The notes beneath the pieces were generated by a model, which was given only the letters and a program-made list of their open reading frames with translations, was not told where the DNA came from and did no database searches. The position numbers and the translations under genes are program-made. This document shows positions 1 through 64,000 of a stretch of DNA of 64,000 nucleotides, one piece after another (the stretch's first letter is position 1; the number at the start of each line of letters is the position of its first letter). This DNA is from Aegicerativicinus sediminis. Its GTDB lineage: Bacteria > Bacteroidota > Bacteroidia > Flavobacteriales > Flavobacteriaceae. The stretch is from the NCBI RefSeq assembly GCF_015476115.1, contig NZ_CP064295.1:1234001-1298000 (forward strand). Direction: 5' to 3'.

Positions 1-2479
1 TAGTGTCATTCCGCAATATTCCTCCTAAATCGCCTTCAGGATAATTTCCAGGTTTATCTCCTCCTCCAACATAAAGATCTTGGTCGCCATCATTATCAAA
101 ATCACCGGCAACTGCGACACTTCCATTTGAAAAAGCTTGAGGTAATGCATCATCAGGTGCATGAACAAACTTTCCGTTTCCTAGGTTAATAAAAAGCTTA
201 TCTTTTAATCTAGCTGGTTCCAAAGAAGGTTCACTGCCTCCATTTACAACATATAAATCTTGATCTCCGTCATTGTCCACATCAAGGAAGGCGGAACCTA
301 TGGTTTCAAAAGAAATTCCATAATTCCAGCAATCATCAGTCGACTTCAAATACTTTCCGTTTGCCTGTGATATGTATAATCCATCGGTTTGTCCCAAAGC
401 TCCGCCAATAAAAACATCATCTATACCATCTCCATTTACATCAGCAACGGACATTTTTGAACCCGATCGTGAATTTTGAAATAATGCCAACCTATTAAAC
501 TTAAAGTCCACAAACCTATTTTCATGGTGTTTATAATTTATCCCCGAATTGGTTATTTCTTCAAATATTTTATTTTCGGTACCATGTGCTATGTCCGAAC
601 TTTCAATATTGCCGGAAGAAGACTGGCTAATTTGATGAACCCTGTTTATTGGCACATTATTTTGAATAAAAACTTTACCGTCCGGCCATTGCACTTTAAT
701 AGTTACATTATTGCTGTTTCCTAATCCAAAATAAAGTTCGGGATCAACTGAAGATTGATACCCTCTAATAGGATAATTCTCAGCAAACTGATATAAGGAA
801 TCTGAAACCACCCAAACTTTAGCCCCTATGCCAAATGTATTTTTCGAATCTCCTTCTAATTTTATTTTAATGTAATTGGCTGGAGACTTCTCGTTTAAAT
901 TATTTCGATAAATACCAACTGGATCATTGGTGTTAGAAACAATCAAATCTAAATCGCCATCATTGTCCAAATCGGCGTAAGCAGCTCCCGTTGAAACCGT
1001 CGGTTGGTTAAGACCCCATTTTTTTGTAACATTTTCGAAAGAAAGGCCATCAGTGTTTTTTAGCATATAGTTCGATACTTTTGTGGATGGCATTAAGTTT
1101 ACTAGGTCGAATATTACTTTAGAATATTTTTCCTTGCCTTCCTCCCCAAACAGTTCAACACCTTGGTTTGATGCTTTTTCCATAGCATTATTCACCTCAA
1201 ATTTCATAAAATCTTTATTGGTGTAATCTCTAAGGTATCCATTGGTAATGTATAAATCTTTTTTACCATCCCCATCGAAATCGGCTAACAAAGGAGCCCA
1301 ACTCCAGTCTGTATTTGAAATTCCGGTCAATTGTCCAATTTCACTATATCTAGGGTTACCCTTTGGATCAACCCCCATATTTAATTGGAACATATTCCTC
1401 ATTTGCTGTTTATGATAGCCACTATCAATTGCCAATTGATACCTATCATATTCATCTGGTCCTTTAAGTACTTTTTGCCGGTAGTTGTCTTCCGGTAACA
1501 TATCTAAAGTGATTAAATCTATATGTCCATCATTGTTTATATCTGCAGCATCATTTCCCATTGAAAATTGAGAAATGTGATCAAACGCCATTTTACTTGC
1601 GTCTTTAAAAGTTCCGTCCCCATTATTTAAATAAAGAAAGTCTTGTTCAACATAATCATTAGATACATATATGTCTGGTAAATTGTCTTCATTGAAGTCA
1701 CTGATAGCAACACCAAGACCAAAATTCAAACCACTGCCATGAATTCCAGCTTCTTGGCTTACATTTTTAAATTTACCGTCATCATTACGGAAAAGGGAAT
1801 TACCAAAAAGCGGATGTCGGGTGTTTCTTAGTTTTGTGCTATTGTAAAAAGGCGAGTAATAGTTTTTGGAATGATTTAATAAAAACATATCCAAATCCCC
1901 ATCTAAGTCATAATCGAAAAAGGCCGCCTGGGTACTATAGGTTCCCGCCGCATCAATACCGTATAATTCAGCCTCATCTTTAAAAACAGGCAAACCTTCA
2001 TTGTTATTTCCTTGATTTACAAATAATTGATTTGCCCTTTCTGCATCAGTGCCCAAGCCTGAGTAGCATACATAGATATCCAACAATCCATCTCCATTAA
2101 CATCTGCAACGCTAACCCCTGTCTTCCAGCCTTTTCGACCACCAACTCTAGCAATTTCAGTAACATCTTGAAATTTGAAATTGCCATTATTTAGAAAGAG
2201 TTTGTTTTTAACAGTATTACCTGTCAGATATATGTCCGCTAAGCCATCGCCGTTGAAATCGCCTATGCCCACCCCACTGCCGTTGTACATATATTCATAT
2301 TTCATCACATTAAGGTTTTCTGTTTCTATAACCTCATTTGTGAACTCTACACCTGTATGTTCTGGAGTCATCACTTCAAATAGGGCATTTTCGTCGGATT
2401 CCCCAATTTTATTTCGATCTCCATCACAACCTACAATTAGGATTAGATAAAAGAATAATATGTAATGCGTTTTTCTCAT
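1..2479 (-). CDS. FG-GAP/VCBS-repeat ASPIC/UnbV lipoprotein (CRTAC1-like), 3' end outside the window
   Basis: The reading frame stays open for 826 codons from an ATG at 2479 to the left edge, so the C-terminus is missing. The N-terminus is a lipoprotein signal ending in an ILIVGC lipobox (Cys18), which places the protein on a membrane surface. Behind it come many calcium-binding FG-GAP-type loops of the form DxNxDGxxD (for example GIGDFNGDGLADIY near residue 70), as expected for a seven-bladed beta-propeller. Near positions 690-660 the translation reads VQWPDGK, the hallmark of the ASPIC/UnbV domain. Family members sit beside SusC/SusD pairs in many marine Flavobacteriia, but their biochemical role is not settled; surface glycan or protein binding is an inference. 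It is the third gene of the susC-susD operon, 200 bases after susD. Confidence 0.85.
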   Translation of the reverse strand, partial: MRKTHYILFFYLILIVGCDGDRNKIGESDENALFEVMTPEHTGVEFTNEVIETENLNVMKYEYMYNGSGVGIGDFNGDGLADIYLTGNTVKNKLFLNNGNFKFQDVTEIARVGGRKGWKTGVSVADVNGDGLLDIYVCYSGLGTDAERANQLFVNQGNNNEGLPVFKDEAELYGIDAAGTYSTQAAFFDYDLDGDLDMFLLNHSKNYYSPFYNSTKLRNTRHPLFGNSLFRNDDGKFKNVSQEAGIHGSGLNFGLGVAISDFNEDNLPDIYVSNDYVEQDFLYLNNGDGTFKDASKMAFDHISQFSMGNDAADINNDGHIDLITLDMLPEDNYRQKVLKGPDEYDRYQLAIDSGYHKQQMRNMFQLNMGVDPKGNPRYSEIGQLTGISNTDWSWAPLLADFDGDGKKDLYITNGYLRDYTNKDFMKFEVNNAMEKASNQGVELFGEEGKEKYSKVIFDLVNLMPSTKVSNYMLKNTDGLSFENVTKKWGLNQPTVSTGAAYADLDNDGDLDLIVSNTNDPVGIYRNNLNEKSPANYIKIKLEGDSKNTFGIGAKVWVVSDSLYQFAENYPIRGYQSSVDPELYFGLGNSNNVTIKVQWPDGKVFIQNNVPINRVHQISQSSSGNIESSDIAHGTENKIFEEITNSGINYKHHENRFVDFKFNRLALFQNSRSGSKMSVADVNGDGIDDVFIGGALGQTDGLYISQANGKYLKSTDDCWNYGISFETIGSAFLDVDNDGDQDLYVVNGGSEPSLEPARLKDKLFINLGNGKFVHAPDDALPQAFSNGSVAVAGDFDNDGDQDLYVGGGDKPGNYPEGDLGGILRNDT

Positions 2480-2680
2480 AATTTTCAACCAAACAAATAG
2501 ATTGATTTAAAAATTTGTTTTTAGATAAGCCTAAAGTCTTGAAGATGTTTTAATAGCCTAATAGTTAATCTGGAAATTGTGAAGTGTGATTGTGTTAGGG
2601 TCAGATTAAATCAATATTTTATAACGACTTAATCAACCCCAACAATATCACCTTAACTAACTCAAATTAATTCACGAATA

Positions 2681-4333
2681 TTACCATCCTAATATTTGAT
2701 TTGCCTCAGGATTTTTATCGATTTCATCCTGAGGGATAGGAATTACATTCATTTTTTCAACAAAATCTCTAATCTCATAATTGTGTCTCACTTGGTAAGT
2801 AAATGTTCCATCGGGATTTTTTACTATATCCATAGCTTGCATATCATTATAAACTTGGTTTGCAATTCCCCATCTCCTGATATCAAAATATCGGTGCTCT
2901 TCAAATGCCAATTCTATCCTTCTCTCATTGCGTATCTTTTCTCGCATTTCTGATTGCGATAATCCTGCAGGTAATGAAGGCATATTAACGCTTGGCCTAG
3001 AACGAATAGTGTTAATTGCATCGTACACTGAACCATCGGGGCCAGATGCTTCATTTTGTGCTTCAGCGTAATTTAATAAGACTTCAGCATACCTTATAAA
3101 TATCCAATCCTGATCACTATTTGTGGCATACAACACTAAATCTTCATCGTGGAATTTTCTAAGAAAATATCCTGTCGGTAAAAATCTCCTTACTGGAGAA
3201 TCATTAGAAAGATCAATTAAAACATCACGAAAGGTGGCTCCGTTATAAACTACTGTTGCATAAAAACGCGGATCTAAATTTTTATATGGATCTTGAAGAT
3301 TATATAATGGAGAGTTTTCTTGGGACAAACCATCTGTCATTTCATAGGATCCTACAAAATTTTGAGTTGGCATATTGCCTCCCCATCCACCATCCCCGGT
3401 TGCACCTCTGAAGATATCAGGAGAATTGTAAACATCCCATCCAGCTCCTTGGGTTCCACCACCACCGCTTTGGTGATGTTTATCTGGGTAAGCAAATTTT
3501 TTCGCAAATATTATTTCATTATTGTTCTTATCTAAAAACAATGTACGATAATCTGGATATAAGGAGTATCTTCCATTATTAATAACCATTTTAGATGCCG
3601 CTGCAGATTCAGCCCATCGTTCAGCATACATTAATACTCGACCTTTCAGTGCGTAGGCTGCCCCGGAAGTAGCTCTACCTGCTTCAATTTCTCCCTTTGC
3701 GGGTAGTAATTCAGCGGCTCTATCTAAATCGGCTAGAATAAACTCAACCACATCATCGTAGGAAGCTCTTGGTATAGACAAATCGTCGTCTACTGTAAGA
3801 CTTCTATCAATAAGAGGAACACCTTCATTGCCAGGCTTATAGGCAAATAATCTCAGTAGTTCATGATAGATCATGCCTCTTAGGAAATATACTTGCCCTT
3901 TTAATTCATTTATTATATCCTGATTATTTTCACCTAGTCGGTCCAAATTTTCTAGAGCAACGTTTGTTTTTCTGATAAGCCCATAATAAATGGGCCACAT
4001 ATTACCCCAAGGGATATAGGTTGTATTATAAATCCCTGTTTGCAATAGCTGAGAATGTGTCCATGTCATAGCCACTTCTCCATCATCAGAAGCTCCATCA
4101 TATAAATATAAACCTCTAGCCCAACCATCATAATTTCTATCAAATCCAGACTGCATTTCGCCATATATTCCATTGATAAACTGTTTAGCACCGACTGGAT
4201 CTGTCCAAACGAGTTCTTCATTTAATGAATCCTTTGGAACCTGGTTCAAGATATCATCATCACAGGCCACAATTAAAGTCATACCTAAAAGGATAATTAC
4301 AAATTTTTTCATTTTATTTTTTCTTATTTTCAT
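2681..4333 (-). CDS. SusD/RagB family outer-membrane glycan-binding lipoprotein
   Basis: A 550-residue SusD-like protein. It forms the surface lid of a SusCD importer and binds the incoming oligosaccharide. Visible features are a lipoprotein signal ending in LIVACDDD, N-terminal TPR-like helices (GQVYFLRGMIYHELLRLFA; AYALKGRVLMYAERW) and the typical C-terminal block RNERRIELAFEEHRYFDIRRW followed by IPIPQDEIDKNP. The ATG at 4312 (MKKFVII...) gives a more typical signal peptide and is an alternative start. The gene lies 12 bases after susC and is co-transcribed with it. Its ligand cannot be deduced because no enzyme of this locus is in the window. Confidence 0.95.
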   Translation of the reverse strand: MKIRKNKMKKFVIILLGMTLIVACDDDILNQVPKDSLNEELVWTDPVGAKQFINGIYGEMQSGFDRNYDGWARGLYLYDGASDDGEVAMTWTHSQLLQTGIYNTTYIPWGNMWPIYYGLIRKTNVALENLDRLGENNQDIINELKGQVYFLRGMIYHELLRLFAYKPGNEGVPLIDRSLTVDDDLSIPRASYDDVVEFILADLDRAAELLPAKGEIEAGRATSGAAYALKGRVLMYAERWAESAAASKMVINNGRYSLYPDYRTLFLDKNNNEIIFAKKFAYPDKHHQSGGGGTQGAGWDVYNSPDIFRGATGDGGWGGNMPTQNFVGSYEMTDGLSQENSPLYNLQDPYKNLDPRFYATVVYNGATFRDVLIDLSNDSPVRRFLPTGYFLRKFHDEDLVLYATNSDQDWIFIRYAEVLLNYAEAQNEASGPDGSVYDAINTIRSRPSVNMPSLPAGLSQSEMREKIRNERRIELAFEEHRYFDIRRWGIANQVYNDMQAMDIVKNPDGTFTYQVRHNYEIRDFVEKMNVIPIPQDEIDKNPEANQILGW

Positions 4334-4345
4334 CTTGCTCTATTC

Positions 4346-7300
4346 TTAAAAATTAAAGTCTACCCCAAAATTCCATACTCTCAGTTGAGGATATCCCCAC
4401 CCACGGCCTTGCGCATTTTCTGGGTCAAAATTCTCAATGTCCGTCCAGGTAAATACATTATTGGCGTTTGCATAAATTCGGATGCCTTTAATGAATTTAG
4501 AGTTTAGTTTTTCTACATCTAAATTGTAAGCTAATTCTAAATTTTTTAGCCTTACATAGCTTGCGTCTCTTAACCAATATGATGAACCAGCGTGATTACT
4601 GCCCGCTTCAGGACCATCTATTAAAACCCTCGGTTCACTAGCATCTGTATTGGTAGGTGTCCACCTATCTAGGTTTTGCTTATAAACCCCACTTGTGCCA
4701 AGGAAAAATGGCCATGCAGCCTCTCCGCCATAGCCCTGATAAACATTCGTGGCTCCTTGGAATAAAAAGGATAATTCAAAATTCTTATACTGCACATTGC
4801 CATTAAGACCAAAAATTATTTCAGGCAAATTACTAGATCCAATATACACTCTATCCATGTCATCAATAATACCATCCTCATTAATATCTTTATAACGAAT
4901 ATCTCCTGGAGCATTATTAACTCCTACGAGTGTAGCGGAATTATCAACTTCTTCTTGAGTTTGGAACAAACCTATTGCCTTATATCCAAACTGAGGAAAT
5001 AAAGGTCTACCAGTTAAATATATATTTGGATTTTCTCGTTCTGGCTCATCAATATAAACAACTTTACTTTTGGCGTAGGTGAAATTGGCATTTAGAGAAT
5101 AATTGAAATCTTGTCCTACCCTATTTCTATGACCTAATACCACTTCAAAACCGCTATTATCCACCTCTCCGAAATTTTCCACAGGAAGACCTATCCCTAA
5201 CAAACTAGGAACGGTAAGATCCCTTTGGTCAAGTATATCAGACCTTTGATCATAAAAATAATCGAATGATAGGGATAATAGTCTATTCCATAACGTTAAA
5301 TCCACCCCAACATTTAATTTTTTAACGGTTTCCCAAGTCACATCTGGGCTTGGCAAATTTCCTTCATAAATTGCCGGCTGAACACTGCCATCACCAAATA
5401 CACCATTCCCGCCAGAAAAATAAGATTGCAAATACAAAAACCTGCTTCCGCCTATACGATCATTCCCCAAAACGCCATAAGAACCTCTTACTTTTAAGAA
5501 ATCAATAATTGAGGAATCTTCAAGAAATGGTTCTTTAGAAATTACGTATGCTAAGGATCCTGAAGGAAAGAATCCCCAACGTTTACCAGGTGCAAATTGT
5601 TCAGATCCATCGGCCCTGAAACTCCCCTCTATGATGTATTTCTCATCAAATGTATAATTGAGGCGCCCTACAATACCTTGTCTTCCACCCGAACTAAAAG
5701 AACCCCAATTGGTACTATTTGCGACATCTCCAAAGGCCAATTCATCAATATTCAATGTAAACTGATCCCTATAGGCATTCATAAACTTGTTCTGTTGTTC
5801 AGTCTGAGTATATAATAATAAGGCAGAAACAGCATGCTTATCAAAGATTTGATCGTAATTTAAATGAGCCTCAAGTGTTATAGATTGATTATCTGTATGA
5901 TCCTGGTATAGGTCTTTTTTTCCTTCTGGACCTTCTGTATAAGTTCCGTCAGCATTTCTAGTATAGAAAGGAATTACAGGAAAATTATAATTCTTTACAT
6001 TGATAAAAAATTTGTTGTAGGAGGCGATTCCTTTTATGGAAAGCCCATCAATGGGTAGTTTTTGTACTAATTGAAGACGGCCATTAAAGGTTTGAATGCG
6101 TCTGCTCCTGTAACCATTTTCAGGTACTGCAAGCCATGCAGGACCTGATGAATATGTTCCGTTAGACCATTTAATTGGAATTCGATTTCCAATTGAACCT
6201 ATAGGTGAAGTGGAAATTAACCATCGGAATAATTCAGGGGAGGCTACATTTCTCGTATTTTCATCCCTTCCCGAAATATCAAAAGAAAAGCGTGTTGTTT
6301 CTGTAATATTCGCATCTATGTTCGATCTGAAATTATAACGCTTATGATTATTTGAAGGAACAATACCGTCTTGGTCTAAAAATCCGAATGAGGTAGCAAA
6401 TTGAATTTTTTCTGATCCCCCATTTGCTGTTATCCCATATCTTCTTAAAAGAGGTGCGTCATCAAGAACTGACAACCAGTCACTACTTGGGTGAGTATCT
6501 GGGCTTTCCCCGGAAAGGAACAAATCCAAATCCTGCTGTGTAAATACTGGCTGTTGGCCTTGATTTACTCTTGCCTCATTATATAATTGCGCCCATTCAT
6601 ATGAACCTACCAACTCTGGGTCTTGGATTCTCTCCTGAATTCCTAAACTTGTTGTTACATTAATATCTAGTGCTCCTGTTTTCCCACGTTTAGTAGTTAT
6701 TAAAATAACTCCATTACCTCCTCGAACTCCAAACACAGCAGCGCTGGCAGCATCCTTTAAAACAGAAAGAGATTCTATTTCATTACTGTTAAGTTGAGCA
6801 AAATCACGCGCAGACCTAACAATACCATCTATAACATAAATTGGGGATGCATCATTATACGTTCCAACCCCACGAATGAAAATGTCTGATTGATCTTCCC
6901 CTGGCTCACCAGATCTTTGAACCGCAATAATTCCGGCTGCTTGTCCTACTAAGGTATTACTTAAGTTAGCTGCTGGGCTTGCTTGAATATCTTCAGAATC
7001 AATAATGGAAACCGCTCCGGCAATGTCACTTTTCTTTTGTTGACCATAACCTATTACCACAACCTCATCAAGTTGTCCTAAATTTTCAGCCAAAATAACA
7101 TTAACCGTTGCATTTCCGTTAACCGGCACCTCTTGGGTTACAAAACCTAAATAGCTAAATACTAAGGTGGCATTTGAATCAATGACCAATTCATAATTCC
7201 CATCAAAATCTGTGGCCGCACCATTGGTGGTGCCTTTTTCAAGGACGTTTACCCCTGGGAGCGGCATCTGATCTACTGAAGATGTGACCTTACCACTAAC

Positions 7301-7450
7301 GGTGATTTGTTGTGCATAACTATTAAATGCGACCAGCAAAAATAATCCAATCAACCATTTGAGTAATTTTCCAATTGACTTAGATTTGACTAATTGCAGG
7401 TCTTCACAGGAACAATTCCTAACTTGACTTTCAACAGTAGTTTTTGTCAT
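4346..7450 (-). CDS. SusC/RagA family TonB-linked outer-membrane transporter
   Basis: A 1034-residue TonB-dependent transporter of the SusC type, the barrel that imports oligomers captured by the SusD encoded next. Order of parts: a long basic N-terminus and a signal peptide ending in NSYAQQ (residues 1-48), a carboxypeptidase-regulatory-like domain (about 48-125, with PLPGVNVLEKGT), the SusC signature LDEVVVIGYGQQKK, a plug domain with the block IESLSVLKDAASAAVFGVRGGNGVILITTK, then a 22-strand barrel ending in VWNFGVDFNF. Length and terminal aromatic residue are normal for the family. It is transcribed away from the adjacent HTCS gene, the usual layout when that HTCS controls the operon. Confidence 0.96.
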   Translation of the reverse strand: MTKTTVESQVRNCSCEDLQLVKSKSIGKLLKWLIGLFLLVAFNSYAQQITVSGKVTSSVDQMPLPGVNVLEKGTTNGAATDFDGNYELVIDSNATLVFSYLGFVTQEVPVNGNATVNVILAENLGQLDEVVVIGYGQQKKSDIAGAVSIIDSEDIQASPAANLSNTLVGQAAGIIAVQRSGEPGEDQSDIFIRGVGTYNDASPIYVIDGIVRSARDFAQLNSNEIESLSVLKDAASAAVFGVRGGNGVILITTKRGKTGALDINVTTSLGIQERIQDPELVGSYEWAQLYNEARVNQGQQPVFTQQDLDLFLSGESPDTHPSSDWLSVLDDAPLLRRYGITANGGSEKIQFATSFGFLDQDGIVPSNNHKRYNFRSNIDANITETTRFSFDISGRDENTRNVASPELFRWLISTSPIGSIGNRIPIKWSNGTYSSGPAWLAVPENGYRSRRIQTFNGRLQLVQKLPIDGLSIKGIASYNKFFINVKNYNFPVIPFYTRNADGTYTEGPEGKKDLYQDHTDNQSITLEAHLNYDQIFDKHAVSALLLYTQTEQQNKFMNAYRDQFTLNIDELAFGDVANSTNWGSFSSGGRQGIVGRLNYTFDEKYIIEGSFRADGSEQFAPGKRWGFFPSGSLAYVISKEPFLEDSSIIDFLKVRGSYGVLGNDRIGGSRFLYLQSYFSGGNGVFGDGSVQPAIYEGNLPSPDVTWETVKKLNVGVDLTLWNRLLSLSFDYFYDQRSDILDQRDLTVPSLLGIGLPVENFGEVDNSGFEVVLGHRNRVGQDFNYSLNANFTYAKSKVVYIDEPERENPNIYLTGRPLFPQFGYKAIGLFQTQEEVDNSATLVGVNNAPGDIRYKDINEDGIIDDMDRVYIGSSNLPEIIFGLNGNVQYKNFELSFLFQGATNVYQGYGGEAAWPFFLGTSGVYKQNLDRWTPTNTDASEPRVLIDGPEAGSNHAGSSYWLRDASYVRLKNLELAYNLDVEKLNSKFIKGIRIYANANNVFTWTDIENFDPENAQGRGWGYPQLRVWNFGVDFNF

Positions 7451-7973
7451 TTTTAATGATATTAATTATTAAAGTTTTTCAATTTCCCATCTATACTTTT
7501 ACCTCAAATTAATGTTGAGTAAGGATAGGGGGCTAAAATTTCTAGCTTTGATTTAGATAAAAATCTATCTAACCTTTTTTGGTTAATTAAGCCAAAGGTT
7601 AAGAATTGAACTTTTTATTAATTGTAACGTTTGTGTTCGGTGGAAAAAGGTTTGAAAAAACCACTTCACCGCCTAAAATGAAGTTTGAGCTTAAAATTTT
7701 TTCCATGACTTTTAAATAAAACCTAGTTAGTAATTAAACAATTCAAATTCTTAATTAACCTGTTATTAATTGTCCTATAAAATCGGTAAGACCAGATACT
7801 TAATAGACCGATTATTCAGAGACTGAATTATTCGAATACAATATTCTTAATTTAATGTTAATGAAAAGAGGGGATAATTGTGTAAAATAAGGGGGTAAAT
7901 TGTTCAACTAATTGTAAATTATGGGGCTCCTTAGGGTAATTTTTATATTATTGCCAGTAATTTAATGATTTAA
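7451..7973. other. Divergent control region between susC1 and the HTCS gene
   Basis: This AT-rich 523-base gap holds no gene on either strand. It must carry the promoters of the susC1 operon (minus) and of the HTCS gene (plus). A structured element at 7638-7671 is listed separately. I could not fix a convincing -33/-7 promoter pair by eye. Confidence 0.6.
7638..7671. repeat. Interrupted inverted repeat in the susC1 leader/promoter region
   Basis: An outer arm CGGTG (7638-7642) pairs with CACCG (7667-7671), and an inner arm GGTTT pairs with AAACC around a GAAA tetraloop. It could be a regulator site or an RNA hairpin in the susC1 5' leader about 190 bases before its start. Its function is not known. 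Confidence 0.35.
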
Positions 7974-10900
7974 ATGAAGATTTCACACTTACTCATAATT
8001 TGTGTTTTGCAATGTACCTTTTTGGCTTTTGGGCAAAATTCATCATTAAATCAAAACGCCATTAAACAAGAGTTAAATTTTCATCTTCTCGATATCTCAT
8101 CTGGACTTTCCCACAATTATATAAATGACATTCAAGAAGACTCGTTAGGGTTTATTTGGATTGCTACGTATGATGGATTAAATAGGTATGATGGGCAATC
8201 CTTTAAGCATTTTAAAAATCAATTTAAACGAGACGATTTAAATGCTGGGGAAGAAATTGGTACTTATGAAGGATTAAATAGATATGGAATTAAAAACAAT
8301 AAAGTTCAAAAACCTCAAATTGGAGAATCCTATAATGGAATTTCAAATAACTACATCCAGGATATAGAAATTTCATCAGACAGTCTTTTAATCGCCACAG
8401 ATGCAGGGCTTAATTTCCTTAATTTAAGAAAATCTCAAATCACCTCATTTGATGTTGAAAATGGTCTGTATAGTAATAAAGTAAGCAAAATTATTAATGG
8501 TCCAGAAAATTATGTGGTTATTGGCACATATGGGGGTGGAATTCAATTTTTAGATGCTAGAGGCAATCTAAACAATTTGCAAGAGTTTCTCAAAACACCC
8601 GACAGACTTTCGTCTAATGATATATCCTCAATTCTTATCCAAGGGGAAGAAACTATGTGGGTTGGAACTTTCAACAATGGATTGAACAAAATAAATTTGT
8701 TAAATGGCAGCATTACAACCTTCCATCCAGAAAGTGAATCACCATTAGTTTCATCTGTGGTAAATTCTCTTTACGAAGATCAATTCCATAATCTTTGGAT
8801 TGGCACACGTAATGGTTTACAGGTTATCTCAAAATCTGGTGACAATTTGAATTTTGAATTTTCTAATGGCATTTCTCGTCAAATACAAGAAGAAGATATT
8901 TTATCTTTTCAGGAGGACGGATTAGGAAATCTATGGATTGGAACCCGTAACGGTGGACTCTATATAGTTCGTTTTGATATGCCTCTTAAAAAGGGCCAAA
9001 ATATAGATGTAAAACACTTCCCGCCTAGAAGTGATGGTTTAAGTGTCTTTAACAGAACTGTTTCCGTAATTTTTAGAGACAGTCATGGCAACATGTGGTT
9101 GGGTACACCTACGGGTCTAAATTTTGTAAACCCAAATGGGGAAAAAATTCGATTGTTAAAAAAAAATATTAATGACGAATATTCCTTAAGTCATAATAGG
9201 ATTGGCTCAGTCGCCTTGGCAAGTAAAAATAGGGTTTGGGTTGGAACAGATGGTGGGGGATTAGACCTACTTAATCCTAAAATTGGTGTTGTTGATCATT
9301 TCGAAAGCAAGGATGGGGATCCTAGAACTTTGAGTAATAACTATATTCTTTCCATATATGAAGAAAAACCAAATCGCGTTTGGATTGGCACTTATAGAGG
9401 TGGGTTAAATCTTTTAAACCCTGAAACTGGTTATTGTAAGCACTATTTGGAAGGCTCTACTGATAACGGAAGTGATGTGCGGAAAATTTTTCACGCTAAA
9501 AACGGTATAATTTGGGTTGGCACCAACAGGGGAGGGTTATTTAAGTATTTACCAGAATCAGATCGGTTTCAGTATATTGAAACCTTAGGCAAAATAGATA
9601 TTCGAGACATTGCTGAGGACGGCAATGGAAATTTATGGTTGGCAACTTTTAATTCTGGGCTTATTCGATTTCAGCCAAAAGATGACCTATTTACGTCCTT
9701 TAATCAATCCAATCTAAATGGGATAAATAGCGATGTTATATTCTCCGTACTAATTTTAGAAAATGGAGAAATATTGGCAGGATCTAGGTATGCTGGTCTC
9801 CTAAGGTTTGATCCAAAATCAAATACAGTTTTATCATTAACTGAAGAAGATGGACTTAGCAATAATACTGTAAACAGTCTAGTTCAAGTCGACTCGAGTT
9901 TTGTGTGGATGGGAACTTACAATGGCTTGAATAGGTATAATATAAAAACCGATGAAATTTTAAATATCTCCTCTCTAAATAATATCCAGGAGGGAGAATT
10001 CAATATTGGTGCCGCAACTAAGAATATTGATGGTGTTTTGTTTTTTGGTGGCAATAATGGGTTGAATGTATTTGATTCTAATGATTTTCAAGTCCATGAA
10101 ACTCCTTACCCAATTAGATTCAAAGGATTGAAGGTGCTCAATAAAGAAGTTGGAGTGAGCGACAGTCAAAAAGGAGCTATCCTCAACGAGACTTTATTTT
10201 TTCAGGACGCTATTACGCTTAAACATAACCAAAACACCTTTACTATTGATTATGTAGCAATAAAATACCCAGAGTCCAAAAATTTCTCTTATTCTTACAA
10301 GCTTCAAAATTTTAATGACTTCTGGGTTGAAAACCAATCCTCGGGATCCGCAAATTTCACGGGCGTCCCGCCGGGGGAATATAGTTTTATGGTGAAAACC
10401 GATACAGCCTTTGGGGAACAAAACTCTAAAGTTTTAAATATTACTGTCGTTCCTCCATTTTGGAAAACAATCCCGGCTTATATTTTGTATGCCATTTTAT
10501 TAAGTCTTAGTATATGGGTGGGTGCAAAGTATTATTCTGAAAGGATTAAGCTTAAAAATTCCTTGCTCTTAGAGAAGAATCAAAGGGCTTTAGAACATGA
10601 TTTAAATCAAGAACGTTTTAGGTTTTTCACAGCATTTTCGCATGAATTAAAAACTCCTCTCACCCTAATACTGGCTCCTGTAGAAAATCTGATTTCTAGG
10701 GATTTAAATAAAGAGTTTAAAAAAGAGCTCAAATTCATAGAAAGAAATGCAAAAAGTCTTTACAAATCAATTGATACCCTATTGAAATTCAGAAAGGCGG
10801 AAGAAGGTTTAAGCAGGGCGAATTTGGAGCCCCATGATCTTCCATCTAGATTACGTAGGTGGGTAAAAGGATATGTCCCGCTTGCAAAAGAAAAAAATAT

Positions 10901-12164
10901 TAATCTTGAATATATAGGGCCCGTTGAGTCTAAAATTTTTAATGTTGATATAGAAAAAATTGAGGTCATCATTAACAATCTCTTATCCAACGCAATAAAA
11001 TACTGTAATAGCGGTGATGAAATAAGGGTAATATTCAACACTAAAGAAGATGGCTTTGAAATAAAGGTAAGGGATACTGGGCCTGGAATTCAAGAGGAGG
11101 AACTATTGCATATTTTTGAATGGTATTATAGGACCCAACGTTCAATTTCCAAAAGCGGAACAGGGATTGGGTTAGCCCTATCCAAAAGTTTTGCAGAACT
11201 TCATGCCGGTAAATTAGAAGTTGAAAGCAAATATAAAGAAGGAACTACTTTTACTTTGAAAATCCCTATTAAGGAAATGGAATATCCATCAAGTGAGTTA
11301 ATAGAGAAAGATGAGTTAGTTGAGCTAGAGGAACAATCCAAACAGAATATTTATGACGTCATAAAATTTGATAGCGAATATTCCAATATTACATCGGAAC
11401 AAAACCGTCAGTTAATTCTAATAATTGACGACAATGAGGAAATCTTAAGTTTTTTAGGAGGGATTTTTAAAAATGAATTTGATGTAATCCATGCAATCAA
11501 TGGTGAAGAAGGTGTTGTAAAGGCAAAAAAGTATATCCCTGATCTTATTATTTCAGATTTAATGATGCCCGAAAAGAGTGGTTTTGATTTATGCTCCGAC
11601 TTAAAGGGGAATTTTGCAACAAGCCACATTCCCATTATTTTGCTTACGGCAGATACTGACATAGAAAGTATAAATATTGGTTATGAAGAAGGTGCGGACG
11701 ACTACATTACCAAGCCCTTCAATATTAAATTATTAAAAACTAGAGTTAAAAACCTCCTTGATAGCAGGGAGGTTTTAAGAAAATTATTTGGTGCTAATCC
11801 AACGCTAGAACAAGAAGATCTTCCAGTCCAAACGGTATTTATTAATAAGGAAAAGGGCTTCTTAAAGAAATTGGATAAAATTATTTTGGAAAATCTTGGT
11901 GAAAATACAAATGTAGAATTGATTGCCTCTGAAATAGGGATGAGCAGGACATCCCTTTATAGAAAACTAAAAGCAATTACTAACAACAGTATTAATGAAT
12001 ATATTAGAAATGTTAAGGTTGAAAGGGCCGCTGAATTGATTAAAAATGACAATTTTACAGTATCACAAGCATGCTATGAAGTTGGTTTTAATGACACTAA
12101 GTATTTTAGAAAGATATTTAAGGAACGTTTTGGTCAAAACCCTTCCGATTTTAAAGATACTTAA
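7974..12164 (+). CDS. Hybrid two-component system (HTCS) sensor kinase/response regulator
   Basis: A 1396-residue one-piece sensor-regulator that detects a glycan breakdown product in the periplasm and activates transcription of its PUL. Order of parts: signal peptide (1-21), two seven-bladed propellers built from Reg_prop repeats (about 30-740; many copies of LWIGTxxGGL), a Y_Y_Y domain (about 765-835), one membrane helix (about 845-865), HisKA with the phosphorylated His890 in FSHELKTP, a HATPase with N box NNLLSNAIKY (about 1000) and DTGPGI, a receiver with phospho-acceptor Asp1195 in DLMMPEKSG, and a C-terminal AraC-type DNA-binding domain (about 1300-1396). All catalytic residues are present. 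Being divergent from susC1 suggests it controls that operon; control of the galactan locus is also possible. Confidence 0.96.
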   Translation: MKISHLLIICVLQCTFLAFGQNSSLNQNAIKQELNFHLLDISSGLSHNYINDIQEDSLGFIWIATYDGLNRYDGQSFKHFKNQFKRDDLNAGEEIGTYEGLNRYGIKNNKVQKPQIGESYNGISNNYIQDIEISSDSLLIATDAGLNFLNLRKSQITSFDVENGLYSNKVSKIINGPENYVVIGTYGGGIQFLDARGNLNNLQEFLKTPDRLSSNDISSILIQGEETMWVGTFNNGLNKINLLNGSITTFHPESESPLVSSVVNSLYEDQFHNLWIGTRNGLQVISKSGDNLNFEFSNGISRQIQEEDILSFQEDGLGNLWIGTRNGGLYIVRFDMPLKKGQNIDVKHFPPRSDGLSVFNRTVSVIFRDSHGNMWLGTPTGLNFVNPNGEKIRLLKKNINDEYSLSHNRIGSVALASKNRVWVGTDGGGLDLLNPKIGVVDHFESKDGDPRTLSNNYILSIYEEKPNRVWIGTYRGGLNLLNPETGYCKHYLEGSTDNGSDVRKIFHAKNGIIWVGTNRGGLFKYLPESDRFQYIETLGKIDIRDIAEDGNGNLWLATFNSGLIRFQPKDDLFTSFNQSNLNGINSDVIFSVLILENGEILAGSRYAGLLRFDPKSNTVLSLTEEDGLSNNTVNSLVQVDSSFVWMGTYNGLNRYNIKTDEILNISSLNNIQEGEFNIGAATKNIDGVLFFGGNNGLNVFDSNDFQVHETPYPIRFKGLKVLNKEVGVSDSQKGAILNETLFFQDAITLKHNQNTFTIDYVAIKYPESKNFSYSYKLQNFNDFWVENQSSGSANFTGVPPGEYSFMVKTDTAFGEQNSKVLNITVVPPFWKTIPAYILYAILLSLSIWVGAKYYSERIKLKNSLLLEKNQRALEHDLNQERFRFFTAFSHELKTPLTLILAPVENLISRDLNKEFKKELKFIERNAKSLYKSIDTLLKFRKAEEGLSRANLEPHDLPSRLRRWVKGYVPLAKEKNINLEYIGPVESKIFNVDIEKIEVIINNLLSNAIKYCNSGDEIRVIFNTKEDGFEIKVRDTGPGIQEEELLHIFEWYYRTQRSISKSGTGIGLALSKSFAELHAGKLEVESKYKEGTTFTLKIPIKEMEYPSSELIEKDELVELEEQSKQNIYDVIKFDSEYSNITSEQNRQLILIIDDNEEILSFLGGIFKNEFDVIHAINGEEGVVKAKKYIPDLIISDLMMPEKSGFDLCSDLKGNFATSHIPIILLTADTDIESINIGYEEGADDYITKPFNIKLLKTRVKNLLDSREVLRKLFGANPTLEQEDLPVQTVFINKEKGFLKKLDKIILENLGENTNVELIASEIGMSRTSLYRKLKAITNNSINEYIRNVKVERAAELIKNDNFTVSQACYEVGFNDTKYFRKIFKERFGQNPSDFKDT

Positions 12165-12236
12165 AACTAATCTTTGTAATAAATGAAGATAAATCTATAG
12201 GCTTTGTGTGACCAATGTGTGACCTGTATAAACAAA

Positions 12237-12262
12237 AAAGCTTTACGGAATCGTAAAGCTTT
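12237..12262 (+). terminator. Hairpin terminator after the HTCS gene
   Basis: A perfect 11-bp stem, AAAGCTTTACG paired with CGTAAAGCTTT around a GAAT loop, lies 73 bases after the HTCS stop. It also sits 9 bases before repeat copy 1. Hairpins of unrelated sequence occupy the same place before the other two copies. Confidence 0.7.
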
Positions 12263-12271
12263 CATTTTAAA

Positions 12272-12403
12272 GTGGTCCCACCTGAACCATAATTTAATAC
12301 CCTGATATACAGCAATATACACCAATATGCAGTGTTTTAAAAGATATCATTCTATTGAGAATAGCTATAAATAGCTGTATACATGTAGGTGGCATTGAGC
12401 ACA
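12272..12403. repeat. Dispersed ~130-bp repeat, copy 1
   Basis: This stretch begins GTGGTCCCACCTGAACCAT and ends AGGTGGCATTGAGCACA. It matches the copies at 38550 and 48811 along nearly its whole length, with only scattered differences and short length changes. Its ends carry a short inverted match (CCACCT...AGGTGG), and TATACAGC (12306-12313) is inverted as GCTGTATA (12374-12381). The first 13 bases equal the 3' end of a GGGACCAC-type tRNA read on the other strand, but the rest of a tRNA is absent. There is no coding capacity. The copy marks the joint between the HTCS locus and the galactan locus. Confidence 0.85.
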
Positions 12404-12948
12404 ACTTCATATGGAAACTTCTTAAAAATATTGAAATCCGATCAATAATTTAAAAAGTAAATTATCTATCAAAAGATGAATAGTTGATAGATTTATTAAT
12501 AATAGAAAATTCAAGTTTGAATTAATGGTAAGCCTAAAATTAAACGTTGACAGCCAATTTTTCGTTACCTAAACTTCATAATTAGAAAAATTTCGAGTTA
12601 AGATAAATTAACAGTCAAATTGTCCATGTATATCTATTTTTTGTCCATTGTTTGAGATAATAAGTCGTGCTACATTGCTTAAATAACTACAAGGATTGTT
12701 GAAGTGTCAAAATTTCATTTAAAAATTATCGAATTTTCAGTTATTGTCTGTTTAATTGATATTCTCATAAAATCAATTAATCTGCATATTTAAATTATAA
12801 ATAGTAATAATTTATATGTATTCCAGAAGGACAATAATTACTATATCACTTCATCGTTACAATTCATCCTTTTTAAATTAAAGATGAATTTCACCTTGTT
12901 TAATGCTATAACTAATTAACTAACATCGAAAATGAAAAAATTATTGAA
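12404..12948 (+). promoter_or_regulatory. Upstream region of the galactan locus (susC2 promoter region)
   Basis: A gene-free, very AT-rich stretch of about 545 bases in front of susC2. It contains the paired TTGTCCAT boxes at 12620 and 12641 (listed separately) and must contain the promoter of susC2. No coding remnant was recognised. The exact transcription start cannot be given from sequence alone. Confidence 0.5.
12619..12650 (+). promoter_or_regulatory. Paired TTGTCCAT direct repeats, candidate AraC operator of the galactan locus
   Basis: TTGTCCAT occurs at 12620-12627 and again at 12641-12648, starts 21 bases apart, which is two helical turns on the same DNA face. The second copy extends to TTTTGTCCATTG. 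Near-identical boxes flank the araC promoter: TTTTGTCTATTG at 27848 and TTTTGTCCAT on the minus strand at 27898-27907. Two same-face direct repeats are a common layout for AraC-family binding sites. That the AraC protein encoded at 26958 binds them is an inference. Confidence 0.45.
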
Positions 12949-12952
12949 ATGA
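12932..12952 (+). other. Possible six-codon leader peptide overlapping the susC2 start
   Basis: An ATG at 12932 opens a frame MKKLLK whose TGA overlaps the susC2 ATG (ATGA arrangement). It could couple translation to susC2 or be chance, since short basic frames are frequent in AT-rich leaders. Confidence 0.2.
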
Positions 12953-15900
12953 AGTCAACAATAAGTTTTATGATCGTTATGCTGCTGGGTTGGTCAACAG
13001 TATTTTCTCAGATAACTGTATCTGGTGCGGTAAAGGATATTAATGGAGTTCCTTTACCAGGTGCTTCAATTGTAGAAAAAGGCACCTCTAATGGTGTCCA
13101 ATCTGATTTTGACGGAAATTTTGTCCTTGAGGTAAGCGATGAAAATGCCACCTTAGTGATTACGTACATTGGGTATCAAGAAAAGGAAGTTTTAGTAAAC
13201 GGACAATCCAATATATCAATTGTTCTAGAAGAAAATCTAACCGCCTTGGATGAGGTTGTTGTAGTTGGTTATGGTACAACTGTAAAGAAAAACATAACTA
13301 CATCCGTTGTTTCAGTGGATGCAACAGATATTCCTAACGCCTCAAACTCGGGTGTGACCGATTTATTATTTGGAAAAGCTGCTGGTGTACAGGTTAGTCA
13401 AGTAAGTGCCCAGCCTGGAGGTCAAGTCAACCTTTCTATTAGAGGTAGAGGAAATCCTCTAATTGTTGTTGATGGAGTTATTGTTCCGTCTAATAGTTTG
13501 GAATCCGGGGTAAACCATGCAGAAATTGATAATGTCAACAGGGGAAATTTAGGAGGATTGAACCCAAATGATATAGAGTCTATTGAAATTTTGAAAGATG
13601 CCAGCGCTGCCATCTATGGAGTTAATGCATCAAATGGGGTTATTTTAATCACTACTAAAAAGGGTAAGACAGGAAAATTAAATGTGGGTGTTGATTACAA
13701 TCATTCTTTTTTAACTAATGATACCTATTTGAACCCTTTAAACGCCAGGGAGTATATGGAATTTTATAATAGATATGATGAGGATAGGTATTTAGCACAA
13801 AATAATATGCAACCTTTTGGCCCAGAATCTCCGACTGGTTATGTGCCCAGATTTTCTAGTAGTCAAATTGACAACAATACAGTAGATACTGATTGGGTTG
13901 ACCAAATATTGAGAGATGGTTCTATCGATAATCTAAACGTTAATGTTAGAGGTGGTACCGAAAAGACGACCTATTATTTTTCAGGAGGTATTTTTAACCA
14001 AGAGGGTACTGTAGAAAACTCTGGCATGAGACGTTTTTCCGGTAAGTTAGATTTATCTTTCCAAATATTTGATTTTCTTAAATTAAATGTTGGAGGGATA
14101 GGAAACTTATCAAAATTTAACAACTCTGTTGCAGGGTGGCAAACGGGAGGATCAGGGCAAAATGGATATACTGCATTACAAGCGGCTCTTGCATATCCAG
14201 CATATTTACCAATTAGAGACCCAGACACTGGTGTATATACCCAATTTCAACTTATAGGAAACCCAGTTGCTCAATTAGATATTAAAGACAAATCTAAAAA
14301 TTCAACTTTATTAACCACCACTTCGCTTGATATAAATATCATTCCAGAAGTATTAACAGGCAAAATATTGTACGGATATAATAATGAATCGTCTTTTCGT
14401 GACTTTTTCATTCCTTCAACCACCAATTGGTTTGATGATTATAGATCTAGGGCATCACTTCAAAATTCTAGACGGGAAAGACAAACATTTGAAACTTATT
14501 TAACCTTTACTAAGGAAATCTCGGTATTTAATATAAATGTTGTTGCAGGGTTTGGTGAATATAAGGATGAAGGTTTCGGTTTTGGTGTTCAAGCATTTGA
14601 CATGCTAGACGCTATAAATACAACAAACATTACTGGTGCACCATCTAATGGTAATTCATGGAAGTACACCAATAAATTAAGGTCATATTTTGCAAGAGGT
14701 ACATTCGACATCCTAGATAGATATCTTGTCGAAGCTGCAATAAGATATGACGGGTATAGCCAATTTTTCCCCGATAGCAAATATGCAGCATTCCCTAGCG
14801 TTTCTGCTGGTTGGAAAATTTCTAATGAGCCATTTTTTGAAGGTCTTACAGATACCTTTCAATTGTTGAAATTAAGGGCTAGTTTAGGTACTACAGGTCA
14901 AAACTTACCTTCAGGAGTGGCATATGGATTTTATGCCCCAGATGGTGAAATCATTAGTTTTGATGATGGAAATTCTAATTACGTTCCTTATATTCTTGCT
15001 CAACTCGATGATCCAAATCTTACTTGGCAAAAAACAATAATGACGAATGTTGGGTTGGATTTTGACATGTATAAAGGTAGGCTTTACGGTTCTTTTGATT
15101 GGTTCCAGGATAGAATCACAAATTTATTACGATACGGAAATACAGCGGTAAATACTGCGGCATTATCCTCAATACCAACCAGACCTGCCAACGGAGGTGA
15201 GCAGTTAAGAAAAGGTTTCGACATTGCAATTGGAGGAGATATTATTAGAAATGATTCCTTTAGATGGAAAGTCGATGCTAACTTTTCTCACTATAATTTT
15301 GATTGGGTAGAACGATTTGAAGAAGATGACCCATCATGGTATTTAAATGAAGATGACCCAGTGGCCTCAATATATGCATTTGAAACTGACGGAATAATTC
15401 AAATTGGAGAAACAATTTCAGATTTTCAACCTGCCGCAGCGAGAACTCCAGGTTCTCCAAGATTTGTTGACCAAAACGGAGATAATGTTTTAGACCGAGA
15501 GGATGTGAAAATTTATGATCAAGTGCCCGATTTTTCTTATGGCTTAACCACAAGGTTTACCTACAAAAATTTTGACTTAAGTGCCTCCTTTTATGGACAA
15601 GTAGGTTCTTACAAACAAAATTATAGCCTTAACTGGGCAAACCCTGTTGCACTTTTAAGTGGAACGGTAGCAGGTAACAATGATAGTTATAATGTTTGGA
15701 GCACTGAAAATCCAGGCGGCACATTGCCAGGTGCAACATATGATGAATTTCTTTTAGGAAGCATTGGAAATACAGTTGGATGGGGTTCTGATGTAACTAT
15801 CTCGAAAGCTGACTTTTTAAGAATGAGAAACATAACTTTAGGATATACTCTAAATTCTGAAGAATTCAAATCAATTTTCTTTAATACTGCCAGAATTTAT

Positions 15901-16038
15901 GTTGATTTCCAAAACCCATTTATAATCACAAATTACAAGGGGGCAGATCCCGAAATACAAACACCGGCGGTTAAAGGTGCAGCTGCACCATATCCAATTG
16001 TTAAATCATTTGCTATTGGTTTAAATCTTAATTTTTAA
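12949..16038 (+). CDS. SusC/RagA family TonB-linked transporter of the galactan locus
   Basis: A 1029-residue SusC-type importer. It has a signal peptide ending in TVFSQ (about 1-21), a carboxypeptidase-regulatory-like domain (22-95, PLPGASIVEKGTSNG), the signature LDEVVVVGYGTTVKK, the plug block IESIEILKDASAAIYGVNASNGVILITTK, and a long barrel ending in FAIGLNLNF. Given the GH53 and GH35 genes downstream, the cargo is probably beta-1,4-galacto-oligosaccharide; this comes from context, not from the protein itself. It is the first gene of the locus and is followed after 9 bases by its susD partner. It is divergent in sequence from susC1, so the two pairs are not a recent duplication. Confidence 0.96.
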   Translation: MKSTISFMIVMLLGWSTVFSQITVSGAVKDINGVPLPGASIVEKGTSNGVQSDFDGNFVLEVSDENATLVITYIGYQEKEVLVNGQSNISIVLEENLTALDEVVVVGYGTTVKKNITTSVVSVDATDIPNASNSGVTDLLFGKAAGVQVSQVSAQPGGQVNLSIRGRGNPLIVVDGVIVPSNSLESGVNHAEIDNVNRGNLGGLNPNDIESIEILKDASAAIYGVNASNGVILITTKKGKTGKLNVGVDYNHSFLTNDTYLNPLNAREYMEFYNRYDEDRYLAQNNMQPFGPESPTGYVPRFSSSQIDNNTVDTDWVDQILRDGSIDNLNVNVRGGTEKTTYYFSGGIFNQEGTVENSGMRRFSGKLDLSFQIFDFLKLNVGGIGNLSKFNNSVAGWQTGGSGQNGYTALQAALAYPAYLPIRDPDTGVYTQFQLIGNPVAQLDIKDKSKNSTLLTTTSLDINIIPEVLTGKILYGYNNESSFRDFFIPSTTNWFDDYRSRASLQNSRRERQTFETYLTFTKEISVFNINVVAGFGEYKDEGFGFGVQAFDMLDAINTTNITGAPSNGNSWKYTNKLRSYFARGTFDILDRYLVEAAIRYDGYSQFFPDSKYAAFPSVSAGWKISNEPFFEGLTDTFQLLKLRASLGTTGQNLPSGVAYGFYAPDGEIISFDDGNSNYVPYILAQLDDPNLTWQKTIMTNVGLDFDMYKGRLYGSFDWFQDRITNLLRYGNTAVNTAALSSIPTRPANGGEQLRKGFDIAIGGDIIRNDSFRWKVDANFSHYNFDWVERFEEDDPSWYLNEDDPVASIYAFETDGIIQIGETISDFQPAAARTPGSPRFVDQNGDNVLDREDVKIYDQVPDFSYGLTTRFTYKNFDLSASFYGQVGSYKQNYSLNWANPVALLSGTVAGNNDSYNVWSTENPGGTLPGATYDEFLLGSIGNTVGWGSDVTISKADFLRMRNITLGYTLNSEEFKSIFFNTARIYVDFQNPFIITNYKGADPEIQTPAVKGAAAPYPIVKSFAIGLNLNF

Positions 16039-16047
16039 TTAAACGCT

Positions 16048-17529
16048 ATGAAAAATCTAATTTTATTAATCCTTATTGTTTTTACATTTTCCTCTTGTGA
16101 GGATAATTTAGATCCAGTCCTTTATGGTTCTTTGAACCCTACAACTTTTCCGAAAACGGAAAGTGATTACGAGCTATATACCTTAGATCTTTATCAACCA
16201 TTCAGGTTAACTTGGGGCTTTGATGAGGGTGGTTGGAGAGTTACTTTTTTCGGTCCTGAAGATGGTACAATTCAACTATTTGATGCGCCGACTGATTTAA
16301 TGATCCCATTCTCAGCCTGGGGTAATGGTGCGGTCTTTTGGGATGCAAAAAGTAGAGGAAATTTCACTCCTTTAGTTGCACAAGGTAGAGATAGATCGCA
16401 CTTTGAAAAGACTAGATTAGTCACAAAAGCAACCCAAACCATTGGAAGTTTGGAAGAGGCCACAATATTTACGGATGACGCCTTCAAAAATCGTCTCCTT
16501 GGAGAGGCTAGAATGGCTAGAGGATGGACCATGTATTTTATGCTTCAGCTATATGGTCCTGTGCCAGTAATTACAGATCCTTCATTGGTTGGAAATATTG
16601 AGGCAGAGTCTGATTTAACAAGACCATCTAGAGAGGTGTACGTTTCACAAGTCGTGGCAGATTTACGTTTTGCTGCTGATAATCTTCCTCAGAACCCTTC
16701 TGAATATGGAAGGTTCAATAAAGGCCACGCTTTGGTAGTCTTAATGAGATTGTACTTAAATGAGAAAAACTTTCAAATGGCAGAATCCGTTGGAAGAGAG
16801 ATTCAAGGTTTAGGCTATAGTTTGGTTGATGATTATACCAGTCTATTTAGAGAGGCAACAGAAAGAAATTCTGAAACTATTTTCGCAATTTCATGTGACC
16901 CAACATCTCAGGGCAGACAAACAGATGGCAATTTTAACCCATTCAGTTATTATACACATCCAACAGATTTTCCTGTAAAACCAGGATGGGCTTGGCCAGG
17001 TGTATATACAGCAACTTGGGAATTTTATGATACGTTTGATCCAAATGATGAGAGAAGATCATTTTTAGTAGACACTTATAGCCCTCCTGGTTACACAATG
17101 GATCGTTCTAACATGGCCGGGCCCGTAATAAATAAATATCCTGCTGAAGGACCAAATGCTTACCAAGGAAATGACGTTGTTATTTCAAGGTATGGAGATG
17201 TGTTGTTAATGTTAGCCGAAGCAATAAATGAAAACAATGGCGGTCCTACACAAGAAGCAATAGATTTGGTTAATGAAATTCGTTTAAGAGCAAATATACA
17301 ACCCTTGAGTAGTGAAGACACTGCATCCAAAAGCGCATTTAACGATGCTATCCTAAGAGAAAGAAGCTGGGAGCTTTATTTTGAAGGATTTAGACTTCTT
17401 GATTTAAGGAGGCATGGTAAATGGCCATCTGCTCTACAAAGTATTTCAGGAAAAAATCCAGGCCCATCAATTTATCCAATACCCCAATTTGCATTGGATG
17501 ATGGAGCCACCCAAAATGACGGTTATTAA
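16048..17529 (+). CDS. SusD/RagB family glycan-binding lipoprotein of the galactan locus
   Basis: A 493-residue SusD homologue with lipoprotein signal LIVFTFSSCEDN. It carries TPR-like helices (RLLGEARMARGWTMYFMLQLYG; GHALVVLMRLYLNEKNF) and the conserved C-terminal block LRERSWELYFEGFRLLDLRRHGKW followed by IYPIPQFAL. It caps the SusC barrel encoded immediately upstream. Several exposed-looking Trp residues (WAWPGVYTATWEF) could form the sugar platform, but this is a guess. A strong hairpin 107 bases after its stop probably lowers expression of the enzymes relative to the importer pair. Confidence 0.95.
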   Translation: MKNLILLILIVFTFSSCEDNLDPVLYGSLNPTTFPKTESDYELYTLDLYQPFRLTWGFDEGGWRVTFFGPEDGTIQLFDAPTDLMIPFSAWGNGAVFWDAKSRGNFTPLVAQGRDRSHFEKTRLVTKATQTIGSLEEATIFTDDAFKNRLLGEARMARGWTMYFMLQLYGPVPVITDPSLVGNIEAESDLTRPSREVYVSQVVADLRFAADNLPQNPSEYGRFNKGHALVVLMRLYLNEKNFQMAESVGREIQGLGYSLVDDYTSLFREATERNSETIFAISCDPTSQGRQTDGNFNPFSYYTHPTDFPVKPGWAWPGVYTATWEFYDTFDPNDERRSFLVDTYSPPGYTMDRSNMAGPVINKYPAEGPNAYQGNDVVISRYGDVLLMLAEAINENNGGPTQEAIDLVNEIRLRANIQPLSSEDTASKSAFNDAILRERSWELYFEGFRLLDLRRHGKWPSALQSISGKNPGPSIYPIPQFALDDGATQNDGY

Positions 17530-17636
17530 TCAAGACAGAGAGAATCCTGTCCTTAAAGTTTGAATAACTTTTTGAATTGAGACTCTCTGAAATTTTAAAA
17601 TTGGCATTAGTTAGCCTATTGAGTTAGTAGTTGATT

Positions 17637-17674
17637 TTCTTCGAAGGAGTTTCGAGCCAAACTCCTTTGAAGAA
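17637..17674 (+). terminator. Strong hairpin between susD2 and the glycosidase genes
   Basis: A 16-bp stem (TTCTTCGAAGGAGTTT paired with AAACTCCTTTGAAGAA, one mismatch) with a CGAGCC loop is followed by a run of T (ATTTTTAAAA). It lies inside what otherwise looks like one operon. It could be a partial terminator or an mRNA 3'-end stabiliser that keeps susCD transcripts more abundant than those of the enzymes. Confidence 0.7.
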
Positions 17675-17796
17675 ATTTTTAAAATTGGTATCACTTTACC
17701 ATATGGACGTCCTCATATTATCAGATGTGTTTAATCTGTGTAATCTCTATTACGAAGTCCGATACATTCCTTTAAAGCATAAAAATTTATTTCATA

Positions 17797-20367
17797 ATGT
17801 CCTTAAATACAACCCTCAAATATTCCCTTTTTTCGGTATGTCTGTTTTTTCAATTTTTAACCTTGGCACAGAATAGCGAAAAAGTATATGTTGAAGACAA
17901 TATTATAAAATGGTCAGATTCTAACTCTCCCTTGTCTTTATTCGGGGCAAATTATTGCCTGCCATCAGCATGTGATTATAGGGCCGCCAGTTACTATTCT
18001 AAAGATTTAAAAGGAGAAATTGTAAAGGATATGTCTCATTTTGTAAGAATGGGGTGGGATGGTCTTAGATTAGGCTTTTGGGGAGATTTTGAGAATACAG
18101 ACTTTTCAGGAAATTTAATAAACAATGTGCATTTAGATTTATTAGACTATTTAATTTATCAAGCAGATAAAAGAGATATTAAAATGTTGTTGAGTCCAAT
18201 AATAACTTATAGTTCTCAATGGCCAGATGCAATGGAACAAGAGGCAATAGGATTTTCAACGCATTTCAAAAAAAGTGAGTTAGGGACTAATCCACTAGCG
18301 ATAGATGCTCAAAAAAATTATCTAACTCAACTTTTAAACCACATAAATCCTTACACAAAAAGGGCTATTAAGGATGAGCCAAATATTCTATTTATTGAAA
18401 TGATTAATGAACCTTGGCATCATTCCGACGATTTAATCGGCTCTGTTAATTATATAAATTCTTTAGTTGATGCGGTAAGAAAAACGGGTTGTGAAAAAAT
18501 ACTTTTTCATAATGTTAGTCAAGATTTTAATATCTCTGAGGCATTATCCCAATCCGACATTGACGGTGTAACCTTTGCTTGGTATCCTACCGGACTGGTA
18601 TCAAATCAAACTTTAAAAGCAAACTACTTACCCACCGTAGATAACTATGACCTTATGATTAAAAGCGAATTGAAAAGCTTACCTCGCATAGTTTATGAGT
18701 TTGATCAACCAGATGCATTATCACCAACGATGTATCCTGCAATGATTAGAACGTTTAGGTCTGTTGGTGCTCAGTTTGCTGCGATTTTTTCTTATGATAT
18801 GCTTGTAAGTGCAAAAGCAAATTTGGGATGGCAGACGCACTTCATTAACCTGGTATATACACCACAAAAAGCTGTAAGTTCGATTATTGCGGCTGAGGCT
18901 ATGCGGAAGTTGCCCTTGTATAAAAAGTATGGAAATTATCCCGCCAATACTAACTTTGATGATTTTAGAATCTCACATGAAGAGTGTTTAAGCGAATATG
19001 TTTCTGATACTAAATTTTTATATGCCGGAAATACAAAATCAGTACCACCGAAGCCTAATGAACTTAAGAAAATTATTGGGTTTGGTTCATCCCCAATAGT
19101 TAAATACACGGGTGAGGGATCTTATTTTATAGAAAAAATTAAAAGTGGAGTTTGGCGCTTAGAGATTTATCCCGATGCTGTTCTTACAAAAGATCCATTT
19201 AAGAAGATGAGTCCAGATAAAATTGTATCAAGGCTATTATACAAAAACCATTCGATGGAAATTAATTTGCCTGATTTAGGAAAGGAATTTTCTGTTATTG
19301 GTGTTAATGAAGGAAATGACTTTGAGGGCTCCACATATACCGGAAAGGTGTTATTGTCACCAGGGATATATACAATAACTAAACAAGGAATAAAAATAAT
19401 TGATGTTCCTGTAGAGAAAATAGATGGGATTCCGTACAGACAATTTATTGTTCCTGCTCAAGAGAATCTTGCCTTAGAAATAGTTCATTCGCCCTCTAGA
19501 GCTGTATATTCAAGTAAGCCGTTAGGGATAACAGCTAAGATTGTAGACGATGAAAAAATAGACAGTGTAAATGTATACTTTAGGCCAAAAGGATCTTGGT
19601 TTAGATCTTTCAAAATGGAGGCAAAAAATAATTACGATTATGAAGTTGAGATACCTAAGGATGTAACATCTTCTGGATATTATGATTATGTAATTTCAGT
19701 GTTTCAAGGTAATAACGTCACCACGTTCCCCTCAGAATTAAATAAAACGCCTAGGGATTGGGATTTTTATAGTGATAAAACCTATGAATTAGAAGTCATT
19801 GACGAAAAACAACCTTTATCAATCTTTTCTCCTAAGGGTGATTTAACAAAATTAACTTTTACACGTATTGGAGATGATATCCGTTCTGGCATTTTCACAC
19901 TGTCCTCGAGTGAAAAAGACATTAACGGTATAATAAAATTGAAAATTCCATTTGATTTGGACAAGAACTTGGAAGATTATTCCTTCTCCCTATATGTGGG
20001 GGATCAAATAAAGAATTTAACTTCAAGTAATAAAATTAAAGGTCTTTCAGTGAACGGCATGGGTAAAGGAAACGCTTATGTAACTTTGATTGAATCTGAT
20101 GGAACCCCTTGGACGGCTAAAATCCCAATCAATAGTGAATGGGAATCTAAAAAGATATTGTTATCGGACTTTAAGATGGGTAAAGGTATTATGTTGCCTC
20201 AAGGATTTCCAGGAAATTGGAATTACTGGTTGAATCCTTCCGACAACCGAAATTCAAAAATGGATACGGTTAATATGGAGAAGGTTGAGAAACTTCAAAT
20301 TTCAATAAGGCCTGATAAAAACAAGAACGGTCAGGTAGAAATTGGAAGTATTTCTGTTATTTATTAA
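17797..20367 (+). CDS. Clan GH-A glycoside hydrolase (GH5-like; GH147 possible) with C-terminal beta-sandwich domains
   Basis: An 856-residue secreted enzyme with a signal peptide (1-25, ending TLAQN). The first ~380 residues look like a retaining (beta/alpha)8 barrel: WDGLRLGFWGD on strand 2, acid/base Glu205 in IEMINEPWH, and nucleophile Glu301 in RIVYEFDQPD. Residues about 400-660 contain beta-sandwich linker modules and about 680-856 a jelly-roll that resembles a carbohydrate-binding domain. The sequence is not a textbook GH5. GH147, a clan-A beta-galactosidase family linked to pectic galactan loci, is a reasonable alternative that a CAZy search would decide. Sitting just before GH35 and GH53 genes, it most likely acts on galactan or its side chains. 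Confidence 0.75.
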   Translation: MSLNTTLKYSLFSVCLFFQFLTLAQNSEKVYVEDNIIKWSDSNSPLSLFGANYCLPSACDYRAASYYSKDLKGEIVKDMSHFVRMGWDGLRLGFWGDFENTDFSGNLINNVHLDLLDYLIYQADKRDIKMLLSPIITYSSQWPDAMEQEAIGFSTHFKKSELGTNPLAIDAQKNYLTQLLNHINPYTKRAIKDEPNILFIEMINEPWHHSDDLIGSVNYINSLVDAVRKTGCEKILFHNVSQDFNISEALSQSDIDGVTFAWYPTGLVSNQTLKANYLPTVDNYDLMIKSELKSLPRIVYEFDQPDALSPTMYPAMIRTFRSVGAQFAAIFSYDMLVSAKANLGWQTHFINLVYTPQKAVSSIIAAEAMRKLPLYKKYGNYPANTNFDDFRISHEECLSEYVSDTKFLYAGNTKSVPPKPNELKKIIGFGSSPIVKYTGEGSYFIEKIKSGVWRLEIYPDAVLTKDPFKKMSPDKIVSRLLYKNHSMEINLPDLGKEFSVIGVNEGNDFEGSTYTGKVLLSPGIYTITKQGIKIIDVPVEKIDGIPYRQFIVPAQENLALEIVHSPSRAVYSSKPLGITAKIVDDEKIDSVNVYFRPKGSWFRSFKMEAKNNYDYEVEIPKDVTSSGYYDYVISVFQGNNVTTFPSELNKTPRDWDFYSDKTYELEVIDEKQPLSIFSPKGDLTKLTFTRIGDDIRSGIFTLSSSEKDINGIIKLKIPFDLDKNLEDYSFSLYVGDQIKNLTSSNKIKGLSVNGMGKGNAYVTLIESDGTPWTAKIPINSEWESKKILLSDFKMGKGIMLPQGFPGNWNYWLNPSDNRNSKMDTVNMEKVEKLQISIRPDKNKNGQVEIGSISVIY

Positions 20368-20386
20368 AATACTTATTTGAGAAATA

Positions 20387-22792
20387 ATGATTAAACAAAA
20401 GGCATTAATAACCCTGGTTTTAGGGCAGCTTATATTTGGGATAACTTTTTCGCAAAATGAATATTCAATTAATATTAATGTTCCCGAAAAGAAGATTACC
20501 AAAGGCCATTTAGATCTTGGGGGTTCCAATCCATCAGGAAAGGAAATTGAGGTAAATAGTTATTACCTAACTCTGGATAAAAAACCATTTATTCCTGTCC
20601 TCGGGGAATTCCATTATTCAAGGTACCCTTCAGAGTACTGGGATGAATCAATCAAAAAAATGAAAGCAGGAGGCATTAATGTAATTGCCACTTATGTGTT
20701 TTGGAATATCCATGAACGGAATGAAGGGGAATTTGATTGGTCTGGTGATTTGAATCTTAGACATTTTGCAGAACTATGTGCAAAGAATGATATATTCTTA
20801 ATTGTAAGATTGGGTCCTTTCTGCCATGGAGAAATGCGAAATGGTGGAGTACCTGACTGGATGTATGGTAGAACATTTGAAATTAGATCTAATAATAGCC
20901 AATATATAGCCTATGTGGACCGACTATATGATCAAATAGGCAATCAATGTAGGGGTCTGTTATTCAAGGATGGAGGACCAATTATTGGGGTGCAAGTTGA
21001 AAACGAATTTCAGCACTCTGCAGCGCCTTGGGAAATTACGTACCCTGGTGCTCGCAAGGAATATACAGTTGCAGAAATTAATGAAGGTGTAACCCACGAA
21101 CAGATTTCTGATACAGACGGTATAAATCCACAAGCCGAGGAGGGCAAAAAACACATGGCAATTCTCAAAGAATTGGCTATTAAACATGGTATGGATGTTC
21201 CTATTTATACCGCTACTGGATGGGGAAATGCAGCTATTGTAGAAAAGGGAAGTATCCCCGTTACGGCTGGATATGTTTATCCATTTTGGTCCGACCCTTC
21301 ACCTTCATCCTTTTATTTATTCAAGGATATTCACAAAAATCCTGATTATTCACCTATTAGTTATGAGGCTGAACTCTATCCTTCAATTCCGGCCGAAATT
21401 GGCCCCGGTATTCAGGTGATATATGGAAGAAGACCAGTAGTAGACCCTGTTAGTGTTTTACCGCTAATGGTAAGGATCATCGGAAGTGGTTCTAATGGTA
21501 TTGGTTATTATATGTATCACGGTGGTTCTACTCCAGTTTTTGATGGCAAGTTCTACAATGAAGAAGTAAATGGCATCCCAAAAGTTAATTATGATTTTCA
21601 AGCGCCAATTGGGCAATATGGGCAAACTCGTCATCACTATAAAAGCCTTAAAACCTTGCATATGTTTTTGGATGCTTATGGTGATAGACTTGCGCCTATG
21701 AAAACGGTCCTCCCAGAGACAAATAAACAAACATCACCAGAAAAAACAGATATATTGCGATATGCAGTGCGATCATTTGAGGACAGTGGATTTCTATTTA
21801 TGGTTAACTTCCAGGACCATTTGGCATATTCTGATATAGAAGATACTAGTATCAATGTAAAGACAGCAAGTTCAGAAGTTAGATTCCCTAGCAATGGAAC
21901 ATTTGATTTGAAAAAAGCAACAAGTGCTATTTTTCCTTTTAATCTTAAACTTGGAAAGACCCAGATAAAGTCTGCCACAGTACAACCCCTCACCATTTTA
22001 AATGGTGGTAATAAAAATCATTATGTATTTTACTCAATTGAAGGAATTATTCCAGAATTCGTCCTTCATGGAGATTCTAAAATTGCTGATCTTAAAGGGG
22101 CACGAAAAACTTCAAGTAAAGGTTTAACTGTCATTAAAGGGGATTCCAATAAGGTGTTTTCATTTCAAAGTGGAAACGATCAATTTTTGGTTATTCCATA
22201 CGAAATGGCCTTGAATTCAAACAAAATTGGGGAACAATTGATATTCTCATCCGGCACATTAACAAATGAATCCGATTTAATAAACTTAGTTACTCGAGAG
22301 GCGGTTGTCGATCTAAATATTTACCCTTCTAATGTTAATGCCCCCAAAGTAAGCAATGCCACGGTACAAAAATTAAAAGCCGAATTTCCAGGAATGGACA
22401 GCTATAATATTACATTCAAAGTTCCCGAGCCTCTGCTAGAAATTGAAAAGGCAACAGAAAGAAAGTATTCGGTTAAAGTAAAAGGGGGACTCAACGGGTT
22501 GAATGACGTCTTTTTACAGGTAGACTATATTGGCGATAGAGGTATGGCCTTCATTGATGGACTTTTGGCAACAGATCATTTCTATCATGAAAAAAAATGG
22601 GAAATTGGGATGAAATCATTTATCCCAAAATTAAAAAATAAGGAAATGGTGCTTATTTTTCATCCTCTGTATGACAACCAGGAATGTCTAATATTTTTTG
22701 AAAATGTTCCCAAGTTTGAAAATGGTAAGTATTTGGAAATAAAAAGTATTAAGGCTGTTAATGAATATAAAGCAATCCTAAGCTTTAATTAA
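20387..22792 (+). CDS. GH35 family beta-galactosidase
   Basis: An 801-residue retaining exo-beta-galactosidase, exported by a signal peptide ending in GITFSQN. The N-terminal barrel starts with FIPVLGEFHYSRYP and contains YVFWNIHE, RLGPFCHGEMRNGGVPDW, acid/base Glu207 in GVQVENEF, and probable nucleophile Glu337 in SIPAEIGPG. The C-terminal half is beta-rich, as in longer family members. It would remove terminal galactose from galacto-oligosaccharides released by the GH53 encoded next. The gap to the following gene is 7 bases, so both are co-translated from one mRNA. Confidence 0.93.
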   Translation: MIKQKALITLVLGQLIFGITFSQNEYSININVPEKKITKGHLDLGGSNPSGKEIEVNSYYLTLDKKPFIPVLGEFHYSRYPSEYWDESIKKMKAGGINVIATYVFWNIHERNEGEFDWSGDLNLRHFAELCAKNDIFLIVRLGPFCHGEMRNGGVPDWMYGRTFEIRSNNSQYIAYVDRLYDQIGNQCRGLLFKDGGPIIGVQVENEFQHSAAPWEITYPGARKEYTVAEINEGVTHEQISDTDGINPQAEEGKKHMAILKELAIKHGMDVPIYTATGWGNAAIVEKGSIPVTAGYVYPFWSDPSPSSFYLFKDIHKNPDYSPISYEAELYPSIPAEIGPGIQVIYGRRPVVDPVSVLPLMVRIIGSGSNGIGYYMYHGGSTPVFDGKFYNEEVNGIPKVNYDFQAPIGQYGQTRHHYKSLKTLHMFLDAYGDRLAPMKTVLPETNKQTSPEKTDILRYAVRSFEDSGFLFMVNFQDHLAYSDIEDTSINVKTASSEVRFPSNGTFDLKKATSAIFPFNLKLGKTQIKSATVQPLTILNGGNKNHYVFYSIEGIIPEFVLHGDSKIADLKGARKTSSKGLTVIKGDSNKVFSFQSGNDQFLVIPYEMALNSNKIGEQLIFSSGTLTNESDLINLVTREAVVDLNIYPSNVNAPKVSNATVQKLKAEFPGMDSYNITFKVPEPLLEIEKATERKYSVKVKGGLNGLNDVFLQVDYIGDRGMAFIDGLLATDHFYHEKKWEIGMKSFIPKLKNKEMVLIFHPLYDNQECLIFFENVPKFENGKYLEIKSIKAVNEYKAILSFN

Positions 22793-22799
22793 AATTGAA

Positions 22800-24392
22800 A
22801 TGAATAGGCTTCAATACCTAGTTGTTACAACTCTGTTCCTGTTTTCTTGCGGAGCAGATGATAATGGCTCTGTGCAGCCAGAACCTGAACCAGATACTGG
22901 ACTTATAAAAAACAGCAGTTTCGAGGCCTTGGGTTCTGTAGATAACTTTTCCTCTTGGCAAACTGAATATGACGATAGTTCTGAGTTGGTTCAAAACTCT
23001 GGTTATTTTAGTAATAAGTCCTTGCTACATAAAAGTTCGTCTTTATATAAAGTATACTCATATCAGGAAATTCCGAATTTGCCCAATGGTATCTACAAGT
23101 TAACCGTTTGGGTTAAAAATAGTGGTGGTCAAAATGCATGTTATATTAATGCTAAGAACTATGGAGGTATCGAGAGGATGACCAGCTTACCTGTTTCGCA
23201 AAATGATTGGACACAGGTTATAATAAGAGGGATTGAGGTTACAGAAGGGGCTTTAACAATAGGGCTTTATTCCGAAGCTTTACCTAATAATTGGTGTGCT
23301 GTAGACAATTGGGAATTGGTTAAGGATGGTATTGAATATAACTTTTTAAAAGGCGGTGACCTCTCTGAATTAAGTTATATTGAAAGTAAAGGAGGATTGT
23401 TTTATGAAAATGGACAGCAAAAAGATTGCTTTGAAATTCTCAAAAATAATGGGGTTAATTTAGCAAGACTTCGCTTATATAATGATCCTGGCAATCCAAA
23501 TTTTACACCCTCAAATAGGTTGCCAGCCGGTTTTCAAAATCCAGAAGATATTTTGTCACTTGCAGCTCGAGCAAAGGTTGCAGGGATGCAAATTCTTTTA
23601 ACCTTTCATTACAGTGATTACTGGACTAATGGTGGTACTCAGAACAAGCCTCATGAGTGGGAAGGTTTAAGTTATGATGATTTAAAAACTGCTGTTTACA
23701 ACTTTACTCTTGATTTTATGACTCAGATGAAAAATCAAGGAACATCTCCAGAATTTGTGTCCTTAGGCAATGAAACGGCAGGTGGATTTTTATTTCCAGA
23801 TGGGGGTTATGAAAATTTTAATAAAATGGCAGATCTTTTTAATGAAGGGTATAATGCCGTTAAAGAAGTATCTACTAATACTAAGGTTATCATTCATTTG
23901 GATGATGCTGGTAATCGTGATAAATATGATTGGTTTTTTGGTGAGTTGTCTGCAGCTGGTGGAAAATTTGACATTATAGGAGCTTCCTATTATCCTTTTT
24001 GGACTGATAGAACTGTTGAACAAATTAAAGAGTGGGCAAATTATCAATCCTTTAGTTTAGGTAAAGATATTTTGATAATGGAGACAGGTTACAATTGGAA
24101 TCCAACCCTACCTTCCGGTTGGGCAGGCCAATTATCCGATAATGGACCATATGAAAATATTTATCCAAGCTCCCGTGAGGGGCAGAAAAACTTTTTGTAT
24201 GAATGTTTTAATGGTTTAAAAAATGTGGACAATGGTCGAGTAATTGGAGATGTATATTGGGATCCTGTAATGATCGAAGTCCATGGAGTAGGATGGGAAT
24301 TAGATGCTCCTAATGTTGTTTCAAATACCACGTTATTTGATTTTCAAGGCAATGTTTTGCCGGCTTTTAAAGCTTTTAAATACAATAATTGA
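22800..24392 (+). CDS. GH53 arabinogalactan endo-beta-1,4-galactanase, surface lipoprotein with N-terminal binding domain
   Basis: A 530-residue lipoprotein (FLFSCGADDN) that cleaves internal beta-1,4-galactosyl bonds of pectic galactan or type I arabinogalactan. Residues about 35-175 form a beta-sandwich starting LIKNSSFEALG, resembling galactan-binding modules found with GH53 (CBM61 is the best candidate). The catalytic barrel begins at FLKGGDLSELSYIE and shows NLARLRLYNDP, acid/base Glu325 in SLGNETAGG and nucleophile Glu428 in LIMETGYNW. GH53 has essentially one known activity, so this gene is the best single pointer to the substrate of the locus. The lipoprotein anchor fits a surface enzyme that feeds SusCD. 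Confidence 0.95.
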   Translation: MNRLQYLVVTTLFLFSCGADDNGSVQPEPEPDTGLIKNSSFEALGSVDNFSSWQTEYDDSSELVQNSGYFSNKSLLHKSSSLYKVYSYQEIPNLPNGIYKLTVWVKNSGGQNACYINAKNYGGIERMTSLPVSQNDWTQVIIRGIEVTEGALTIGLYSEALPNNWCAVDNWELVKDGIEYNFLKGGDLSELSYIESKGGLFYENGQQKDCFEILKNNGVNLARLRLYNDPGNPNFTPSNRLPAGFQNPEDILSLAARAKVAGMQILLTFHYSDYWTNGGTQNKPHEWEGLSYDDLKTAVYNFTLDFMTQMKNQGTSPEFVSLGNETAGGFLFPDGGYENFNKMADLFNEGYNAVKEVSTNTKVIIHLDDAGNRDKYDWFFGELSAAGGKFDIIGASYYPFWTDRTVEQIKEWANYQSFSLGKDILIMETGYNWNPTLPSGWAGQLSDNGPYENIYPSSREGQKNFLYECFNGLKNVDNGRVIGDVYWDPVMIEVHGVGWELDAPNVVSNTTLFDFQGNVLPAFKAFKYNN

Positions 24393-24394
24393 TA

Positions 24395-25666
24395 ATGAAG
24401 CAAACAGTTAAGATTCTTTTTCTTTCTATTTTGGTGCTTAACTCATTTGTCCTTTCTGCGCAAGTAATTAATATAAATTTGGAACCGCTGCCTGATGTAA
24501 ACTATGATCATTTGAGTCGGATTGATACTATTGTCAATAATTACATAGGTAAAGAGTACTCCAATGGAGTTGTTACTCTCGTTGTGAAGGATAATCAACT
24601 TGTATATTGGAAAGGTTATGGTTTTCTTGATAAGGACAGTAGCAAACCAATGCCTAAGGATGCCATATTTAGGATCATGAGCCAAACAAAGGCCATTACA
24701 AGCGTTGGCATTATGATACTTTATGAGCAGGGAAAGATATATTTGGACGAGCCAATCGGTAATTTCATACCAGAATTTAAAAATCAGCAAGTGCTAGATC
24801 AATTTAATGAGGCTGATTCAACCTACACAACCATACCAGCAAAAAGGAATGTCACTTTCAGAGATCTCCTTACACATAGTTCAGGAATTGATTATGCAGG
24901 GATTGGTTCGCCAATAGCTAATGCAATTTATGGAAAAGCCAAAATTCCCTCGGGTCTTGGAAACTTCAATGCAAGTTTATTGCAGAAGATGAAAGCATTG
25001 GGTAAACTTCCCTTACTGTTTCAACCCGGTGAAAAATTTAGATACGGCCTAAATACCGATTTGCTTGGGTGTCTAATAGAAGTAATTAGCGGGAAAACAT
25101 TAGATGAATTTTTCAGGCAACATATATTTAATCCGCTCGGGATGAAGGATACATACTATAATTTGCCTCAATCCAAAGCAAGTAGGTTAACTACGGTTTA
25201 TACTGAAGATTCACTTCAAAATATAATTAAATGGAGAAAGGGGTTTAATAATATAGATCCGGATTACCCCCTAATACCTAAGAGCTATTTTTCGGGAGGT
25301 GCAGGTCTTAGTTCTACAGCAATGGATTATGCTATTTTTTTGCAGATGTTACTAAATGGAGGAATTTACAATGACCATCGAATTCTATCTCCCAGGTCGG
25401 TAGAATTAATGACCAATAATCAACTCGAATACAGCTATAATGGTGTTGATAATTTCGGACTCGGATTTGCATTAACAAGTTCAATATCTGCATCCAAAAA
25501 CGCTAGAAATAAAGATTCCTATAGTTGGGGAGGTTATTTGGGCACTACATATTGGGTTGATCCAAAAGAAAATCTTGTTTGTTTAATAATGACGCAACAC
25601 ACACCCAATAGTCATTGGGAATTGTTTACTAAAATTGAAAATATAATCTACTCCAGCATTAACTAA
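24395..25666 (+). CDS. Serine hydrolase, beta-lactamase/class C fold (probable esterase)
   Basis: A 423-residue exported protein (signal peptide MKQTVKILFLSILVLNSFVLSAQ). I use the ATG at 24395, 2 bases after the GH53 stop; a TTG at 24389 would add two residues and is less likely. It has the penicillin-binding-protein fold with SxxK (Ser96-Lys99 in IMSQTKAITS), the YxN-like motif RYGLNTD, and a C-terminal SWGGYLGT block in place of KTG. Relatives include esterases and D-peptidases; resistance to beta-lactams cannot be assumed. Inside a galactan operon, removal of acetyl or other ester groups from the polysaccharide is the most sensible role, but it is inferred from position only. Confidence 0.88.
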   Translation: MKQTVKILFLSILVLNSFVLSAQVININLEPLPDVNYDHLSRIDTIVNNYIGKEYSNGVVTLVVKDNQLVYWKGYGFLDKDSSKPMPKDAIFRIMSQTKAITSVGIMILYEQGKIYLDEPIGNFIPEFKNQQVLDQFNEADSTYTTIPAKRNVTFRDLLTHSSGIDYAGIGSPIANAIYGKAKIPSGLGNFNASLLQKMKALGKLPLLFQPGEKFRYGLNTDLLGCLIEVISGKTLDEFFRQHIFNPLGMKDTYYNLPQSKASRLTTVYTEDSLQNIIKWRKGFNNIDPDYPLIPKSYFSGGAGLSSTAMDYAIFLQMLLNGGIYNDHRILSPRSVELMTNNQLEYSYNGVDNFGLGFALTSSISASKNARNKDSYSWGGYLGTTYWVDPKENLVCLIMTQHTPNSHWELFTKIENIIYSSIN

Positions 25667-25667
25667 C

Positions 25668-26879
25668 ATGTTTGGCCCAAAATTATTTACGTGTTTTTTG
25701 GTTATTTCGTTTTTTGTCAATACTCAATCAGTTGCTCAGCAATCAAAAGACAAACAGAATGAGGGTGAATTCAAGATTGTCAATTGCTCACATTCAGGAG
25801 TTTCCGCCGATTACTCTAAACCCCTATCAATAACTTTTAATCAGCCTGTAGATAAGAGCTCTTTAAATGAAATTATAGTTACTTCAGGCGGTTCATCAAG
25901 ACAACCTATTGGTGGGAATTTTCAAATTTTAAGAGGGATTTGGATTGTTTCCCAAGACGCCAAAATTATTACGTTTAGACCATCAAAAGATTTTGTTGGT
26001 GGTATGTTAATTTCAATCACATTAACTGAAAAATTCAGAAGTTTAGAGGGAAACCATTTCAAAAATGGTAAGGATATTATAAGCTTCATTACGGATAATG
26101 GAAATGAATTTGGAATAGATACTATTACAATTGACACATTAAAAATAGAAGATGGTAATGTGATTCCCCTTATCATTAGTTTACCAAAGAATGCGAATAA
26201 AATTCCTGTATTAATTTTTGTTCATGGAGGCGGATGGACTGGCGGTACCGCTACGCAATCATTTGCAGCCCTTCCAACCGGTCATGCTTCAACTTATCTA
26301 ACCAATAAATTGGGAGTTACCGTTGTGGGGGTAGCCTATCGGTGTAAAGGTTCAAATGGAAATTTCACAAAGGCAAAACAAGACGTTGAAGATGCTATCC
26401 AATTTATAAAAACGAATGCAAAGAAATACAATCTTGACACATCTCGTATGGGTTTGAGCGGAGAATCCGCAGGAGCACCATTGTCCGCCCTTATTGCGCA
26501 AGAGGATCCAGACATTAAATACTATATTGGTATTAATGGTATTTATGATTTTGAAAATAACAATATTGGGCAATTTGGTCCTGGAAATGATTTTGGCCAA
26601 CAAATTCCATCTACAACTGCGAACTCCGCTATATCTCACATAAGACCCAATCCTCCAACAACCATGCTAATACATGGAAATAAAGACATAACTATTAGCC
26701 ATATACAAAGCGAAAAATTTAATCAGGCGGTTATTTCTGTTGGTGGACAATCTGAAATTAGAATATATGATGGTCAGCCACACTGGGAGTTTTATATGCC
26801 TGGTGGTAAATACGAAATATCAACGTTGTACCAGATAAAAGAATTTTTAATAAAAGTTATGGGACTTGACGTAGATTAG
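25668..26879 (+). CDS. Alpha/beta hydrolase (acetyl-esterase/lipase type) with N-terminal Ig-like domain
   Basis: A 403-residue secreted enzyme with a signal peptide ending in SVAQQ. Residues about 35-150 form an Ig-like bacterial domain (SITFNQPVDKSSLNEI... IITFRPSKDF). The catalytic domain follows, with the oxyanion-hole motif HGGGW, nucleophile Ser267 in GLSGESAGAP, and a late HIQSEKF/GQPHWEF segment supplying the histidine. The GESAG/HGGGW pairing is typical of carbohydrate esterases and lipases of the BD-FAE/aes group. It starts 1 base after the preceding serine hydrolase, so two distinct ester-cleaving folds are made together, which points to an esterified galactan. Confidence 0.88.
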   Translation: MFGPKLFTCFLVISFFVNTQSVAQQSKDKQNEGEFKIVNCSHSGVSADYSKPLSITFNQPVDKSSLNEIIVTSGGSSRQPIGGNFQILRGIWIVSQDAKIITFRPSKDFVGGMLISITLTEKFRSLEGNHFKNGKDIISFITDNGNEFGIDTITIDTLKIEDGNVIPLIISLPKNANKIPVLIFVHGGGWTGGTATQSFAALPTGHASTYLTNKLGVTVVGVAYRCKGSNGNFTKAKQDVEDAIQFIKTNAKKYNLDTSRMGLSGESAGAPLSALIAQEDPDIKYYIGINGIYDFENNNIGQFGPGNDFGQQIPSTTANSAISHIRPNPPTTMLIHGNKDITISHIQSEKFNQAVISVGGQSEIRIYDGQPHWEFYMPGGKYEISTLYQIKEFLIKVMGLDVD

Positions 26880-26917
26880 GCAGGTGGTAATTATAAAATT
26901 TTATTAATTAAACCTGC
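26880..26917. terminator. Bidirectional terminator between esterase and araC
   Basis: GCAGGT (26880-26885) pairs with ACCTGC (26912-26917) around an AT-rich, largely self-complementary core (TAAAATTTTA). It sits directly after the esterase stop and before the converging araC stop, so it can end both transcripts. Confidence 0.6.
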
Positions 26918-26957
26918 ATGGAATTCTTCAAATACAACCTAATTATCAGCCCATTGG

Positions 26958-27836
26958 TTAAATATTTTTACGATATTCCTTTGGTGAGATCCCCATATAT
27001 TTTTTGAAAACTCTTGAAAAATAAAACTGGTCTTGAAACCCCAACAAAAAACTAATTTCTTTTATGCTATAATCGGTATAATTCATGTATTCGCAAGCCT
27101 TCTGTATTTTTTTTAGATTGAAAAAGTGATGCAAAGAATAGCCTGTGCTTTTTTTGAAAACACTAAATAAATAAGACGGGGAGTAGTTAAATTCATTTGC
27201 CAATTCTTCGGTTTTGAATGTTTTATCCAAATTTTCATTCAAAAAGGTTTTAATTGAATTAACCAAATCTTTACTGTTCGCTGTATTGGTATGTTTATTT
27301 ATATCATGATAAATAAAGGAACTTATAAAACTCTGACTTAAAATATTAGCAAACTCCAATTCGTATTCAGCATAACCACCATTAAAAATTTCAAATATTT
27401 GCTCAAATAACTTAATGACCGTGTTATCGTATGGCACAGTATCAGTTATTGTATCATTTAATATATGTCTTTGAAATAATTCATTTACCGAGGTTCCATC
27501 GAAATGCATCCAATAAATGCTCCATGGATTATTGTTTTCTGCACCGTAAGCATGGCGCGTATTTTTTGGTATAATAAAATATGCATTAGGCTTTATTTTA
27601 ATCTTTTTTTTATTGTAGGATAACCATCCCTCCCCTTCAACACAATAAATAAAGATATATTCCTTTGAACCCTTAATTCGCTCCCTGAAATGGTGATTCG
27701 CATTGGGATAATAGCCTAAATCTGTGACAAAGAATTTTTTAGTAATGGGGTTCTCATTGAGCTTTTTTCTAACTTGATTTGGCAAAACAATCATTCGTTG
27801 CCCCATAAAACCCTCCTTGATAGTCAAATCGTCCAT
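26958..27836 (-). CDS. AraC family transcriptional regulator (cupin sensor plus HTH)
   Basis: A 292-residue regulator. The N-terminal ~160 residues form the AraC-type cupin effector domain (YIFIYCVEGEGWLSYNKKKIKIKPNAYFIIP; HAYGAENNNPWSIYWMHF). The last ~100 residues contain two helix-turn-helix motifs (EELANEFNYSPSYLFSVFKKSTG; ISFLLGFQDQFYFSRVFKKYMGISPKEYR). It is cytoplasmic and has no membrane segment, unlike the HTCS. It is placed in the middle of the galactan locus, divergent from the sugar transporter gene, and its upstream region shares TTTTGTCYAT boxes with the susC2 promoter. A role as the galactose or galactobiose sensor of this locus is therefore likely, though not proven. Confidence 0.93.
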   Translation of the reverse strand: MDDLTIKEGFMGQRMIVLPNQVRKKLNENPITKKFFVTDLGYYPNANHHFRERIKGSKEYIFIYCVEGEGWLSYNKKKIKIKPNAYFIIPKNTRHAYGAENNNPWSIYWMHFDGTSVNELFQRHILNDTITDTVPYDNTVIKLFEQIFEIFNGGYAEYELEFANILSQSFISSFIYHDINKHTNTANSKDLVNSIKTFLNENLDKTFKTEELANEFNYSPSYLFSVFKKSTGYSLHHFFNLKKIQKACEYMNYTDYSIKEISFLLGFQDQFYFSRVFKKYMGISPKEYRKNI

Positions 27837-27847
27837 GTTTATCTTGA

Positions 27848-27907
27848 TTTTGTCTATTGCAACAGTTAACTGTTAGTTATATTTTGGATTTAAATTTATG
27901 GACAAAA
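27848..27907. promoter_or_regulatory. araC operator cluster: perfect palindrome plus two TTTTGTCYAT boxes
   Basis: Within 71 bases upstream of araC lie TTTTGTCTATTG on the plus strand (27848-27859), a perfect 14-base palindrome AACAGTTAACTGTT (27861-27874), and TTTTGTCCAT on the minus strand (27898-27907). The boxes match those before susC2. The layout suggests autoregulation of araC and control of the divergent transporter gene. The palindrome may instead belong to a different, dimeric regulator. Confidence 0.45.
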
Positions 27908-28117
27908 TTTCAACATACTCCACTTTACAGAATAATAATAGCAATACATTAAACAATGTCAAAGTGTTTAAGAAAAAAATGATTTTCAAGGCCCTTGTTG
28001 TTAATTGTAACATTGATAGGATTGTACATAACTAAAAGAGAAAAAATTTGATGCAAATAACTACACCCATTACGGAATTAATTTTTTTGAATTTTAAAAT
28101 TATTTTAACCTAATTCA

Positions 28118-29527
28118 ATGAATTCAAAGTTGACAACTAAGTTTAATTTTCCCTTTCTGATTTTCTTGGCTTTAGTTTCTGCCATGGGAGGTTTTCTGTT
28201 TGGGTACGATTGGGTGGTAATTGGAGGTGCAAAACCTTTTTATGAGCTTTATTTTGAAATCAATAATATGCCTGCCCTACAAGGATGGGCAATGAGCAGT
28301 GCTCTGGTCGGATGTATTTTAGGAGCAGTTCTTTCTGGAGTTGTGGCTGATCGTTATGGAAGAAAGATCCCACTTATTCTATCCGCTTTTCTCTTTATTT
28401 TTTCAGCGTTCGGAACCGGTTATGCCGATAGCTTTACGCCCTTTATAATTTACAGATTAATAGGGGGGTTAGGCATAGGATTGGCATCCACGCTTTCTCC
28501 AATGTATATTGCGGAAATTGCTCCCACAAAATATCGTGGACAGTTTGTTGCTATAAACCAATTGACCATAGTAATTGGTATTCTTGCGGCTCAATCAGCG
28601 AACTATTTTATCGCTGAAACCATTCCAGAAGGAATGACCCCTGCCGAAATATTGGCTTCATGGAATGGTCAGACTGGATGGCGTTGGATGTTTTGGGCTG
28701 AATTAATACCCGCTATACTCTTCTTCGTCCTAATGTTTTTTGTCCCAAAAAGCCCTCGTTTTCTTGCTAAAATAAACCAGGATAATGCAGCCCTAAAAGT
28801 GCTTGGTTCAATAGGAGGAAAGGATTATGCGGCGATGGAATTAAAAAGTATGAAATTGACGCTTATTGAAAGTAGTGCTAAAAAAATAGAATTTTCAGAA
28901 TTAGGCAGTTCAAAAGTGCTGCCAATTCTAATCATAGGCATTGTATTGGCATTTTTTCAGCAATGGTGCGGCATAAATATCATTTTTAATTATGCTGAAG
29001 AAATCTTTACCGCAGCTGGTTATAGTGTAGGAGATATGTTGTTCAACATTATCATCACGGGGAGTGTAAACCTCATTTTTACATTAGTCGCAATGCGCAC
29101 TGTGGACAGCTGGGGTCGACGAAAACTGATGCTTTTTGGATCAATAGGTTTGGCAGTTGTTTATGCCTTGTTAGGCGGAGCTTATTATTTTGAATTTAAC
29201 GGGCTTCCGGTTCTTATTTTAGTAATTGTAGCAATTGCCATTTACGCCATGTCTCTTGCCCCTATTACTTGGGTGGTTCTTTCAGAAATTTTCCCTAATC
29301 GTTTAAGGGGAATTGCCATGTCTATTGCGACGTTCTCGCTTTGGGTGGCCTCCTTTATACTCACGTTTACGTTCCCCCTACTTAATGACTTGTTGGGTGC
29401 TTATGGAACATTTTGGGTCTATTGTGGGATTTGTATAATGGGATTTCTGTTTATAAAACGAAAATTGCCTGAAACCAAGGGAAAAAGTCTTGAGGAAATT
29501 GAACAAGAATTTTCTAATAAAGCCTAG
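28118..29527 (+). CDS. MFS sugar porter (sugar:H+ symporter family)
   Basis: A 469-residue inner-membrane protein with about 12 transmembrane helices. Sugar-porter signatures are GGFLFGYDWVVIGGAKPFY in helix 1, DRYGRKIPL after helix 2, the PxSPRFL motif as FVPKSPRFLAK at the end of helix 6, QQWCGINIIFNYAEEIF in helix 7 and PETKGKSLEEIE after helix 12. The family moves hexoses or pentoses, usually with protons. In this locus the natural cargo is galactose (or galactobiose) released in the periplasm by the GH35 and GH2 enzymes. It is the first gene of the second operon, 5 bases before the GH2 gene. Confidence 0.94.
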   Translation: MNSKLTTKFNFPFLIFLALVSAMGGFLFGYDWVVIGGAKPFYELYFEINNMPALQGWAMSSALVGCILGAVLSGVVADRYGRKIPLILSAFLFIFSAFGTGYADSFTPFIIYRLIGGLGIGLASTLSPMYIAEIAPTKYRGQFVAINQLTIVIGILAAQSANYFIAETIPEGMTPAEILASWNGQTGWRWMFWAELIPAILFFVLMFFVPKSPRFLAKINQDNAALKVLGSIGGKDYAAMELKSMKLTLIESSAKKIEFSELGSSKVLPILIIGIVLAFFQQWCGINIIFNYAEEIFTAAGYSVGDMLFNIIITGSVNLIFTLVAMRTVDSWGRRKLMLFGSIGLAVVYALLGGAYYFEFNGLPVLILVIVAIAIYAMSLAPITWVVLSEIFPNRLRGIAMSIATFSLWVASFILTFTFPLLNDLLGAYGTFWVYCGICIMGFLFIKRKLPETKGKSLEEIEQEFSNKA

Positions 29528-29532
29528 TTCAC

Positions 29533-32418
29533 ATGAAAAGACAAAAATTTTATACTGTTCATTCTGATTGGAGCCTAAAAAACGTTGCTAATGTTGTTTT
29601 GTTGTTCCTAATTATGATTGTAACAGGTTCATGTGAAAAGAAATCCAATGATGTATTGGATTTATCCGGAAACTGGCATTTTCAAATTGATTCCTTGGAC
29701 CAAGGGAAACAGGACCATTGGTTTACCAAAACTTTATCTGATGAAATAAGGCTTCCTGGGTCTATGGTGGAAAATGGAAAGGGTAAGGAAGTGTCCGTTA
29801 ACAGCCAATGGACTGGCTCAATTTTCGACAGCACCTATTACACGAGTAAGAAATTTGCCCGATATCGCCAGCCCGACAACATAAAGGTGCCTTTTTGGTT
29901 ACAACCACTTAAGCACTATTTGGGGCCTGCCTGGTATCAAAAAGAAGTTTTAATTCCTCAAGATTGGAAAGGACATAAAATAATGCTAACTCTAGAAAGA
30001 GCCCATTGGCAGACTGAGGTATGGGTTGGCGATGTTAAGGTGGGTATGCAGAACAGTTTGGCTACGCCTCATAACTTCAACCTAACGAATTATGTTAAGC
30101 CAGGCAAAAACCAAATTACAATTAGGGTAGATAACCGAGTTTTAGATATAGACCCAGGACCAAATTCCCATAGTATTTCAGACCATACACAAAGTAACTG
30201 GAATGGGATAGTTGGTAATATTAGCATGTATAAAACTCCCTTTCTGACCTTAGAAAATATTCAATTGTATCCTATTGTGTCTGAAAAAAAGGTTGTCGTA
30301 AAAGGTAGGCTCTCTAATGCCTCCGGTAATAAACAAAACACGTTTTTGACTGTTAAGGCAATAGGTCCAGATAATTCCGAAATAAATTCGGTTGTGAAAG
30401 AGATTAAAATTGATACCTCCGCAAATTTTCAGTTTGACTACTCAATGGGAAATACAGCACTGCTTTGGGATGAATTTGACCCTAATTTGTACACCATGGA
30501 TTTTGAACTGAAATCCGAGCTTGGAATCCAAACCAAACAGGTTCGTTTCGGAATGAGAGATTTTAAGGTTAATGGAAAGCAATTTAACATTAACGGTCGA
30601 CCTATTTTTTTAAGAGGTACTCTTGAATGTTCCATCTTCCCTAAAACCGGATATCCCCCTACTGATATAGATTCATGGAAAAGAATTTTTAACATTTGTA
30701 AGGCGCATGGACTTAACCATATGCGTTTTCATTCTTGGTGTCCACCAAAAGCTGCGTTTGATGCAGCCGACGAAGTTGGGTTTTATCTGCAGGTAGAGGC
30801 ATCAAGCTGGGCAAACCAAGGTTCTTCTATCGGCGACGGAAAACCGATTGATGAATGGATTTACAAGGAAGTAGAGGCTATCCTTTCGGCCTATGGCAAC
30901 CACCCATCGTTCGTAATGATGGCATATGGAAATGAACCTGGTGGCAAAAACCAAATTAACTTCCTCTCTGGTTTCGTGGAACACTTTAAAAACTTTGACA
31001 ATCGAAGATTGTATACTGGTGGTGCAGGATGGCCATATTTCAAAAATCTTGATTATTACAACAGCGCTAATGGTGTTCGTATACAGGGATGGGGAGAAGA
31101 ACTCAATAGCATTATCAATAGAGAACCTCCACAAACAATGTTTGACTTTTCCCAAGTAAATGATACTGTTCCCATTCCATTTGTAAGTCATGAAATTGGG
31201 CAGTGGTGTGTATACCCGAATTTTAAGGAAATGGATAAATATACCGGTGTTTTGAAACCGAAAAATTTTGAGATTTTCAAAGAAAGCCTTGAAGAAAACC
31301 AGATGGGTGATTTAGCCGATAGTTTACTTCTGGCTTCGGGAAAATTACAGGCGCTTTGTTACAAGGCAGATATTGAAGCTGCCCTCCGCACAAAAGATTT
31401 TGCTGGATTTCAGTTGCTAGACTTACATGATTTTCCTGGACAGGGTACAGCACTAGTGGGAGTCCTGGATGCTTTTTGGGATGAAAAGGGGTATATAACC
31501 CCAGAAGAATTTAGATCTTTTAGTGGCCAGACCGTGCCATTGGCCCGAATGGAGAAACGCACCTTTTTAAATAATGAAATCTTCAAAGCAACTATAGAAA
31601 TAGCTCATTATGGTAAAAATCCGATTGAGGGTTTAATTCCTAAATGGGAACTTATAGATGCGGAAGGAAATGTTTTTGACAACGGAGACTTTAATGAAAT
31701 AGACATTCCTATTGGAAATGGAATAAAGCTAGGAGAGGTTTCCGTCAAACTCAACGAGCTGTTAAAACCTCAAAAATTGACATTAGTTGTGAATGTTGGA
31801 GATAACAGAAACGATTGGGACATATGGGTATATCCTTTCAGTAAAAAACCAGTTGAAAACGAGAAGAACGTTCTGGTGACAGATAGGTTCGATGACACTA
31901 CTATAGATTACCTCAAAAACGGAGGTAAGGTCTTATTGAACATAACAAAAGGTGATATTTCACCCAAAAAGGGGGGTGATATAGGAATTGGGTTTTCCAG
32001 CATATTTTGGAATACATCTTGGACAAGCGGTCAAAAACCACACACCTTAGGTATTTTGTGTAACCCAAAACACAAGGCATTAGGGGATTTTCCAACGGAG
32101 TATCATTCCGATTGGCAATGGTGGGATGCAATGTCTCATAGCAATGCAATTGTACTGGATGATTTTGATCCAAAATTAAAACCAATTGTCCGGGTTGTAG
32201 ACGACTGGACTGAAAATCGAAGGTTGGCTTTGATTTTTGAAGTAAAGATAGGAAAGGGGAACCTATTGTTTTCAGGTGTTGACCTGCATTCTAATCTTGA
32301 AAATAGAATTGAGGCAAGGCAACTCTTATACAGTTTAAAAAAATATATGAACAGTAATGAATTCAACCCTGAAATTACCTTGGAATCTGATGATATTAAG
32401 GGCTTGTTAGGATACTAA
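29533..32418 (+). CDS. GH2 family glycoside hydrolase lipoprotein (probable beta-galactosidase)
   Basis: A 961-residue lipoprotein (lipobox IVTGSC, Cys34). Residues about 40-230 form the GH2 sugar-binding jelly roll (LSGNWHFQIDS; WYQKEVLIPQDW), followed by an Ig-like domain, then the barrel from KQFNINGRPIFLRGTLEC. The acid/base is Glu468 in MAYGNEPGG and the nucleophile Glu554 in FVSHEIGQW. The C-terminal ~300 residues are beta-rich and include a class-I-amidotransferase-like stretch (VLVTDRFDDTTIDYLKNGGKVLL), as in some Bacteroidota GH2 proteins. Galactosidase activity is inferred from the neighbours; glucuronidase or arabinosidase activity is possible. It is likely on the periplasmic face, upstream of the MFS porter in the pathway. 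Confidence 0.9.
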   Translation: MKRQKFYTVHSDWSLKNVANVVLLFLIMIVTGSCEKKSNDVLDLSGNWHFQIDSLDQGKQDHWFTKTLSDEIRLPGSMVENGKGKEVSVNSQWTGSIFDSTYYTSKKFARYRQPDNIKVPFWLQPLKHYLGPAWYQKEVLIPQDWKGHKIMLTLERAHWQTEVWVGDVKVGMQNSLATPHNFNLTNYVKPGKNQITIRVDNRVLDIDPGPNSHSISDHTQSNWNGIVGNISMYKTPFLTLENIQLYPIVSEKKVVVKGRLSNASGNKQNTFLTVKAIGPDNSEINSVVKEIKIDTSANFQFDYSMGNTALLWDEFDPNLYTMDFELKSELGIQTKQVRFGMRDFKVNGKQFNINGRPIFLRGTLECSIFPKTGYPPTDIDSWKRIFNICKAHGLNHMRFHSWCPPKAAFDAADEVGFYLQVEASSWANQGSSIGDGKPIDEWIYKEVEAILSAYGNHPSFVMMAYGNEPGGKNQINFLSGFVEHFKNFDNRRLYTGGAGWPYFKNLDYYNSANGVRIQGWGEELNSIINREPPQTMFDFSQVNDTVPIPFVSHEIGQWCVYPNFKEMDKYTGVLKPKNFEIFKESLEENQMGDLADSLLLASGKLQALCYKADIEAALRTKDFAGFQLLDLHDFPGQGTALVGVLDAFWDEKGYITPEEFRSFSGQTVPLARMEKRTFLNNEIFKATIEIAHYGKNPIEGLIPKWELIDAEGNVFDNGDFNEIDIPIGNGIKLGEVSVKLNELLKPQKLTLVVNVGDNRNDWDIWVYPFSKKPVENEKNVLVTDRFDDTTIDYLKNGGKVLLNITKGDISPKKGGDIGIGFSSIFWNTSWTSGQKPHTLGILCNPKHKALGDFPTEYHSDWQWWDAMSHSNAIVLDDFDPKLKPIVRVVDDWTENRRLALIFEVKIGKGNLLFSGVDLHSNLENRIEARQLLYSLKKYMNSNEFNPEITLESDDIKGLLGY

Positions 32419-32471
32419 ATAATGAGATTAAAAAGTTCAATGGTTCTAATTAGAACAAAAAATTTCAAAAT

Positions 32472-35400
32472 ATGGGCAAAGTAAAAGCATGGAAAGAAAA
32501 AGTGGTTATACCCACCTATGAGGTTGGTAAGCCAGAAAAATATCCAGTTTTTCTTGAGAAAAGGGTTTATCAGGCTAGTAGCGGTAGCGTTTACCCTCAT
32601 CCCGTTATCGAACATATTAGTGACGATAAAGTTGATAAGGAGTGGGATGTTGTTATTGTTGAAAACGATTATTTAAAAATAATGGTTATTCCATCCTTAG
32701 GGGGAAGAATTCAAATGGCTTATGATAAAATTAGGGAACGTCATTTCGTTTATTATAATCATGTTATTAAGCCTGCCTTGGTAGGTCTTACTGGGCCTTG
32801 GATTTCAGGGGGTATAGAATTTAATTGGCCCCAACATCATAGACCAAGTACTTATGATCCAACAGATTTTTATATTGAGGAAAATGAGGATGGAAGTAAA
32901 ACTATTTGGGTAAGCGAGGTAGAAAGAATGTTTAGAACCAAAGGGATGGCCGGTTTTACCTTACACCCTGATAAGGCCTATTTGGAAATAAAAGTTCAAT
33001 TGTACAATCGTACGCCTCATGCCCAAACTTTTCTGTGGTGGGCAAATCCTGCAGTTGCGGTAAATGACCATTATCAATCTGTTTTTCCACCAGATGTAAA
33101 TGCAGTTTTTGATCATGGTAAACGTGATGTTTCTGAATACCCAATTGCAAAGGGAGAATACTATAAAGTTGATTATTCACCTGGCACGGATATCTCAAAA
33201 TATAAAAACATTCCAGTTCCAACTTCCTACATGGCAATTGGATCTGACTACGATTTTGTTGGAGGTTATGAAAACGACTCAAAAGGTGGCCTTCTGCATA
33301 TTGCAGATCACCATGTTTCACCCGGAAAGAAACAATGGACATGGGGACACGGTGATTTTGGTCGCGCATGGGATCGAAACCTCACAGATAGCGATGGCCC
33401 TTACATTGAATTAATGTGTGGTGTTTATACCGATAATCAACCTGATTTTTCTTGGATGCACCCCTACGAAGAAAAAAGTTTTAGGCAATATTTTATGCCA
33501 TATTACAACGTAGGTGTTGTGAAAAATGCTACCAAAGAAGCTTTGTTAAATCTTGAAGTAGATAAACAACTTGCTACATTGAAATTCTATGTTACATCAG
33601 CATACGAAAACTGTAAGGTGTCTCTGTCTACTTCCAAAAAAGTAATATTTGAAAGGATTCAGGATTTAAGTCCTGAAGAGGGATTTGAGCAAGTCATTTC
33701 TATAGGAGACGTTAAGAATGAAGATCTAAGAGCAACCTTGACTGATAAAGAAGGAAAAGTTTTAGTTTCATGGTCTCCCGGTGATGTAAAAACAGGGGAA
33801 ATTCCCGAACCTGCAAAGGCTGCAAAACAACCAAGTGAAATTAAAAGTGTTGAGCAACTCTATTTAAGAGGACTTCACTTAGAACAATATAGACACGCCA
33901 CATATAATCCTACAGATTATTATTTAGAAGGATTATCAAGAGAGCCAAGTGATGTGAGATGTAATAATGCTATGGGCTTGTGGTATTTAAAAAGAGCAAA
34001 ATTCGAAAAGGCACTTACTTACTTTGATAAGGCAATTGAAACCCTAACTGAACGTAACCCAAATCCTTATGACGGAGAGCCTTATTTTAATAGAGGACTT
34101 GCATTAAATTATTTAGGGAGAAAGGATGAGGCTTATAGCGCATTTTTTAAATCTTGTTGGAATGCCGCATGGCAAGATGCTGGTTATTTCAATCTAGCGC
34201 AAATCGATTGTGCAAGAGGAAATTTAGAAAAAGCTCTAGACTTAATTGATAGGTCCTTAATTAAAAACTGGCATAACCACAAGGGTCGACATCTAAAGGC
34301 CATTATCCTGAGAAAAACTGGAAGATTGAAAGAGGCGGTTGACTTAGTGTATGAATCTCTAAGTATAGATAATTTCAATTTTGGAATTCTTTATGAAAAA
34401 TATTTGCTGAGTAAAAATCAAGAGGATTTAAATAATCTTAAGGATTTGCTGAGGGAATATCCTCATAATTATATCGAGTATTCCCTAGATTATGCGCAAG
34501 CAGGACAATATGAAGAAGCTATTGGCCTATTAAATCATTTTATTAAGGATAAAAAAGAGATTTATCCAATGGCACTATATTTCATGGCATGGTTTCATGA
34601 ACAACTAGGAGTACAGGATAAGGCTCAAAAATATATCATCGAGGCGGAAAGAATGCCATCAGATTACTGTTTTCCGAATCGATTAGAGGAAGTCATTGTT
34701 TTGCAGGATGCTATATCTAAGAGTACTAAAAATGGAATGGCAAACTATTATCTGGGTAATTTTTGGTACGCATTCAGGCAATATCAGGAAGCTCAAGATT
34801 GCTGGGAATCATCCATTCAACAAATTGATTCAAATGCAATCTGTCATAGAAATTTAGGTTTGCTTTATTACAATAAAGCAAACAAAAAGACCCTTGCCAG
34901 AAACCATATGGAAACAGCATTCAAATTAGACAAAGAGGATGCCCGTTTGCTAATGGAGTTGGATCAATTATATAAAAAATTGAATATTCCTATAGAAGAA
35001 AGGTTACATCTGTTAGAAAGCAACTTAATCTTAACTGAATCAAGAGATGATCTGTATTTAGAAAGAGTTTCATTATATAATTTACAAGGGAAACATGAAA
35101 CCGCACTTGAGCTTATTAAACGAAGACAATTCCATCCTTGGGAGGGTGGTGAAGGAAAAGTTCCTGCTCAGTATTTAATCGCAAAAATAGAAATTGCCAA
35201 ACAATGTATTAAAGATGGCGATTACCTTCAAGCCATAAAACATTTAGACGATGCTCAAATTTACCCCCATAACTTAGGTGAAGGTAAATTGTTCGGAACC
35301 CAAGAAAATGATATTAATTACTGGAAAGGATGTGCATATGAAAAGCTAGGAGAACTAGATAAAGCCAAAGTATCCTGGAATTTGGCATCCATAGGATTGA

Positions 35401-35789
35401 GTGACCCTAGCCCAGCGATGTTTTATAATGATCAACAGCCTGACAAGATTTTCTATCAGGGCTTGGCCCTATTAAAATTGGATAAACCGGATGAGGCAAA
35501 TTTCAGATTTAACAATTTAATATCCTATGGCATGGAACATATGGATGACGATGTTAAACTTGACTATTTCGCAATATCCCTACCCGATCTATTGATTTGG
35601 GAGGAAGACCTTAATGATATAAATAAAAAACATTGTAATTATCTAATCGGGTTGGGGCAATTTGGTTTGGGACATAATGAAGAAGCAATCAACTCATTTA
35701 AAAAGGTCCTTCGGTTAGATAAATATCATTTTTTAGCTGAAATTCATTATCGAATGGTTAAGAACACAAAACCCTTGGTGCCTAAATAA
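32472..35789 (+). CDS. DUF5107 and tetratricopeptide-repeat protein
   Basis: A 1105-residue protein with no signal peptide, so it is predicted to be cytoplasmic. The N-terminal ~340 residues match DUF5107, with a mutarotase-like beta-sandwich look (IMVIPSLGGRIQMAYDK; GPWISGGIEFNWPQHHRP; TFLWWANPAVAV). A clustered HHRP and a WxWGHGDFGRAWDRN segment hint at a sugar-binding cleft. Residues about 440-1090 are a long series of TPR helices (EKALTYFDKAIETL; AQAGQYEEAIGLLNHF; AINSFKKVLRLDKYHF). The activity of DUF5107 proteins is not established as far as I know. Lying between GH2 and aldose 1-epimerase genes, it may process or sense imported galactosides. Confidence 0.85.
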   Translation: MGKVKAWKEKVVIPTYEVGKPEKYPVFLEKRVYQASSGSVYPHPVIEHISDDKVDKEWDVVIVENDYLKIMVIPSLGGRIQMAYDKIRERHFVYYNHVIKPALVGLTGPWISGGIEFNWPQHHRPSTYDPTDFYIEENEDGSKTIWVSEVERMFRTKGMAGFTLHPDKAYLEIKVQLYNRTPHAQTFLWWANPAVAVNDHYQSVFPPDVNAVFDHGKRDVSEYPIAKGEYYKVDYSPGTDISKYKNIPVPTSYMAIGSDYDFVGGYENDSKGGLLHIADHHVSPGKKQWTWGHGDFGRAWDRNLTDSDGPYIELMCGVYTDNQPDFSWMHPYEEKSFRQYFMPYYNVGVVKNATKEALLNLEVDKQLATLKFYVTSAYENCKVSLSTSKKVIFERIQDLSPEEGFEQVISIGDVKNEDLRATLTDKEGKVLVSWSPGDVKTGEIPEPAKAAKQPSEIKSVEQLYLRGLHLEQYRHATYNPTDYYLEGLSREPSDVRCNNAMGLWYLKRAKFEKALTYFDKAIETLTERNPNPYDGEPYFNRGLALNYLGRKDEAYSAFFKSCWNAAWQDAGYFNLAQIDCARGNLEKALDLIDRSLIKNWHNHKGRHLKAIILRKTGRLKEAVDLVYESLSIDNFNFGILYEKYLLSKNQEDLNNLKDLLREYPHNYIEYSLDYAQAGQYEEAIGLLNHFIKDKKEIYPMALYFMAWFHEQLGVQDKAQKYIIEAERMPSDYCFPNRLEEVIVLQDAISKSTKNGMANYYLGNFWYAFRQYQEAQDCWESSIQQIDSNAICHRNLGLLYYNKANKKTLARNHMETAFKLDKEDARLLMELDQLYKKLNIPIEERLHLLESNLILTESRDDLYLERVSLYNLQGKHETALELIKRRQFHPWEGGEGKVPAQYLIAKIEIAKQCIKDGDYLQAIKHLDDAQIYPHNLGEGKLFGTQENDINYWKGCAYEKLGELDKAKVSWNLASIGLSDPSPAMFYNDQQPDKIFYQGLALLKLDKPDEANFRFNNLISYGMEHMDDDVKLDYFAISLPDLLIWEEDLNDINKKHCNYLIGLGQFGLGHNEEAINSFKKVLRLDKYHFLAEIHYRMVKNTKPLVPK

Positions 35790-35864
35790 AATTGGTTTAA
35801 ATCGGGGTAATTATCAGAATAGTTCAATTTGAATCCAAATTAAATACAACTCCCAATAAACCGG

Positions 35865-36761
35865 ATGTATAGAATATTAAAATCCAAAGATGGAGAGGAT
35901 ATGTATGCTGAGATTTTAAATTCTGACAAATCCTCATATTCTAAAATATATTTAAATAAGGGAGCAAGTTTACAAGAATTAGTTCTTGGCAATAACCATA
36001 TTATCAAAAACATGTCTCCTATGACCTATGAGGAAACCTATGCTTCGTCAATATTGTTTCCCTTTGCGAACAGGGTCAAAGATGGCAAGTATAGGTTCGA
36101 AAACAAGACGTACCAATTAGAAATCAATGAGACAGATCTTAACAATGCTCTACATGGATTGGTTTATAACAAAACATTTGAGATAATAAATGAAGAAGTA
36201 ACAGATACCTCGGCAACAGTTAAACTTGCATACCATGAGACTAAAAAACTAAACGGTTTTCCATATTCTTATTCTGTTTATTTGGACTATACCTTGAAGG
36301 ATTTTGATCTTGAAATTAAAGTTTCTGTAAAAAATACAGACACAAAAACCTTCCCTTTTACATTAGGATGGCACCCTTATTTTGTAAGTGACAATCTTGG
36401 CGAAAGTTTGTTAATGTTTGATTCCAACAAAAAACTTAAATGGGATAATAGAAACATTACAACCGGAATATTAGAAACTGAAGTGCCAAAGGTTTTAAAA
36501 ATTCAAAATCAAGAATTTAACGATTGTTTTTTGCTGAATTCTAGTGTAGTTCATTTTCAAACTCCAAAATATTTACTGATTCTAATGTCAAGTGAAAGTG
36601 ATGGCTTTTTGCAACTCTACACACCTCCAAAAAAGAACACTATCGCCATTGAGCCAACAACCGGGGTTTCTGATAGCCTTAATAATAAAATAGGGCTTAA
36701 AACATTGAAGCCCAACAATGATTATGAAGTTGAATGGAATGTTACAGTCGTAAACAATTAA
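35865..36761 (+). CDS. galM: Aldose 1-epimerase (galactose mutarotase)
   Basis: A 298-residue cytoplasmic enzyme that interconverts alpha and beta anomers of galactose, the entry step of the Leloir pathway. Recognisable motifs are FPFANRVKDGKY, LHGLVYNK (catalytic His region), TLGWHPYF (second His) and the catalytic Glu in AIEPTTGVSDSLN. Length is normal for a compact GalM-like protein. Beta-galactosidases release beta-galactose while galactokinase uses the alpha anomer, so the gene belongs logically in this locus. No galactokinase or galT gene is present in the window. Confidence 0.9.
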   Translation: MYRILKSKDGEDMYAEILNSDKSSYSKIYLNKGASLQELVLGNNHIIKNMSPMTYEETYASSILFPFANRVKDGKYRFENKTYQLEINETDLNNALHGLVYNKTFEIINEEVTDTSATVKLAYHETKKLNGFPYSYSVYLDYTLKDFDLEIKVSVKNTDTKTFPFTLGWHPYFVSDNLGESLLMFDSNKKLKWDNRNITTGILETEVPKVLKIQNQEFNDCFLLNSSVVHFQTPKYLLILMSSESDGFLQLYTPPKKNTIAIEPTTGVSDSLNNKIGLKTLKPNNDYEVEWNVTVVNN

Positions 36762-36834
36762 AAGTATTAATGGTTTGAATTGATCAATATAGAGTCATTT
36801 CAATTGCAATAACAATAAATAAAACTCTTTTATA

Positions 36835-37869
36835 ATGAAAATTTTGGTAACTGGTGGGTTAGGCTATATTGGCTCTCATGTTGTGGTGGAACTACAAAAT
36901 GAGGGGTTTGAAGTTGTAATAGTGGATAATCTATCGAACTCTTCAATCGAAGTGTTGGATGGCATTACTTCTATAACAGGTATTAAACCAGGGTTTGAAA
37001 AATTAGATTTAAGATCTAAAAGTCTCGTAATAGATTTTTTTAAAAGACATGAGTCAATAGATGGTGTTATTCATTTTGCAGCTTCTAAGGCAGTAGGTGA
37101 AAGTGTTAAAGACCCATTATTATATTATGAAAACAATATAAATTCTTTGATATACCTATTACAGGAACTGAAATCGAAGAAATCTCCAAAATTTATTTTT
37201 AGTTCTTCCTGCACTGTATATGGAGAGGCAGATACTTTACCAATAAATGAATCTGCACCAATAAAAGTTGCACAATCTCCATATGGAAACACCAAGCAAA
37301 TAGGAGAGGAAATTATTCAAGATGTTTGCAAGGTTACACCCCATTTTAACGCAATAGCGTTAAGGTATTTCAATCCAATAGGGGCCCATCAATCTATTAA
37401 AATAGGAGAATTACCCATAGGCACTCCTCAAAATTTAGTGCCCTTTATTACTCAGACAGCAATTGGCAAAAGACATCAATTAAATGTGTTTGGCAATGAT
37501 TACCCAACTGATGATGGAACATGTATCAGAGACTACATACATGTTGTGGATTTAGCCAAGGCTCATGTAACCGCCCTAAAGCGATTAATTCAGGGAGATA
37601 ATTTGGATAATTTTGAGGTATTTAACATAGGTACGGGAAAAGGGGCGTCTGTTTTAGAAGTTATCAGAACTTTTGAAGAAATCTCAACGACCAAATTAAA
37701 TTACCAATTCGTTGAGCGCAGGAGTGGCGATGTTGTCGCTGCATATGCTGATACATACAAAGCAAATAAAATATTAGGTTGGATGGCAGAATTAACCCTG
37801 AATGAAGCTCTGCAATCTGCTTGGAAATGGGAAAAGAGTCAACTTTTTTCTAATTCCAGTAGTTTTTAA
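36835..37869 (+). CDS. galE: UDP-glucose 4-epimerase
   Basis: A 344-residue extended short-chain dehydrogenase. It has the NAD-binding motif TGGLGYIGSH at the N-terminus, the catalytic Ser/Thr region SSSCTVYGEA, and the catalytic YGNTK (Tyr-x-x-x-Lys). Family-specific blocks FAASKAVGES, NPIGAH and DDGTCIRDYIHVVDLA are all intact. It converts UDP-galactose to UDP-glucose and closes the galactose pathway of the locus. It is the last gene of the operon, ending 1.16 kb before the next gene. Confidence 0.95.
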   Translation: MKILVTGGLGYIGSHVVVELQNEGFEVVIVDNLSNSSIEVLDGITSITGIKPGFEKLDLRSKSLVIDFFKRHESIDGVIHFAASKAVGESVKDPLLYYENNINSLIYLLQELKSKKSPKFIFSSSCTVYGEADTLPINESAPIKVAQSPYGNTKQIGEEIIQDVCKVTPHFNAIALRYFNPIGAHQSIKIGELPIGTPQNLVPFITQTAIGKRHQLNVFGNDYPTDDGTCIRDYIHVVDLAKAHVTALKRLIQGDNLDNFEVFNIGTGKGASVLEVIRTFEEISTTKLNYQFVERRSGDVVAAYADTYKANKILGWMAELTLNEALQSAWKWEKSQLFSNSSSF

Positions 37870-38179
37870 TATTCTCATATTATTGAGGACAATTGAGTTA
37901 TTTGGAGAACCGACTGAATCATGTTTTTAACCTTCTTTCTATTAATGCGGTTTATAAAGGGAGTATAATATTTTCTGTTGTAAAGGATCCCAGAGATCGT
38001 TATAATCGTCCACAATCCTTGATTGGACAATTGAGATGTCCATTTAGTTACGCTTTTAACACTAACATTTAATTGATCTGGGGTATAACTCCCTCTAAGA
38101 AAAATAATTGTAATACCCTCTTGTTCTCAAATTGTAAAACGCCGGTAATAATTTAGCTCCACCCTCTAACGTTTACCTT
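37870..38179. other. Gene-free stretch after galE
   Basis: I see no intact gene and no clear terminator here. Short frames on both strands (for example about 33 codons on the minus strand from 38041) look partly coding, but I recognise nothing in them. With the integrase remnant that follows, this is likely decayed mobile DNA. Confidence 0.4.
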
Positions 38180-38400
38180 TCATCAAAGTCATTTGGCCGT
38201 TGTACGCCGACTCCTGCTTGCAGGATGATTTTACTCCCGGTTTCTTTTGGTCCCAATCAACCGGTTTCAGGTTGACACCAATCGAAAATTGCTTGCGTGC
38301 TTTACCATAGGTAAGGTCGGCCATAAATTGGACATTGTCCTTGCTGATTCTGCTTACTTGTTAGCATGAGAAACCGTATATACAACACTTTTTCCTTCAT
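38180..38400 (-). pseudogene. Tyrosine recombinase (phage integrase family) N-terminal remnant
   Basis: From an ATG at 38400 the minus strand reads TSKQNQQGQCPIYGR. After a one-base shift near 38320 it continues LTYGKARKQFSIGVNLKP and VDWDQKKPGV. The pattern of a CPIY-R strand, an LTYxKxRKQFSxG strand and an NPxxW-like turn is that of the N-terminal arm-binding domain of Flavobacteriia/Bacteroidia site-specific integrases. The core-binding and catalytic domains are gone. One extra C in CGACCTTACC explains the shift. It lies 150 bases before repeat copy 2 and shows that the joint between the galactan and nos modules was once an integration site. Confidence 0.75.
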
Positions 38401-38507
38401 TATAAATGGTGTGTTATAAAAAGAAGGAAATATGTACACCCGGAGTATTCTAGTTACCTTTTTGTGCGCCTTCTAAATTTTAAAAAGACAACTGTTGGGT
38501 AAAAAAC

Positions 38508-38538
38508 AAAAACCTAACTATCAAGTAGTTAGGTTTTT
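38508..38538. terminator. Hairpin preceding repeat copy 2
   Basis: A perfect 13-bp stem, AAAAACCTAACTA with TAGTTAGGTTTTT around a five-base loop, ends 11 bases before the repeat. It is rich in A on the left and T on the right, so it could stop transcription in either direction. Confidence 0.65.
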
Positions 38539-38549
38539 AATTCGTGAAA

Positions 38550-38679
38550 GTGGTCCCACCTGAACCATGTTTTAATACCCTGATATACAGCAATATACAC
38601 TATTATGAAGTGTTTTACAATTTTTCATTCCATTGAAAAGAGCTATAAATAGCTGTATACATGTAGGTGGCATTGAGCA
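38550..38679. repeat. Dispersed ~130-bp repeat, copy 2
   Basis: It starts GTGGTCCCACCTGAACCATG and ends GTAGGTGGCATTGAGCA. It is closest to copy 1: both share the right half with AGCTATAAATAGCTGTATAC. It sits between the integrase remnant and the nos gene cluster, so it marks the second module boundary. No coding capacity was seen. Confidence 0.85.
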
Positions 38680-38944
38680 TATTTATCAATAATTTATAAC
38701 CCTGATAATTTTAATAATTTTTAAAATTTTTAAGGCCTTAAAGCTTTTCGCTTCCAAAATAAAGGAACTCAATTATACCAAGAGTGATGAGATATGGCCC
38801 CTCCTTGTAAGAACTAGATTTATGTTTTAGTCGACTTAGCTTGATTGGAGGGAACGTAAAATTATTTATTTAGAATCGACTCAATTAATTCCCCATTTTG
38901 CTTGTCAGATAATAGTCTAATTACCTTAAAATAGTAATTATTTT

Positions 38945-38970
38945 TAAATAGGATATTTTTGTCCTATTTA
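38945..38970 (+). promoter_or_regulatory. Palindromic operator of the nos operon (candidate Rrf2/NsrR-type site)
   Basis: Perfect 9-base arms TAAATAGGA and TCCTATTTA flank the 8-base spacer TATTTTTG. The spacer fits the Bacteroidota -7 promoter consensus TAnnTTTG, so a bound repressor would cover the promoter. The site lies 62 bases before the cytochrome start. Related sites precede ric (47989-48014) and rrf2 (48509-48532), which makes the Rrf2 protein encoded at 48032 the likely ligand. Confidence 0.65.
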
Positions 38971-39032
38971 TGATTTTTGTCATCTTTTACTTTTCAGACA
39001 CCACCTAATTTTGAAATATCAAAAAAGAAATA

Positions 39033-39539
39033 ATGAAAAATCTAATTAGTTTATCCCTATTGATCTTCCTCTTTATATTTTCTAGCTGCGGTGGTGGAGC
39101 CACAAAAAAAGAAGAAAAGAGTAAAATCAAACTTGAAGCTCCCAAATCAGAGATTAAAACAACCCCAAAAACAGAAGGCATTCCTCCTTCTCAAAGAGTC
39201 GACCTCGATAATAAAGGAGTCGGACCTATAACTTCTCTCAAGCTTTCTAATGAAATTGATCCCGAAATGGCCGCGCATGGTGAAGAGGTGTATAAAAACA
39301 TGTGTTCGGCTTGCCACCGGCCAGATAAAAAATTCATTGGCCCCGCACCTATCGGAATTTTGGAAAGGCGATCTCCTGAATGGATAATGAATATGATACT
39401 GGCTCCTGAAAAAATGGTTCAAAATGATCCATTAGCCAAAGATCTACTGATGGAATTTAATGGCTCGCCAATGGCAAATCAAAATTTAACTGAAGAAGAG
39501 GCACGCGCAGTACTGGAATATTTTAGAACATTAAAATAA
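39033..39539 (+). CDS. Monohaem c-type cytochrome lipoprotein of the nos cluster
   Basis: A 168-residue lipoprotein (FIFSSCGGG, Cys19) with one haem-binding CSACH motif (Cys91, Cys94, His95) and a likely distal Met in NGSPMANQ. After the lipobox there is a charged, proline-rich linker of about 35 residues that lets the haem domain reach out. As clade II nos clusters usually lack NosR, a periplasmic cytochrome of this kind is the probable electron donor to NosZ. It opens the operon, 8 bases ahead of the fasciclin gene, and is preceded by the palindromic operator. Confidence 0.9.
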   Translation: MKNLISLSLLIFLFIFSSCGGGATKKEEKSKIKLEAPKSEIKTTPKTEGIPPSQRVDLDNKGVGPITSLKLSNEIDPEMAAHGEEVYKNMCSACHRPDKKFIGPAPIGILERRSPEWIMNMILAPEKMVQNDPLAKDLLMEFNGSPMANQNLTEEEARAVLEYFRTLK

Positions 39540-39547
39540 ACTGATAT

Positions 39548-40123
39548 ATGAAACCAATCCTAAATTTTCTTTTGGTTGTAATGCTGGTTTGTTTTGGTCA
39601 ATCCTGTAAAGTTGATGAAAATCAAACCGAACTTACAACTAGCAATTCCTTGAAAGAATCCAATGATCCTGCCAAAACTGGCCAAGCCTTTATTAAAGAC
39701 GATGAAAGCAAACCCACTGTGTTGAGTATCGCTATTGATTCTAAGGAACATTCTACCTTGGTAGCAGCAGTACAGGCCGCTAACCTTGAAAATGCCTTAG
39801 TAAATGCCGGACCTCTTATGGTATTTGCCCCAACCAATGATGCTTTTGAAGCCCTACCTGAAGGCACAGTAGAGAACTTATTAAAGCCTGAGAACAAAGA
39901 AGTCTTAGCAAACATTTTGAAATACCATGTTACCCCCGGAAAATATTCCGAAGAATTCTTAACCAAATTTAAGCAATTGGGGCAGGCTAACAACCAATAT
40001 GTAAACGTGGAGGTGGTAGATGGTAAGCCGGTCATTGGAGGTGCACATATCCTTGCAAGCATCGAGGCCGGAAATGGTATTGTACATGTTATCGACAAAG
40101 TATTGTTACCTCCAACTGAATAA
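39548..40123 (+). CDS. Fasciclin (FAS1) domain lipoprotein
   Basis: A 191-residue lipoprotein (VCFGQSCKVDE) with a single FAS1 domain covering about residues 55-190. The H1 box is APTNDAFEALPEGTVENLL, followed by ILKYHVTPGKY and the H2-like GIVHVIDKVLLPP. FAS1 domains mediate protein-protein or surface contacts. The gene lies 8 bases after the cytochrome gene and 20 before nosZ, so it belongs to the same transcript. It could hold the cytochrome and NosZ together at the membrane surface, but that is only a hypothesis. Confidence 0.9.
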   Translation: MKPILNFLLVVMLVCFGQSCKVDENQTELTTSNSLKESNDPAKTGQAFIKDDESKPTVLSIAIDSKEHSTLVAAVQAANLENALVNAGPLMVFAPTNDAFEALPEGTVENLLKPENKEVLANILKYHVTPGKYSEEFLTKFKQLGQANNQYVNVEVVDGKPVIGGAHILASIEAGNGIVHVIDKVLLPPTE

Positions 40124-40143
40124 TGAATAAACTAAAACATTAA

Positions 40144-42117
40144 ATGATGAATAACATTTTTAAAACAATTACTGCGCTTGTAGGGCTTTCATTAGTTTTT
40201 ACAAGTTGCAATAACGGAAACTCATCCCGCCAAAAATCTGGCGCACTTGCCAGCAACGTGGCTGAAAAAGTCTATGTACAACCTGGAGAACACGATGAAT
40301 TTTATGCCTTTGTTTCTGGTGGGTTTAGTGGACAATTGTCCGTTTACGGACTACCATCAGGAAGACTTTTTAAAGTGATTCCTGTATTTTCTCAAGATGC
40401 AGAAAAAGCATATGGGTATAATGAAGAAACCAAACCTATGTTGAATACATCCCATGGTTTTATTCCGTGGGACGACTCACACCATCCTGACATTTCCCAA
40501 ACCAACGGAGAACTCGATGGAAGATGGGTATTTATTAATGGGAATAACACGCCTAGAATTGCCAAAATCGACCTTACAACCTTCGAAACTACAGAGATCA
40601 TTGAAATACCAAATAGCGCTGGTAATCATAGTTCCTCCTTTGTAACCGAAAATACTGAATATGTCGTTGCGGGTACTCGATTTTCTGTGCCGATTCCGCA
40701 AAAAGATATGCCCATAAAAGATTACAAAGGAAATTTTAAAGGGGCTTTAACTTTCATTTCGGTTGCACAAGAAACAGGTGAAATGAATATTAAATTCCAA
40801 TTGATCATGCCCGGATTCGATTACGACTTAGCGCACCCCGGTAGGGGAAATAGCCATGGATGGTTTTTCTTCAGCACCTATAATTCTGAAGAAGCAAATA
40901 CCTTATTAGAAGTTAACGCCTCCCAAAATGATAAAGATTTTATTGCTGCGGTAAACTGGAAAAAAATTGAAGAATACGTAAATAACGGTGGAGGAACAAA
41001 GGTTCCGGCTAAATATGCACATAACGTTTATAATGACCACACCCATACTGCATCTTCCAAAATCCTTAACGAAGTGCTTACGGTTAATCCTGCTGAGGTA
41101 CCTGGTGCCGTCTTTCTATTGCCAACACCTAAATCACCTCATGGATGCGATGTAGATCCTTCTGGCGAATATATCGTTGGTAACGGAAAATTGTCTGCCA
41201 ATCTAACCGTGCACTCCTTTACCAAGATGTTAGATGCAATTAAAAACGAAAAATTTGCCGGTGACGCTTATGGTATTCCTATTTTAAATTTCGAGGATGT
41301 CCTAGCAGGCACTGTTGAACAACCAGGCTTAGGTCCTCTCCACACAGAATTTGATGGTAACGGCTATGGTTATACCACCTTCTTTATTTCCTCTGAAGTG
41401 GTTAAATGGAAATTGGGCACTTGGGAAGTTGTAGATAGACAGCCCTGTTATTATTCAGTTGGCCACCTAATGATTCCTGGGGGAAACTCTCGCAAGCCTT
41501 TTGGGAAATACGTGGTTGCTATGAACAAAATCACAAAAGATCGTTATTTGCCAACGGGTCCAGAAGTTACCCAATCTGCCCAATTGTATGATATAAGCGG
41601 TGATAAAATGGAGCTTTTGTTAGATTTCCCCACAGTCGGTGAACCGCATTATGCAGCAGGATGTCCTGCAGATTTAATAAAAGCTAATTCTAAAAAAATC
41701 TTCCCATTGGAAGAAAACGATCATCCCTATGTCAGTAAAAGTGAGGCCGACACCAAAGTGGTCCGCGATGGTAAAACGGTTCATATTTATATGACCACCA
41801 TTCGTTCACATTTTTCGCCAGATAATATCGAAGGTGTTAAAGTTGGAGACAAAGTGTATTTTCACGTTACCAATCTAGAGCAAGATTATGATGTTCCACA
41901 TGGAATTAGCATAATAGGCGCAAACACTTCAGAACTATTAATTATGCCTGGCCAAACGGAGACCTTCCTTTGGGAGCCTAAAGAAGAAGGTGTATGGCCG
42001 TTCTACTGTACAGATTTTTGCTCTGCTTTACACCAAGAAATGCAGGGTTATGTTAGAGTTTCTGGAGAAAATGCAAACACCCCATTAAAATGGTCCTTGG
42101 GTGGTGATATAGAATAA
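40144..42117 (+). CDS. nosZ: Nitrous oxide reductase, clade II (Sec-dependent)
   Basis: A 657-residue enzyme that reduces N2O to N2 in the periplasm. Its N-terminus is a Sec lipoprotein-like signal (LSLVFTSCNNG) with no twin-arginine motif, which defines clade II. The propeller carries the CuZ histidine pairs (DDSHHPDIS; HPGRGNSHGW; NDHTHTAS; SPHGCDVDP). The C-terminal cupredoxin holds CuA in CTDFCSALHQEM (Cys622, Cys626, His630, Met633) plus the upstream His in DVPHGISI. All ligands seen are present, so the enzyme is probably active. It ends in a terminator hairpin before the accessory genes. Confidence 0.97.
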   Translation: MMNNIFKTITALVGLSLVFTSCNNGNSSRQKSGALASNVAEKVYVQPGEHDEFYAFVSGGFSGQLSVYGLPSGRLFKVIPVFSQDAEKAYGYNEETKPMLNTSHGFIPWDDSHHPDISQTNGELDGRWVFINGNNTPRIAKIDLTTFETTEIIEIPNSAGNHSSSFVTENTEYVVAGTRFSVPIPQKDMPIKDYKGNFKGALTFISVAQETGEMNIKFQLIMPGFDYDLAHPGRGNSHGWFFFSTYNSEEANTLLEVNASQNDKDFIAAVNWKKIEEYVNNGGGTKVPAKYAHNVYNDHTHTASSKILNEVLTVNPAEVPGAVFLLPTPKSPHGCDVDPSGEYIVGNGKLSANLTVHSFTKMLDAIKNEKFAGDAYGIPILNFEDVLAGTVEQPGLGPLHTEFDGNGYGYTTFFISSEVVKWKLGTWEVVDRQPCYYSVGHLMIPGGNSRKPFGKYVVAMNKITKDRYLPTGPEVTQSAQLYDISGDKMELLLDFPTVGEPHYAAGCPADLIKANSKKIFPLEENDHPYVSKSEADTKVVRDGKTVHIYMTTIRSHFSPDNIEGVKVGDKVYFHVTNLEQDYDVPHGISIIGANTSELLIMPGQTETFLWEPKEEGVWPFYCTDFCSALHQEMQGYVRVSGENANTPLKWSLGGDIE

Positions 42118-42153
42118 AGGAATAGGATTATAATGTTTTAGTGTAAATCCTAA

Positions 42154-42188
42154 AAAGGCGGGGGCATCCAAACCTTGTCCTCGCCTTT
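42154..42188 (+). terminator. Hairpin terminator or processing site after nosZ
   Basis: AAAGGCGGGG (42154-42163) pairs with CCTCGCCTTT (42179-42188) with one G-U pair and a 15-base loop, followed by an A/T-rich tail without a long T run. It lies between nosZ and its accessory genes and may set a high ratio of nosZ mRNA to nosLDFY mRNA. Confidence 0.65.
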
Positions 42189-42219
42189 AATAACATAAGA
42201 ACGATACAAAGCCATCACA

Positions 42220-42810
42220 ATGAAAAAATCTAATGTAATAATGCTAGTTGCGGCTATACTGCCACTTGGCTTGTTTTTGTTTCCTCTTTGGAAAATAACT
42301 TTAGAGGCGCCTCAGTATCCTACTCCACTAGGAATGTACATTCATATCAATGATTTTTCTGATGCAAATCCGCATGACATAAAGAATATCAATCTGATGA
42401 ATCATTATGTGGGTATGAAATATATTCCTGAAGCGATACCAGAATTCAAGATTTTTCCCATCGGTATTCTCCTAACCAGTTTAATAGGAGTCCTCATAGC
42501 TTTTAAGGGCGATTACAAATGGTTTTTGGGATGGTTTATCCTAATGGTGGTGTTAAGTATAGCGGGGCTTTATGATTTCTATTTATGGGAACATGAATAC
42601 GGCCATAATTTAGACCCCAAAGCTATTTTAAAATTCACCAATCCAGATGGTACCCAGATGGGATTTCAACCTCCCTTTTTTGGTAGTAAGCAAATATTGA
42701 ATTTCAGGGCACATTCGTATCCCCAACTTGGTGCCTTATTCCTAGGTCTCGGTATGGTTGTCTCCTTTATAGCATTTTGGATGGGCAAACGAACGAAACC
42801 ACTGGTTTAG
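42220..42810 (+). CDS. Integral membrane protein of the nos cluster (unknown function)
   Basis: A 196-residue protein with about four transmembrane helices (around 5-25, 80-100, 105-125, 170-190). A polar loop of about 55 residues after helix 1 contains several His and Asp residues (HINDFSDANPHDIKN; MNHYVGMKYIPE), and EHEYGHNLDP follows helix 3. Proteins of this type occur between nosZ and nosL in clade II clusters of Bacteroidota, but I know of no assigned role. The His-rich loops could bind copper or haem, which would fit NosZ maturation or electron supply. Confidence 0.8.
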   Translation: MKKSNVIMLVAAILPLGLFLFPLWKITLEAPQYPTPLGMYIHINDFSDANPHDIKNINLMNHYVGMKYIPEAIPEFKIFPIGILLTSLIGVLIAFKGDYKWFLGWFILMVVLSIAGLYDFYLWEHEYGHNLDPKAILKFTNPDGTQMGFQPPFFGSKQILNFRAHSYPQLGALFLGLGMVVSFIAFWMGKRTKPLV

Positions 42811-42843
42811 CCATTTATCAACCAAGGTAAATACCTTTCTTTT

Positions 42844-43287
42844 ATGAAAACACTAAAACAAATATCCTTAACTGGTTTGGTATGGCTTATAATTTCCTGC
42901 AAGCCTTCCCCAAAACCCATAGAATATGGCATAGACGATTGTCAATATTGTAAAATGACGATAATCGATAAAATCCATGGTTCTGAAATGGTTACCAAAA
43001 AGGGAAAAGTCTATAAGTTTGATGCGGCGGAATGCATGATTCATTTCCTTCAAGGATTCGATCCAAATGAAATAGAACTCTACCTTACCAATAGTTTCGA
43101 TCATCCTTCCCAACTGGTTGACGCCACTCAAGCGTTTTATTTGGTGAGTGAAAACCTCCCTAGTCCAATGGGCGAATTCCTTACGGCTTTTAAAAATGAA
43201 GGAGAGGCTATCGATATACTGGCGACTCAAGGAGGTACTCTTTATAATTGGAATGAAATTAAAAAGATCCTTAATGCTAAAAAATGA
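42844..43287 (+). CDS. nosL: NosL copper chaperone lipoprotein
   Basis: A 147-residue lipoprotein (LIISCKPS, Cys19). NosL delivers Cu(I) for CuZ assembly in NosZ. The conserved metal site is visible as DDCQYCKM (Cys33, Cys36, Met38), followed by KVYKFDAAECMIHFL and a C-terminal block beginning at SPMGEFLTAF. The stop overlaps the nosD start by four bases (ATGA), so the two proteins are translationally coupled. Confidence 0.93.
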   Translation: MKTLKQISLTGLVWLIISCKPSPKPIEYGIDDCQYCKMTIIDKIHGSEMVTKKGKVYKFDAAECMIHFLQGFDPNEIELYLTNSFDHPSQLVDATQAFYLVSENLPSPMGEFLTAFKNEGEAIDILATQGGTLYNWNEIKKILNAKK

Positions 43288-44522
43288 GGTTAGATGCCAT
43301 TTTAATAGCGATGTTTTTGTTGTTGACCTCCATGGTTTATGCACAACCTATAGAGGTATGTAAAAGTTGTACCATAAATACAATAAAGGGTGCTATCGAA
43401 AATGCCAAGAGTCATGATACCATTATCGTAAAAAGGGAAATTTATAAAGAAACAGATATAATAGTCGATAAACCTTTAACCCTTATAGGAAAAGATTACC
43501 CAGTTATAGATGGACAGTTGCAAGGAGAAATTATCACTGTGAATGCTGATAGCGTTACCATAGAAGGGTTTGTAATAAAAAATGTAGGTGTTAGTTATAC
43601 CAAAGATTTTGCCGCCATTCGGTTACGAAAGAGCGAACATTTCATCATTCGAAATAATGTACTTCAAAAACTCTTTTTTGGTATTTACATTGAAAAATGC
43701 AAAAATGGAATTGTGGCTAAAAATCAAATTATGGGAGATGCAAAGGAAGAGTTTAATTCGGGCAATGGTGTACAATTATGGTATAGCAATAATGTGCAGG
43801 TTATAGGCAACCACATTGAAGGTGTTAGGGATGGTATCTATTTAGAATTCTCTCCGAATTGCAGCATTCTTAAAAACATTAGCAGAAATAATGTTCGGTA
43901 TGGTTTGCATTTTATGTTTTCTAACGAAAACCGTTATACCGGAAATATTTTTGAAAATAATGGCGCTGGAGTAGCTGTAATGTTTTCGAAAAAAATTAAA
44001 ATGACGGAAAATACCTTTCGAAAAAATTGGGGAACTGCAGCTTATGGAATGTTGTTGAAAGAAATAAATGATGCCGAAATAAGAGGCAATACCTTTGAAG
44101 AAAACACCACAGCCATCAATATTGAAGGATCTAATCGGGTGGTTTATACTAATAACGATTTCAAAAATAATGGTTGGGCAATAAAAGTGAGAGGGGCCTG
44201 CTATTCCAATACTTTTAGGGCTAATAATTTCTTGAATAATTCTTTCGATTTAGCTTACAACAGCAAAGTAAACGACAACACATTCATCGGCAATTATTGG
44301 AGCACCTATTCGGGATATGATTTAAATAAGGATGGCATAGGTGATGTACCGTACAGGCCTGTAAAGTTATTCTCCTACATCGTTAATAGAACTCCGGAAA
44401 CCATCATATTGTTGAGAAGTGTATTTATAGATATCATCGATTTCTCTGAGAAGGTATCGCCGGTTTTTACACCCGATAATTTGATGGATGCACAACCTAA
44501 AACAAAACGAATCCGATGGTAA
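43284..44522 (+). CDS. nosD: NosD periplasmic maturation protein (parallel beta-helix)
   Basis: A 412-residue exported protein (signal peptide ending in MVYAQP). Residues about 60-340 are right-handed beta-helix repeats with regular N/I ladders (IIRNNVLQKLFFGIYIEKCKN; GNTFEENTTAINIEGSNRV) typical of the NosD/CASH domain. With NosF and NosY it forms the ABC-type complex needed to build the CuZ centre. The sequence SGYDLNKDGIGDVPYRP near the end is a family signature. The start overlaps nosL and the end overlaps nosF by seven bases. Confidence 0.94.
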   Translation: MRLDAILIAMFLLLTSMVYAQPIEVCKSCTINTIKGAIENAKSHDTIIVKREIYKETDIIVDKPLTLIGKDYPVIDGQLQGEIITVNADSVTIEGFVIKNVGVSYTKDFAAIRLRKSEHFIIRNNVLQKLFFGIYIEKCKNGIVAKNQIMGDAKEEFNSGNGVQLWYSNNVQVIGNHIEGVRDGIYLEFSPNCSILKNISRNNVRYGLHFMFSNENRYTGNIFENNGAGVAVMFSKKIKMTENTFRKNWGTAAYGMLLKEINDAEIRGNTFEENTTAINIEGSNRVVYTNNDFKNNGWAIKVRGACYSNTFRANNFLNNSFDLAYNSKVNDNTFIGNYWSTYSGYDLNKDGIGDVPYRPVKLFSYIVNRTPETIILLRSVFIDIIDFSEKVSPVFTPDNLMDAQPKTKRIRW

Positions 44523-45223
44523 GAGTAGAGAATTTATACAAAAGCTTCGGCAAAAATCAAGTGTTATGCGGGCTAAACCTCGACATAACCGAAGGAGGAA
44601 TCGTTGCTGTGGTGGGCCCAAACGGATCTGGAAAAACCACCTTGATTAAATCTATTTTAGGAATGGTGGTACCCGATAAAGGCCAAATCTCGGTATTGGG
44701 AGAAAGTATAAAAAACGGATCTAAGTATAGAGATTCTATTAATTATTTACCCCAAATTGCCAACTTCCCAAGTAACCTAAAGGTGAGGGAAATCATAAAA
44801 ATGATTAAGGATCTAAGGCAACACAGCGATTATGAGGAAAGATTGTTGGAAATTTTCAAACTGCACCCCTTTCTAGACAAAAAACTGGGTAACCTTTCGG
44901 GGGGCACCAAGCAAAAGGTAAACATTGTTTTAACCTTTATGTTCAACAGTCCCTTGATAATCTTAGATGAGCCTACCACAGGCCTAGACCCGGTCTCCCT
45001 TATAAGATTAAAAGAACTGATCATAGAACAAAAAAACAAGGCAAAAACGATTTTGATCACCTCACATATTATGAATTTTGTCGAGGAAATTTCAGACGAG
45101 ATCATATTTCTGCTTGAAGGCACCATTTATTTTAAAGGCAGTATCCCCCAACTAAAAGAGAAAACCAACCAAGCAGATTTTGAACATGCCATTGCCTCCA
45201 TTTTAATTGAAAACCATGCTTAA
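44516..45223 (+). CDS. nosF: NosF ABC transporter ATPase
   Basis: A 235-residue cytoplasmic ATPase. Walker A is GPNGSGKTTL, the ABC signature is LSGGTKQKVN, and Walker B with the catalytic Glu is PLIILDEPTTGLDP, followed by the H-loop TSHIM. It powers the NosDFY complex during copper-centre maturation. The gene overlaps both neighbours, as expected for subunits of one complex. Confidence 0.95.
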   Translation: MVRVENLYKSFGKNQVLCGLNLDITEGGIVAVVGPNGSGKTTLIKSILGMVVPDKGQISVLGESIKNGSKYRDSINYLPQIANFPSNLKVREIIKMIKDLRQHSDYEERLLEIFKLHPFLDKKLGNLSGGTKQKVNIVLTFMFNSPLIILDEPTTGLDPVSLIRLKELIIEQKNKAKTILITSHIMNFVEEISDEIIFLLEGTIYFKGSIPQLKEKTNQADFEHAIASILIENHA

Positions 45224-45998
45224 AATTTTAAAATACAGTGTTTTCGACCTTATGCGTAGCCGTTGGACCTACGTCTATTTTGGTTTCTATTTAATCCTAG
45301 GATTTGTGTTGTTGTTCTTAAATAATGATTTGTCTAAGGCAGTCATCACTCTGATGAACGTCATTATTATCTTGGTTCCTTTAATCGGAACCATCTTTGG
45401 CGTAATGTATTATTATAACAGCAAAGAATTCACCGAACTGCTTCTTGCGCAACCCTTAAAAAGGTCCGCTATATTTTTGGGGCAATATTTAGGGGTTGCC
45501 TTATCTCTCTGCCTCAGTTTGGTGCTTGGTTTGGGAATCCCTTTTATATTATATGGTTTGTTTGAAAGTTCTGCAATTTGGAATTTTGGTTTGCTCTTGG
45601 TTACAGGCGGATTCTTAACCTTAATCTTTACGGCCTTGGCTTTTAATATTGCACTGTCCAACGAAAATAAAATTAAAGGATTTGGATACGCAATTCTCCT
45701 TTGGCTTTTTCTGGCGGTGATTTACGATGGTGTATTTTTAATGTCTTTAATCTTTTTTGAAGAATATCCCTTGGATAAACTTTCATTGGTCGGTACCATG
45801 CTTAACCCAATTGACCTGTCTAGAACCCTAATTCTATTGAAACTCGACATTTCAGCCTTATTGGGTTATACCGGCGCCGTATTCAAAAAGTTTTTTGGCA
45901 CCAACTTGGGTTTAATGGTTTCCTTCGGAATGTTAATGCTTTGGGTTATTCTACCTGTATTTAGGATCGTTTTCAAATCAAAGAAAAAGGACTTTTAA
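45216..45998 (+). CDS. nosY: NosY ABC transporter permease
   Basis: A 260-residue inner-membrane protein with about six helices, partner of NosF. I choose the ATG at 45216, which overlaps nosF by eight bases; a TTG at 45207 would add three residues. The N-terminal block ILKYSVFDLMRSRWTYVYFGFYLILG and the YYNSKEFTELLLAQPLKRSAIFLGQY segment are typical for NosY. Its stop codon lies within a bidirectional terminator hairpin. Confidence 0.93.
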   Translation: MLKILKYSVFDLMRSRWTYVYFGFYLILGFVLLFLNNDLSKAVITLMNVIIILVPLIGTIFGVMYYYNSKEFTELLLAQPLKRSAIFLGQYLGVALSLCLSLVLGLGIPFILYGLFESSAIWNFGLLLVTGGFLTLIFTALAFNIALSNENKIKGFGYAILLWLFLAVIYDGVFLMSLIFFEEYPLDKLSLVGTMLNPIDLSRTLILLKLDISALLGYTGAVFKKFFGTNLGLMVSFGMLMLWVILPVFRIVFKSKKKDF

Positions 45999-46010
45999 AA
46001 ATCCTTTTTC
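45983..46010. terminator. Bidirectional terminator at the end of nosY
   Basis: A 9-bp stem GAAAAAGGA/TCCTTTTTC with a ten-base loop. The left arm is inside the last codons of nosY. With T runs on both strands it can stop both the nos operon and the convergent operon that ends at 46019. Confidence 0.75.
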
Positions 46011-46018
46011 AACTTTCG

Positions 46019-47206
46019 TCAGACGGCTTTATTTCCTAAGATATTCGAAATAAACAAAGCAATTGATATGGGTATGAACACACTAAAACTAAACATGAAT
46101 AGAGCATAATTTGAGATGGGTTCGCTCTGGCTAAAATAGAGATAACCCTGGGCGAGCAACAATAATTCGGTTAGTAGAAACCCTGCGAGAAAACAAAAAA
46201 GCCCCAGCAAAAAAATGGAAGTTTGCGTAAATATGTTTTTCATCAAAATAAATAGCAATAAAAAACCCGAAACTCCACCCAGCATTAATAAATGGATAAA
46301 CCCGATTACATAAAGTCGATGTTGGTAAATTTCTGTTGCAAAGGTCGGGTGAAGGGAAGCTAATTGAAAAATGTTTTTGAGAATGATGCAAGATAAGGAG
46401 AAAAGCAAAATACTTTTTCTCGATAGGTCAGCATGCCTGATGGAATTTTTCGCATTCGACCATATGATTTGTACAAACCATAAAAGCCCTATGATTTGAA
46501 ATAGAGTACCAACTCCATGAATCCAAAATAGGGACCAATGAGGGTAAAACCATTGAAGTGGCAAGGAAAATGTTAGAAAGGTGGCCGTTACCCAGAGAAA
46601 ATAAATACTTTTCAAGCGTTTAGATTGCTTCACTTTTAAAGCATTCACTAGTAACCCTAAAACCGCAAATAAAAACCATCCATTAAATTGAAAATGAAGA
46701 AAAAACTGAATTGCGGTTTGATAAAAATCTGAAGCCTTACCCGAAATTGCAACAGCAGGACCTAAGCACCACACCCCTGCCGTAGATAAGATCATGAAAA
46801 AAAGGGCCGTTTTAATGAAGCAGGAACTTGACGATTGGTTCCCTTTAAAATCCTTCCAGACAAGAAATGAAAAATAATAACTGCATAAAATATGAAGGGT
46901 AGAAAAGCTGATGGAAACTGCCGCATAACCTTGAAAGGGAAAGCTGAAAAGCATACCCCAAACGGTGATTTGTGTCATCCAGAACAATCTTTGATAGAGA
47001 ACACCCTTCTTAGAAACATAAGTTTCTACGATCAGCGCGTATAGCATTAGGTATGCCCATCCTAACATAGCAATGTGAGAATGGGCATGCGTTACATACC
47101 GGTAATTAATGCTAATGGGGAAGATCTGTGAATACCTCAGCATCAACCCCAAAAGTGCGGCCATAAAAAAGTTTGACAGACAAACAATTGTAAGCTTTTT
47201 TAGCAT
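46019..47206 (-). CDS. Polytopic membrane protein, haem-copper-oxidase/NnrS-like
   Basis: A 395-residue protein with about 10-12 transmembrane helices. Histidines lie at helix ends in a pattern that recalls haem ligands of haem-copper oxidase subunit I or of NnrS: RYVTHAHSHIAMLGWAY, QFFLHFQFNGWF, SLFWIHGVGTLFQ, YQHRLYVIGFIHLLMLGG. I cannot place it firmly in either family. It is 42 bases after the iron-sulfur repair gene and shares its transcript, so a role in nitric oxide or nitrosative stress is likely. A test for bound haem would separate the options. Confidence 0.75.
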   Translation of the reverse strand: MLKKLTIVCLSNFFMAALLGLMLRYSQIFPISINYRYVTHAHSHIAMLGWAYLMLYALIVETYVSKKGVLYQRLFWMTQITVWGMLFSFPFQGYAAVSISFSTLHILCSYYFSFLVWKDFKGNQSSSSCFIKTALFFMILSTAGVWCLGPAVAISGKASDFYQTAIQFFLHFQFNGWFLFAVLGLLVNALKVKQSKRLKSIYFLWVTATFLTFSLPLQWFYPHWSLFWIHGVGTLFQIIGLLWFVQIIWSNAKNSIRHADLSRKSILLFSLSCIILKNIFQLASLHPTFATEIYQHRLYVIGFIHLLMLGGVSGFLLLFILMKNIFTQTSIFLLGLFCFLAGFLLTELLLLAQGYLYFSQSEPISNYALFMFSFSVFIPISIALFISNILGNKAV

Positions 47207-47248
47207 ACCAAGCTATATTTCTCAGTGCTTGAAATTAGCTCGGATTCT

Positions 47249-47983
47249 TCAGTTAACAAATTGTTCTTGCAGTTTGATGGCTTTGGGAAACAAAATATTG
47301 TTTTCTAAATGGATGTGCAAATGCAGATCTTTTTCAAATTCTTCTAGCATGGAATAGGCCACCCGAAAGGTAGTACAGGCATCGGAAGGAGGCTGATAGT
47401 TATTGGTCAATTCTGCAATCTGGCTAAATCTTTGCCCTTCATTTTCATGTTCATTTTCCATAACTGAAATAGGATTTTGAACCTGCCCAAAAGGAGGTGA
47501 CGCTAAAATTGTTCCTTGCCTCTGTGCATTTACCATCTCCTTCACATAAGGAAATAGATTGAGCTCCTCTTTTTTCATATGTTTGGTCAATTCTCCGGCT
47601 GAGGTTTTAAAAAGTTCATTGATTTTTAAAAGTTCTGTATGCCTTTCACCGTGTACTCGACAAAGTTTTTCCAGAAATTGTTTGAGGACCGGAATAGTAT
47701 CTTCTACATATCTGTGATGCTTCTTTTCTATATAATCCGCCAATAGATCTATTGGCCAAGAAGAATAATCCATTTTCTCATCGGAATAAGAATGGAGCGA
47801 ATGTTCTAATTCATTCATAATTAGCTCTGTATCGAGGCCTTTTTTTAAACATACTTCCTCTAGAGTTCTATGGCCATTACAACAGAAATCGATCTGATGT
47901 TTTTTGAATACAGCTGCTGTCCTGAAATCTTCAGCCACATAATTACCGATGGTTTTAGAGATTTTTTGTGTTTGTGTTTCCAT
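47249..47983 (-). CDS. ric: Iron-sulfur cluster repair di-iron protein (RIC/ScdA/YtfE family)
   Basis: A 244-residue cytoplasmic protein. The N-terminal DUF542 domain (1-60) has the conserved Cys pair Cys34-Cys35 in IDFCCNGHRTLEE. The hemerythrin-like domain (about 80-235) supplies di-iron ligands in EKKHHRYVEDT, RVHGERHTEL, MKKEELNLFP, ENEHENEG and HIHLENNILFP. Such proteins repair iron-sulfur clusters damaged by nitric oxide. The start codon lies only 5 bases after a palindromic operator matching the one before the nos operon, which implies regulation by the same factor. Confidence 0.94.
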   Translation of the reverse strand: METQTQKISKTIGNYVAEDFRTAAVFKKHQIDFCCNGHRTLEEVCLKKGLDTELIMNELEHSLHSYSDEKMDYSSWPIDLLADYIEKKHHRYVEDTIPVLKQFLEKLCRVHGERHTELLKINELFKTSAGELTKHMKKEELNLFPYVKEMVNAQRQGTILASPPFGQVQNPISVMENEHENEGQRFSQIAELTNNYQPPSDACTTFRVAYSMLEEFEKDLHLHIHLENNILFPKAIKLQEQFVN

Positions 47984-47988
47984 GATTT

Positions 47989-48014
47989 TAAATAGGATAT
48001 TTTTGTCTTATTTA
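47989..48014. promoter_or_regulatory. Palindromic operator before ric
   Basis: Arms TAAATAGGA and TCTTATTTA flank TATTTTTG, identical to the nos site except for one base in the right arm. It lies between rrf2 and ric, directly ahead of the ric start. The -7-like spacer points away from ric here, so the shared feature is the palindrome rather than the promoter box. Confidence 0.65.
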
Positions 48015-48031
48015 TGTATAAAAAAATACTG

Positions 48032-48469
48032 TTACGTTAATTTCAAAACCGTATTTCCCTTTTCTAATTGATCCACCAATACTTCCAAGGTAGTATTTTC
48101 CAACATTAGTCTTAGGCTATGTCTAACTTCCGTAAATCTGTCATGTAAAGGACAAGGGTTTTCTTCGTTACACCTTTGCAAACCCAATCCACACCCCTTA
48201 TAGATATCGTCGCCGTCAATGGTTTCCACGATTATTGAAAGTGTAATTTTAGGTATGTTTTCCTTGTCAATTTCGAATCCACCATAAGCCCCTTTAATAG
48301 ACTTAACCACATTTTTTCTTACCAGTGCCTGAAGAATTTTAGCGGTAAACGCTTGAGGGGAATTGATTTCTGCTGAAATTTCTTTAGGATTTACCCTTTT
48401 ACCTTCCAGGGAATTTTTAGCAATATAAATCATTGCCCTAATGGCATATTCACAAGCTTTTGAAAACAT
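48032..48469 (-). CDS. Rrf2 family transcriptional regulator (NsrR/IscR-like)
   Basis: A 145-residue winged-helix regulator: MFSKACEYAIRAMIYIA and the recognition region NSPQAFTAKILQALVRK are family blocks. Three cysteines (Cys93, Cys100, Cys106) are spaced as in the iron-sulfur-binding members NsrR and IscR, so the protein can probably sense nitric oxide or redox state through a cluster. It is the first gene of the minus-strand operon with ric. A palindrome variant in its own promoter suggests autoregulation. It is the natural candidate for controlling the nos operon as well. Confidence 0.93.
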   Translation of the reverse strand: MFSKACEYAIRAMIYIAKNSLEGKRVNPKEISAEINSPQAFTAKILQALVRKNVVKSIKGAYGGFEIDKENIPKITLSIIVETIDGDDIYKGCGLGLQRCNEENPCPLHDRFTEVRHSLRLMLENTTLEVLVDQLEKGNTVLKLT

Positions 48470-48508
48470 AAAGAGTCTAAATTCCTTTCAAAATTACTAT
48501 AAATTTTT

Positions 48509-48532
48509 AATTAGGACAAAACAATCTTAATT
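48509..48532. promoter_or_regulatory. Palindromic operator variant before rrf2
   Basis: AATTAGGA-N8-TCTTAATT, two changes per arm from the nos site and with the same 8-base spacing. It starts 40 bases upstream of the rrf2 start codon. Read on the gene strand, the spacer contains TTGTTTTG, close to the -7 consensus. Confidence 0.5.
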
Positions 48533-48776
48533 AATCACCTATAATTTTAAGTCATTTTTTTTCAATTAATTTGTGAACTAAGGCTAACAGCTTCCCCCTA
48601 TTGTATCGTTCATTAAAACAATAATAAATTGTGCTAATTATAATTACCTTATGTTAAACCTCCAAAGTTTTATTTGTTTCACAATATGCCTTAAAGTTGC
48701 CTTGGTTATACAAGGAATAACTTTGTGGTGCTGACTTCCGAAACGTTTATTGTTACTAATCTGAGGAAGGTAAAAA

Positions 48777-48800
48777 AAGCCTCACATCTCTGTAAGGCTT
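48777..48800. terminator. Hairpin preceding repeat copy 3
   Basis: AAGCCTCACA pairs with TGTAAGGCTT (one mismatch) around a TCTC loop, ending 10 bases before the repeat. It takes the same position as the hairpins before copies 1 and 2 but has an unrelated stem. Confidence 0.5.
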
Positions 48801-48810
48801 GATTTTACTG

Positions 48811-48942
48811 GTGGTCCCACCTGAACCATGTTTTAATACGCTGATATACAGCAATATACACTATAATGCAGTGTTTTACAATTTATAATTTCTGAAAATA
48901 TAGCAATATAGAGCGGTAAACATGTAGGTGGCATTGAGCACA
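48811..48942. repeat. Dispersed ~130-bp repeat, copy 3
   Basis: It has the same start (GTGGTCCCACCTGAACCATG) and end (CATGTAGGTGGCATTGAGCACA) as the other copies. The left 65 bases match copy 2 almost perfectly. The right half has diverged (TAGAGCGGTAAAC where the others have TAGCTGTATAC). It closes the nos/nitrosative-stress module on its right side. Confidence 0.85.
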
Positions 48943-49527
48943 ATTGTAATTAGAAATAGTTTATACTTCATACTTCTATCATAAATTTGAATTGTGTTGA
49001 ACTTATCTCCCAAATTTACCATTTAAACAAAATCCAGTCTGCTTTATACAAACTGGAAAGGGTTTAACAAAAAAATGAATACGATTAGATTGTTCTAAAT
49101 CTTCGACTTGTATAAAATTTCTCCCTTCTTGTGTTGCCAAATAGCCTATATTTTCTAATATGGTTATTAACGGATTCACGATTATTTTTTAAAGCTTCAT
49201 AATTACTGAACATGACTATCAATGTTTTAAATTGTTATTGTTAATGAGTTTATTTATTGAACAAAAGTAGATCGAGACAAGAAGATAGATTTTACACAAT
49301 TAATTTATAGACTTTTATAATTCTTGTTCTTTCCGTGAAATAATATAATTAAGAATGATTTGAGACGACAAGCTATTGAGAGATTATTGAGCTATTCAAT
49401 GAGGTTAATAGATAATATACATGATTCAAAATATTAAAAAACATTATTGAAATTTTGTAAAATTAATTTTCCGTTAAATTGGCATTTTCGATAATGCTTG
49501 AACCTTTTCAAAAACAAATGTTCCATT
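48943..49527. other. Gene-poor stretch between repeat copy 3 and the GNAT gene
   Basis: About 585 AT-rich bases without a recognisable gene. On the minus strand around 49180-49020 two overlapping frames (one containing IGYLATQEGRNFIQVEDLEQ, one starting with an ATG at 49213 of about 42 codons) look coding-like. They are interrupted by stops and may be the remains of a decayed gene. I cannot name it. Confidence 0.35.
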
Positions 49528-50349
49528 ATGAGAGTGAAAAATTTAGATACCATTCCAATTGAAACTATAGTTGGATGTTTTTTGGAAGCTTTTGAAAATT
49601 ACTTTGTAGAATTCCCAAAGGATTTGAAATATTTTAAAAAGAGGTGGGAAATGTCCAAAATCGATTATTCAATATCCTATGGAATGTTTCATGGCCAAAA
49701 ATTGGTTGGCTTTGTTTTGCATGGTATCGACTTCCGGCGAAATCATTTAACAGCATTTAACTTAGCAACAGGAGTCATTCCGGATTACCGAGGAAAAAAA
49801 ATAACCAAGAGGATTTATGACTTTGCCATTCCAGAACTGAAAAATCGGGGCATCACAAAATGTCAATTGGAGGTAATCAAAAATAATGCCCCTGCCGTAA
49901 ATACCTATGAGAATATAGGATTCACCATTACAAAAAATTACAAATGCTTTTCTGGAGATATCGTATTAAAGCAACCTTTAAACTATTCTCTCAAAGAAAT
50001 TCATCACGAAGAATTCAACATGATTGATTGGCCAAATCAAACTTCGTATTCATGGGAAAATCAAGAAGAATCTCTTGTTAAAGGTGAATTTAAATGGTAT
50101 TTGGTTTCAAACAAGAGTATGGCTGAGTCCTATTTTATTATCAATCCCCTAACCGGCTATATCCCAAAAATCGATGTCCTTGAGGAAACAGATGAAATAT
50201 GGCAACGATTGTTTTCTGCTGTCAATGGAGTTTCAAGTAAGATAAAAATCAACAATGTAGATGAACAATTAGCTGTTAAAATAAATCGACTTCAACAGTT
50301 CGGGTTAAATAATACTATCGATCAATTTGAAATGGAATTACTCCTTTAA
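49528..50349 (+). CDS. GNAT family N-acetyltransferase
   Basis: A 273-residue protein. I use the ATG at 49528 (MRVKNLDTIP); a TTG at 49498 would add ten atypical residues. The acetyl-CoA-binding core is GVIPDYRGKKITKRIYDFA followed by CQLEVIKNNAPAVNTYENIGF, both diagnostic of GNAT. A further ~120 residues after the core form a second, GNAT-like half without a clear acetyl-CoA loop. The substrate is unknown. It is a single gene between repeat copy 3 and the copper genes. Confidence 0.88.
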   Translation: MRVKNLDTIPIETIVGCFLEAFENYFVEFPKDLKYFKKRWEMSKIDYSISYGMFHGQKLVGFVLHGIDFRRNHLTAFNLATGVIPDYRGKKITKRIYDFAIPELKNRGITKCQLEVIKNNAPAVNTYENIGFTITKNYKCFSGDIVLKQPLNYSLKEIHHEEFNMIDWPNQTSYSWENQEESLVKGEFKWYLVSNKSMAESYFIINPLTGYIPKIDVLEETDEIWQRLFSAVNGVSSKIKINNVDEQLAVKINRLQQFGLNNTIDQFEMELLL

Positions 50350-50557
50350 GTCAAAATGAAAAAAAACACTCTTATTTTTAGCAAAGGGGATAATGGTTTC
50401 TATCTACCGTAACTGAATAAATTGAATTGTGACTTATATCGGATTGGAAAAATCACTACTTTAGTTATAAGCAATGTTAAAGATCTCTACCATGACTCTT
50501 ATCATAAATCCCTGCTAACTAATACTTTAATTAAACCAATCACTAAATTAAAGTAAA

Positions 50558-51124
50558 ATGAAACTGAACATTAAAAATATGGTATGTGGCCGCTGTATTA
50601 TGGTGGTTGATGGCATTTTTAAAGCTCAGGGTATAGATGTCGAAACAGTCTCTTTGGGAGAGGTTCAACTTCCCCAGGAAATTTCACCCGATCAACTCTC
50701 AAAACTGAATTCGGCATTGAAGGAAAAAGGATTCGAAGTAATAGACGACAAAAAAAGTCTATTATTGGAACGGGTCAAGTCTGTCGTAATTGATGAGATC
50801 CATCACAATGACCATTTTGAACTTAAAGTCAATTGGTCACATTTTTTACAGGAAAAATTGCAAACAGATTATCACCATTTAAGCACTTTATTCTCTTCCG
50901 TAAATGGGTATACACTAGAACAATATATCATCAAACAAAAGGTTGAAAAGGTAAAGGAATACCTTTTTTATGATGAAATGTCCTTAAAGGAAATTGCCTT
51001 TAAATTAGGTTATAGTAGTGTTGCCCATCTTTCTACCCAATTCAAAAAAATCACAGGACTCACTCCTTCAAAGTTTAAAGAAACCTTAGACAACCGAAAC
51101 AGACTTGCACTGGATCAAATTTAG
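50558..51124 (+). CDS. HMA-like metal-binding domain fused to AraC-type HTH, paralogue 1
   Basis: A 188-residue protein combining a metallochaperone-like N-terminus (1-65; KNMVCGRCIMVVDG, Cys10 and Cys13) with a C-terminal AraC-type DNA-binding domain (about 90-180; MSLKEIAFKLGYSSVAHLSTQFKKITGLTPSKFK). The MxCxxC site is the Cu(I) site of Atx1/CopZ-like domains. The fusion suggests a one-component copper sensor in which metal loading controls DNA binding. The genes that follow (a second copy, CopA ATPase, chaperone, multicopper oxidase) are the obvious targets. That it senses copper is inferred from the motif and neighbours. Confidence 0.88.
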   Translation: MKLNIKNMVCGRCIMVVDGIFKAQGIDVETVSLGEVQLPQEISPDQLSKLNSALKEKGFEVIDDKKSLLLERVKSVVIDEIHHNDHFELKVNWSHFLQEKLQTDYHHLSTLFSSVNGYTLEQYIIKQKVEKVKEYLFYDEMSLKEIAFKLGYSSVAHLSTQFKKITGLTPSKFKETLDNRNRLALDQI

Positions 51125-51205
51125 GAATTTTGAAACTCTTCCCAAATAATATGTAACAACTAAAAGCCGAATTCGATTGAACTTTGTCTAAAATTTTAAT
51201 TAGAC

Positions 51206-51811
51206 ATGGACAATTGGAGTCAACTTAACATTAAAGGAATGGTTTGTAATCGCTGTATACAAACCATAGAGGAAACCCTATATCATATTGGGTACGCCAT
51301 AAAATCCATATCATTAGGAAGAGTTGTTTTTAATGATAGCCTCTCTTTAAATGATGTAAAATTGGTAAAGGCTTCTTTAACCCAACTCGGGTTTGAATTA
51401 CTTGAAGATCGTAATCAAAATCTACTAAACGAGATCAAATCATCCATTCAAGAATTGGTGGCTTACAATTCTAATGGGGAGAAAATGGAGAAGATTTCAA
51501 CATATCTAAGCAAAAAGCTCAATAAAAACTATGATTCCCTTGCAGAGTTTTTTGGCAGATATGAAGGATTAACCATAGAGAAATACTTCATAAACACTCG
51601 AATTGCTAGAGTAAAAGAGTTGCTTGTATATACGCAAGACACATTATCGGAAATAGCGTTTCGCGTTGGATTTAGCAGTCCCCATCATTTATCGAACCAA
51701 TTCAAAAATAGCACAGGATTAAATCCGTCAGATTTTAGGGAATTACACAAAAAAAATAATGCTGTTAGAAGGAATGAAAACATGCAACATGAAATATTTA
51801 CGTCAAATTAA
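51206..51811 (+). CDS. HMA-like metal-binding domain fused to AraC-type HTH, paralogue 2
   Basis: A 201-residue paralogue of the gene 81 bases upstream, with the same two-part layout: KGMVCNRCIQTIEE (Cys14, Cys17) and an AraC domain (about 100-190; DTLSEIAFRVGFSSPHHLSNQFKNSTGLNPSDFR). The recognition helices differ clearly from paralogue 1 (SSPHHLSNQF against SSVAHLSTQF), so the two may bind different sites or form heterodimers. It ends 47 bases before the copper ATPase gene, which makes local control of that gene likely. Confidence 0.88.
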   Translation: MDNWSQLNIKGMVCNRCIQTIEETLYHIGYAIKSISLGRVVFNDSLSLNDVKLVKASLTQLGFELLEDRNQNLLNEIKSSIQELVAYNSNGEKMEKISTYLSKKLNKNYDSLAEFFGRYEGLTIEKYFINTRIARVKELLVYTQDTLSEIAFRVGFSSPHHLSNQFKNSTGLNPSDFRELHKKNNAVRRNENMQHEIFTSN

Positions 51812-51858
51812 TTATACCCATCAATAAACTAAATGGAGTAGCTTAAAATATTTAAAAA

Positions 51859-54120
51859 ATGAAAACTATAATGGAAATAACCGATAGCAAAGAGATAAGC
51901 GCAAGCGAACAACTAATTAAACGGACTTTTCCAGTTACGGGTATGACTTGTGCCGCTTGTGCCGTTAGTGTCGAATCAATGCTCACCTATACCCCTGGTG
52001 TTGTTAGTGCCGGAGTCAATTTTGCTAGCCAAAGTGCTTGGGCGGAATTCAATCCTGAAATTACCTCTTTGGACGATCTACAAAAAGCCGTTCGATCCAT
52101 TGGCTATGATCTAATCATTGATTCCGAAGACCCATCCCAAGAACAATATGATCTTCAGAGAAAACAATATGAAGATATTCGCAAAAGACTAATATGGTCT
52201 GCTGTTCTTACATTCCCCGTATTTATCATAGGGATGTTCTTTATGGATTGGGAAATGGGAAAATGGATATCCATGATTTTATCGGGAATAGTTCTTTTCT
52301 ATTTTGGAAAAAAGTTTTTTGTCACTGCATGGAAGCAAGCAAAATTTGGAAAGGCCAATATGGATACTCTTGTAGCATTGAGTACCGGTATTGCTTATCT
52401 ATTCAGTGTATTTAATACGCTTTTCCCTCATTTCTGGCATGAACAAGGAATTCATCCTCACGTTTATTATGAAGCAGCCGTCGTTATCATAACCTTTATT
52501 TCCCTTGGCAAGTTGTTGGAGGAAAAAGCCAAATCCAATACATCATCTGCAATCAAAAAACTAATGGGATTACAACCTAAAACTGTCAAGGCCATATTTG
52601 AAAATGAAGAAGTCGAGATACCTATTTCATCAGTTCGGGAGGGTTATACCCTAATCGTGAGACCAGGTGAAAAAATTCCTGTGGATGGCATAGTAAGTTC
52701 TGGGCAATCTTATGTTGATGAGAGCATGATAACCGGAGAACCAGTTCCCGTATTAAAATCCAACGATGCTGTAGTTTTTGCAGGCACATTGAATCAAAAA
52801 GGCAGCTTTCATATGATTGCCAAAAAAGTGGGAAGCGAAACAGTATTGGCTGGAATTATTCGAATGGTTCAAGAGGCACAAGGAAGTAAGGCCCCAGTTC
52901 AAAAACTCGTCGATAAAATCGCTGGCGTATTCGTGCCAATTGTCATCGGTATATCCATACTTACATTTATCACTTGGATAATACTTGGTGGCGATAATGG
53001 CTTCACGTATGCTTTATTATCTTCCGTTACAGTTTTAGTTATAGCCTGTCCCTGTGCTCTAGGTTTGGCCACACCCACAGCAATCATGGTTGGAGTTGGT
53101 AAAGGTGCCGAGAACAATATTTTGATAAAGGATGCCGAGAGCTTGGAGCAAGGGCATAGGGTAAATGCAGTTATTCTTGATAAGACGGGCACCATTACAG
53201 AAGGAAAACCACAGGTGGCAGATGTCTTTTGGGCTACTCCGGAAAACTCAAGGAAGTATTCCGGCATACTGCTTAGTCTGGAATCACAAAGTGAACACCC
53301 TCTAGCGGAAGCCGTCGTTAATCACCTAAAAGGTGAGATGGTCAAACCAGATCATGTAACCCAATTTGAAAGTTTCACAGGACGAGGTGTCATGGCCAAG
53401 TTTAATAACGAAACCTATTATGTTGGCAACTTAAAATTGATTCAGGAAAAAGGGATCTACACCGACACAAAATTGTTTTCTACTGCTGAAAGATGGCAAG
53501 GTGAAGCTAAAACGGTTATCTATTTTGCCAACTCTCACCAGACCTTGGCCATATTTAGTATTGCCGATAAGATAAAAGCCACCTCGAAGGAAGCCATCAA
53601 AAGACTACAGGAAATGGGCATAGAGGTTTATATGCTTACCGGAGATAATTATCATACTGCAAATGCCGTAGCTGATGAAGTAGGAATAAAACATTTCAAA
53701 GGAGAAGTTTTGCCATCAGACAAGGCGGAGTTTACAAGAACCCTGCAATCCGAAGGTAAAATTGTAGCCATGGTAGGGGACGGTATCAACGACTCGCACG
53801 CATTGGCTCAAGCAGATGTAAGTATTGCTATGGGCAAAGGTTCGGATATTGCCATGGATGTTGCTAAAATGACCTTGATTACGTCAGATCTTAATTCCAT
53901 ACCTAAAGCCATCAAACTATCTCGAAGCACTGTCATTGGAATTCGCCAAAACTTGTTTTGGGCATTCATTTATAACCTCATCGGAATTCCTCTTGCGGCG
54001 GGCATCCTTTTCCCACTTAATGGGTTTCTTCTAGATCCTATGATAGCAGGAGCAGCTATGGCTTTCAGTTCGGTATCGGTAGTAGCCAATAGCCTAAGAC
54101 TGAAAAGAATAAAAATCTAA
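51859..54120 (+). CDS. copA: Cu(+)-translocating P1B-type ATPase
   Basis: A 753-residue inner-membrane copper exporter. Order of parts: one HMA domain (about 20-85, [13 protein letters not shown] with Cys31 and Cys34), eight transmembrane helices with the CPC ion motif (Cys397-Pro-Cys399 in [14 protein letters not shown]), the actuator motif MITGEPVPV, phosphorylated Asp441 in [10 protein letters not shown], nucleotide-domain SEHPLAEA, and hinge [20 protein letters not shown]. Motif set and length match CopA, which moves Cu(I) out of the cytoplasm and supplies periplasmic cuproenzymes such as NosZ. An internal ATG nine bases downstream is an alternative start. Confidence 0.96.
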
Positions 54121-54448
54121 AAATAGTATTGGGGTGTATTGACACGTTGAATCGGATTGTTGATCTGACGGGAAAAATACACCCTATTTGTAACGATACA
54201 AAACATGGAAAAGCAAATTAAAAGCCAGGACGTTTTCCAAGGAACTAGAGAAAAACTGCGCCTGGACTCATGAACAAATAAGTGCTGTTATATTCTTTTA
54301 TGTGCAGCAATGCCAATAACAGATGAAATTACTCCCTCATATTTGGAATTATGAAATCATTGACGGCAATAATGTAAAACTTAGCAAGCCCTTTCAAAAT
54401 AAATTTACATCATAATTAAAATCTAAAATCACATAAAAATCTAAAATC
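54121..54448. other. Gap after copA with a large inverted repeat
   Basis: AAATAG plus GGGTGTATT (54132-54140) pair with AATACACCC (54176-54184) plus CTATTT (54184-54189), giving an imperfect hairpin of about 69 bases directly after the copA stop. It may terminate copA transcription or be the relic of a small element. The rest of the gap holds only short frames that I do not regard as genes. Confidence 0.5.
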
Positions 54449-54661
54449 ATGGAAACACTAAAATTCAATTCAACAATTAAATGTACAGGATGTTTGGCTA
54501 CAGTAACTCCATACCTGGATGAAACTGCAGGAGCAAATAATTGGGAAGTAGATTTAACAAACCCAAATAAAGTGCTTACCGTAAAAACAGATGGTGTAAC
54601 CGCAGAGGATATTACCAAAGCTGTAGAAAGCGCCGGTTATTCAGTTGAATCTATTAATTAA
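54449..54661 (+). CDS. CopZ-like heavy-metal-associated (HMA) chaperone
   Basis: A 70-residue ferredoxin-like HMA protein. The metal site is IKCTGCLATVTPYLD (Cys12, Cys15), lacking the usual Met two residues before the first Cys. The C-terminal half (VTAEDITKAVESAGYSVE) is the standard alpha2-beta4 end. It would carry Cu(I) in the cytoplasm to CopA or to the HMA-AraC regulators. It is 8 bases ahead of the DUF3347 gene. Confidence 0.88.
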   Translation: METLKFNSTIKCTGCLATVTPYLDETAGANNWEVDLTNPNKVLTVKTDGVTAEDITKAVESAGYSVESIN

Positions 54662-54669
54662 TCATTCAA

Positions 54670-55125
54670 GTGAAAACCCTAACGACATTGCTAATGGCTG
54701 TCCTTTATTGGGGCGGCCTTTCAGCACAAAACCTTGAAATGGTTTTCCAGGAATACATCAACCAAAAAAATTACCTAATTGAGGGTAATCTACAGGGAGC
54801 TACTCACAGTTCCGAACAGTTGGTTAACTACCTGGGAGGCCTGAAAGAAGAACTTGGTCAAAATGCACTAATAAATGAATTATTCGAAACAACGAAAGGC
54901 ATAACCACAGCCAAAACTATTGAACAAAAAAGAAATGCGCTGGGAAAACAATCTGAGGCTCTTTGGAAACTGATGAAAACCAGTGAATCTTTAAATGAAA
55001 AGGCTTATTACAATTACTGTCCAATGAAAAAAGCTTCTTGGATTAGTGAATCAAAAGACATTAGAAATCCTTTTTATGGAAAACAGATGTTGCAATGTGG
55101 TAATGTAAAAGAATCTATCAACTAA
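54670..55125 (+). CDS. DUF3347 domain secreted protein
   Basis: A 151-residue exported protein starting with GTG (signal peptide MKTLTTLLMAVLYWGGLSAQ). The C-terminal block YYNYCPMKKASWISESKDIRNPFYGKQMLQCG is the DUF3347 signature, with the Cys/Met/His-poor motif CPMKK and a second Cys (MLQCG). DUF3347 occurs alone and at the end of CusB-like metal efflux adaptors in Bacteroidota, where it is thought to bind copper. It ends six bases before the multicopper oxidase gene, so the two probably act together in the periplasm. Confidence 0.85.
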   Translation: MKTLTTLLMAVLYWGGLSAQNLEMVFQEYINQKNYLIEGNLQGATHSSEQLVNYLGGLKEELGQNALINELFETTKGITTAKTIEQKRNALGKQSEALWKLMKTSESLNEKAYYNYCPMKKASWISESKDIRNPFYGKQMLQCGNVKESIN

Positions 55126-55131
55126 CACGTC

Positions 55132-57258
55132 ATGAAAACGTCAGTCATAATCCTTATCGTTATCATGTCTAGCTATTTATCTTTTGCACAACCTGTTGTA
55201 AGATATGATTTGGTAATTCATGATACCATTGTGAATTATACGGGCAAAGAGCGAAAGGGCATAGCCATAAATGGTCAGATACCGGCCCCAACCCTTTATT
55301 TTATTGAAGGAGATATTGCCGAAATTCATGTCATCAATAAAATGCATCATGAAACATCGATACATTGGCATGGATTAATCCTGCCCAATGAGCAAGACGG
55401 AGTTCCCTATCTTACTACTGCACCAATTGCTCCGATGAGTGAGCATGTGTTCAGATTCCCGATTGTTCAATCCGGTACTTATTGGTATCATTCACATACT
55501 ATGCTTCAAGAGCAAATAGGATTGTATGGTGCCTTTATCATCCATAAAAAGGAAGAACCCAGGTATTCAGAATACACCATGGTATTGAGTGATTGGACTG
55601 ATGAAAAACCAGAACAAGTTGAACGTTCGCTTCATCAAGCTACGGATTGGTATGGCATACGAAAAGGTGCCGTTCAAAGCTATTCTGAAGCACTTGTCCA
55701 AGGGCACTTGGGTACCAAATTCACCAATGAATTCAAACGCATGATGGCCATGGATGTGAGCGATGTTTACTATGACAAACTGCTTATCAATGGCCAACCC
55801 GAACAAGAGGCGTCCTTTGCCAAACAAGATACGGTTCGATTGAGAATCATCAATGGAAGTTCCTCCACCTATTTCTGGATCAACTATTCAGGTGGCAAAC
55901 TTTCTGTCGTGGCCAATGACGGCGCTGATGTAGAACCGGTATCCGTTGATCGCCTTATTATTGGGGTATCTGAAACCTATGATGTGAAAGTGGTTATTCC
56001 AGATGATGGCAAATACCAGGTATTGGCAACCTCTGAAGACCGCACAAACAGTGCTTCACTATGGCTGGGTTCTGGAATAAAAATACCATCCAAAACCCTT
56101 CCAAAGCTTGAATACTTCAAAGGCATGGAGATGATGAACGACATGATGACCATGGGAGGAAAAATGAACGATATGGGCATGAACATGAGCCTTCAGCAAA
56201 TGGATATGAACACCATCATGTATCCTGAAATTATGAACGGTGAAGAGCCTATTGTAACCCTTAATTATAATATGTTGAAGGCACCCAAGCCTACAACACT
56301 TCCCAATGCACCATTTAGGGAACTTCGAATTGAACTTACTGGAAACATGAACCGATATGTTTGGACAATTGATAATAAAACCGTCTCTGAAACCGATAAA
56401 ATATTGATTAAAAAAGGGGAGAACATAAGAATTGTAATTTATAATAATTCAATGATGCGTCACCCAATGCATCTTCATGGGCATTTTTTCAGGTTGCTTA
56501 ACGATCATGGTGAATATTCACCACTTAAAACGGTCGTAGATATTCTGCCCATGGAAACAGATACCATCGAGTTCCATGCATCAGAGGAATACGGTGACTG
56601 GTATTTTCACTGTCATATTCTCTATCACATGATGTCTGGAATGGGAAGAATATTTCAATATGAAAATTCACCTCCTAACCCCCAACTTCCAAACCCTAAA
56701 AAGGCTTTGAGAAAAGTTTATGCCGATGATCGAAGATTTTATTTGGGAGCAGAAATTGGTTTGGAAAGTAATGGAAGTGATGGTGAAATTTCCTTATCCA
56801 ACACTAGATGGTCTTTTGGAACAGAATGGCGTTTAGGTATTAATGAACATGCAGGGATTGAAACTGAAAGCCATATTGGAAGATTCATTGGCGCTAATCA
56901 ATTTTTTATGCCCTATGTAGGCTTGGATATCAGAAGCCGAGATGAAGAAGAATTAAAAGACAATTTATTTGGCCAATCCAACACCAAAAATGAGAGAGCT
57001 GTCTTATCTGCAGGTTTCGTTTATGTATTGCCATGGTTTATCACATCCGATATCAGGGTAGACCAAACAGGGCGATTTAGGGTACAGCTATCACGAGAAG
57101 ATATTCCTTTGACACCAAGAATCAGATTATGGGGACTTTGGAACACCGATTATGAGTATGCATTTGGAGCTAAATACATTCTTTCCAAATACCTATCGCT
57201 TTCCACGCACTATGATAGTGATATGAAGTACGGATTGGGCCTAACATTTACCTATTAA
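55132..57258 (+). CDS. Multicopper oxidase fused to a CopB-like outer-membrane barrel domain
   Basis: A 708-residue exported fusion protein (signal peptide ending in LSFAQP). Residues about 25-520 form a three-cupredoxin oxidase of the CopA/PcoA type: HWHGL (His78, His80), YWYHSHTMLQ, HPMHLHGHFF from His444, and HCHILYHMMSGM with type 1 Cys and axial Met. A Met-rich segment (about 325-365, MEMMNDMMTMGG...) can bind Cu(I). Residues about 532-708 (DDRRFYLGAEIGLES ... YGLGLTFTY) resemble CopB/PcoB, an outer-membrane barrel normally encoded by a separate gene. The fusion would fix the Cu(I) oxidase to the outer membrane. Confidence 0.9.
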   Translation: MKTSVIILIVIMSSYLSFAQPVVRYDLVIHDTIVNYTGKERKGIAINGQIPAPTLYFIEGDIAEIHVINKMHHETSIHWHGLILPNEQDGVPYLTTAPIAPMSEHVFRFPIVQSGTYWYHSHTMLQEQIGLYGAFIIHKKEEPRYSEYTMVLSDWTDEKPEQVERSLHQATDWYGIRKGAVQSYSEALVQGHLGTKFTNEFKRMMAMDVSDVYYDKLLINGQPEQEASFAKQDTVRLRIINGSSSTYFWINYSGGKLSVVANDGADVEPVSVDRLIIGVSETYDVKVVIPDDGKYQVLATSEDRTNSASLWLGSGIKIPSKTLPKLEYFKGMEMMNDMMTMGGKMNDMGMNMSLQQMDMNTIMYPEIMNGEEPIVTLNYNMLKAPKPTTLPNAPFRELRIELTGNMNRYVWTIDNKTVSETDKILIKKGENIRIVIYNNSMMRHPMHLHGHFFRLLNDHGEYSPLKTVVDILPMETDTIEFHASEEYGDWYFHCHILYHMMSGMGRIFQYENSPPNPQLPNPKKALRKVYADDRRFYLGAEIGLESNGSDGEISLSNTRWSFGTEWRLGINEHAGIETESHIGRFIGANQFFMPYVGLDIRSRDEEELKDNLFGQSNTKNERAVLSAGFVYVLPWFITSDIRVDQTGRFRVQLSREDIPLTPRIRLWGLWNTDYEYAFGAKYILSKYLSLSTHYDSDMKYGLGLTFTY

Positions 57259-57313
57259 TTCATAACAAACCTTTTTACAGAAAAAAAACCTTTAAAAAAT
57301 TTAATCTTAAAAA

Positions 57314-58726
57314 ATGAGAACACACTATTTTATCCAACTGGTAATATACTTCACCATTAGTATTACAATTATGAGTTGTAGTACAGAAGAATTAGTTAAT
57401 CATGGGCCTTCAACCAAGGTATCATTTGCAAATCAGACACATACCATTGCCCAAGACATGGAATCCATTTCCATTCCCTTGAAGTTAGAACCAAAAGCCA
57501 ATAATAATGGATTCATTACTATTGAATTATCTGGAAATGCTACTTATGGAACTGACTTTACAACCATCCCTGAGGCCGTAAACAACAAGTTTTACATTAA
57601 ACTCTTGACCAATACGCAGGACACCAGTTTCGTAATAACACGGGCAAACGTAACCACTACAGAAAAATTGATCAATCTTAAATTGAGCAACCCAACTGCT
57701 GATTTTTCATTGGGAAGCAGAATAACATCTGAAGTAAAATTAAATGCGCAACCCAACCCTAGCTTTGAAAACAAATTGAATTTTGCTGGTTCAGCCGGAA
57801 CGGTTTCAGAAGAGAATACACAAGGGATGACCATTGCGTTAAACACAACAACTGTGGTTTCTAATGGTACTAGTGCCAAAGTTAAAATTACAGCGCCACA
57901 AGGGATTGCATATGGAACTCATTTTTCAACCATTCCTTCAGCGATTTTAAATGAAGTCTCTCTTGAATTCAATCAAAATGCACAAGGCGCCAGTTTTAAA
58001 CTTATACCTATTAATGACAACGTATTTATTGGAGACTATAACATTGTATTCGAAATCATCGAAGTTAGTGAGAACTTGGTAATTGGGGAAAACAAAACAT
58101 TTACCGCAACAGTATCCGATAATGACCAACCTTATGGAACTCTGCATACCATAACAGAATTGAGGGCGATATATAATGAACATCAAGGAGATTGGTATTT
58201 GTCGCAAGATTATTTCATTGAAGGTGTCGTTACTTCTAACGACAATACAATGGACAGTAAATCCATTTACGTTCAAGATGCAACCAGCGGTATTTTAATA
58301 CGATTTACCACTCCAAATATGTTTAATTTAGGGGACAAAATAAGGCTGAACTTAAAAAATGGGACAGGCATGGGAATGAACGGCCAAAAAGGCATCAATG
58401 GGGTTAATATCAGCAACGTGGTTAAATATGCTGAAAACATTCCAGTCTTCCCAGAGACCATAACCATAGCACAATTACATACTGGAAATTATGAGGGGAA
58501 AAAGGTCAAGATTGAAGGTGTTCATTTTGTTGATGCCGATGGTATTGTGAAATTTATAGGAAGCCACACTATCAGACGCGATGAAGCTGGAGCCATTGTA
58601 TTGGTATATTCCACGGCAACATTCAGTGACTATATCTTAACCCAAGGAACGCTGTCAGTAACCGGAATTGTTGGGGATTATGGGCGCTTAATGCCTCAAA
58701 AGTTTACACACGATATTACCAATTAA
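57314..58726 (+). CDS. Lipoprotein with two Calx-beta-like repeats and a DUF5689-like domain
   Basis: A 470-residue lipoprotein (TIMSCSTEE). Residues about 35-145 and 155-275 are two homologous beta-sandwich repeats (TYGTDFTTIPEAVNN and AYGTHFSTIPSAILN). The C-terminal part from about 280 (YFIEGVVTSNDNTMDSKSIYVQDATSGILIRF; EGKKVKIEGVHF) resembles the OB-fold-like DUF5689 domain. Such proteins are surface-exposed adhesive or binding proteins of unknown function. It follows the multicopper oxidase gene by 55 bases and may be part of the copper operon. Confidence 0.75.
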   Translation: MRTHYFIQLVIYFTISITIMSCSTEELVNHGPSTKVSFANQTHTIAQDMESISIPLKLEPKANNNGFITIELSGNATYGTDFTTIPEAVNNKFYIKLLTNTQDTSFVITRANVTTTEKLINLKLSNPTADFSLGSRITSEVKLNAQPNPSFENKLNFAGSAGTVSEENTQGMTIALNTTTVVSNGTSAKVKITAPQGIAYGTHFSTIPSAILNEVSLEFNQNAQGASFKLIPINDNVFIGDYNIVFEIIEVSENLVIGENKTFTATVSDNDQPYGTLHTITELRAIYNEHQGDWYLSQDYFIEGVVTSNDNTMDSKSIYVQDATSGILIRFTTPNMFNLGDKIRLNLKNGTGMGMNGQKGINGVNISNVVKYAENIPVFPETITIAQLHTGNYEGKKVKIEGVHFVDADGIVKFIGSHTIRRDEAGAIVLVYSTATFSDYILTQGTLSVTGIVGDYGRLMPQKFTHDITN

Positions 58727-58767
58727 TTGAATACAAATATTCATAAGCATAATTTAAAACTTTAGAC

Positions 58768-60171
58768 ATGAAAACAAATATCCAGGAACAAATGTTCAAA
58801 GAGTTATCAGATAAAACTGTTTTTAATAAGGCACAGAATTATGCTTATGGGTATATCGATAATGTCTTCAATAGAAATGTATTTCCAACTGAAGAAGCGC
58901 TGGATAATCTTTCAAATTTTGATGAAGAATTACCGACTTCATCTGCAAAAGTTGAAGAAGTATTGAGCCAGCTGAACACCTATGGTAGCCCTGCAACAGT
59001 ATCCACTTTGGGTGGAAGGTATTTCGGTTTTGTAATTGGTAGTGCACTGCCAATTGGTTTGGCTGCCAAACATTTGGCAACGTATTGGGATCAAGTCCCT
59101 GCAATGCATGTTCTTTCCCCTTTAGGGTCAAAATTGGAATCCGTGGTAGAACGATGGTTGGTCGAGCTATTTAATTTTCCGAAAAGAACTTCGGCCGGAT
59201 TTGTTAGCGGAACCTCTTCCGCAAATTTATGTGGTTTAGCAGCCGCTCGTTACAGAATTCTTAAGAATCAAAATTGGGATATAAACAAGCAAGGTTTATT
59301 TAATGCCCCTAAAATTAGAATTGTCACTGGCAGACAGGCACATTCAACGGTTTTGAAAGCTATCGGGATTCTTGGTCTTGGGCATGACACTATTGAATGG
59401 GTCGACGTTGATAATCAAGGTAGAATTAAAGTTGATGCTCTTCCTGAATTGGATTGTAATACCATAGTGATACTACAGGCAGGCAATGTAAATAGTGGGG
59501 CATTTGATGATTTTGAAACGATTTGCGCTAAAGCTCAAATTGCTGGTGCATGGGTTCATATTGATGGCGCTTTTGGTTTGTGGGCAGGAGCGGTAAAGCA
59601 ATTGAAATATCTAACAAGTGGAATTGAAAAAGCCAACTCTTGGGCCGTTGATGGCCATAAAACATTAAATACGCCTTACGATTGCGGAATAGTATTGTGT
59701 GAAGATAGCGAAGCTATGACCGCCGCATTGCATATGACAGGAAGTTACATTATTGAAAGTACGGAACGGGATGGCATGTTTTATACCCCAGAAATGTCCA
59801 GAAGAGCCCGGGTCATAGAGCTATGGGCGACGCTCAAATATTTGGGGAAAAATGGTATTGATGAGATGATCTTAAACATGCACGAAAGAGCAAAACAATT
59901 CGCTAATGAAATTAGAGCCATTCAAGGATTTAAGGTAGAAAACGAGGTGGTTTTTAATCAAGTCATTGTTAGATGTGAATCTGATACAATTACAGAACAA
60001 GTTTTAAAAAATGTACAGGAATTAAGAGAGTGTTGGGCTGGAGGTTCTGTTTGGTTTAATCATAAAGTCATTCGTGTAAGCATATGCTCGTGGGCCACCA
60101 AGACAGCAGACATTAGTCGTTCGGTAAATTCATTTAAGAAAGCACTTTTAATAAGCAAAACAAATAGATAA
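58768..60171 (+). CDS. Pyridoxal-phosphate-dependent amino acid decarboxylase family protein
   Basis: A 467-residue cytoplasmic enzyme of the group II decarboxylase fold (glutamate/aromatic amino acid decarboxylase relatives). The PLP lysine is Lys298 in WAVDGHKTLNTPYDCG. The substrate-side HSTVLKAIGILG and the PLP-binding WVHIDGAFGLWAG blocks are intact. The first ~60 residues are shorter than in tryptophan/DOPA decarboxylases. The substrate cannot be read from the sequence. It shows no clear link to the copper genes before it. Confidence 0.88.
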   Translation: MKTNIQEQMFKELSDKTVFNKAQNYAYGYIDNVFNRNVFPTEEALDNLSNFDEELPTSSAKVEEVLSQLNTYGSPATVSTLGGRYFGFVIGSALPIGLAAKHLATYWDQVPAMHVLSPLGSKLESVVERWLVELFNFPKRTSAGFVSGTSSANLCGLAAARYRILKNQNWDINKQGLFNAPKIRIVTGRQAHSTVLKAIGILGLGHDTIEWVDVDNQGRIKVDALPELDCNTIVILQAGNVNSGAFDDFETICAKAQIAGAWVHIDGAFGLWAGAVKQLKYLTSGIEKANSWAVDGHKTLNTPYDCGIVLCEDSEAMTAALHMTGSYIIESTERDGMFYTPEMSRRARVIELWATLKYLGKNGIDEMILNMHERAKQFANEIRAIQGFKVENEVVFNQVIVRCESDTITEQVLKNVQELRECWAGGSVWFNHKVIRVSICSWATKTADISRSVNSFKKALLISKTNR

Positions 60172-60243
60172 CTAATTAGTTGAAGTTAAGACCAAAACAA
60201 GGCTAAATAGAGAGTAATCAATATTATAAACAGATTAGAAAAG

Positions 60244-61677
60244 ATGAAAACAATATATATTTTAGCATCATTATTATTTACATTTTATGCGGTAAATGCT
60301 CAAGATGAGTTGAAACATAAACTAGAGCAACTTGCCAAAGAATATGAAAACGCAAATTTTCATTGAGCAATTCTAGTCTCAAAGGGAAGTGAAGTAATCG
60401 CTGAGACCGCATTTGGGTTGGCAAACCAGAAGACTGGCAAAAGAAATACCACAACCACACTTTTCAAAACAGAATCCACAGGAAAAATGATTACTGCGGT
60501 TGCGGTATTGCAATTAGTAGAAGCTGGTCAACTTGACCTACAAAAAACTATAATTGATTATTGGCCAGAATCAAAAATCAGAAATGCCAATAAAATGACG
60601 TTACATCAACTCCTCACCCATCAATCGGGGCTGACTAGTCCTTGGGAAAGACCAGATTTTGAATTTAAGCAATACACCAACGAAGAGTGGTGGAATTTTA
60701 TTGAAACCAATCCACTTGTATTCGATGAACCGGGAAAAGGTGTTTATTATAGTAGTTCAGCTTTTGAAGTTTTGGCCAAAATAGTTGAAAAGGTTTCTGG
60801 ATTGGAATTTCAAGATTACTGCAAGGAGAAAATCTTTGTCCCTGCTGAAATGGAACATACCTATTATACAATGGATACGACAAGTTACTTTAGTCGTGGT
60901 GCAAATCCGTATCGTTGGATTGGAAGTAAAACCTACTACGAATACCCTGTAAGCCATTTACAGGCAGGAGGCGCTGGAGGATGGTTAAGTTGCATAGAAG
61001 ATTTTCATCATTTCGCTTTAGCCTTAATGAATGAAAAACTGATTTCAAAAAAATATCTTGATTTAATGATGACAGAACATGTGGATTTTTATCCGGGGAA
61101 ATACGGTTATGGAATGCAGATTTATAAGGATTTAATGGTACCTGGAAAAACTGTTTATGGCCATAATGGTGGAGGAATGGGTTTTAGTTGTGATTTGTTT
61201 TTTGAGCCTGAATCCAAGACCATTATGGTAACGATGCTGAACATGTATGGTAACAGCAGGTCATTAACGCGTAACTATATGGCAACGGTGTTGGGGAACG
61301 AACCACAAATACCTGAATAGGATAAAAGTCAAATCTTTTTTGATTTAATTGCCGAAAAAGGGTTGGATGATTTTGATAAGAATTATCCAGAATATCTCAA
61401 ACTAATTGGAATGGAACAGCCCGATCCGTTTTTTTTGATCAGCTTTTCAGATGGTTATGAAATGCTTAAACAAAGCGAAAGCAGGAAAAAATATCTTATT
61501 TCATTAAAAAAGATTATACCTGAAAACCCTGTGTTGTACATTTTTTTGGGTGATGTCGAAAAAAGTGAAAATCATAGCGACTCGGCTAAGACCTATTATT
61601 TAAAAGCACGTGAATTGGCCGAAAAAAGTGAAACTCAATGGCTCGGAGAAATTGACCTAAAACTTAAAGGTCTTTAA
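60244..61677 (+). pseudogene. Serine hydrolase (beta-lactamase fold) interrupted by two in-frame stops
   Basis: One frame runs from the ATG at 60244 (signal peptide MKTIYILASLLFTFYAVNAQ) to 61677, 478 codons, but is cut by TGA at 60364 (ENANFH-stop-AILVSKGSE) and TAG at 61318 (PQIPE-stop-DKSQIFFDLI). Alignment sense continues across both stops without a shift. The middle part has the SxxK motif in KTESTGKMITAV, YYSSSAFEVLAKIVEKV and HNGGGMGFSCD. The last ~115 codons resemble a TPR-like tail (SDSAKTYYLKARELAEK). Nonsense mutations are the simplest reading. Sequencing error or stop-codon readthrough are alternatives. Confidence 0.75.
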
Positions 61678-61702
61678 TCAATACACCTTAAACTGAATTA
61701 TT

Positions 61703-62794
61703 ATGAAAAAATATTTATTCCTTGCTACTTTGGTGCTATTCCAAATTGGTAAAACTGAAAGTCAAATTTCTAAAAAACAACTCGATAATGAATTAACCGA
61801 GTTGATGGCAAAAGAGCATATTCCTGGATTAGCTTATGCCGTCATAAAAGATGGCAAGGTATTACATAAAAATGCATTGGGCAAAGCGAGCGTTCCATTT
61901 AATGTGCCAGTTACAAATGAAACAGTATTCCAACTGGCTTCATGTTCCAAAATATATACTGCACTTTTATTGGGAAGATTGTTTGATTTGGGGCTATTGA
62001 AACCTGATACAACCATTAAAGATTTGGTTGACAATATCCCTGAGGGATGGGAAACCATTACCATAATGCATTTAGCTGCACACCAATCAGGAATTAAAAT
62101 AGCTGATTTTTCTAAAACAAATTCACCGGAAGAGGCTTTTGAACTGGCCAAAACCATGCCTTTTGAATTTGAAACTGGTGAAAAATCAGAATATATGAGC
62201 AGTGACTATTGGATATTACTTTACTTGATAGAAAAAGTAACCCAATTAAAATATTATGATGCGCTCAGGCAATATGTTCTTGAGCCTTTACAATTGAATC
62301 ATTCATTTGTCAACAATCCTAAATTCGGAATGTTTACCGATCTGGATATTGTTCCCAATCAAGCTCAGGAATATCACTGGTTTAAAAATGAGAATACACT
62401 AAGAATCAATCAAATGTGGTTTAAAGAAACAGACTATGCGGCTGGTGGTATTTATAGCTCAATTGACGATATGGCTAAGATTGCCGTGTCATTGGACAAG
62501 AAAAACTTTTTATCGGAATCTTCATATAATTTGATAGCAAATCCACTAAAATTGAATAATGGGCAAGATGGATCTTATGGGCTTGCTTTAGTGGTTAGAG
62601 ATTACGAAAACCATAAAATCATAGAGCACAGCGGTGGACCAGCACTAGCCGATTTTGTGAAATTTGAAAAAGAAGGTTATACCTTTATTGTCCTGACCAA
62701 TAATAGGGGACTATTTCCATATTTATCTAAACTAATCGCTAGTTATTATATAAAGGATTTGTCTAAAGCAGGACCTCCTGAAGGATGGGAGTAA
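61703..62794 (+). CDS. Serine hydrolase, beta-lactamase fold
   Basis: A 363-residue exported protein (signal peptide MKKYLFLATLVLFQIGKTESQ). The active-site SxxK is Ser80-Cys-Ser-Lys83 in LASCSKIYTALLLG. The second motif reads SEYMSSDY, where many relatives have YSN, and the third element is EHSGGPALADF. Relatives are D-aminopeptidases, esterases and other non-resistance enzymes. It follows a decayed member of the same family by 25 bases, so the pair may stem from an old duplication although sequence identity is low. Confidence 0.87.
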   Translation: MKKYLFLATLVLFQIGKTESQISKKQLDNELTELMAKEHIPGLAYAVIKDGKVLHKNALGKASVPFNVPVTNETVFQLASCSKIYTALLLGRLFDLGLLKPDTTIKDLVDNIPEGWETITIMHLAAHQSGIKIADFSKTNSPEEAFELAKTMPFEFETGEKSEYMSSDYWILLYLIEKVTQLKYYDALRQYVLEPLQLNHSFVNNPKFGMFTDLDIVPNQAQEYHWFKNENTLRINQMWFKETDYAAGGIYSSIDDMAKIAVSLDKKNFLSESSYNLIANPLKLNNGQDGSYGLALVVRDYENHKIIEHSGGPALADFVKFEKEGYTFIVLTNNRGLFPYLSKLIASYYIKDLSKAGPPEGWE

Positions 62795-62869
62795 AGTTTA
62801 ATAAAATCAATTTTACTGCTCTCAAAAAGCTAATGGAATAATATAAATAGGACCACACTACAGCTCAAA

Positions 62870-63367
62870 ATGTATAAAAATATTGAAACAGAAAGACTTC
62901 GAATCCGACCTATAAATTTGATGGATGCAGAATTTATTATCAATTTGGTCAATTCGAAGGGCTGGTTAAAATTTATTGGAGACAGAAAAGTTTTCAATAT
63001 AAATGACGCTGAAAATTATATTAAAAAAATATTGGATAACCCCAATTACTATTACAGCGTTTTCGAACTAAAGGATTCAGGACAAGCCATTGGGATAGTG
63101 ACATTTTTAAATCGAGAAAATCAGGATTTTCCAGATATAGGATTCGCTTTATTGCCCGAATTTGAAAAGAATGGATATACAACTGAAGCAAGCAAGGCTT
63201 ATCTTGATGAGATCATAAAATCAAAAGCCTATAAAAATATTATAGCTATTACACTACCTAATAATTACAAATCAATTGGTTTGTTAAAGAAGCTTGGGCT
63301 TAAACATGAATATGATTTTGAGGGTGATAATGAAACTTTGTCACTTTTTAGCCTATTCAACTTATAA
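62870..63367 (+). CDS. GNAT N-acetyltransferase (RimJ/RimL type)
   Basis: A 165-residue protein. It opens with the family block IETERLRIRPINLMDAEFIINLVNS, has the central DIGFALLPEFEKNGYTTEASKAYLD that binds acetyl-CoA, and ends with NNYKSIGLLKKLGLKHEYDF. Members acetylate protein N-termini or small amines; the target here is not known. A separate GNAT gene at 49528 is not closely related. Confidence 0.9.
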   Translation: MYKNIETERLRIRPINLMDAEFIINLVNSKGWLKFIGDRKVFNINDAENYIKKILDNPNYYYSVFELKDSGQAIGIVTFLNRENQDFPDIGFALLPEFEKNGYTTEASKAYLDEIIKSKAYKNIIAITLPNNYKSIGLLKKLGLKHEYDFEGDNETLSLFSLFNL

Positions 63368-63385
63368 ATAAAAAAAGTATTTCAT

Positions 63386-63728
63386 ATGATAGTTAGGATT
63401 TGGACAACCGGAATTAAACCTGGTAAAAATAAAGAATACTTAGAATTTGCTAATAAGTATTCCATTCCGATGTTTAAACAACAAAAGGGGATTATGGGTG
63501 TAACTATTTTCACCAAAGATTACAAATCCTCAGTACTCACCTATTGGAAAAAAAAGAAAAGATTTTGCACTATTGGAAAATAACATGATGTACATCCAAA
63601 CCGCAGACAAACTAAAGGAATCTGGTTTTATAACAGAATCTCAACATCTTGAAATATTTGATACAACTATCCACCTAGAAGATTTAACGTTAAAATTTCA
63701 TCCTCAAAAGGCTTATTTCCTACTCTGA
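63386..63728 (+). pseudogene. Antibiotic-biosynthesis-monooxygenase (ABM) domain gene with homopolymer frameshift
   Basis: The first frame reads MIVRIWTTGIKPGKNKEY ... VLTYW and then runs into a stop after 65 codons. Removing one A from the A8 tract at 63548-63555 restores a frame that continues DFALLENNMMYIQTADKLKE and ESQHLEIFDTTIH to a stop at 63726, giving a normal ~113-residue dimeric alpha+beta barrel. ABM proteins are small haem- or quinone-modifying enzymes. A run of eight A is a frequent site of both assembly error and real slippage. Confidence 0.65.
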
Positions 63729-64000
63729 TAATTATACTTTTTCTTCATTTTAAAATAGTCTGTCCATCCGCACTTAGTTATTAAATATACCCTCACAATA
63801 CCCGAACATTTTTTCGACAATAAAACAAATCTTCAATTAGATAAGTTCAATTCTTTTTAAGAACATAACTCTTATTACGATCCTGTTTTCATAAGGATAA
63901 TTTGAGTTTCATACTAAATATAATCCGATAAAATTTTATAACGAACCAGTGTAACTATGTAAAAGAGGGGCACGAAGGCATATCTAATTTTGACTTGTAG
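63729..64000. other. Right end of the window, no gene seen
   Basis: AT-rich, with stops in all frames. No promoter, repeat or RNA gene could be supported here. Confidence 0.5.

Follow-up and report, generated by a model that had tools for sequence, protein, structure and literature searches.

In Neisseria, the NO-sensitive Rrf2 repressor NsrR and FNR jointly control the nitrite reductase gene aniA and the RIC-type gene dnrN (PMC3032703, PMC1802743), and norB also carries NsrR sites (PMC1274295). NsrR regulons of proteobacteria, Bacillus and Streptomyces likewise combine an Rrf2-family protein with NO and denitrification genes, and the published NsrR palindrome reads gATGyAT-N5-ATrCATc (Rodionov 2005, PMC1274295); in its text, 'bacteroid' is used twice, 'flavobacter' and 'cytophaga' not at all. 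In Streptomyces NsrR the Asp8 position provides the fourth cluster ligand (PMC5411485), and the operator of the S. coelicolor protein comprises 23 bp with two 11-bp repeats (PMC4432287). How clade II N2O reducers without a nitrite reductase decide to make NosZ is poorly known. Clade II nos scaffolds in Ushuaia Bay metagenomes were reported to be enriched in Rrf2 regulators, the role of which in clade II variants was called difficult to predict (PMC6264515), and Crp/Fnr control of clade II nosZ was suggested for Nitrosophilus labii (PMC11539149).

The locus of Aegicerativicinus sediminis described here resembles the Neisseria NsrR/FNR system in bringing predicted Rrf2 and FNR-type sites together and in including a RIC-type repair gene and, in relatives, nitrite reductase. 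Unlike that system, it lies in a genome of a different phylum that has no recognisable NirK or NO reductase, it has its own operator, which at nos abuts the FNR-type box, and it includes nos. From the NsrR regulons of Rodionov 2005 it is set apart by its motif, TAatTagGAtAAatTTaTCctAatTA, and by an Rrf2 protein that falls short of the NsrR model. The protein shares with S. coelicolor NsrR (PDB 5n07, 7b0c; PMC5411485) the fold, three cysteines and, by alignment, a carboxylate at the Asp8 position, whereas the cysteine spacing is x6/x5 instead of x5/x5, Glu replaces Asp, and C6 and H109 are conserved in addition; the 26-bp palindrome also differs from the 23-bp operator with its two 11-bp repeats (PMC4432287). 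Rrf2 genes are common to this locus and the Ushuaia Bay scaffolds, for which the available text (PMC6264515) describes neither a motif or promoter anatomy nor a regulon or function. With N. labii the locus shares a suggested Crp/Fnr control of clade II nosZ; this is a thermophilic chemolithoautotroph for which the available text (PMC11539149) describes no Rrf2 element. A literature search, covering titles and abstract openings with subscription journals mostly outside its scope, returned no description of the operator or of the composite nos promoter. In the literature so covered we found no account of this Bacteroidota Rrf2 clade and its operator, of nos being among its core targets, or of a composite nos promoter locked in this way.

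Results

Three palindromes and the genes of the locus

The stretch analysed (the window) comprises 64,000 nucleotides of contig NZ_CP064295.1, positions 1,234,001 to 1,298,000. Its relevant features are the following, with positions counted within the window.

38945..38970, no strand: predicted Rrf2 operator of the nos operon, TAAATAGGATATTTTTGTCCTATTTA; centre at −60.5 from the predicted transcription start; conserved in relatives
38970..38983, no strand: FNR-type box ATGATTTTTGTCAT; centre at −41.5; base 38970 common to the palindrome
39006..39013, plus strand: −7 element of the nos operon, TAATTTTG (TAnnTTTG); start predicted near 39018
39033..39539, plus strand: c-type cytochrome gene that opens the nos operon (PF00034; first ATG at 39033)
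39548..40123, plus strand: fasciclin-domain protein (PF02469)
40144..42117, plus strand: nosZ, Sec-dependent (clade II) nitrous-oxide reductase (TIGR04246, 939.5 bits over a cut-off of 625)
42220..42810, plus strand: nos membrane protein of 196 aa, without family match, with homologues at the loci of relatives
42844..43287, plus strand: nosL (PF05573)
43284..44522, plus strand: nosD (TIGR04247)
44516..45223, plus strand: nosF, ABC ATPase (PF00005)
45207..45998, plus strand: nosY, ABC permease, by position and homologues; its sole family match is weak and unrelated
46019..47206, minus strand: orf395, helical membrane protein downstream of ric, with a predicted heme-copper-oxidase/NorB-like fold
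47249..47983, minus strand: ric (ytfE/scdA), encoding a di-iron protein of Fe-S repair (TIGR03652, 241.9 bits with a cut-off of 204.7)
47989..48014, no strand: predicted Rrf2 operator before ric; centre at about +15 from a tentative start
48021-48028: tentative, imperfect −7 element of ric, TATTTTTT, the basis for the tentative ric start
48032..48469, minus strand: rrf2, Rrf2 regulator of 145 aa with C93/C100/C106, E7 and H109 (PF02082)
48489..48496, minus strand: −7 element of rrf2, TAATTTTG, at +24 from the palindrome centre
48508..48533, no strand: predicted Rrf2 operator of rrf2 (autoregulation), spanning −49 to −24 of the start predicted near 48484

A first-pass annotation of the window had proposed that a palindrome with constant N8 spacing precedes a clade II nos operon, the cluster-repair gene ric and rrf2. 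All three 26-bp sites were located with their half-sites N8 apart, and the family scores of NosZ and Ric agreed with the gene assignments; the start of the third palindrome, given as 48509, refers to a shorter core of the full site. The exact pattern WAAWTAGGA-N8-TCYTAWTTW matched only these three places in the window and was absent from 100 dinucleotide shuffles (0/100). The nos and ric sites are 97% alike across 31 nt. Across the whole 4.09-Mb contig, the fuller pattern with at most two mismatches occurred at four places, the three palindromes and a site at 3912713 (G000:C1:3912713) that sits within an ORF of 588 aa, which leaves the three as the only promoter copies. At three mismatches the proposed genome-wide scan gave results barely above the control (12 places vs 9 with the reversed pattern). 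The short core TAGGA-N8-TCYTA was dropped as a search tool because its genome-wide count (10 forward/8 reverse) lay below that of the reversed control (22/22). Weaker members of the regulon can therefore be neither recognised nor excluded by such a scan.

No second Rrf2 gene was found near nos in the window. The 395-aa product of orf395 had no match in Pfam or NCBIfam; its structural model (pLDDT 89.7) matched CcoN and NorB in Foldseek at TM 0.74-0.78.

With respect to denitrification, the best NirK match of the genome reached 22.6 bits against a family cut-off of 296.3, cytochrome-cd1 (NirS) had no match, and no NO reductase was recognisable among the COX1-family matches. The latter consisted of two full matches, read by eye as an aa3-type cox1 and a ccoN-ccoO fusion, and one weak fragment below the cut-off; the family model does pick up a relative's quinol NO reductase. 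As neither nitrite reductase was found and the full COX1 matches are otherwise assigned, the organism is probably a non-denitrifying N2O reducer.

The Rrf2 regulator

The protein encoded at 48032-48469 belongs to the Rrf2 superfamily (PF02082, 88.2 bits with a cut-off of 30; TIGR00738, 85.7 over 73.3). It scored 31.2 of 182 bits on the NsrR equivalog NF008240 and 53.0 of 207.55 bits on the IscR equivalog TIGR02010, and thus fell short of both models. In the comparison with solved structures, RsrR, CymR, IscR and NsrR were matched by fold, with RsrR, CymR and one IscR ranking above NsrR.

We placed the protein in a tree of Rrf2 sequences, in which 143 of 147 rows were kept and matches of <60 bits or <100 aa were dropped. 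The A-type orthologues grouped in a single clade supported at 100/100, whose 86 rows comprised 85 labelled A and one labelled B. The identity threshold between the two types misplaced two rows, G032 (called A, grouping with B) and G053 (called B, lying within the A clade), both of which count as 'Rrf2 present' in the tally of nos promoters below. Matches of 46-55% identity also occurred in other families of the same order and class, and the own genome holds five weaker Rrf2-like candidates below the cut-off used.

The protein carries four cysteines, the triad C93, C100 and C106 as well as C6. The triad was present in 86/86 A-type and 57/57 B-type rows of the tree alignment and lined up with the cysteines of both NsrR and IscR from E. 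coli; prior to filtering by length, C-x6-C-x5-C was seen in 85 of 89 rows. C6 was found in 85/86 A rows. H109, conserved in every A row (86/86) and every B row (57/57), aligned with the His ligand of IscR, where E. coli NsrR has K; in IscR this residue, His107, is a cluster-ligand position (PMC5411485). E7, in contrast, is the counterpart of Asp8 in E. coli NsrR by alignment; it was present in 81/86 A rows, whereas the second paralogue had K in 52/57 B rows. Position 11, aligned with Arg12 of E. coli NsrR, was occupied by R in 34 and by K in 52 of the 86 A rows. Since putative ligands of both the NsrR type and the IscR type are present, the sequence by itself would fit more than one signal. 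The first-pass annotation had called three cysteines of the protein NsrR-like. For the cysteines this is right, but judged by the NsrR model and the published NsrR operator the protein is formally not an NsrR.

Conservation of the palindrome and its targets in relatives

Altogether 175 stretches of relatives' DNA were compared. Among 249 genomes of the family (G genomes), Rrf2 was matched at E 1e-20 or better in 140 and nosZ in 118; 111 of the nosZ genomes entered the analysis. A further set of named loci came from the best 79 of at least 572 relatives of the Rrf2 protein; these 79 were Flavobacteriaceae genera or unclassified Bacteroidetes, Bacteroidia and Flavobacteriales assemblies. The sets overlap, as the rrf2 protein of 12/79 named loci was also found, without any difference, in a G genome.

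De novo discovery of a palindromic motif in 89 orthologous rrf2 promoters alone, with promoters of 120 nt or less left out, gave TAatTagGAtAAatTTaTCctAatTA, the palindrome of the window. A search without the palindrome constraint settled on the beginning of the coding region and was discarded. The motif was present in 80/89 of the rrf2 promoters themselves, which are the training set. For nos, one promoter per genome was scored, 104 of the 111 nosZ genomes being usable. Scores of at least 14 bits were reached in 60/93 genomes with a close rrf2 orthologue or a nos-adjacent Rrf2 gene and in 0/11 with neither (Fisher p 3e-5); five of these 11 carry a more distant Rrf2 gene in another part of the genome. 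At most four nos promoters (G032, G063, G076, G114) share the intergenic region with a training rrf2 gene and are not independent of the motif. The same score occurred in 0/1110 dinucleotide-shuffled nos promoters and in 15/1021 other promoters of the same loci. An earlier version of the tally, with operon starts called by gap length (57/95 vs 0/16), was superseded since several starts were miscalled. Of the 56 genomes with a close rrf2 orthologue, 44 have a nos site at this score and 12 have none, so that loss of the motif from nos promoters that retain rrf2, named beforehand as evidence against the regulon, is confined to a minority. The second paralogue (B) adjoins nos in 53/111 relatives, where the sites are very similar. 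A pattern scan of six single-contig relatives at two mismatches (18 sites, with between 0 and 4 in each genome, vs 13 for the control) was too weak, and promoters were relied on instead.

The comparison of orthologous promoters, as had been suggested, thus recovered the palindrome from rrf2 and placed it on nos and ric. The ric promoters had the site in 60/70 named and 43/62 G loci and were without it in 10/70 and 19/62. With NirK and NO reductase representatives identified by TIGR02376, PF22085 and PF00115, the site was found at nirK in 27/30 named and 6/8 G loci, at the quinol NO reductase gene in 7/9 and 4/11, and at norC in 0/7 and 4/7; inclusion of NO reductase in the regulon is irregular. 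The upstream region of nosZ itself, inside the operon, had no site (0/18 named, 0/111 G loci). Half of the 32 matches outside nos, ric and rrf2 in G loci (16) precede nirK, norC or quinol NO reductase. Scattered single targets included cupin, UspA, truncated globin, a hemerythrin-PAS protein and ribonucleotide-reductase genes. No isc or suf genes were among the targets recognised at the relatives' loci, which were read partly by eye. The presence of nirK and NO reductase in the regulon makes NO a reasonable signal, and from this membership we consider it the likeliest one.

Promoter anatomy and the FNR-type box

In Flavobacterium psychrophilum, a TAnnTTTG box lies at −12 to −5 (PMC9723704). 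In 63/71 nos promoters of relatives, such a −7 box starts exactly 48 nt past the palindrome centre, which puts the nos palindrome at −60.5. In the promoters of rrf2 (n=156, both paralogues), the box was, outside the palindrome, commonest at +23 to +25, so that the palindrome covers −33. Of the 31 nirK promoters with a site, 18 have the box 25-29 nt upstream, so that the palindrome closely follows the start; the nos-like +48 was seen in 6 and neither arrangement in 7, and the split between nos and nirK geometry is not clean. These positions argue for repression of rrf2, of nirK in most cases and probably of ric.

In the interval that separates the palindrome from the −7 box, the relatives' nos promoters carry ATGAT-N4-ATCAT, which was centred at exactly −41.5 in 85/118 cytochrome-c promoters and at positions shifted by 1-6 nt in none of them (0/118). 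The 118 promoters include more than one per genome; counted once per genome the figure is 73/104, made up of 50/60 nos promoters with the palindrome and 23/44 without it. The box of the window is ATGAT-N4-GTCAT, with 7/8 core bases. Relative to the start predicted from the −7 box, it occupies the class II FNR position (a TGAT-N4-ATCA-type box at −41.5). Centre to centre, the nos palindrome and the FNR-type box are 19 bp apart. A box with 6 to 8 of 8 core bases was found at the equivalent place in those 18 nirK promoters that have the −7 box 25-29 nt upstream of the palindrome. A Crp-type site with N6 spacing had a single match, inside a gene; N4 is the correct spacing.

The combination of FNR-type box and −7 element occurred seven times in the own genome vs 0 in the control. 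Besides nos, two of the genes it preceded were named by eye as a HemN-like radical-SAM gene and a 2-oxoacid:ferredoxin oxidoreductase-like gene; the other four of the six boxes outside nos lie before genes without a recognisable tie to FNR or oxygen. We take the natural reader of the nos box to be an oxygen-responsive FNR-type activator, and a candidate with an N-terminal CxxC is encoded at 171227 (G000:C1:171227), some 3 kb from ccoN, although on the Fnr model it reaches only 99.5 of 228.

Discussion

Our preferred reading, with a probability of roughly 0.6, is that the palindrome is the predicted operator of the local Rrf2 protein, that this protein would be a member of an NsrR-like Fe-S repressor clade whose regulon in relatives has denitrification and NO at its core, with nirK, some of the NO reductase genes, nos, ric and rrf2 itself, and that NO would release it. 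Without NO, a cluster-bearing Rrf2 dimer would bind the operator; NO would damage the cluster and the protein would leave the DNA. At rrf2, with the site over −33, binding would block the polymerase directly, and the site just downstream of the tentative start would probably do the same at ric. At nos, Rrf2 bound at −60.5 would most likely act by anti-activation, keeping the FNR-type activator off the −41.5 box, and the operon would be on only at low oxygen and in the presence of NO, which for this genome would come from neighbouring organisms. The first-pass annotation had predicted direct repression of nos and had overlooked the FNR-type box. The shared, conserved palindrome that tracks the Rrf2 gene stands, but with the nos site placed upstream of a conserved FNR-type box, simple repression becomes doubtful. 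We favour exclusion of the activator since, judging from its size, a 26-bp Rrf2 site at such a distance from the FNR site would be hard to co-occupy. The logic would be of a known kind, as Neisseria couples NsrR and FNR on aniA and dnrN.

Rrf2 could also be a dual regulator that aids nos beside the FNR-type activator while repressing rrf2, nirK and ric, so that NO would turn nos down and ric up. The rigid spacing at nos, when compared to the 25-29 nt spread at nirK, hints at protein contact, IscR is annotated as a dual regulator, and −60.5 is close to a classical upstream activator position. Yet Rrf2 and FNR-type sites have one base in common, and the box at −41.5 also occurs in nos promoters that have no palindrome, where the activator seems sufficient, a distribution that fits a self-sufficient activator with a repressor added on top; we regard dual regulation as unlikely. 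Slightly less likely still is a sensor of Fe-S status, oxygen or redox in the manner of IscR or RsrR, which would couple nos and repair to cluster supply. H109 at the position of IscR His107, the rank of RsrR, CymR and one IscR ahead of NsrR among the solved folds, and the clusters repaired by ric speak for it. It is opposed by the NsrR-like E7 and the low score on the IscR model, and the content of the regulon, with nirK, NO reductase, nos and ric but neither isc nor suf recognised at the relatives' loci, argues for NO as the signal. That another regulator reads the palindrome and the link to rrf2 is one of neighbourhood only appears improbable. Paralogue B next to nos in about half of the relatives, with its very similar sites, and the five weaker Rrf2-like candidates would allow for such a reader. 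However, rrf2 is the only Rrf2 gene near nos in the window, the motif sits on its own promoter in most relatives, and all 11 genomes that have neither a close orthologue nor a nos-adjacent Rrf2 lack it at nos.

Clade II N2O reducers without a nitrite reductase are considered useful N2O sinks. With a named operator, regulator and activator box, the anti-activation reading turns N2O consumption by Flavobacteriaceae into a testable rule, and the motif can be used for reading regulons from genomes. More tentatively, with a chance somewhat short of even, we propose a logic gate throughout the Flavobacteriaceae, in which a separate NsrR-like Rrf2 clade with its own operator would be held at a fixed 19-bp spacing from the FNR-type box of nos and the two regulators would exclude or contact each other; in a non-denitrifier, the NO of neighbours would then cue NosZ, the repair protein and a new membrane protein of predicted heme-copper-oxidase fold. 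A non-denitrifying N2O reducer may be listening to its neighbours' NO. If true, the gate would let the cell use this NO as a cue for making N2O reductase, together with the repair protein and the orf395-type membrane protein.

A possible heme protein encoded downstream of ric

The gene downstream of ric encodes a 395-residue membrane protein (orf395), for which Pfam and NCBIfam gave no match; in many relatives, a homologue likewise comes after ric.

46019-47206, minus strand, orf395

Structure prediction followed by structural comparison gave orf395 the fold of the heme-copper oxidases and NO reductases, with TM scores of 0.74-0.78. Histidines in helices 2, 6 and 10 are conserved or almost so. 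Because a conserved His pair was not found in helix 7, orf395 is probably neither a normal oxidase nor a normal NO reductase. As a guess, it could possibly be an NnrS-like heme protein that handles NO.

Candidate regulators, and further putative targets in relatives

In six of 17 named loci (loci around rrf2 in named relatives) the same palindrome precedes the gene of a conserved 132-residue protein, and in single relatives it also lies upstream of genes for UspA, an NrdG-like protein, a B12-dependent ribonucleotide reductase and a truncated globin.

Loci of these additional putative targets: L260 15565-15963; L055; L067; L145; L224

A second Rrf2 protein, paralogue B (identity ~30-45%), adjoins nos in 53 of the 111 nosZ-bearing genomes of relatives, where it is accompanied by a variant of the putative operator; the position of E7 is mostly occupied by K. 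In the window, no paralogue B adjoins nos.

L054 15373-15802, paralogue B
L086 15326-15758, paralogue B

A candidate reader of the FNR-type ATGAT-N4-ATCAT boxes is a Crp/Fnr protein with an N-terminal CxxC, encoded near a ccoN-ccoO gene.

Own genome (G000), contig C1, 171227-171487, Crp/Fnr protein gene (locus L339)

Surroundings of the nos-ric-rrf2 segment

By eye, window positions 50558-54120 hold two short genes in which a metal-binding-like N-terminus is fused to an AraC-type domain. A copper-ATPase-like gene comes after them, and this group perhaps supplies copper to NosZ.

The nos-ric-rrf2 segment itself is bracketed by two copies of an imperfect direct repeat (142 nt, 85% identity), of which five were detected in the genome, confined to a stretch of about 92 kb.

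38550-38691, direct repeat, first copy
48811-48952, direct repeat, second copy

At the repeat termini, CCACCTGAACCATG pairs with CATGTAGGTGG; an Rfam search of the window gave no match. G154, the sole genome of the same genus among those searched, gave no match to nosZ and no close one to rrf2, and the nos-ric-rrf2 segment may therefore be a movable or lost cassette.
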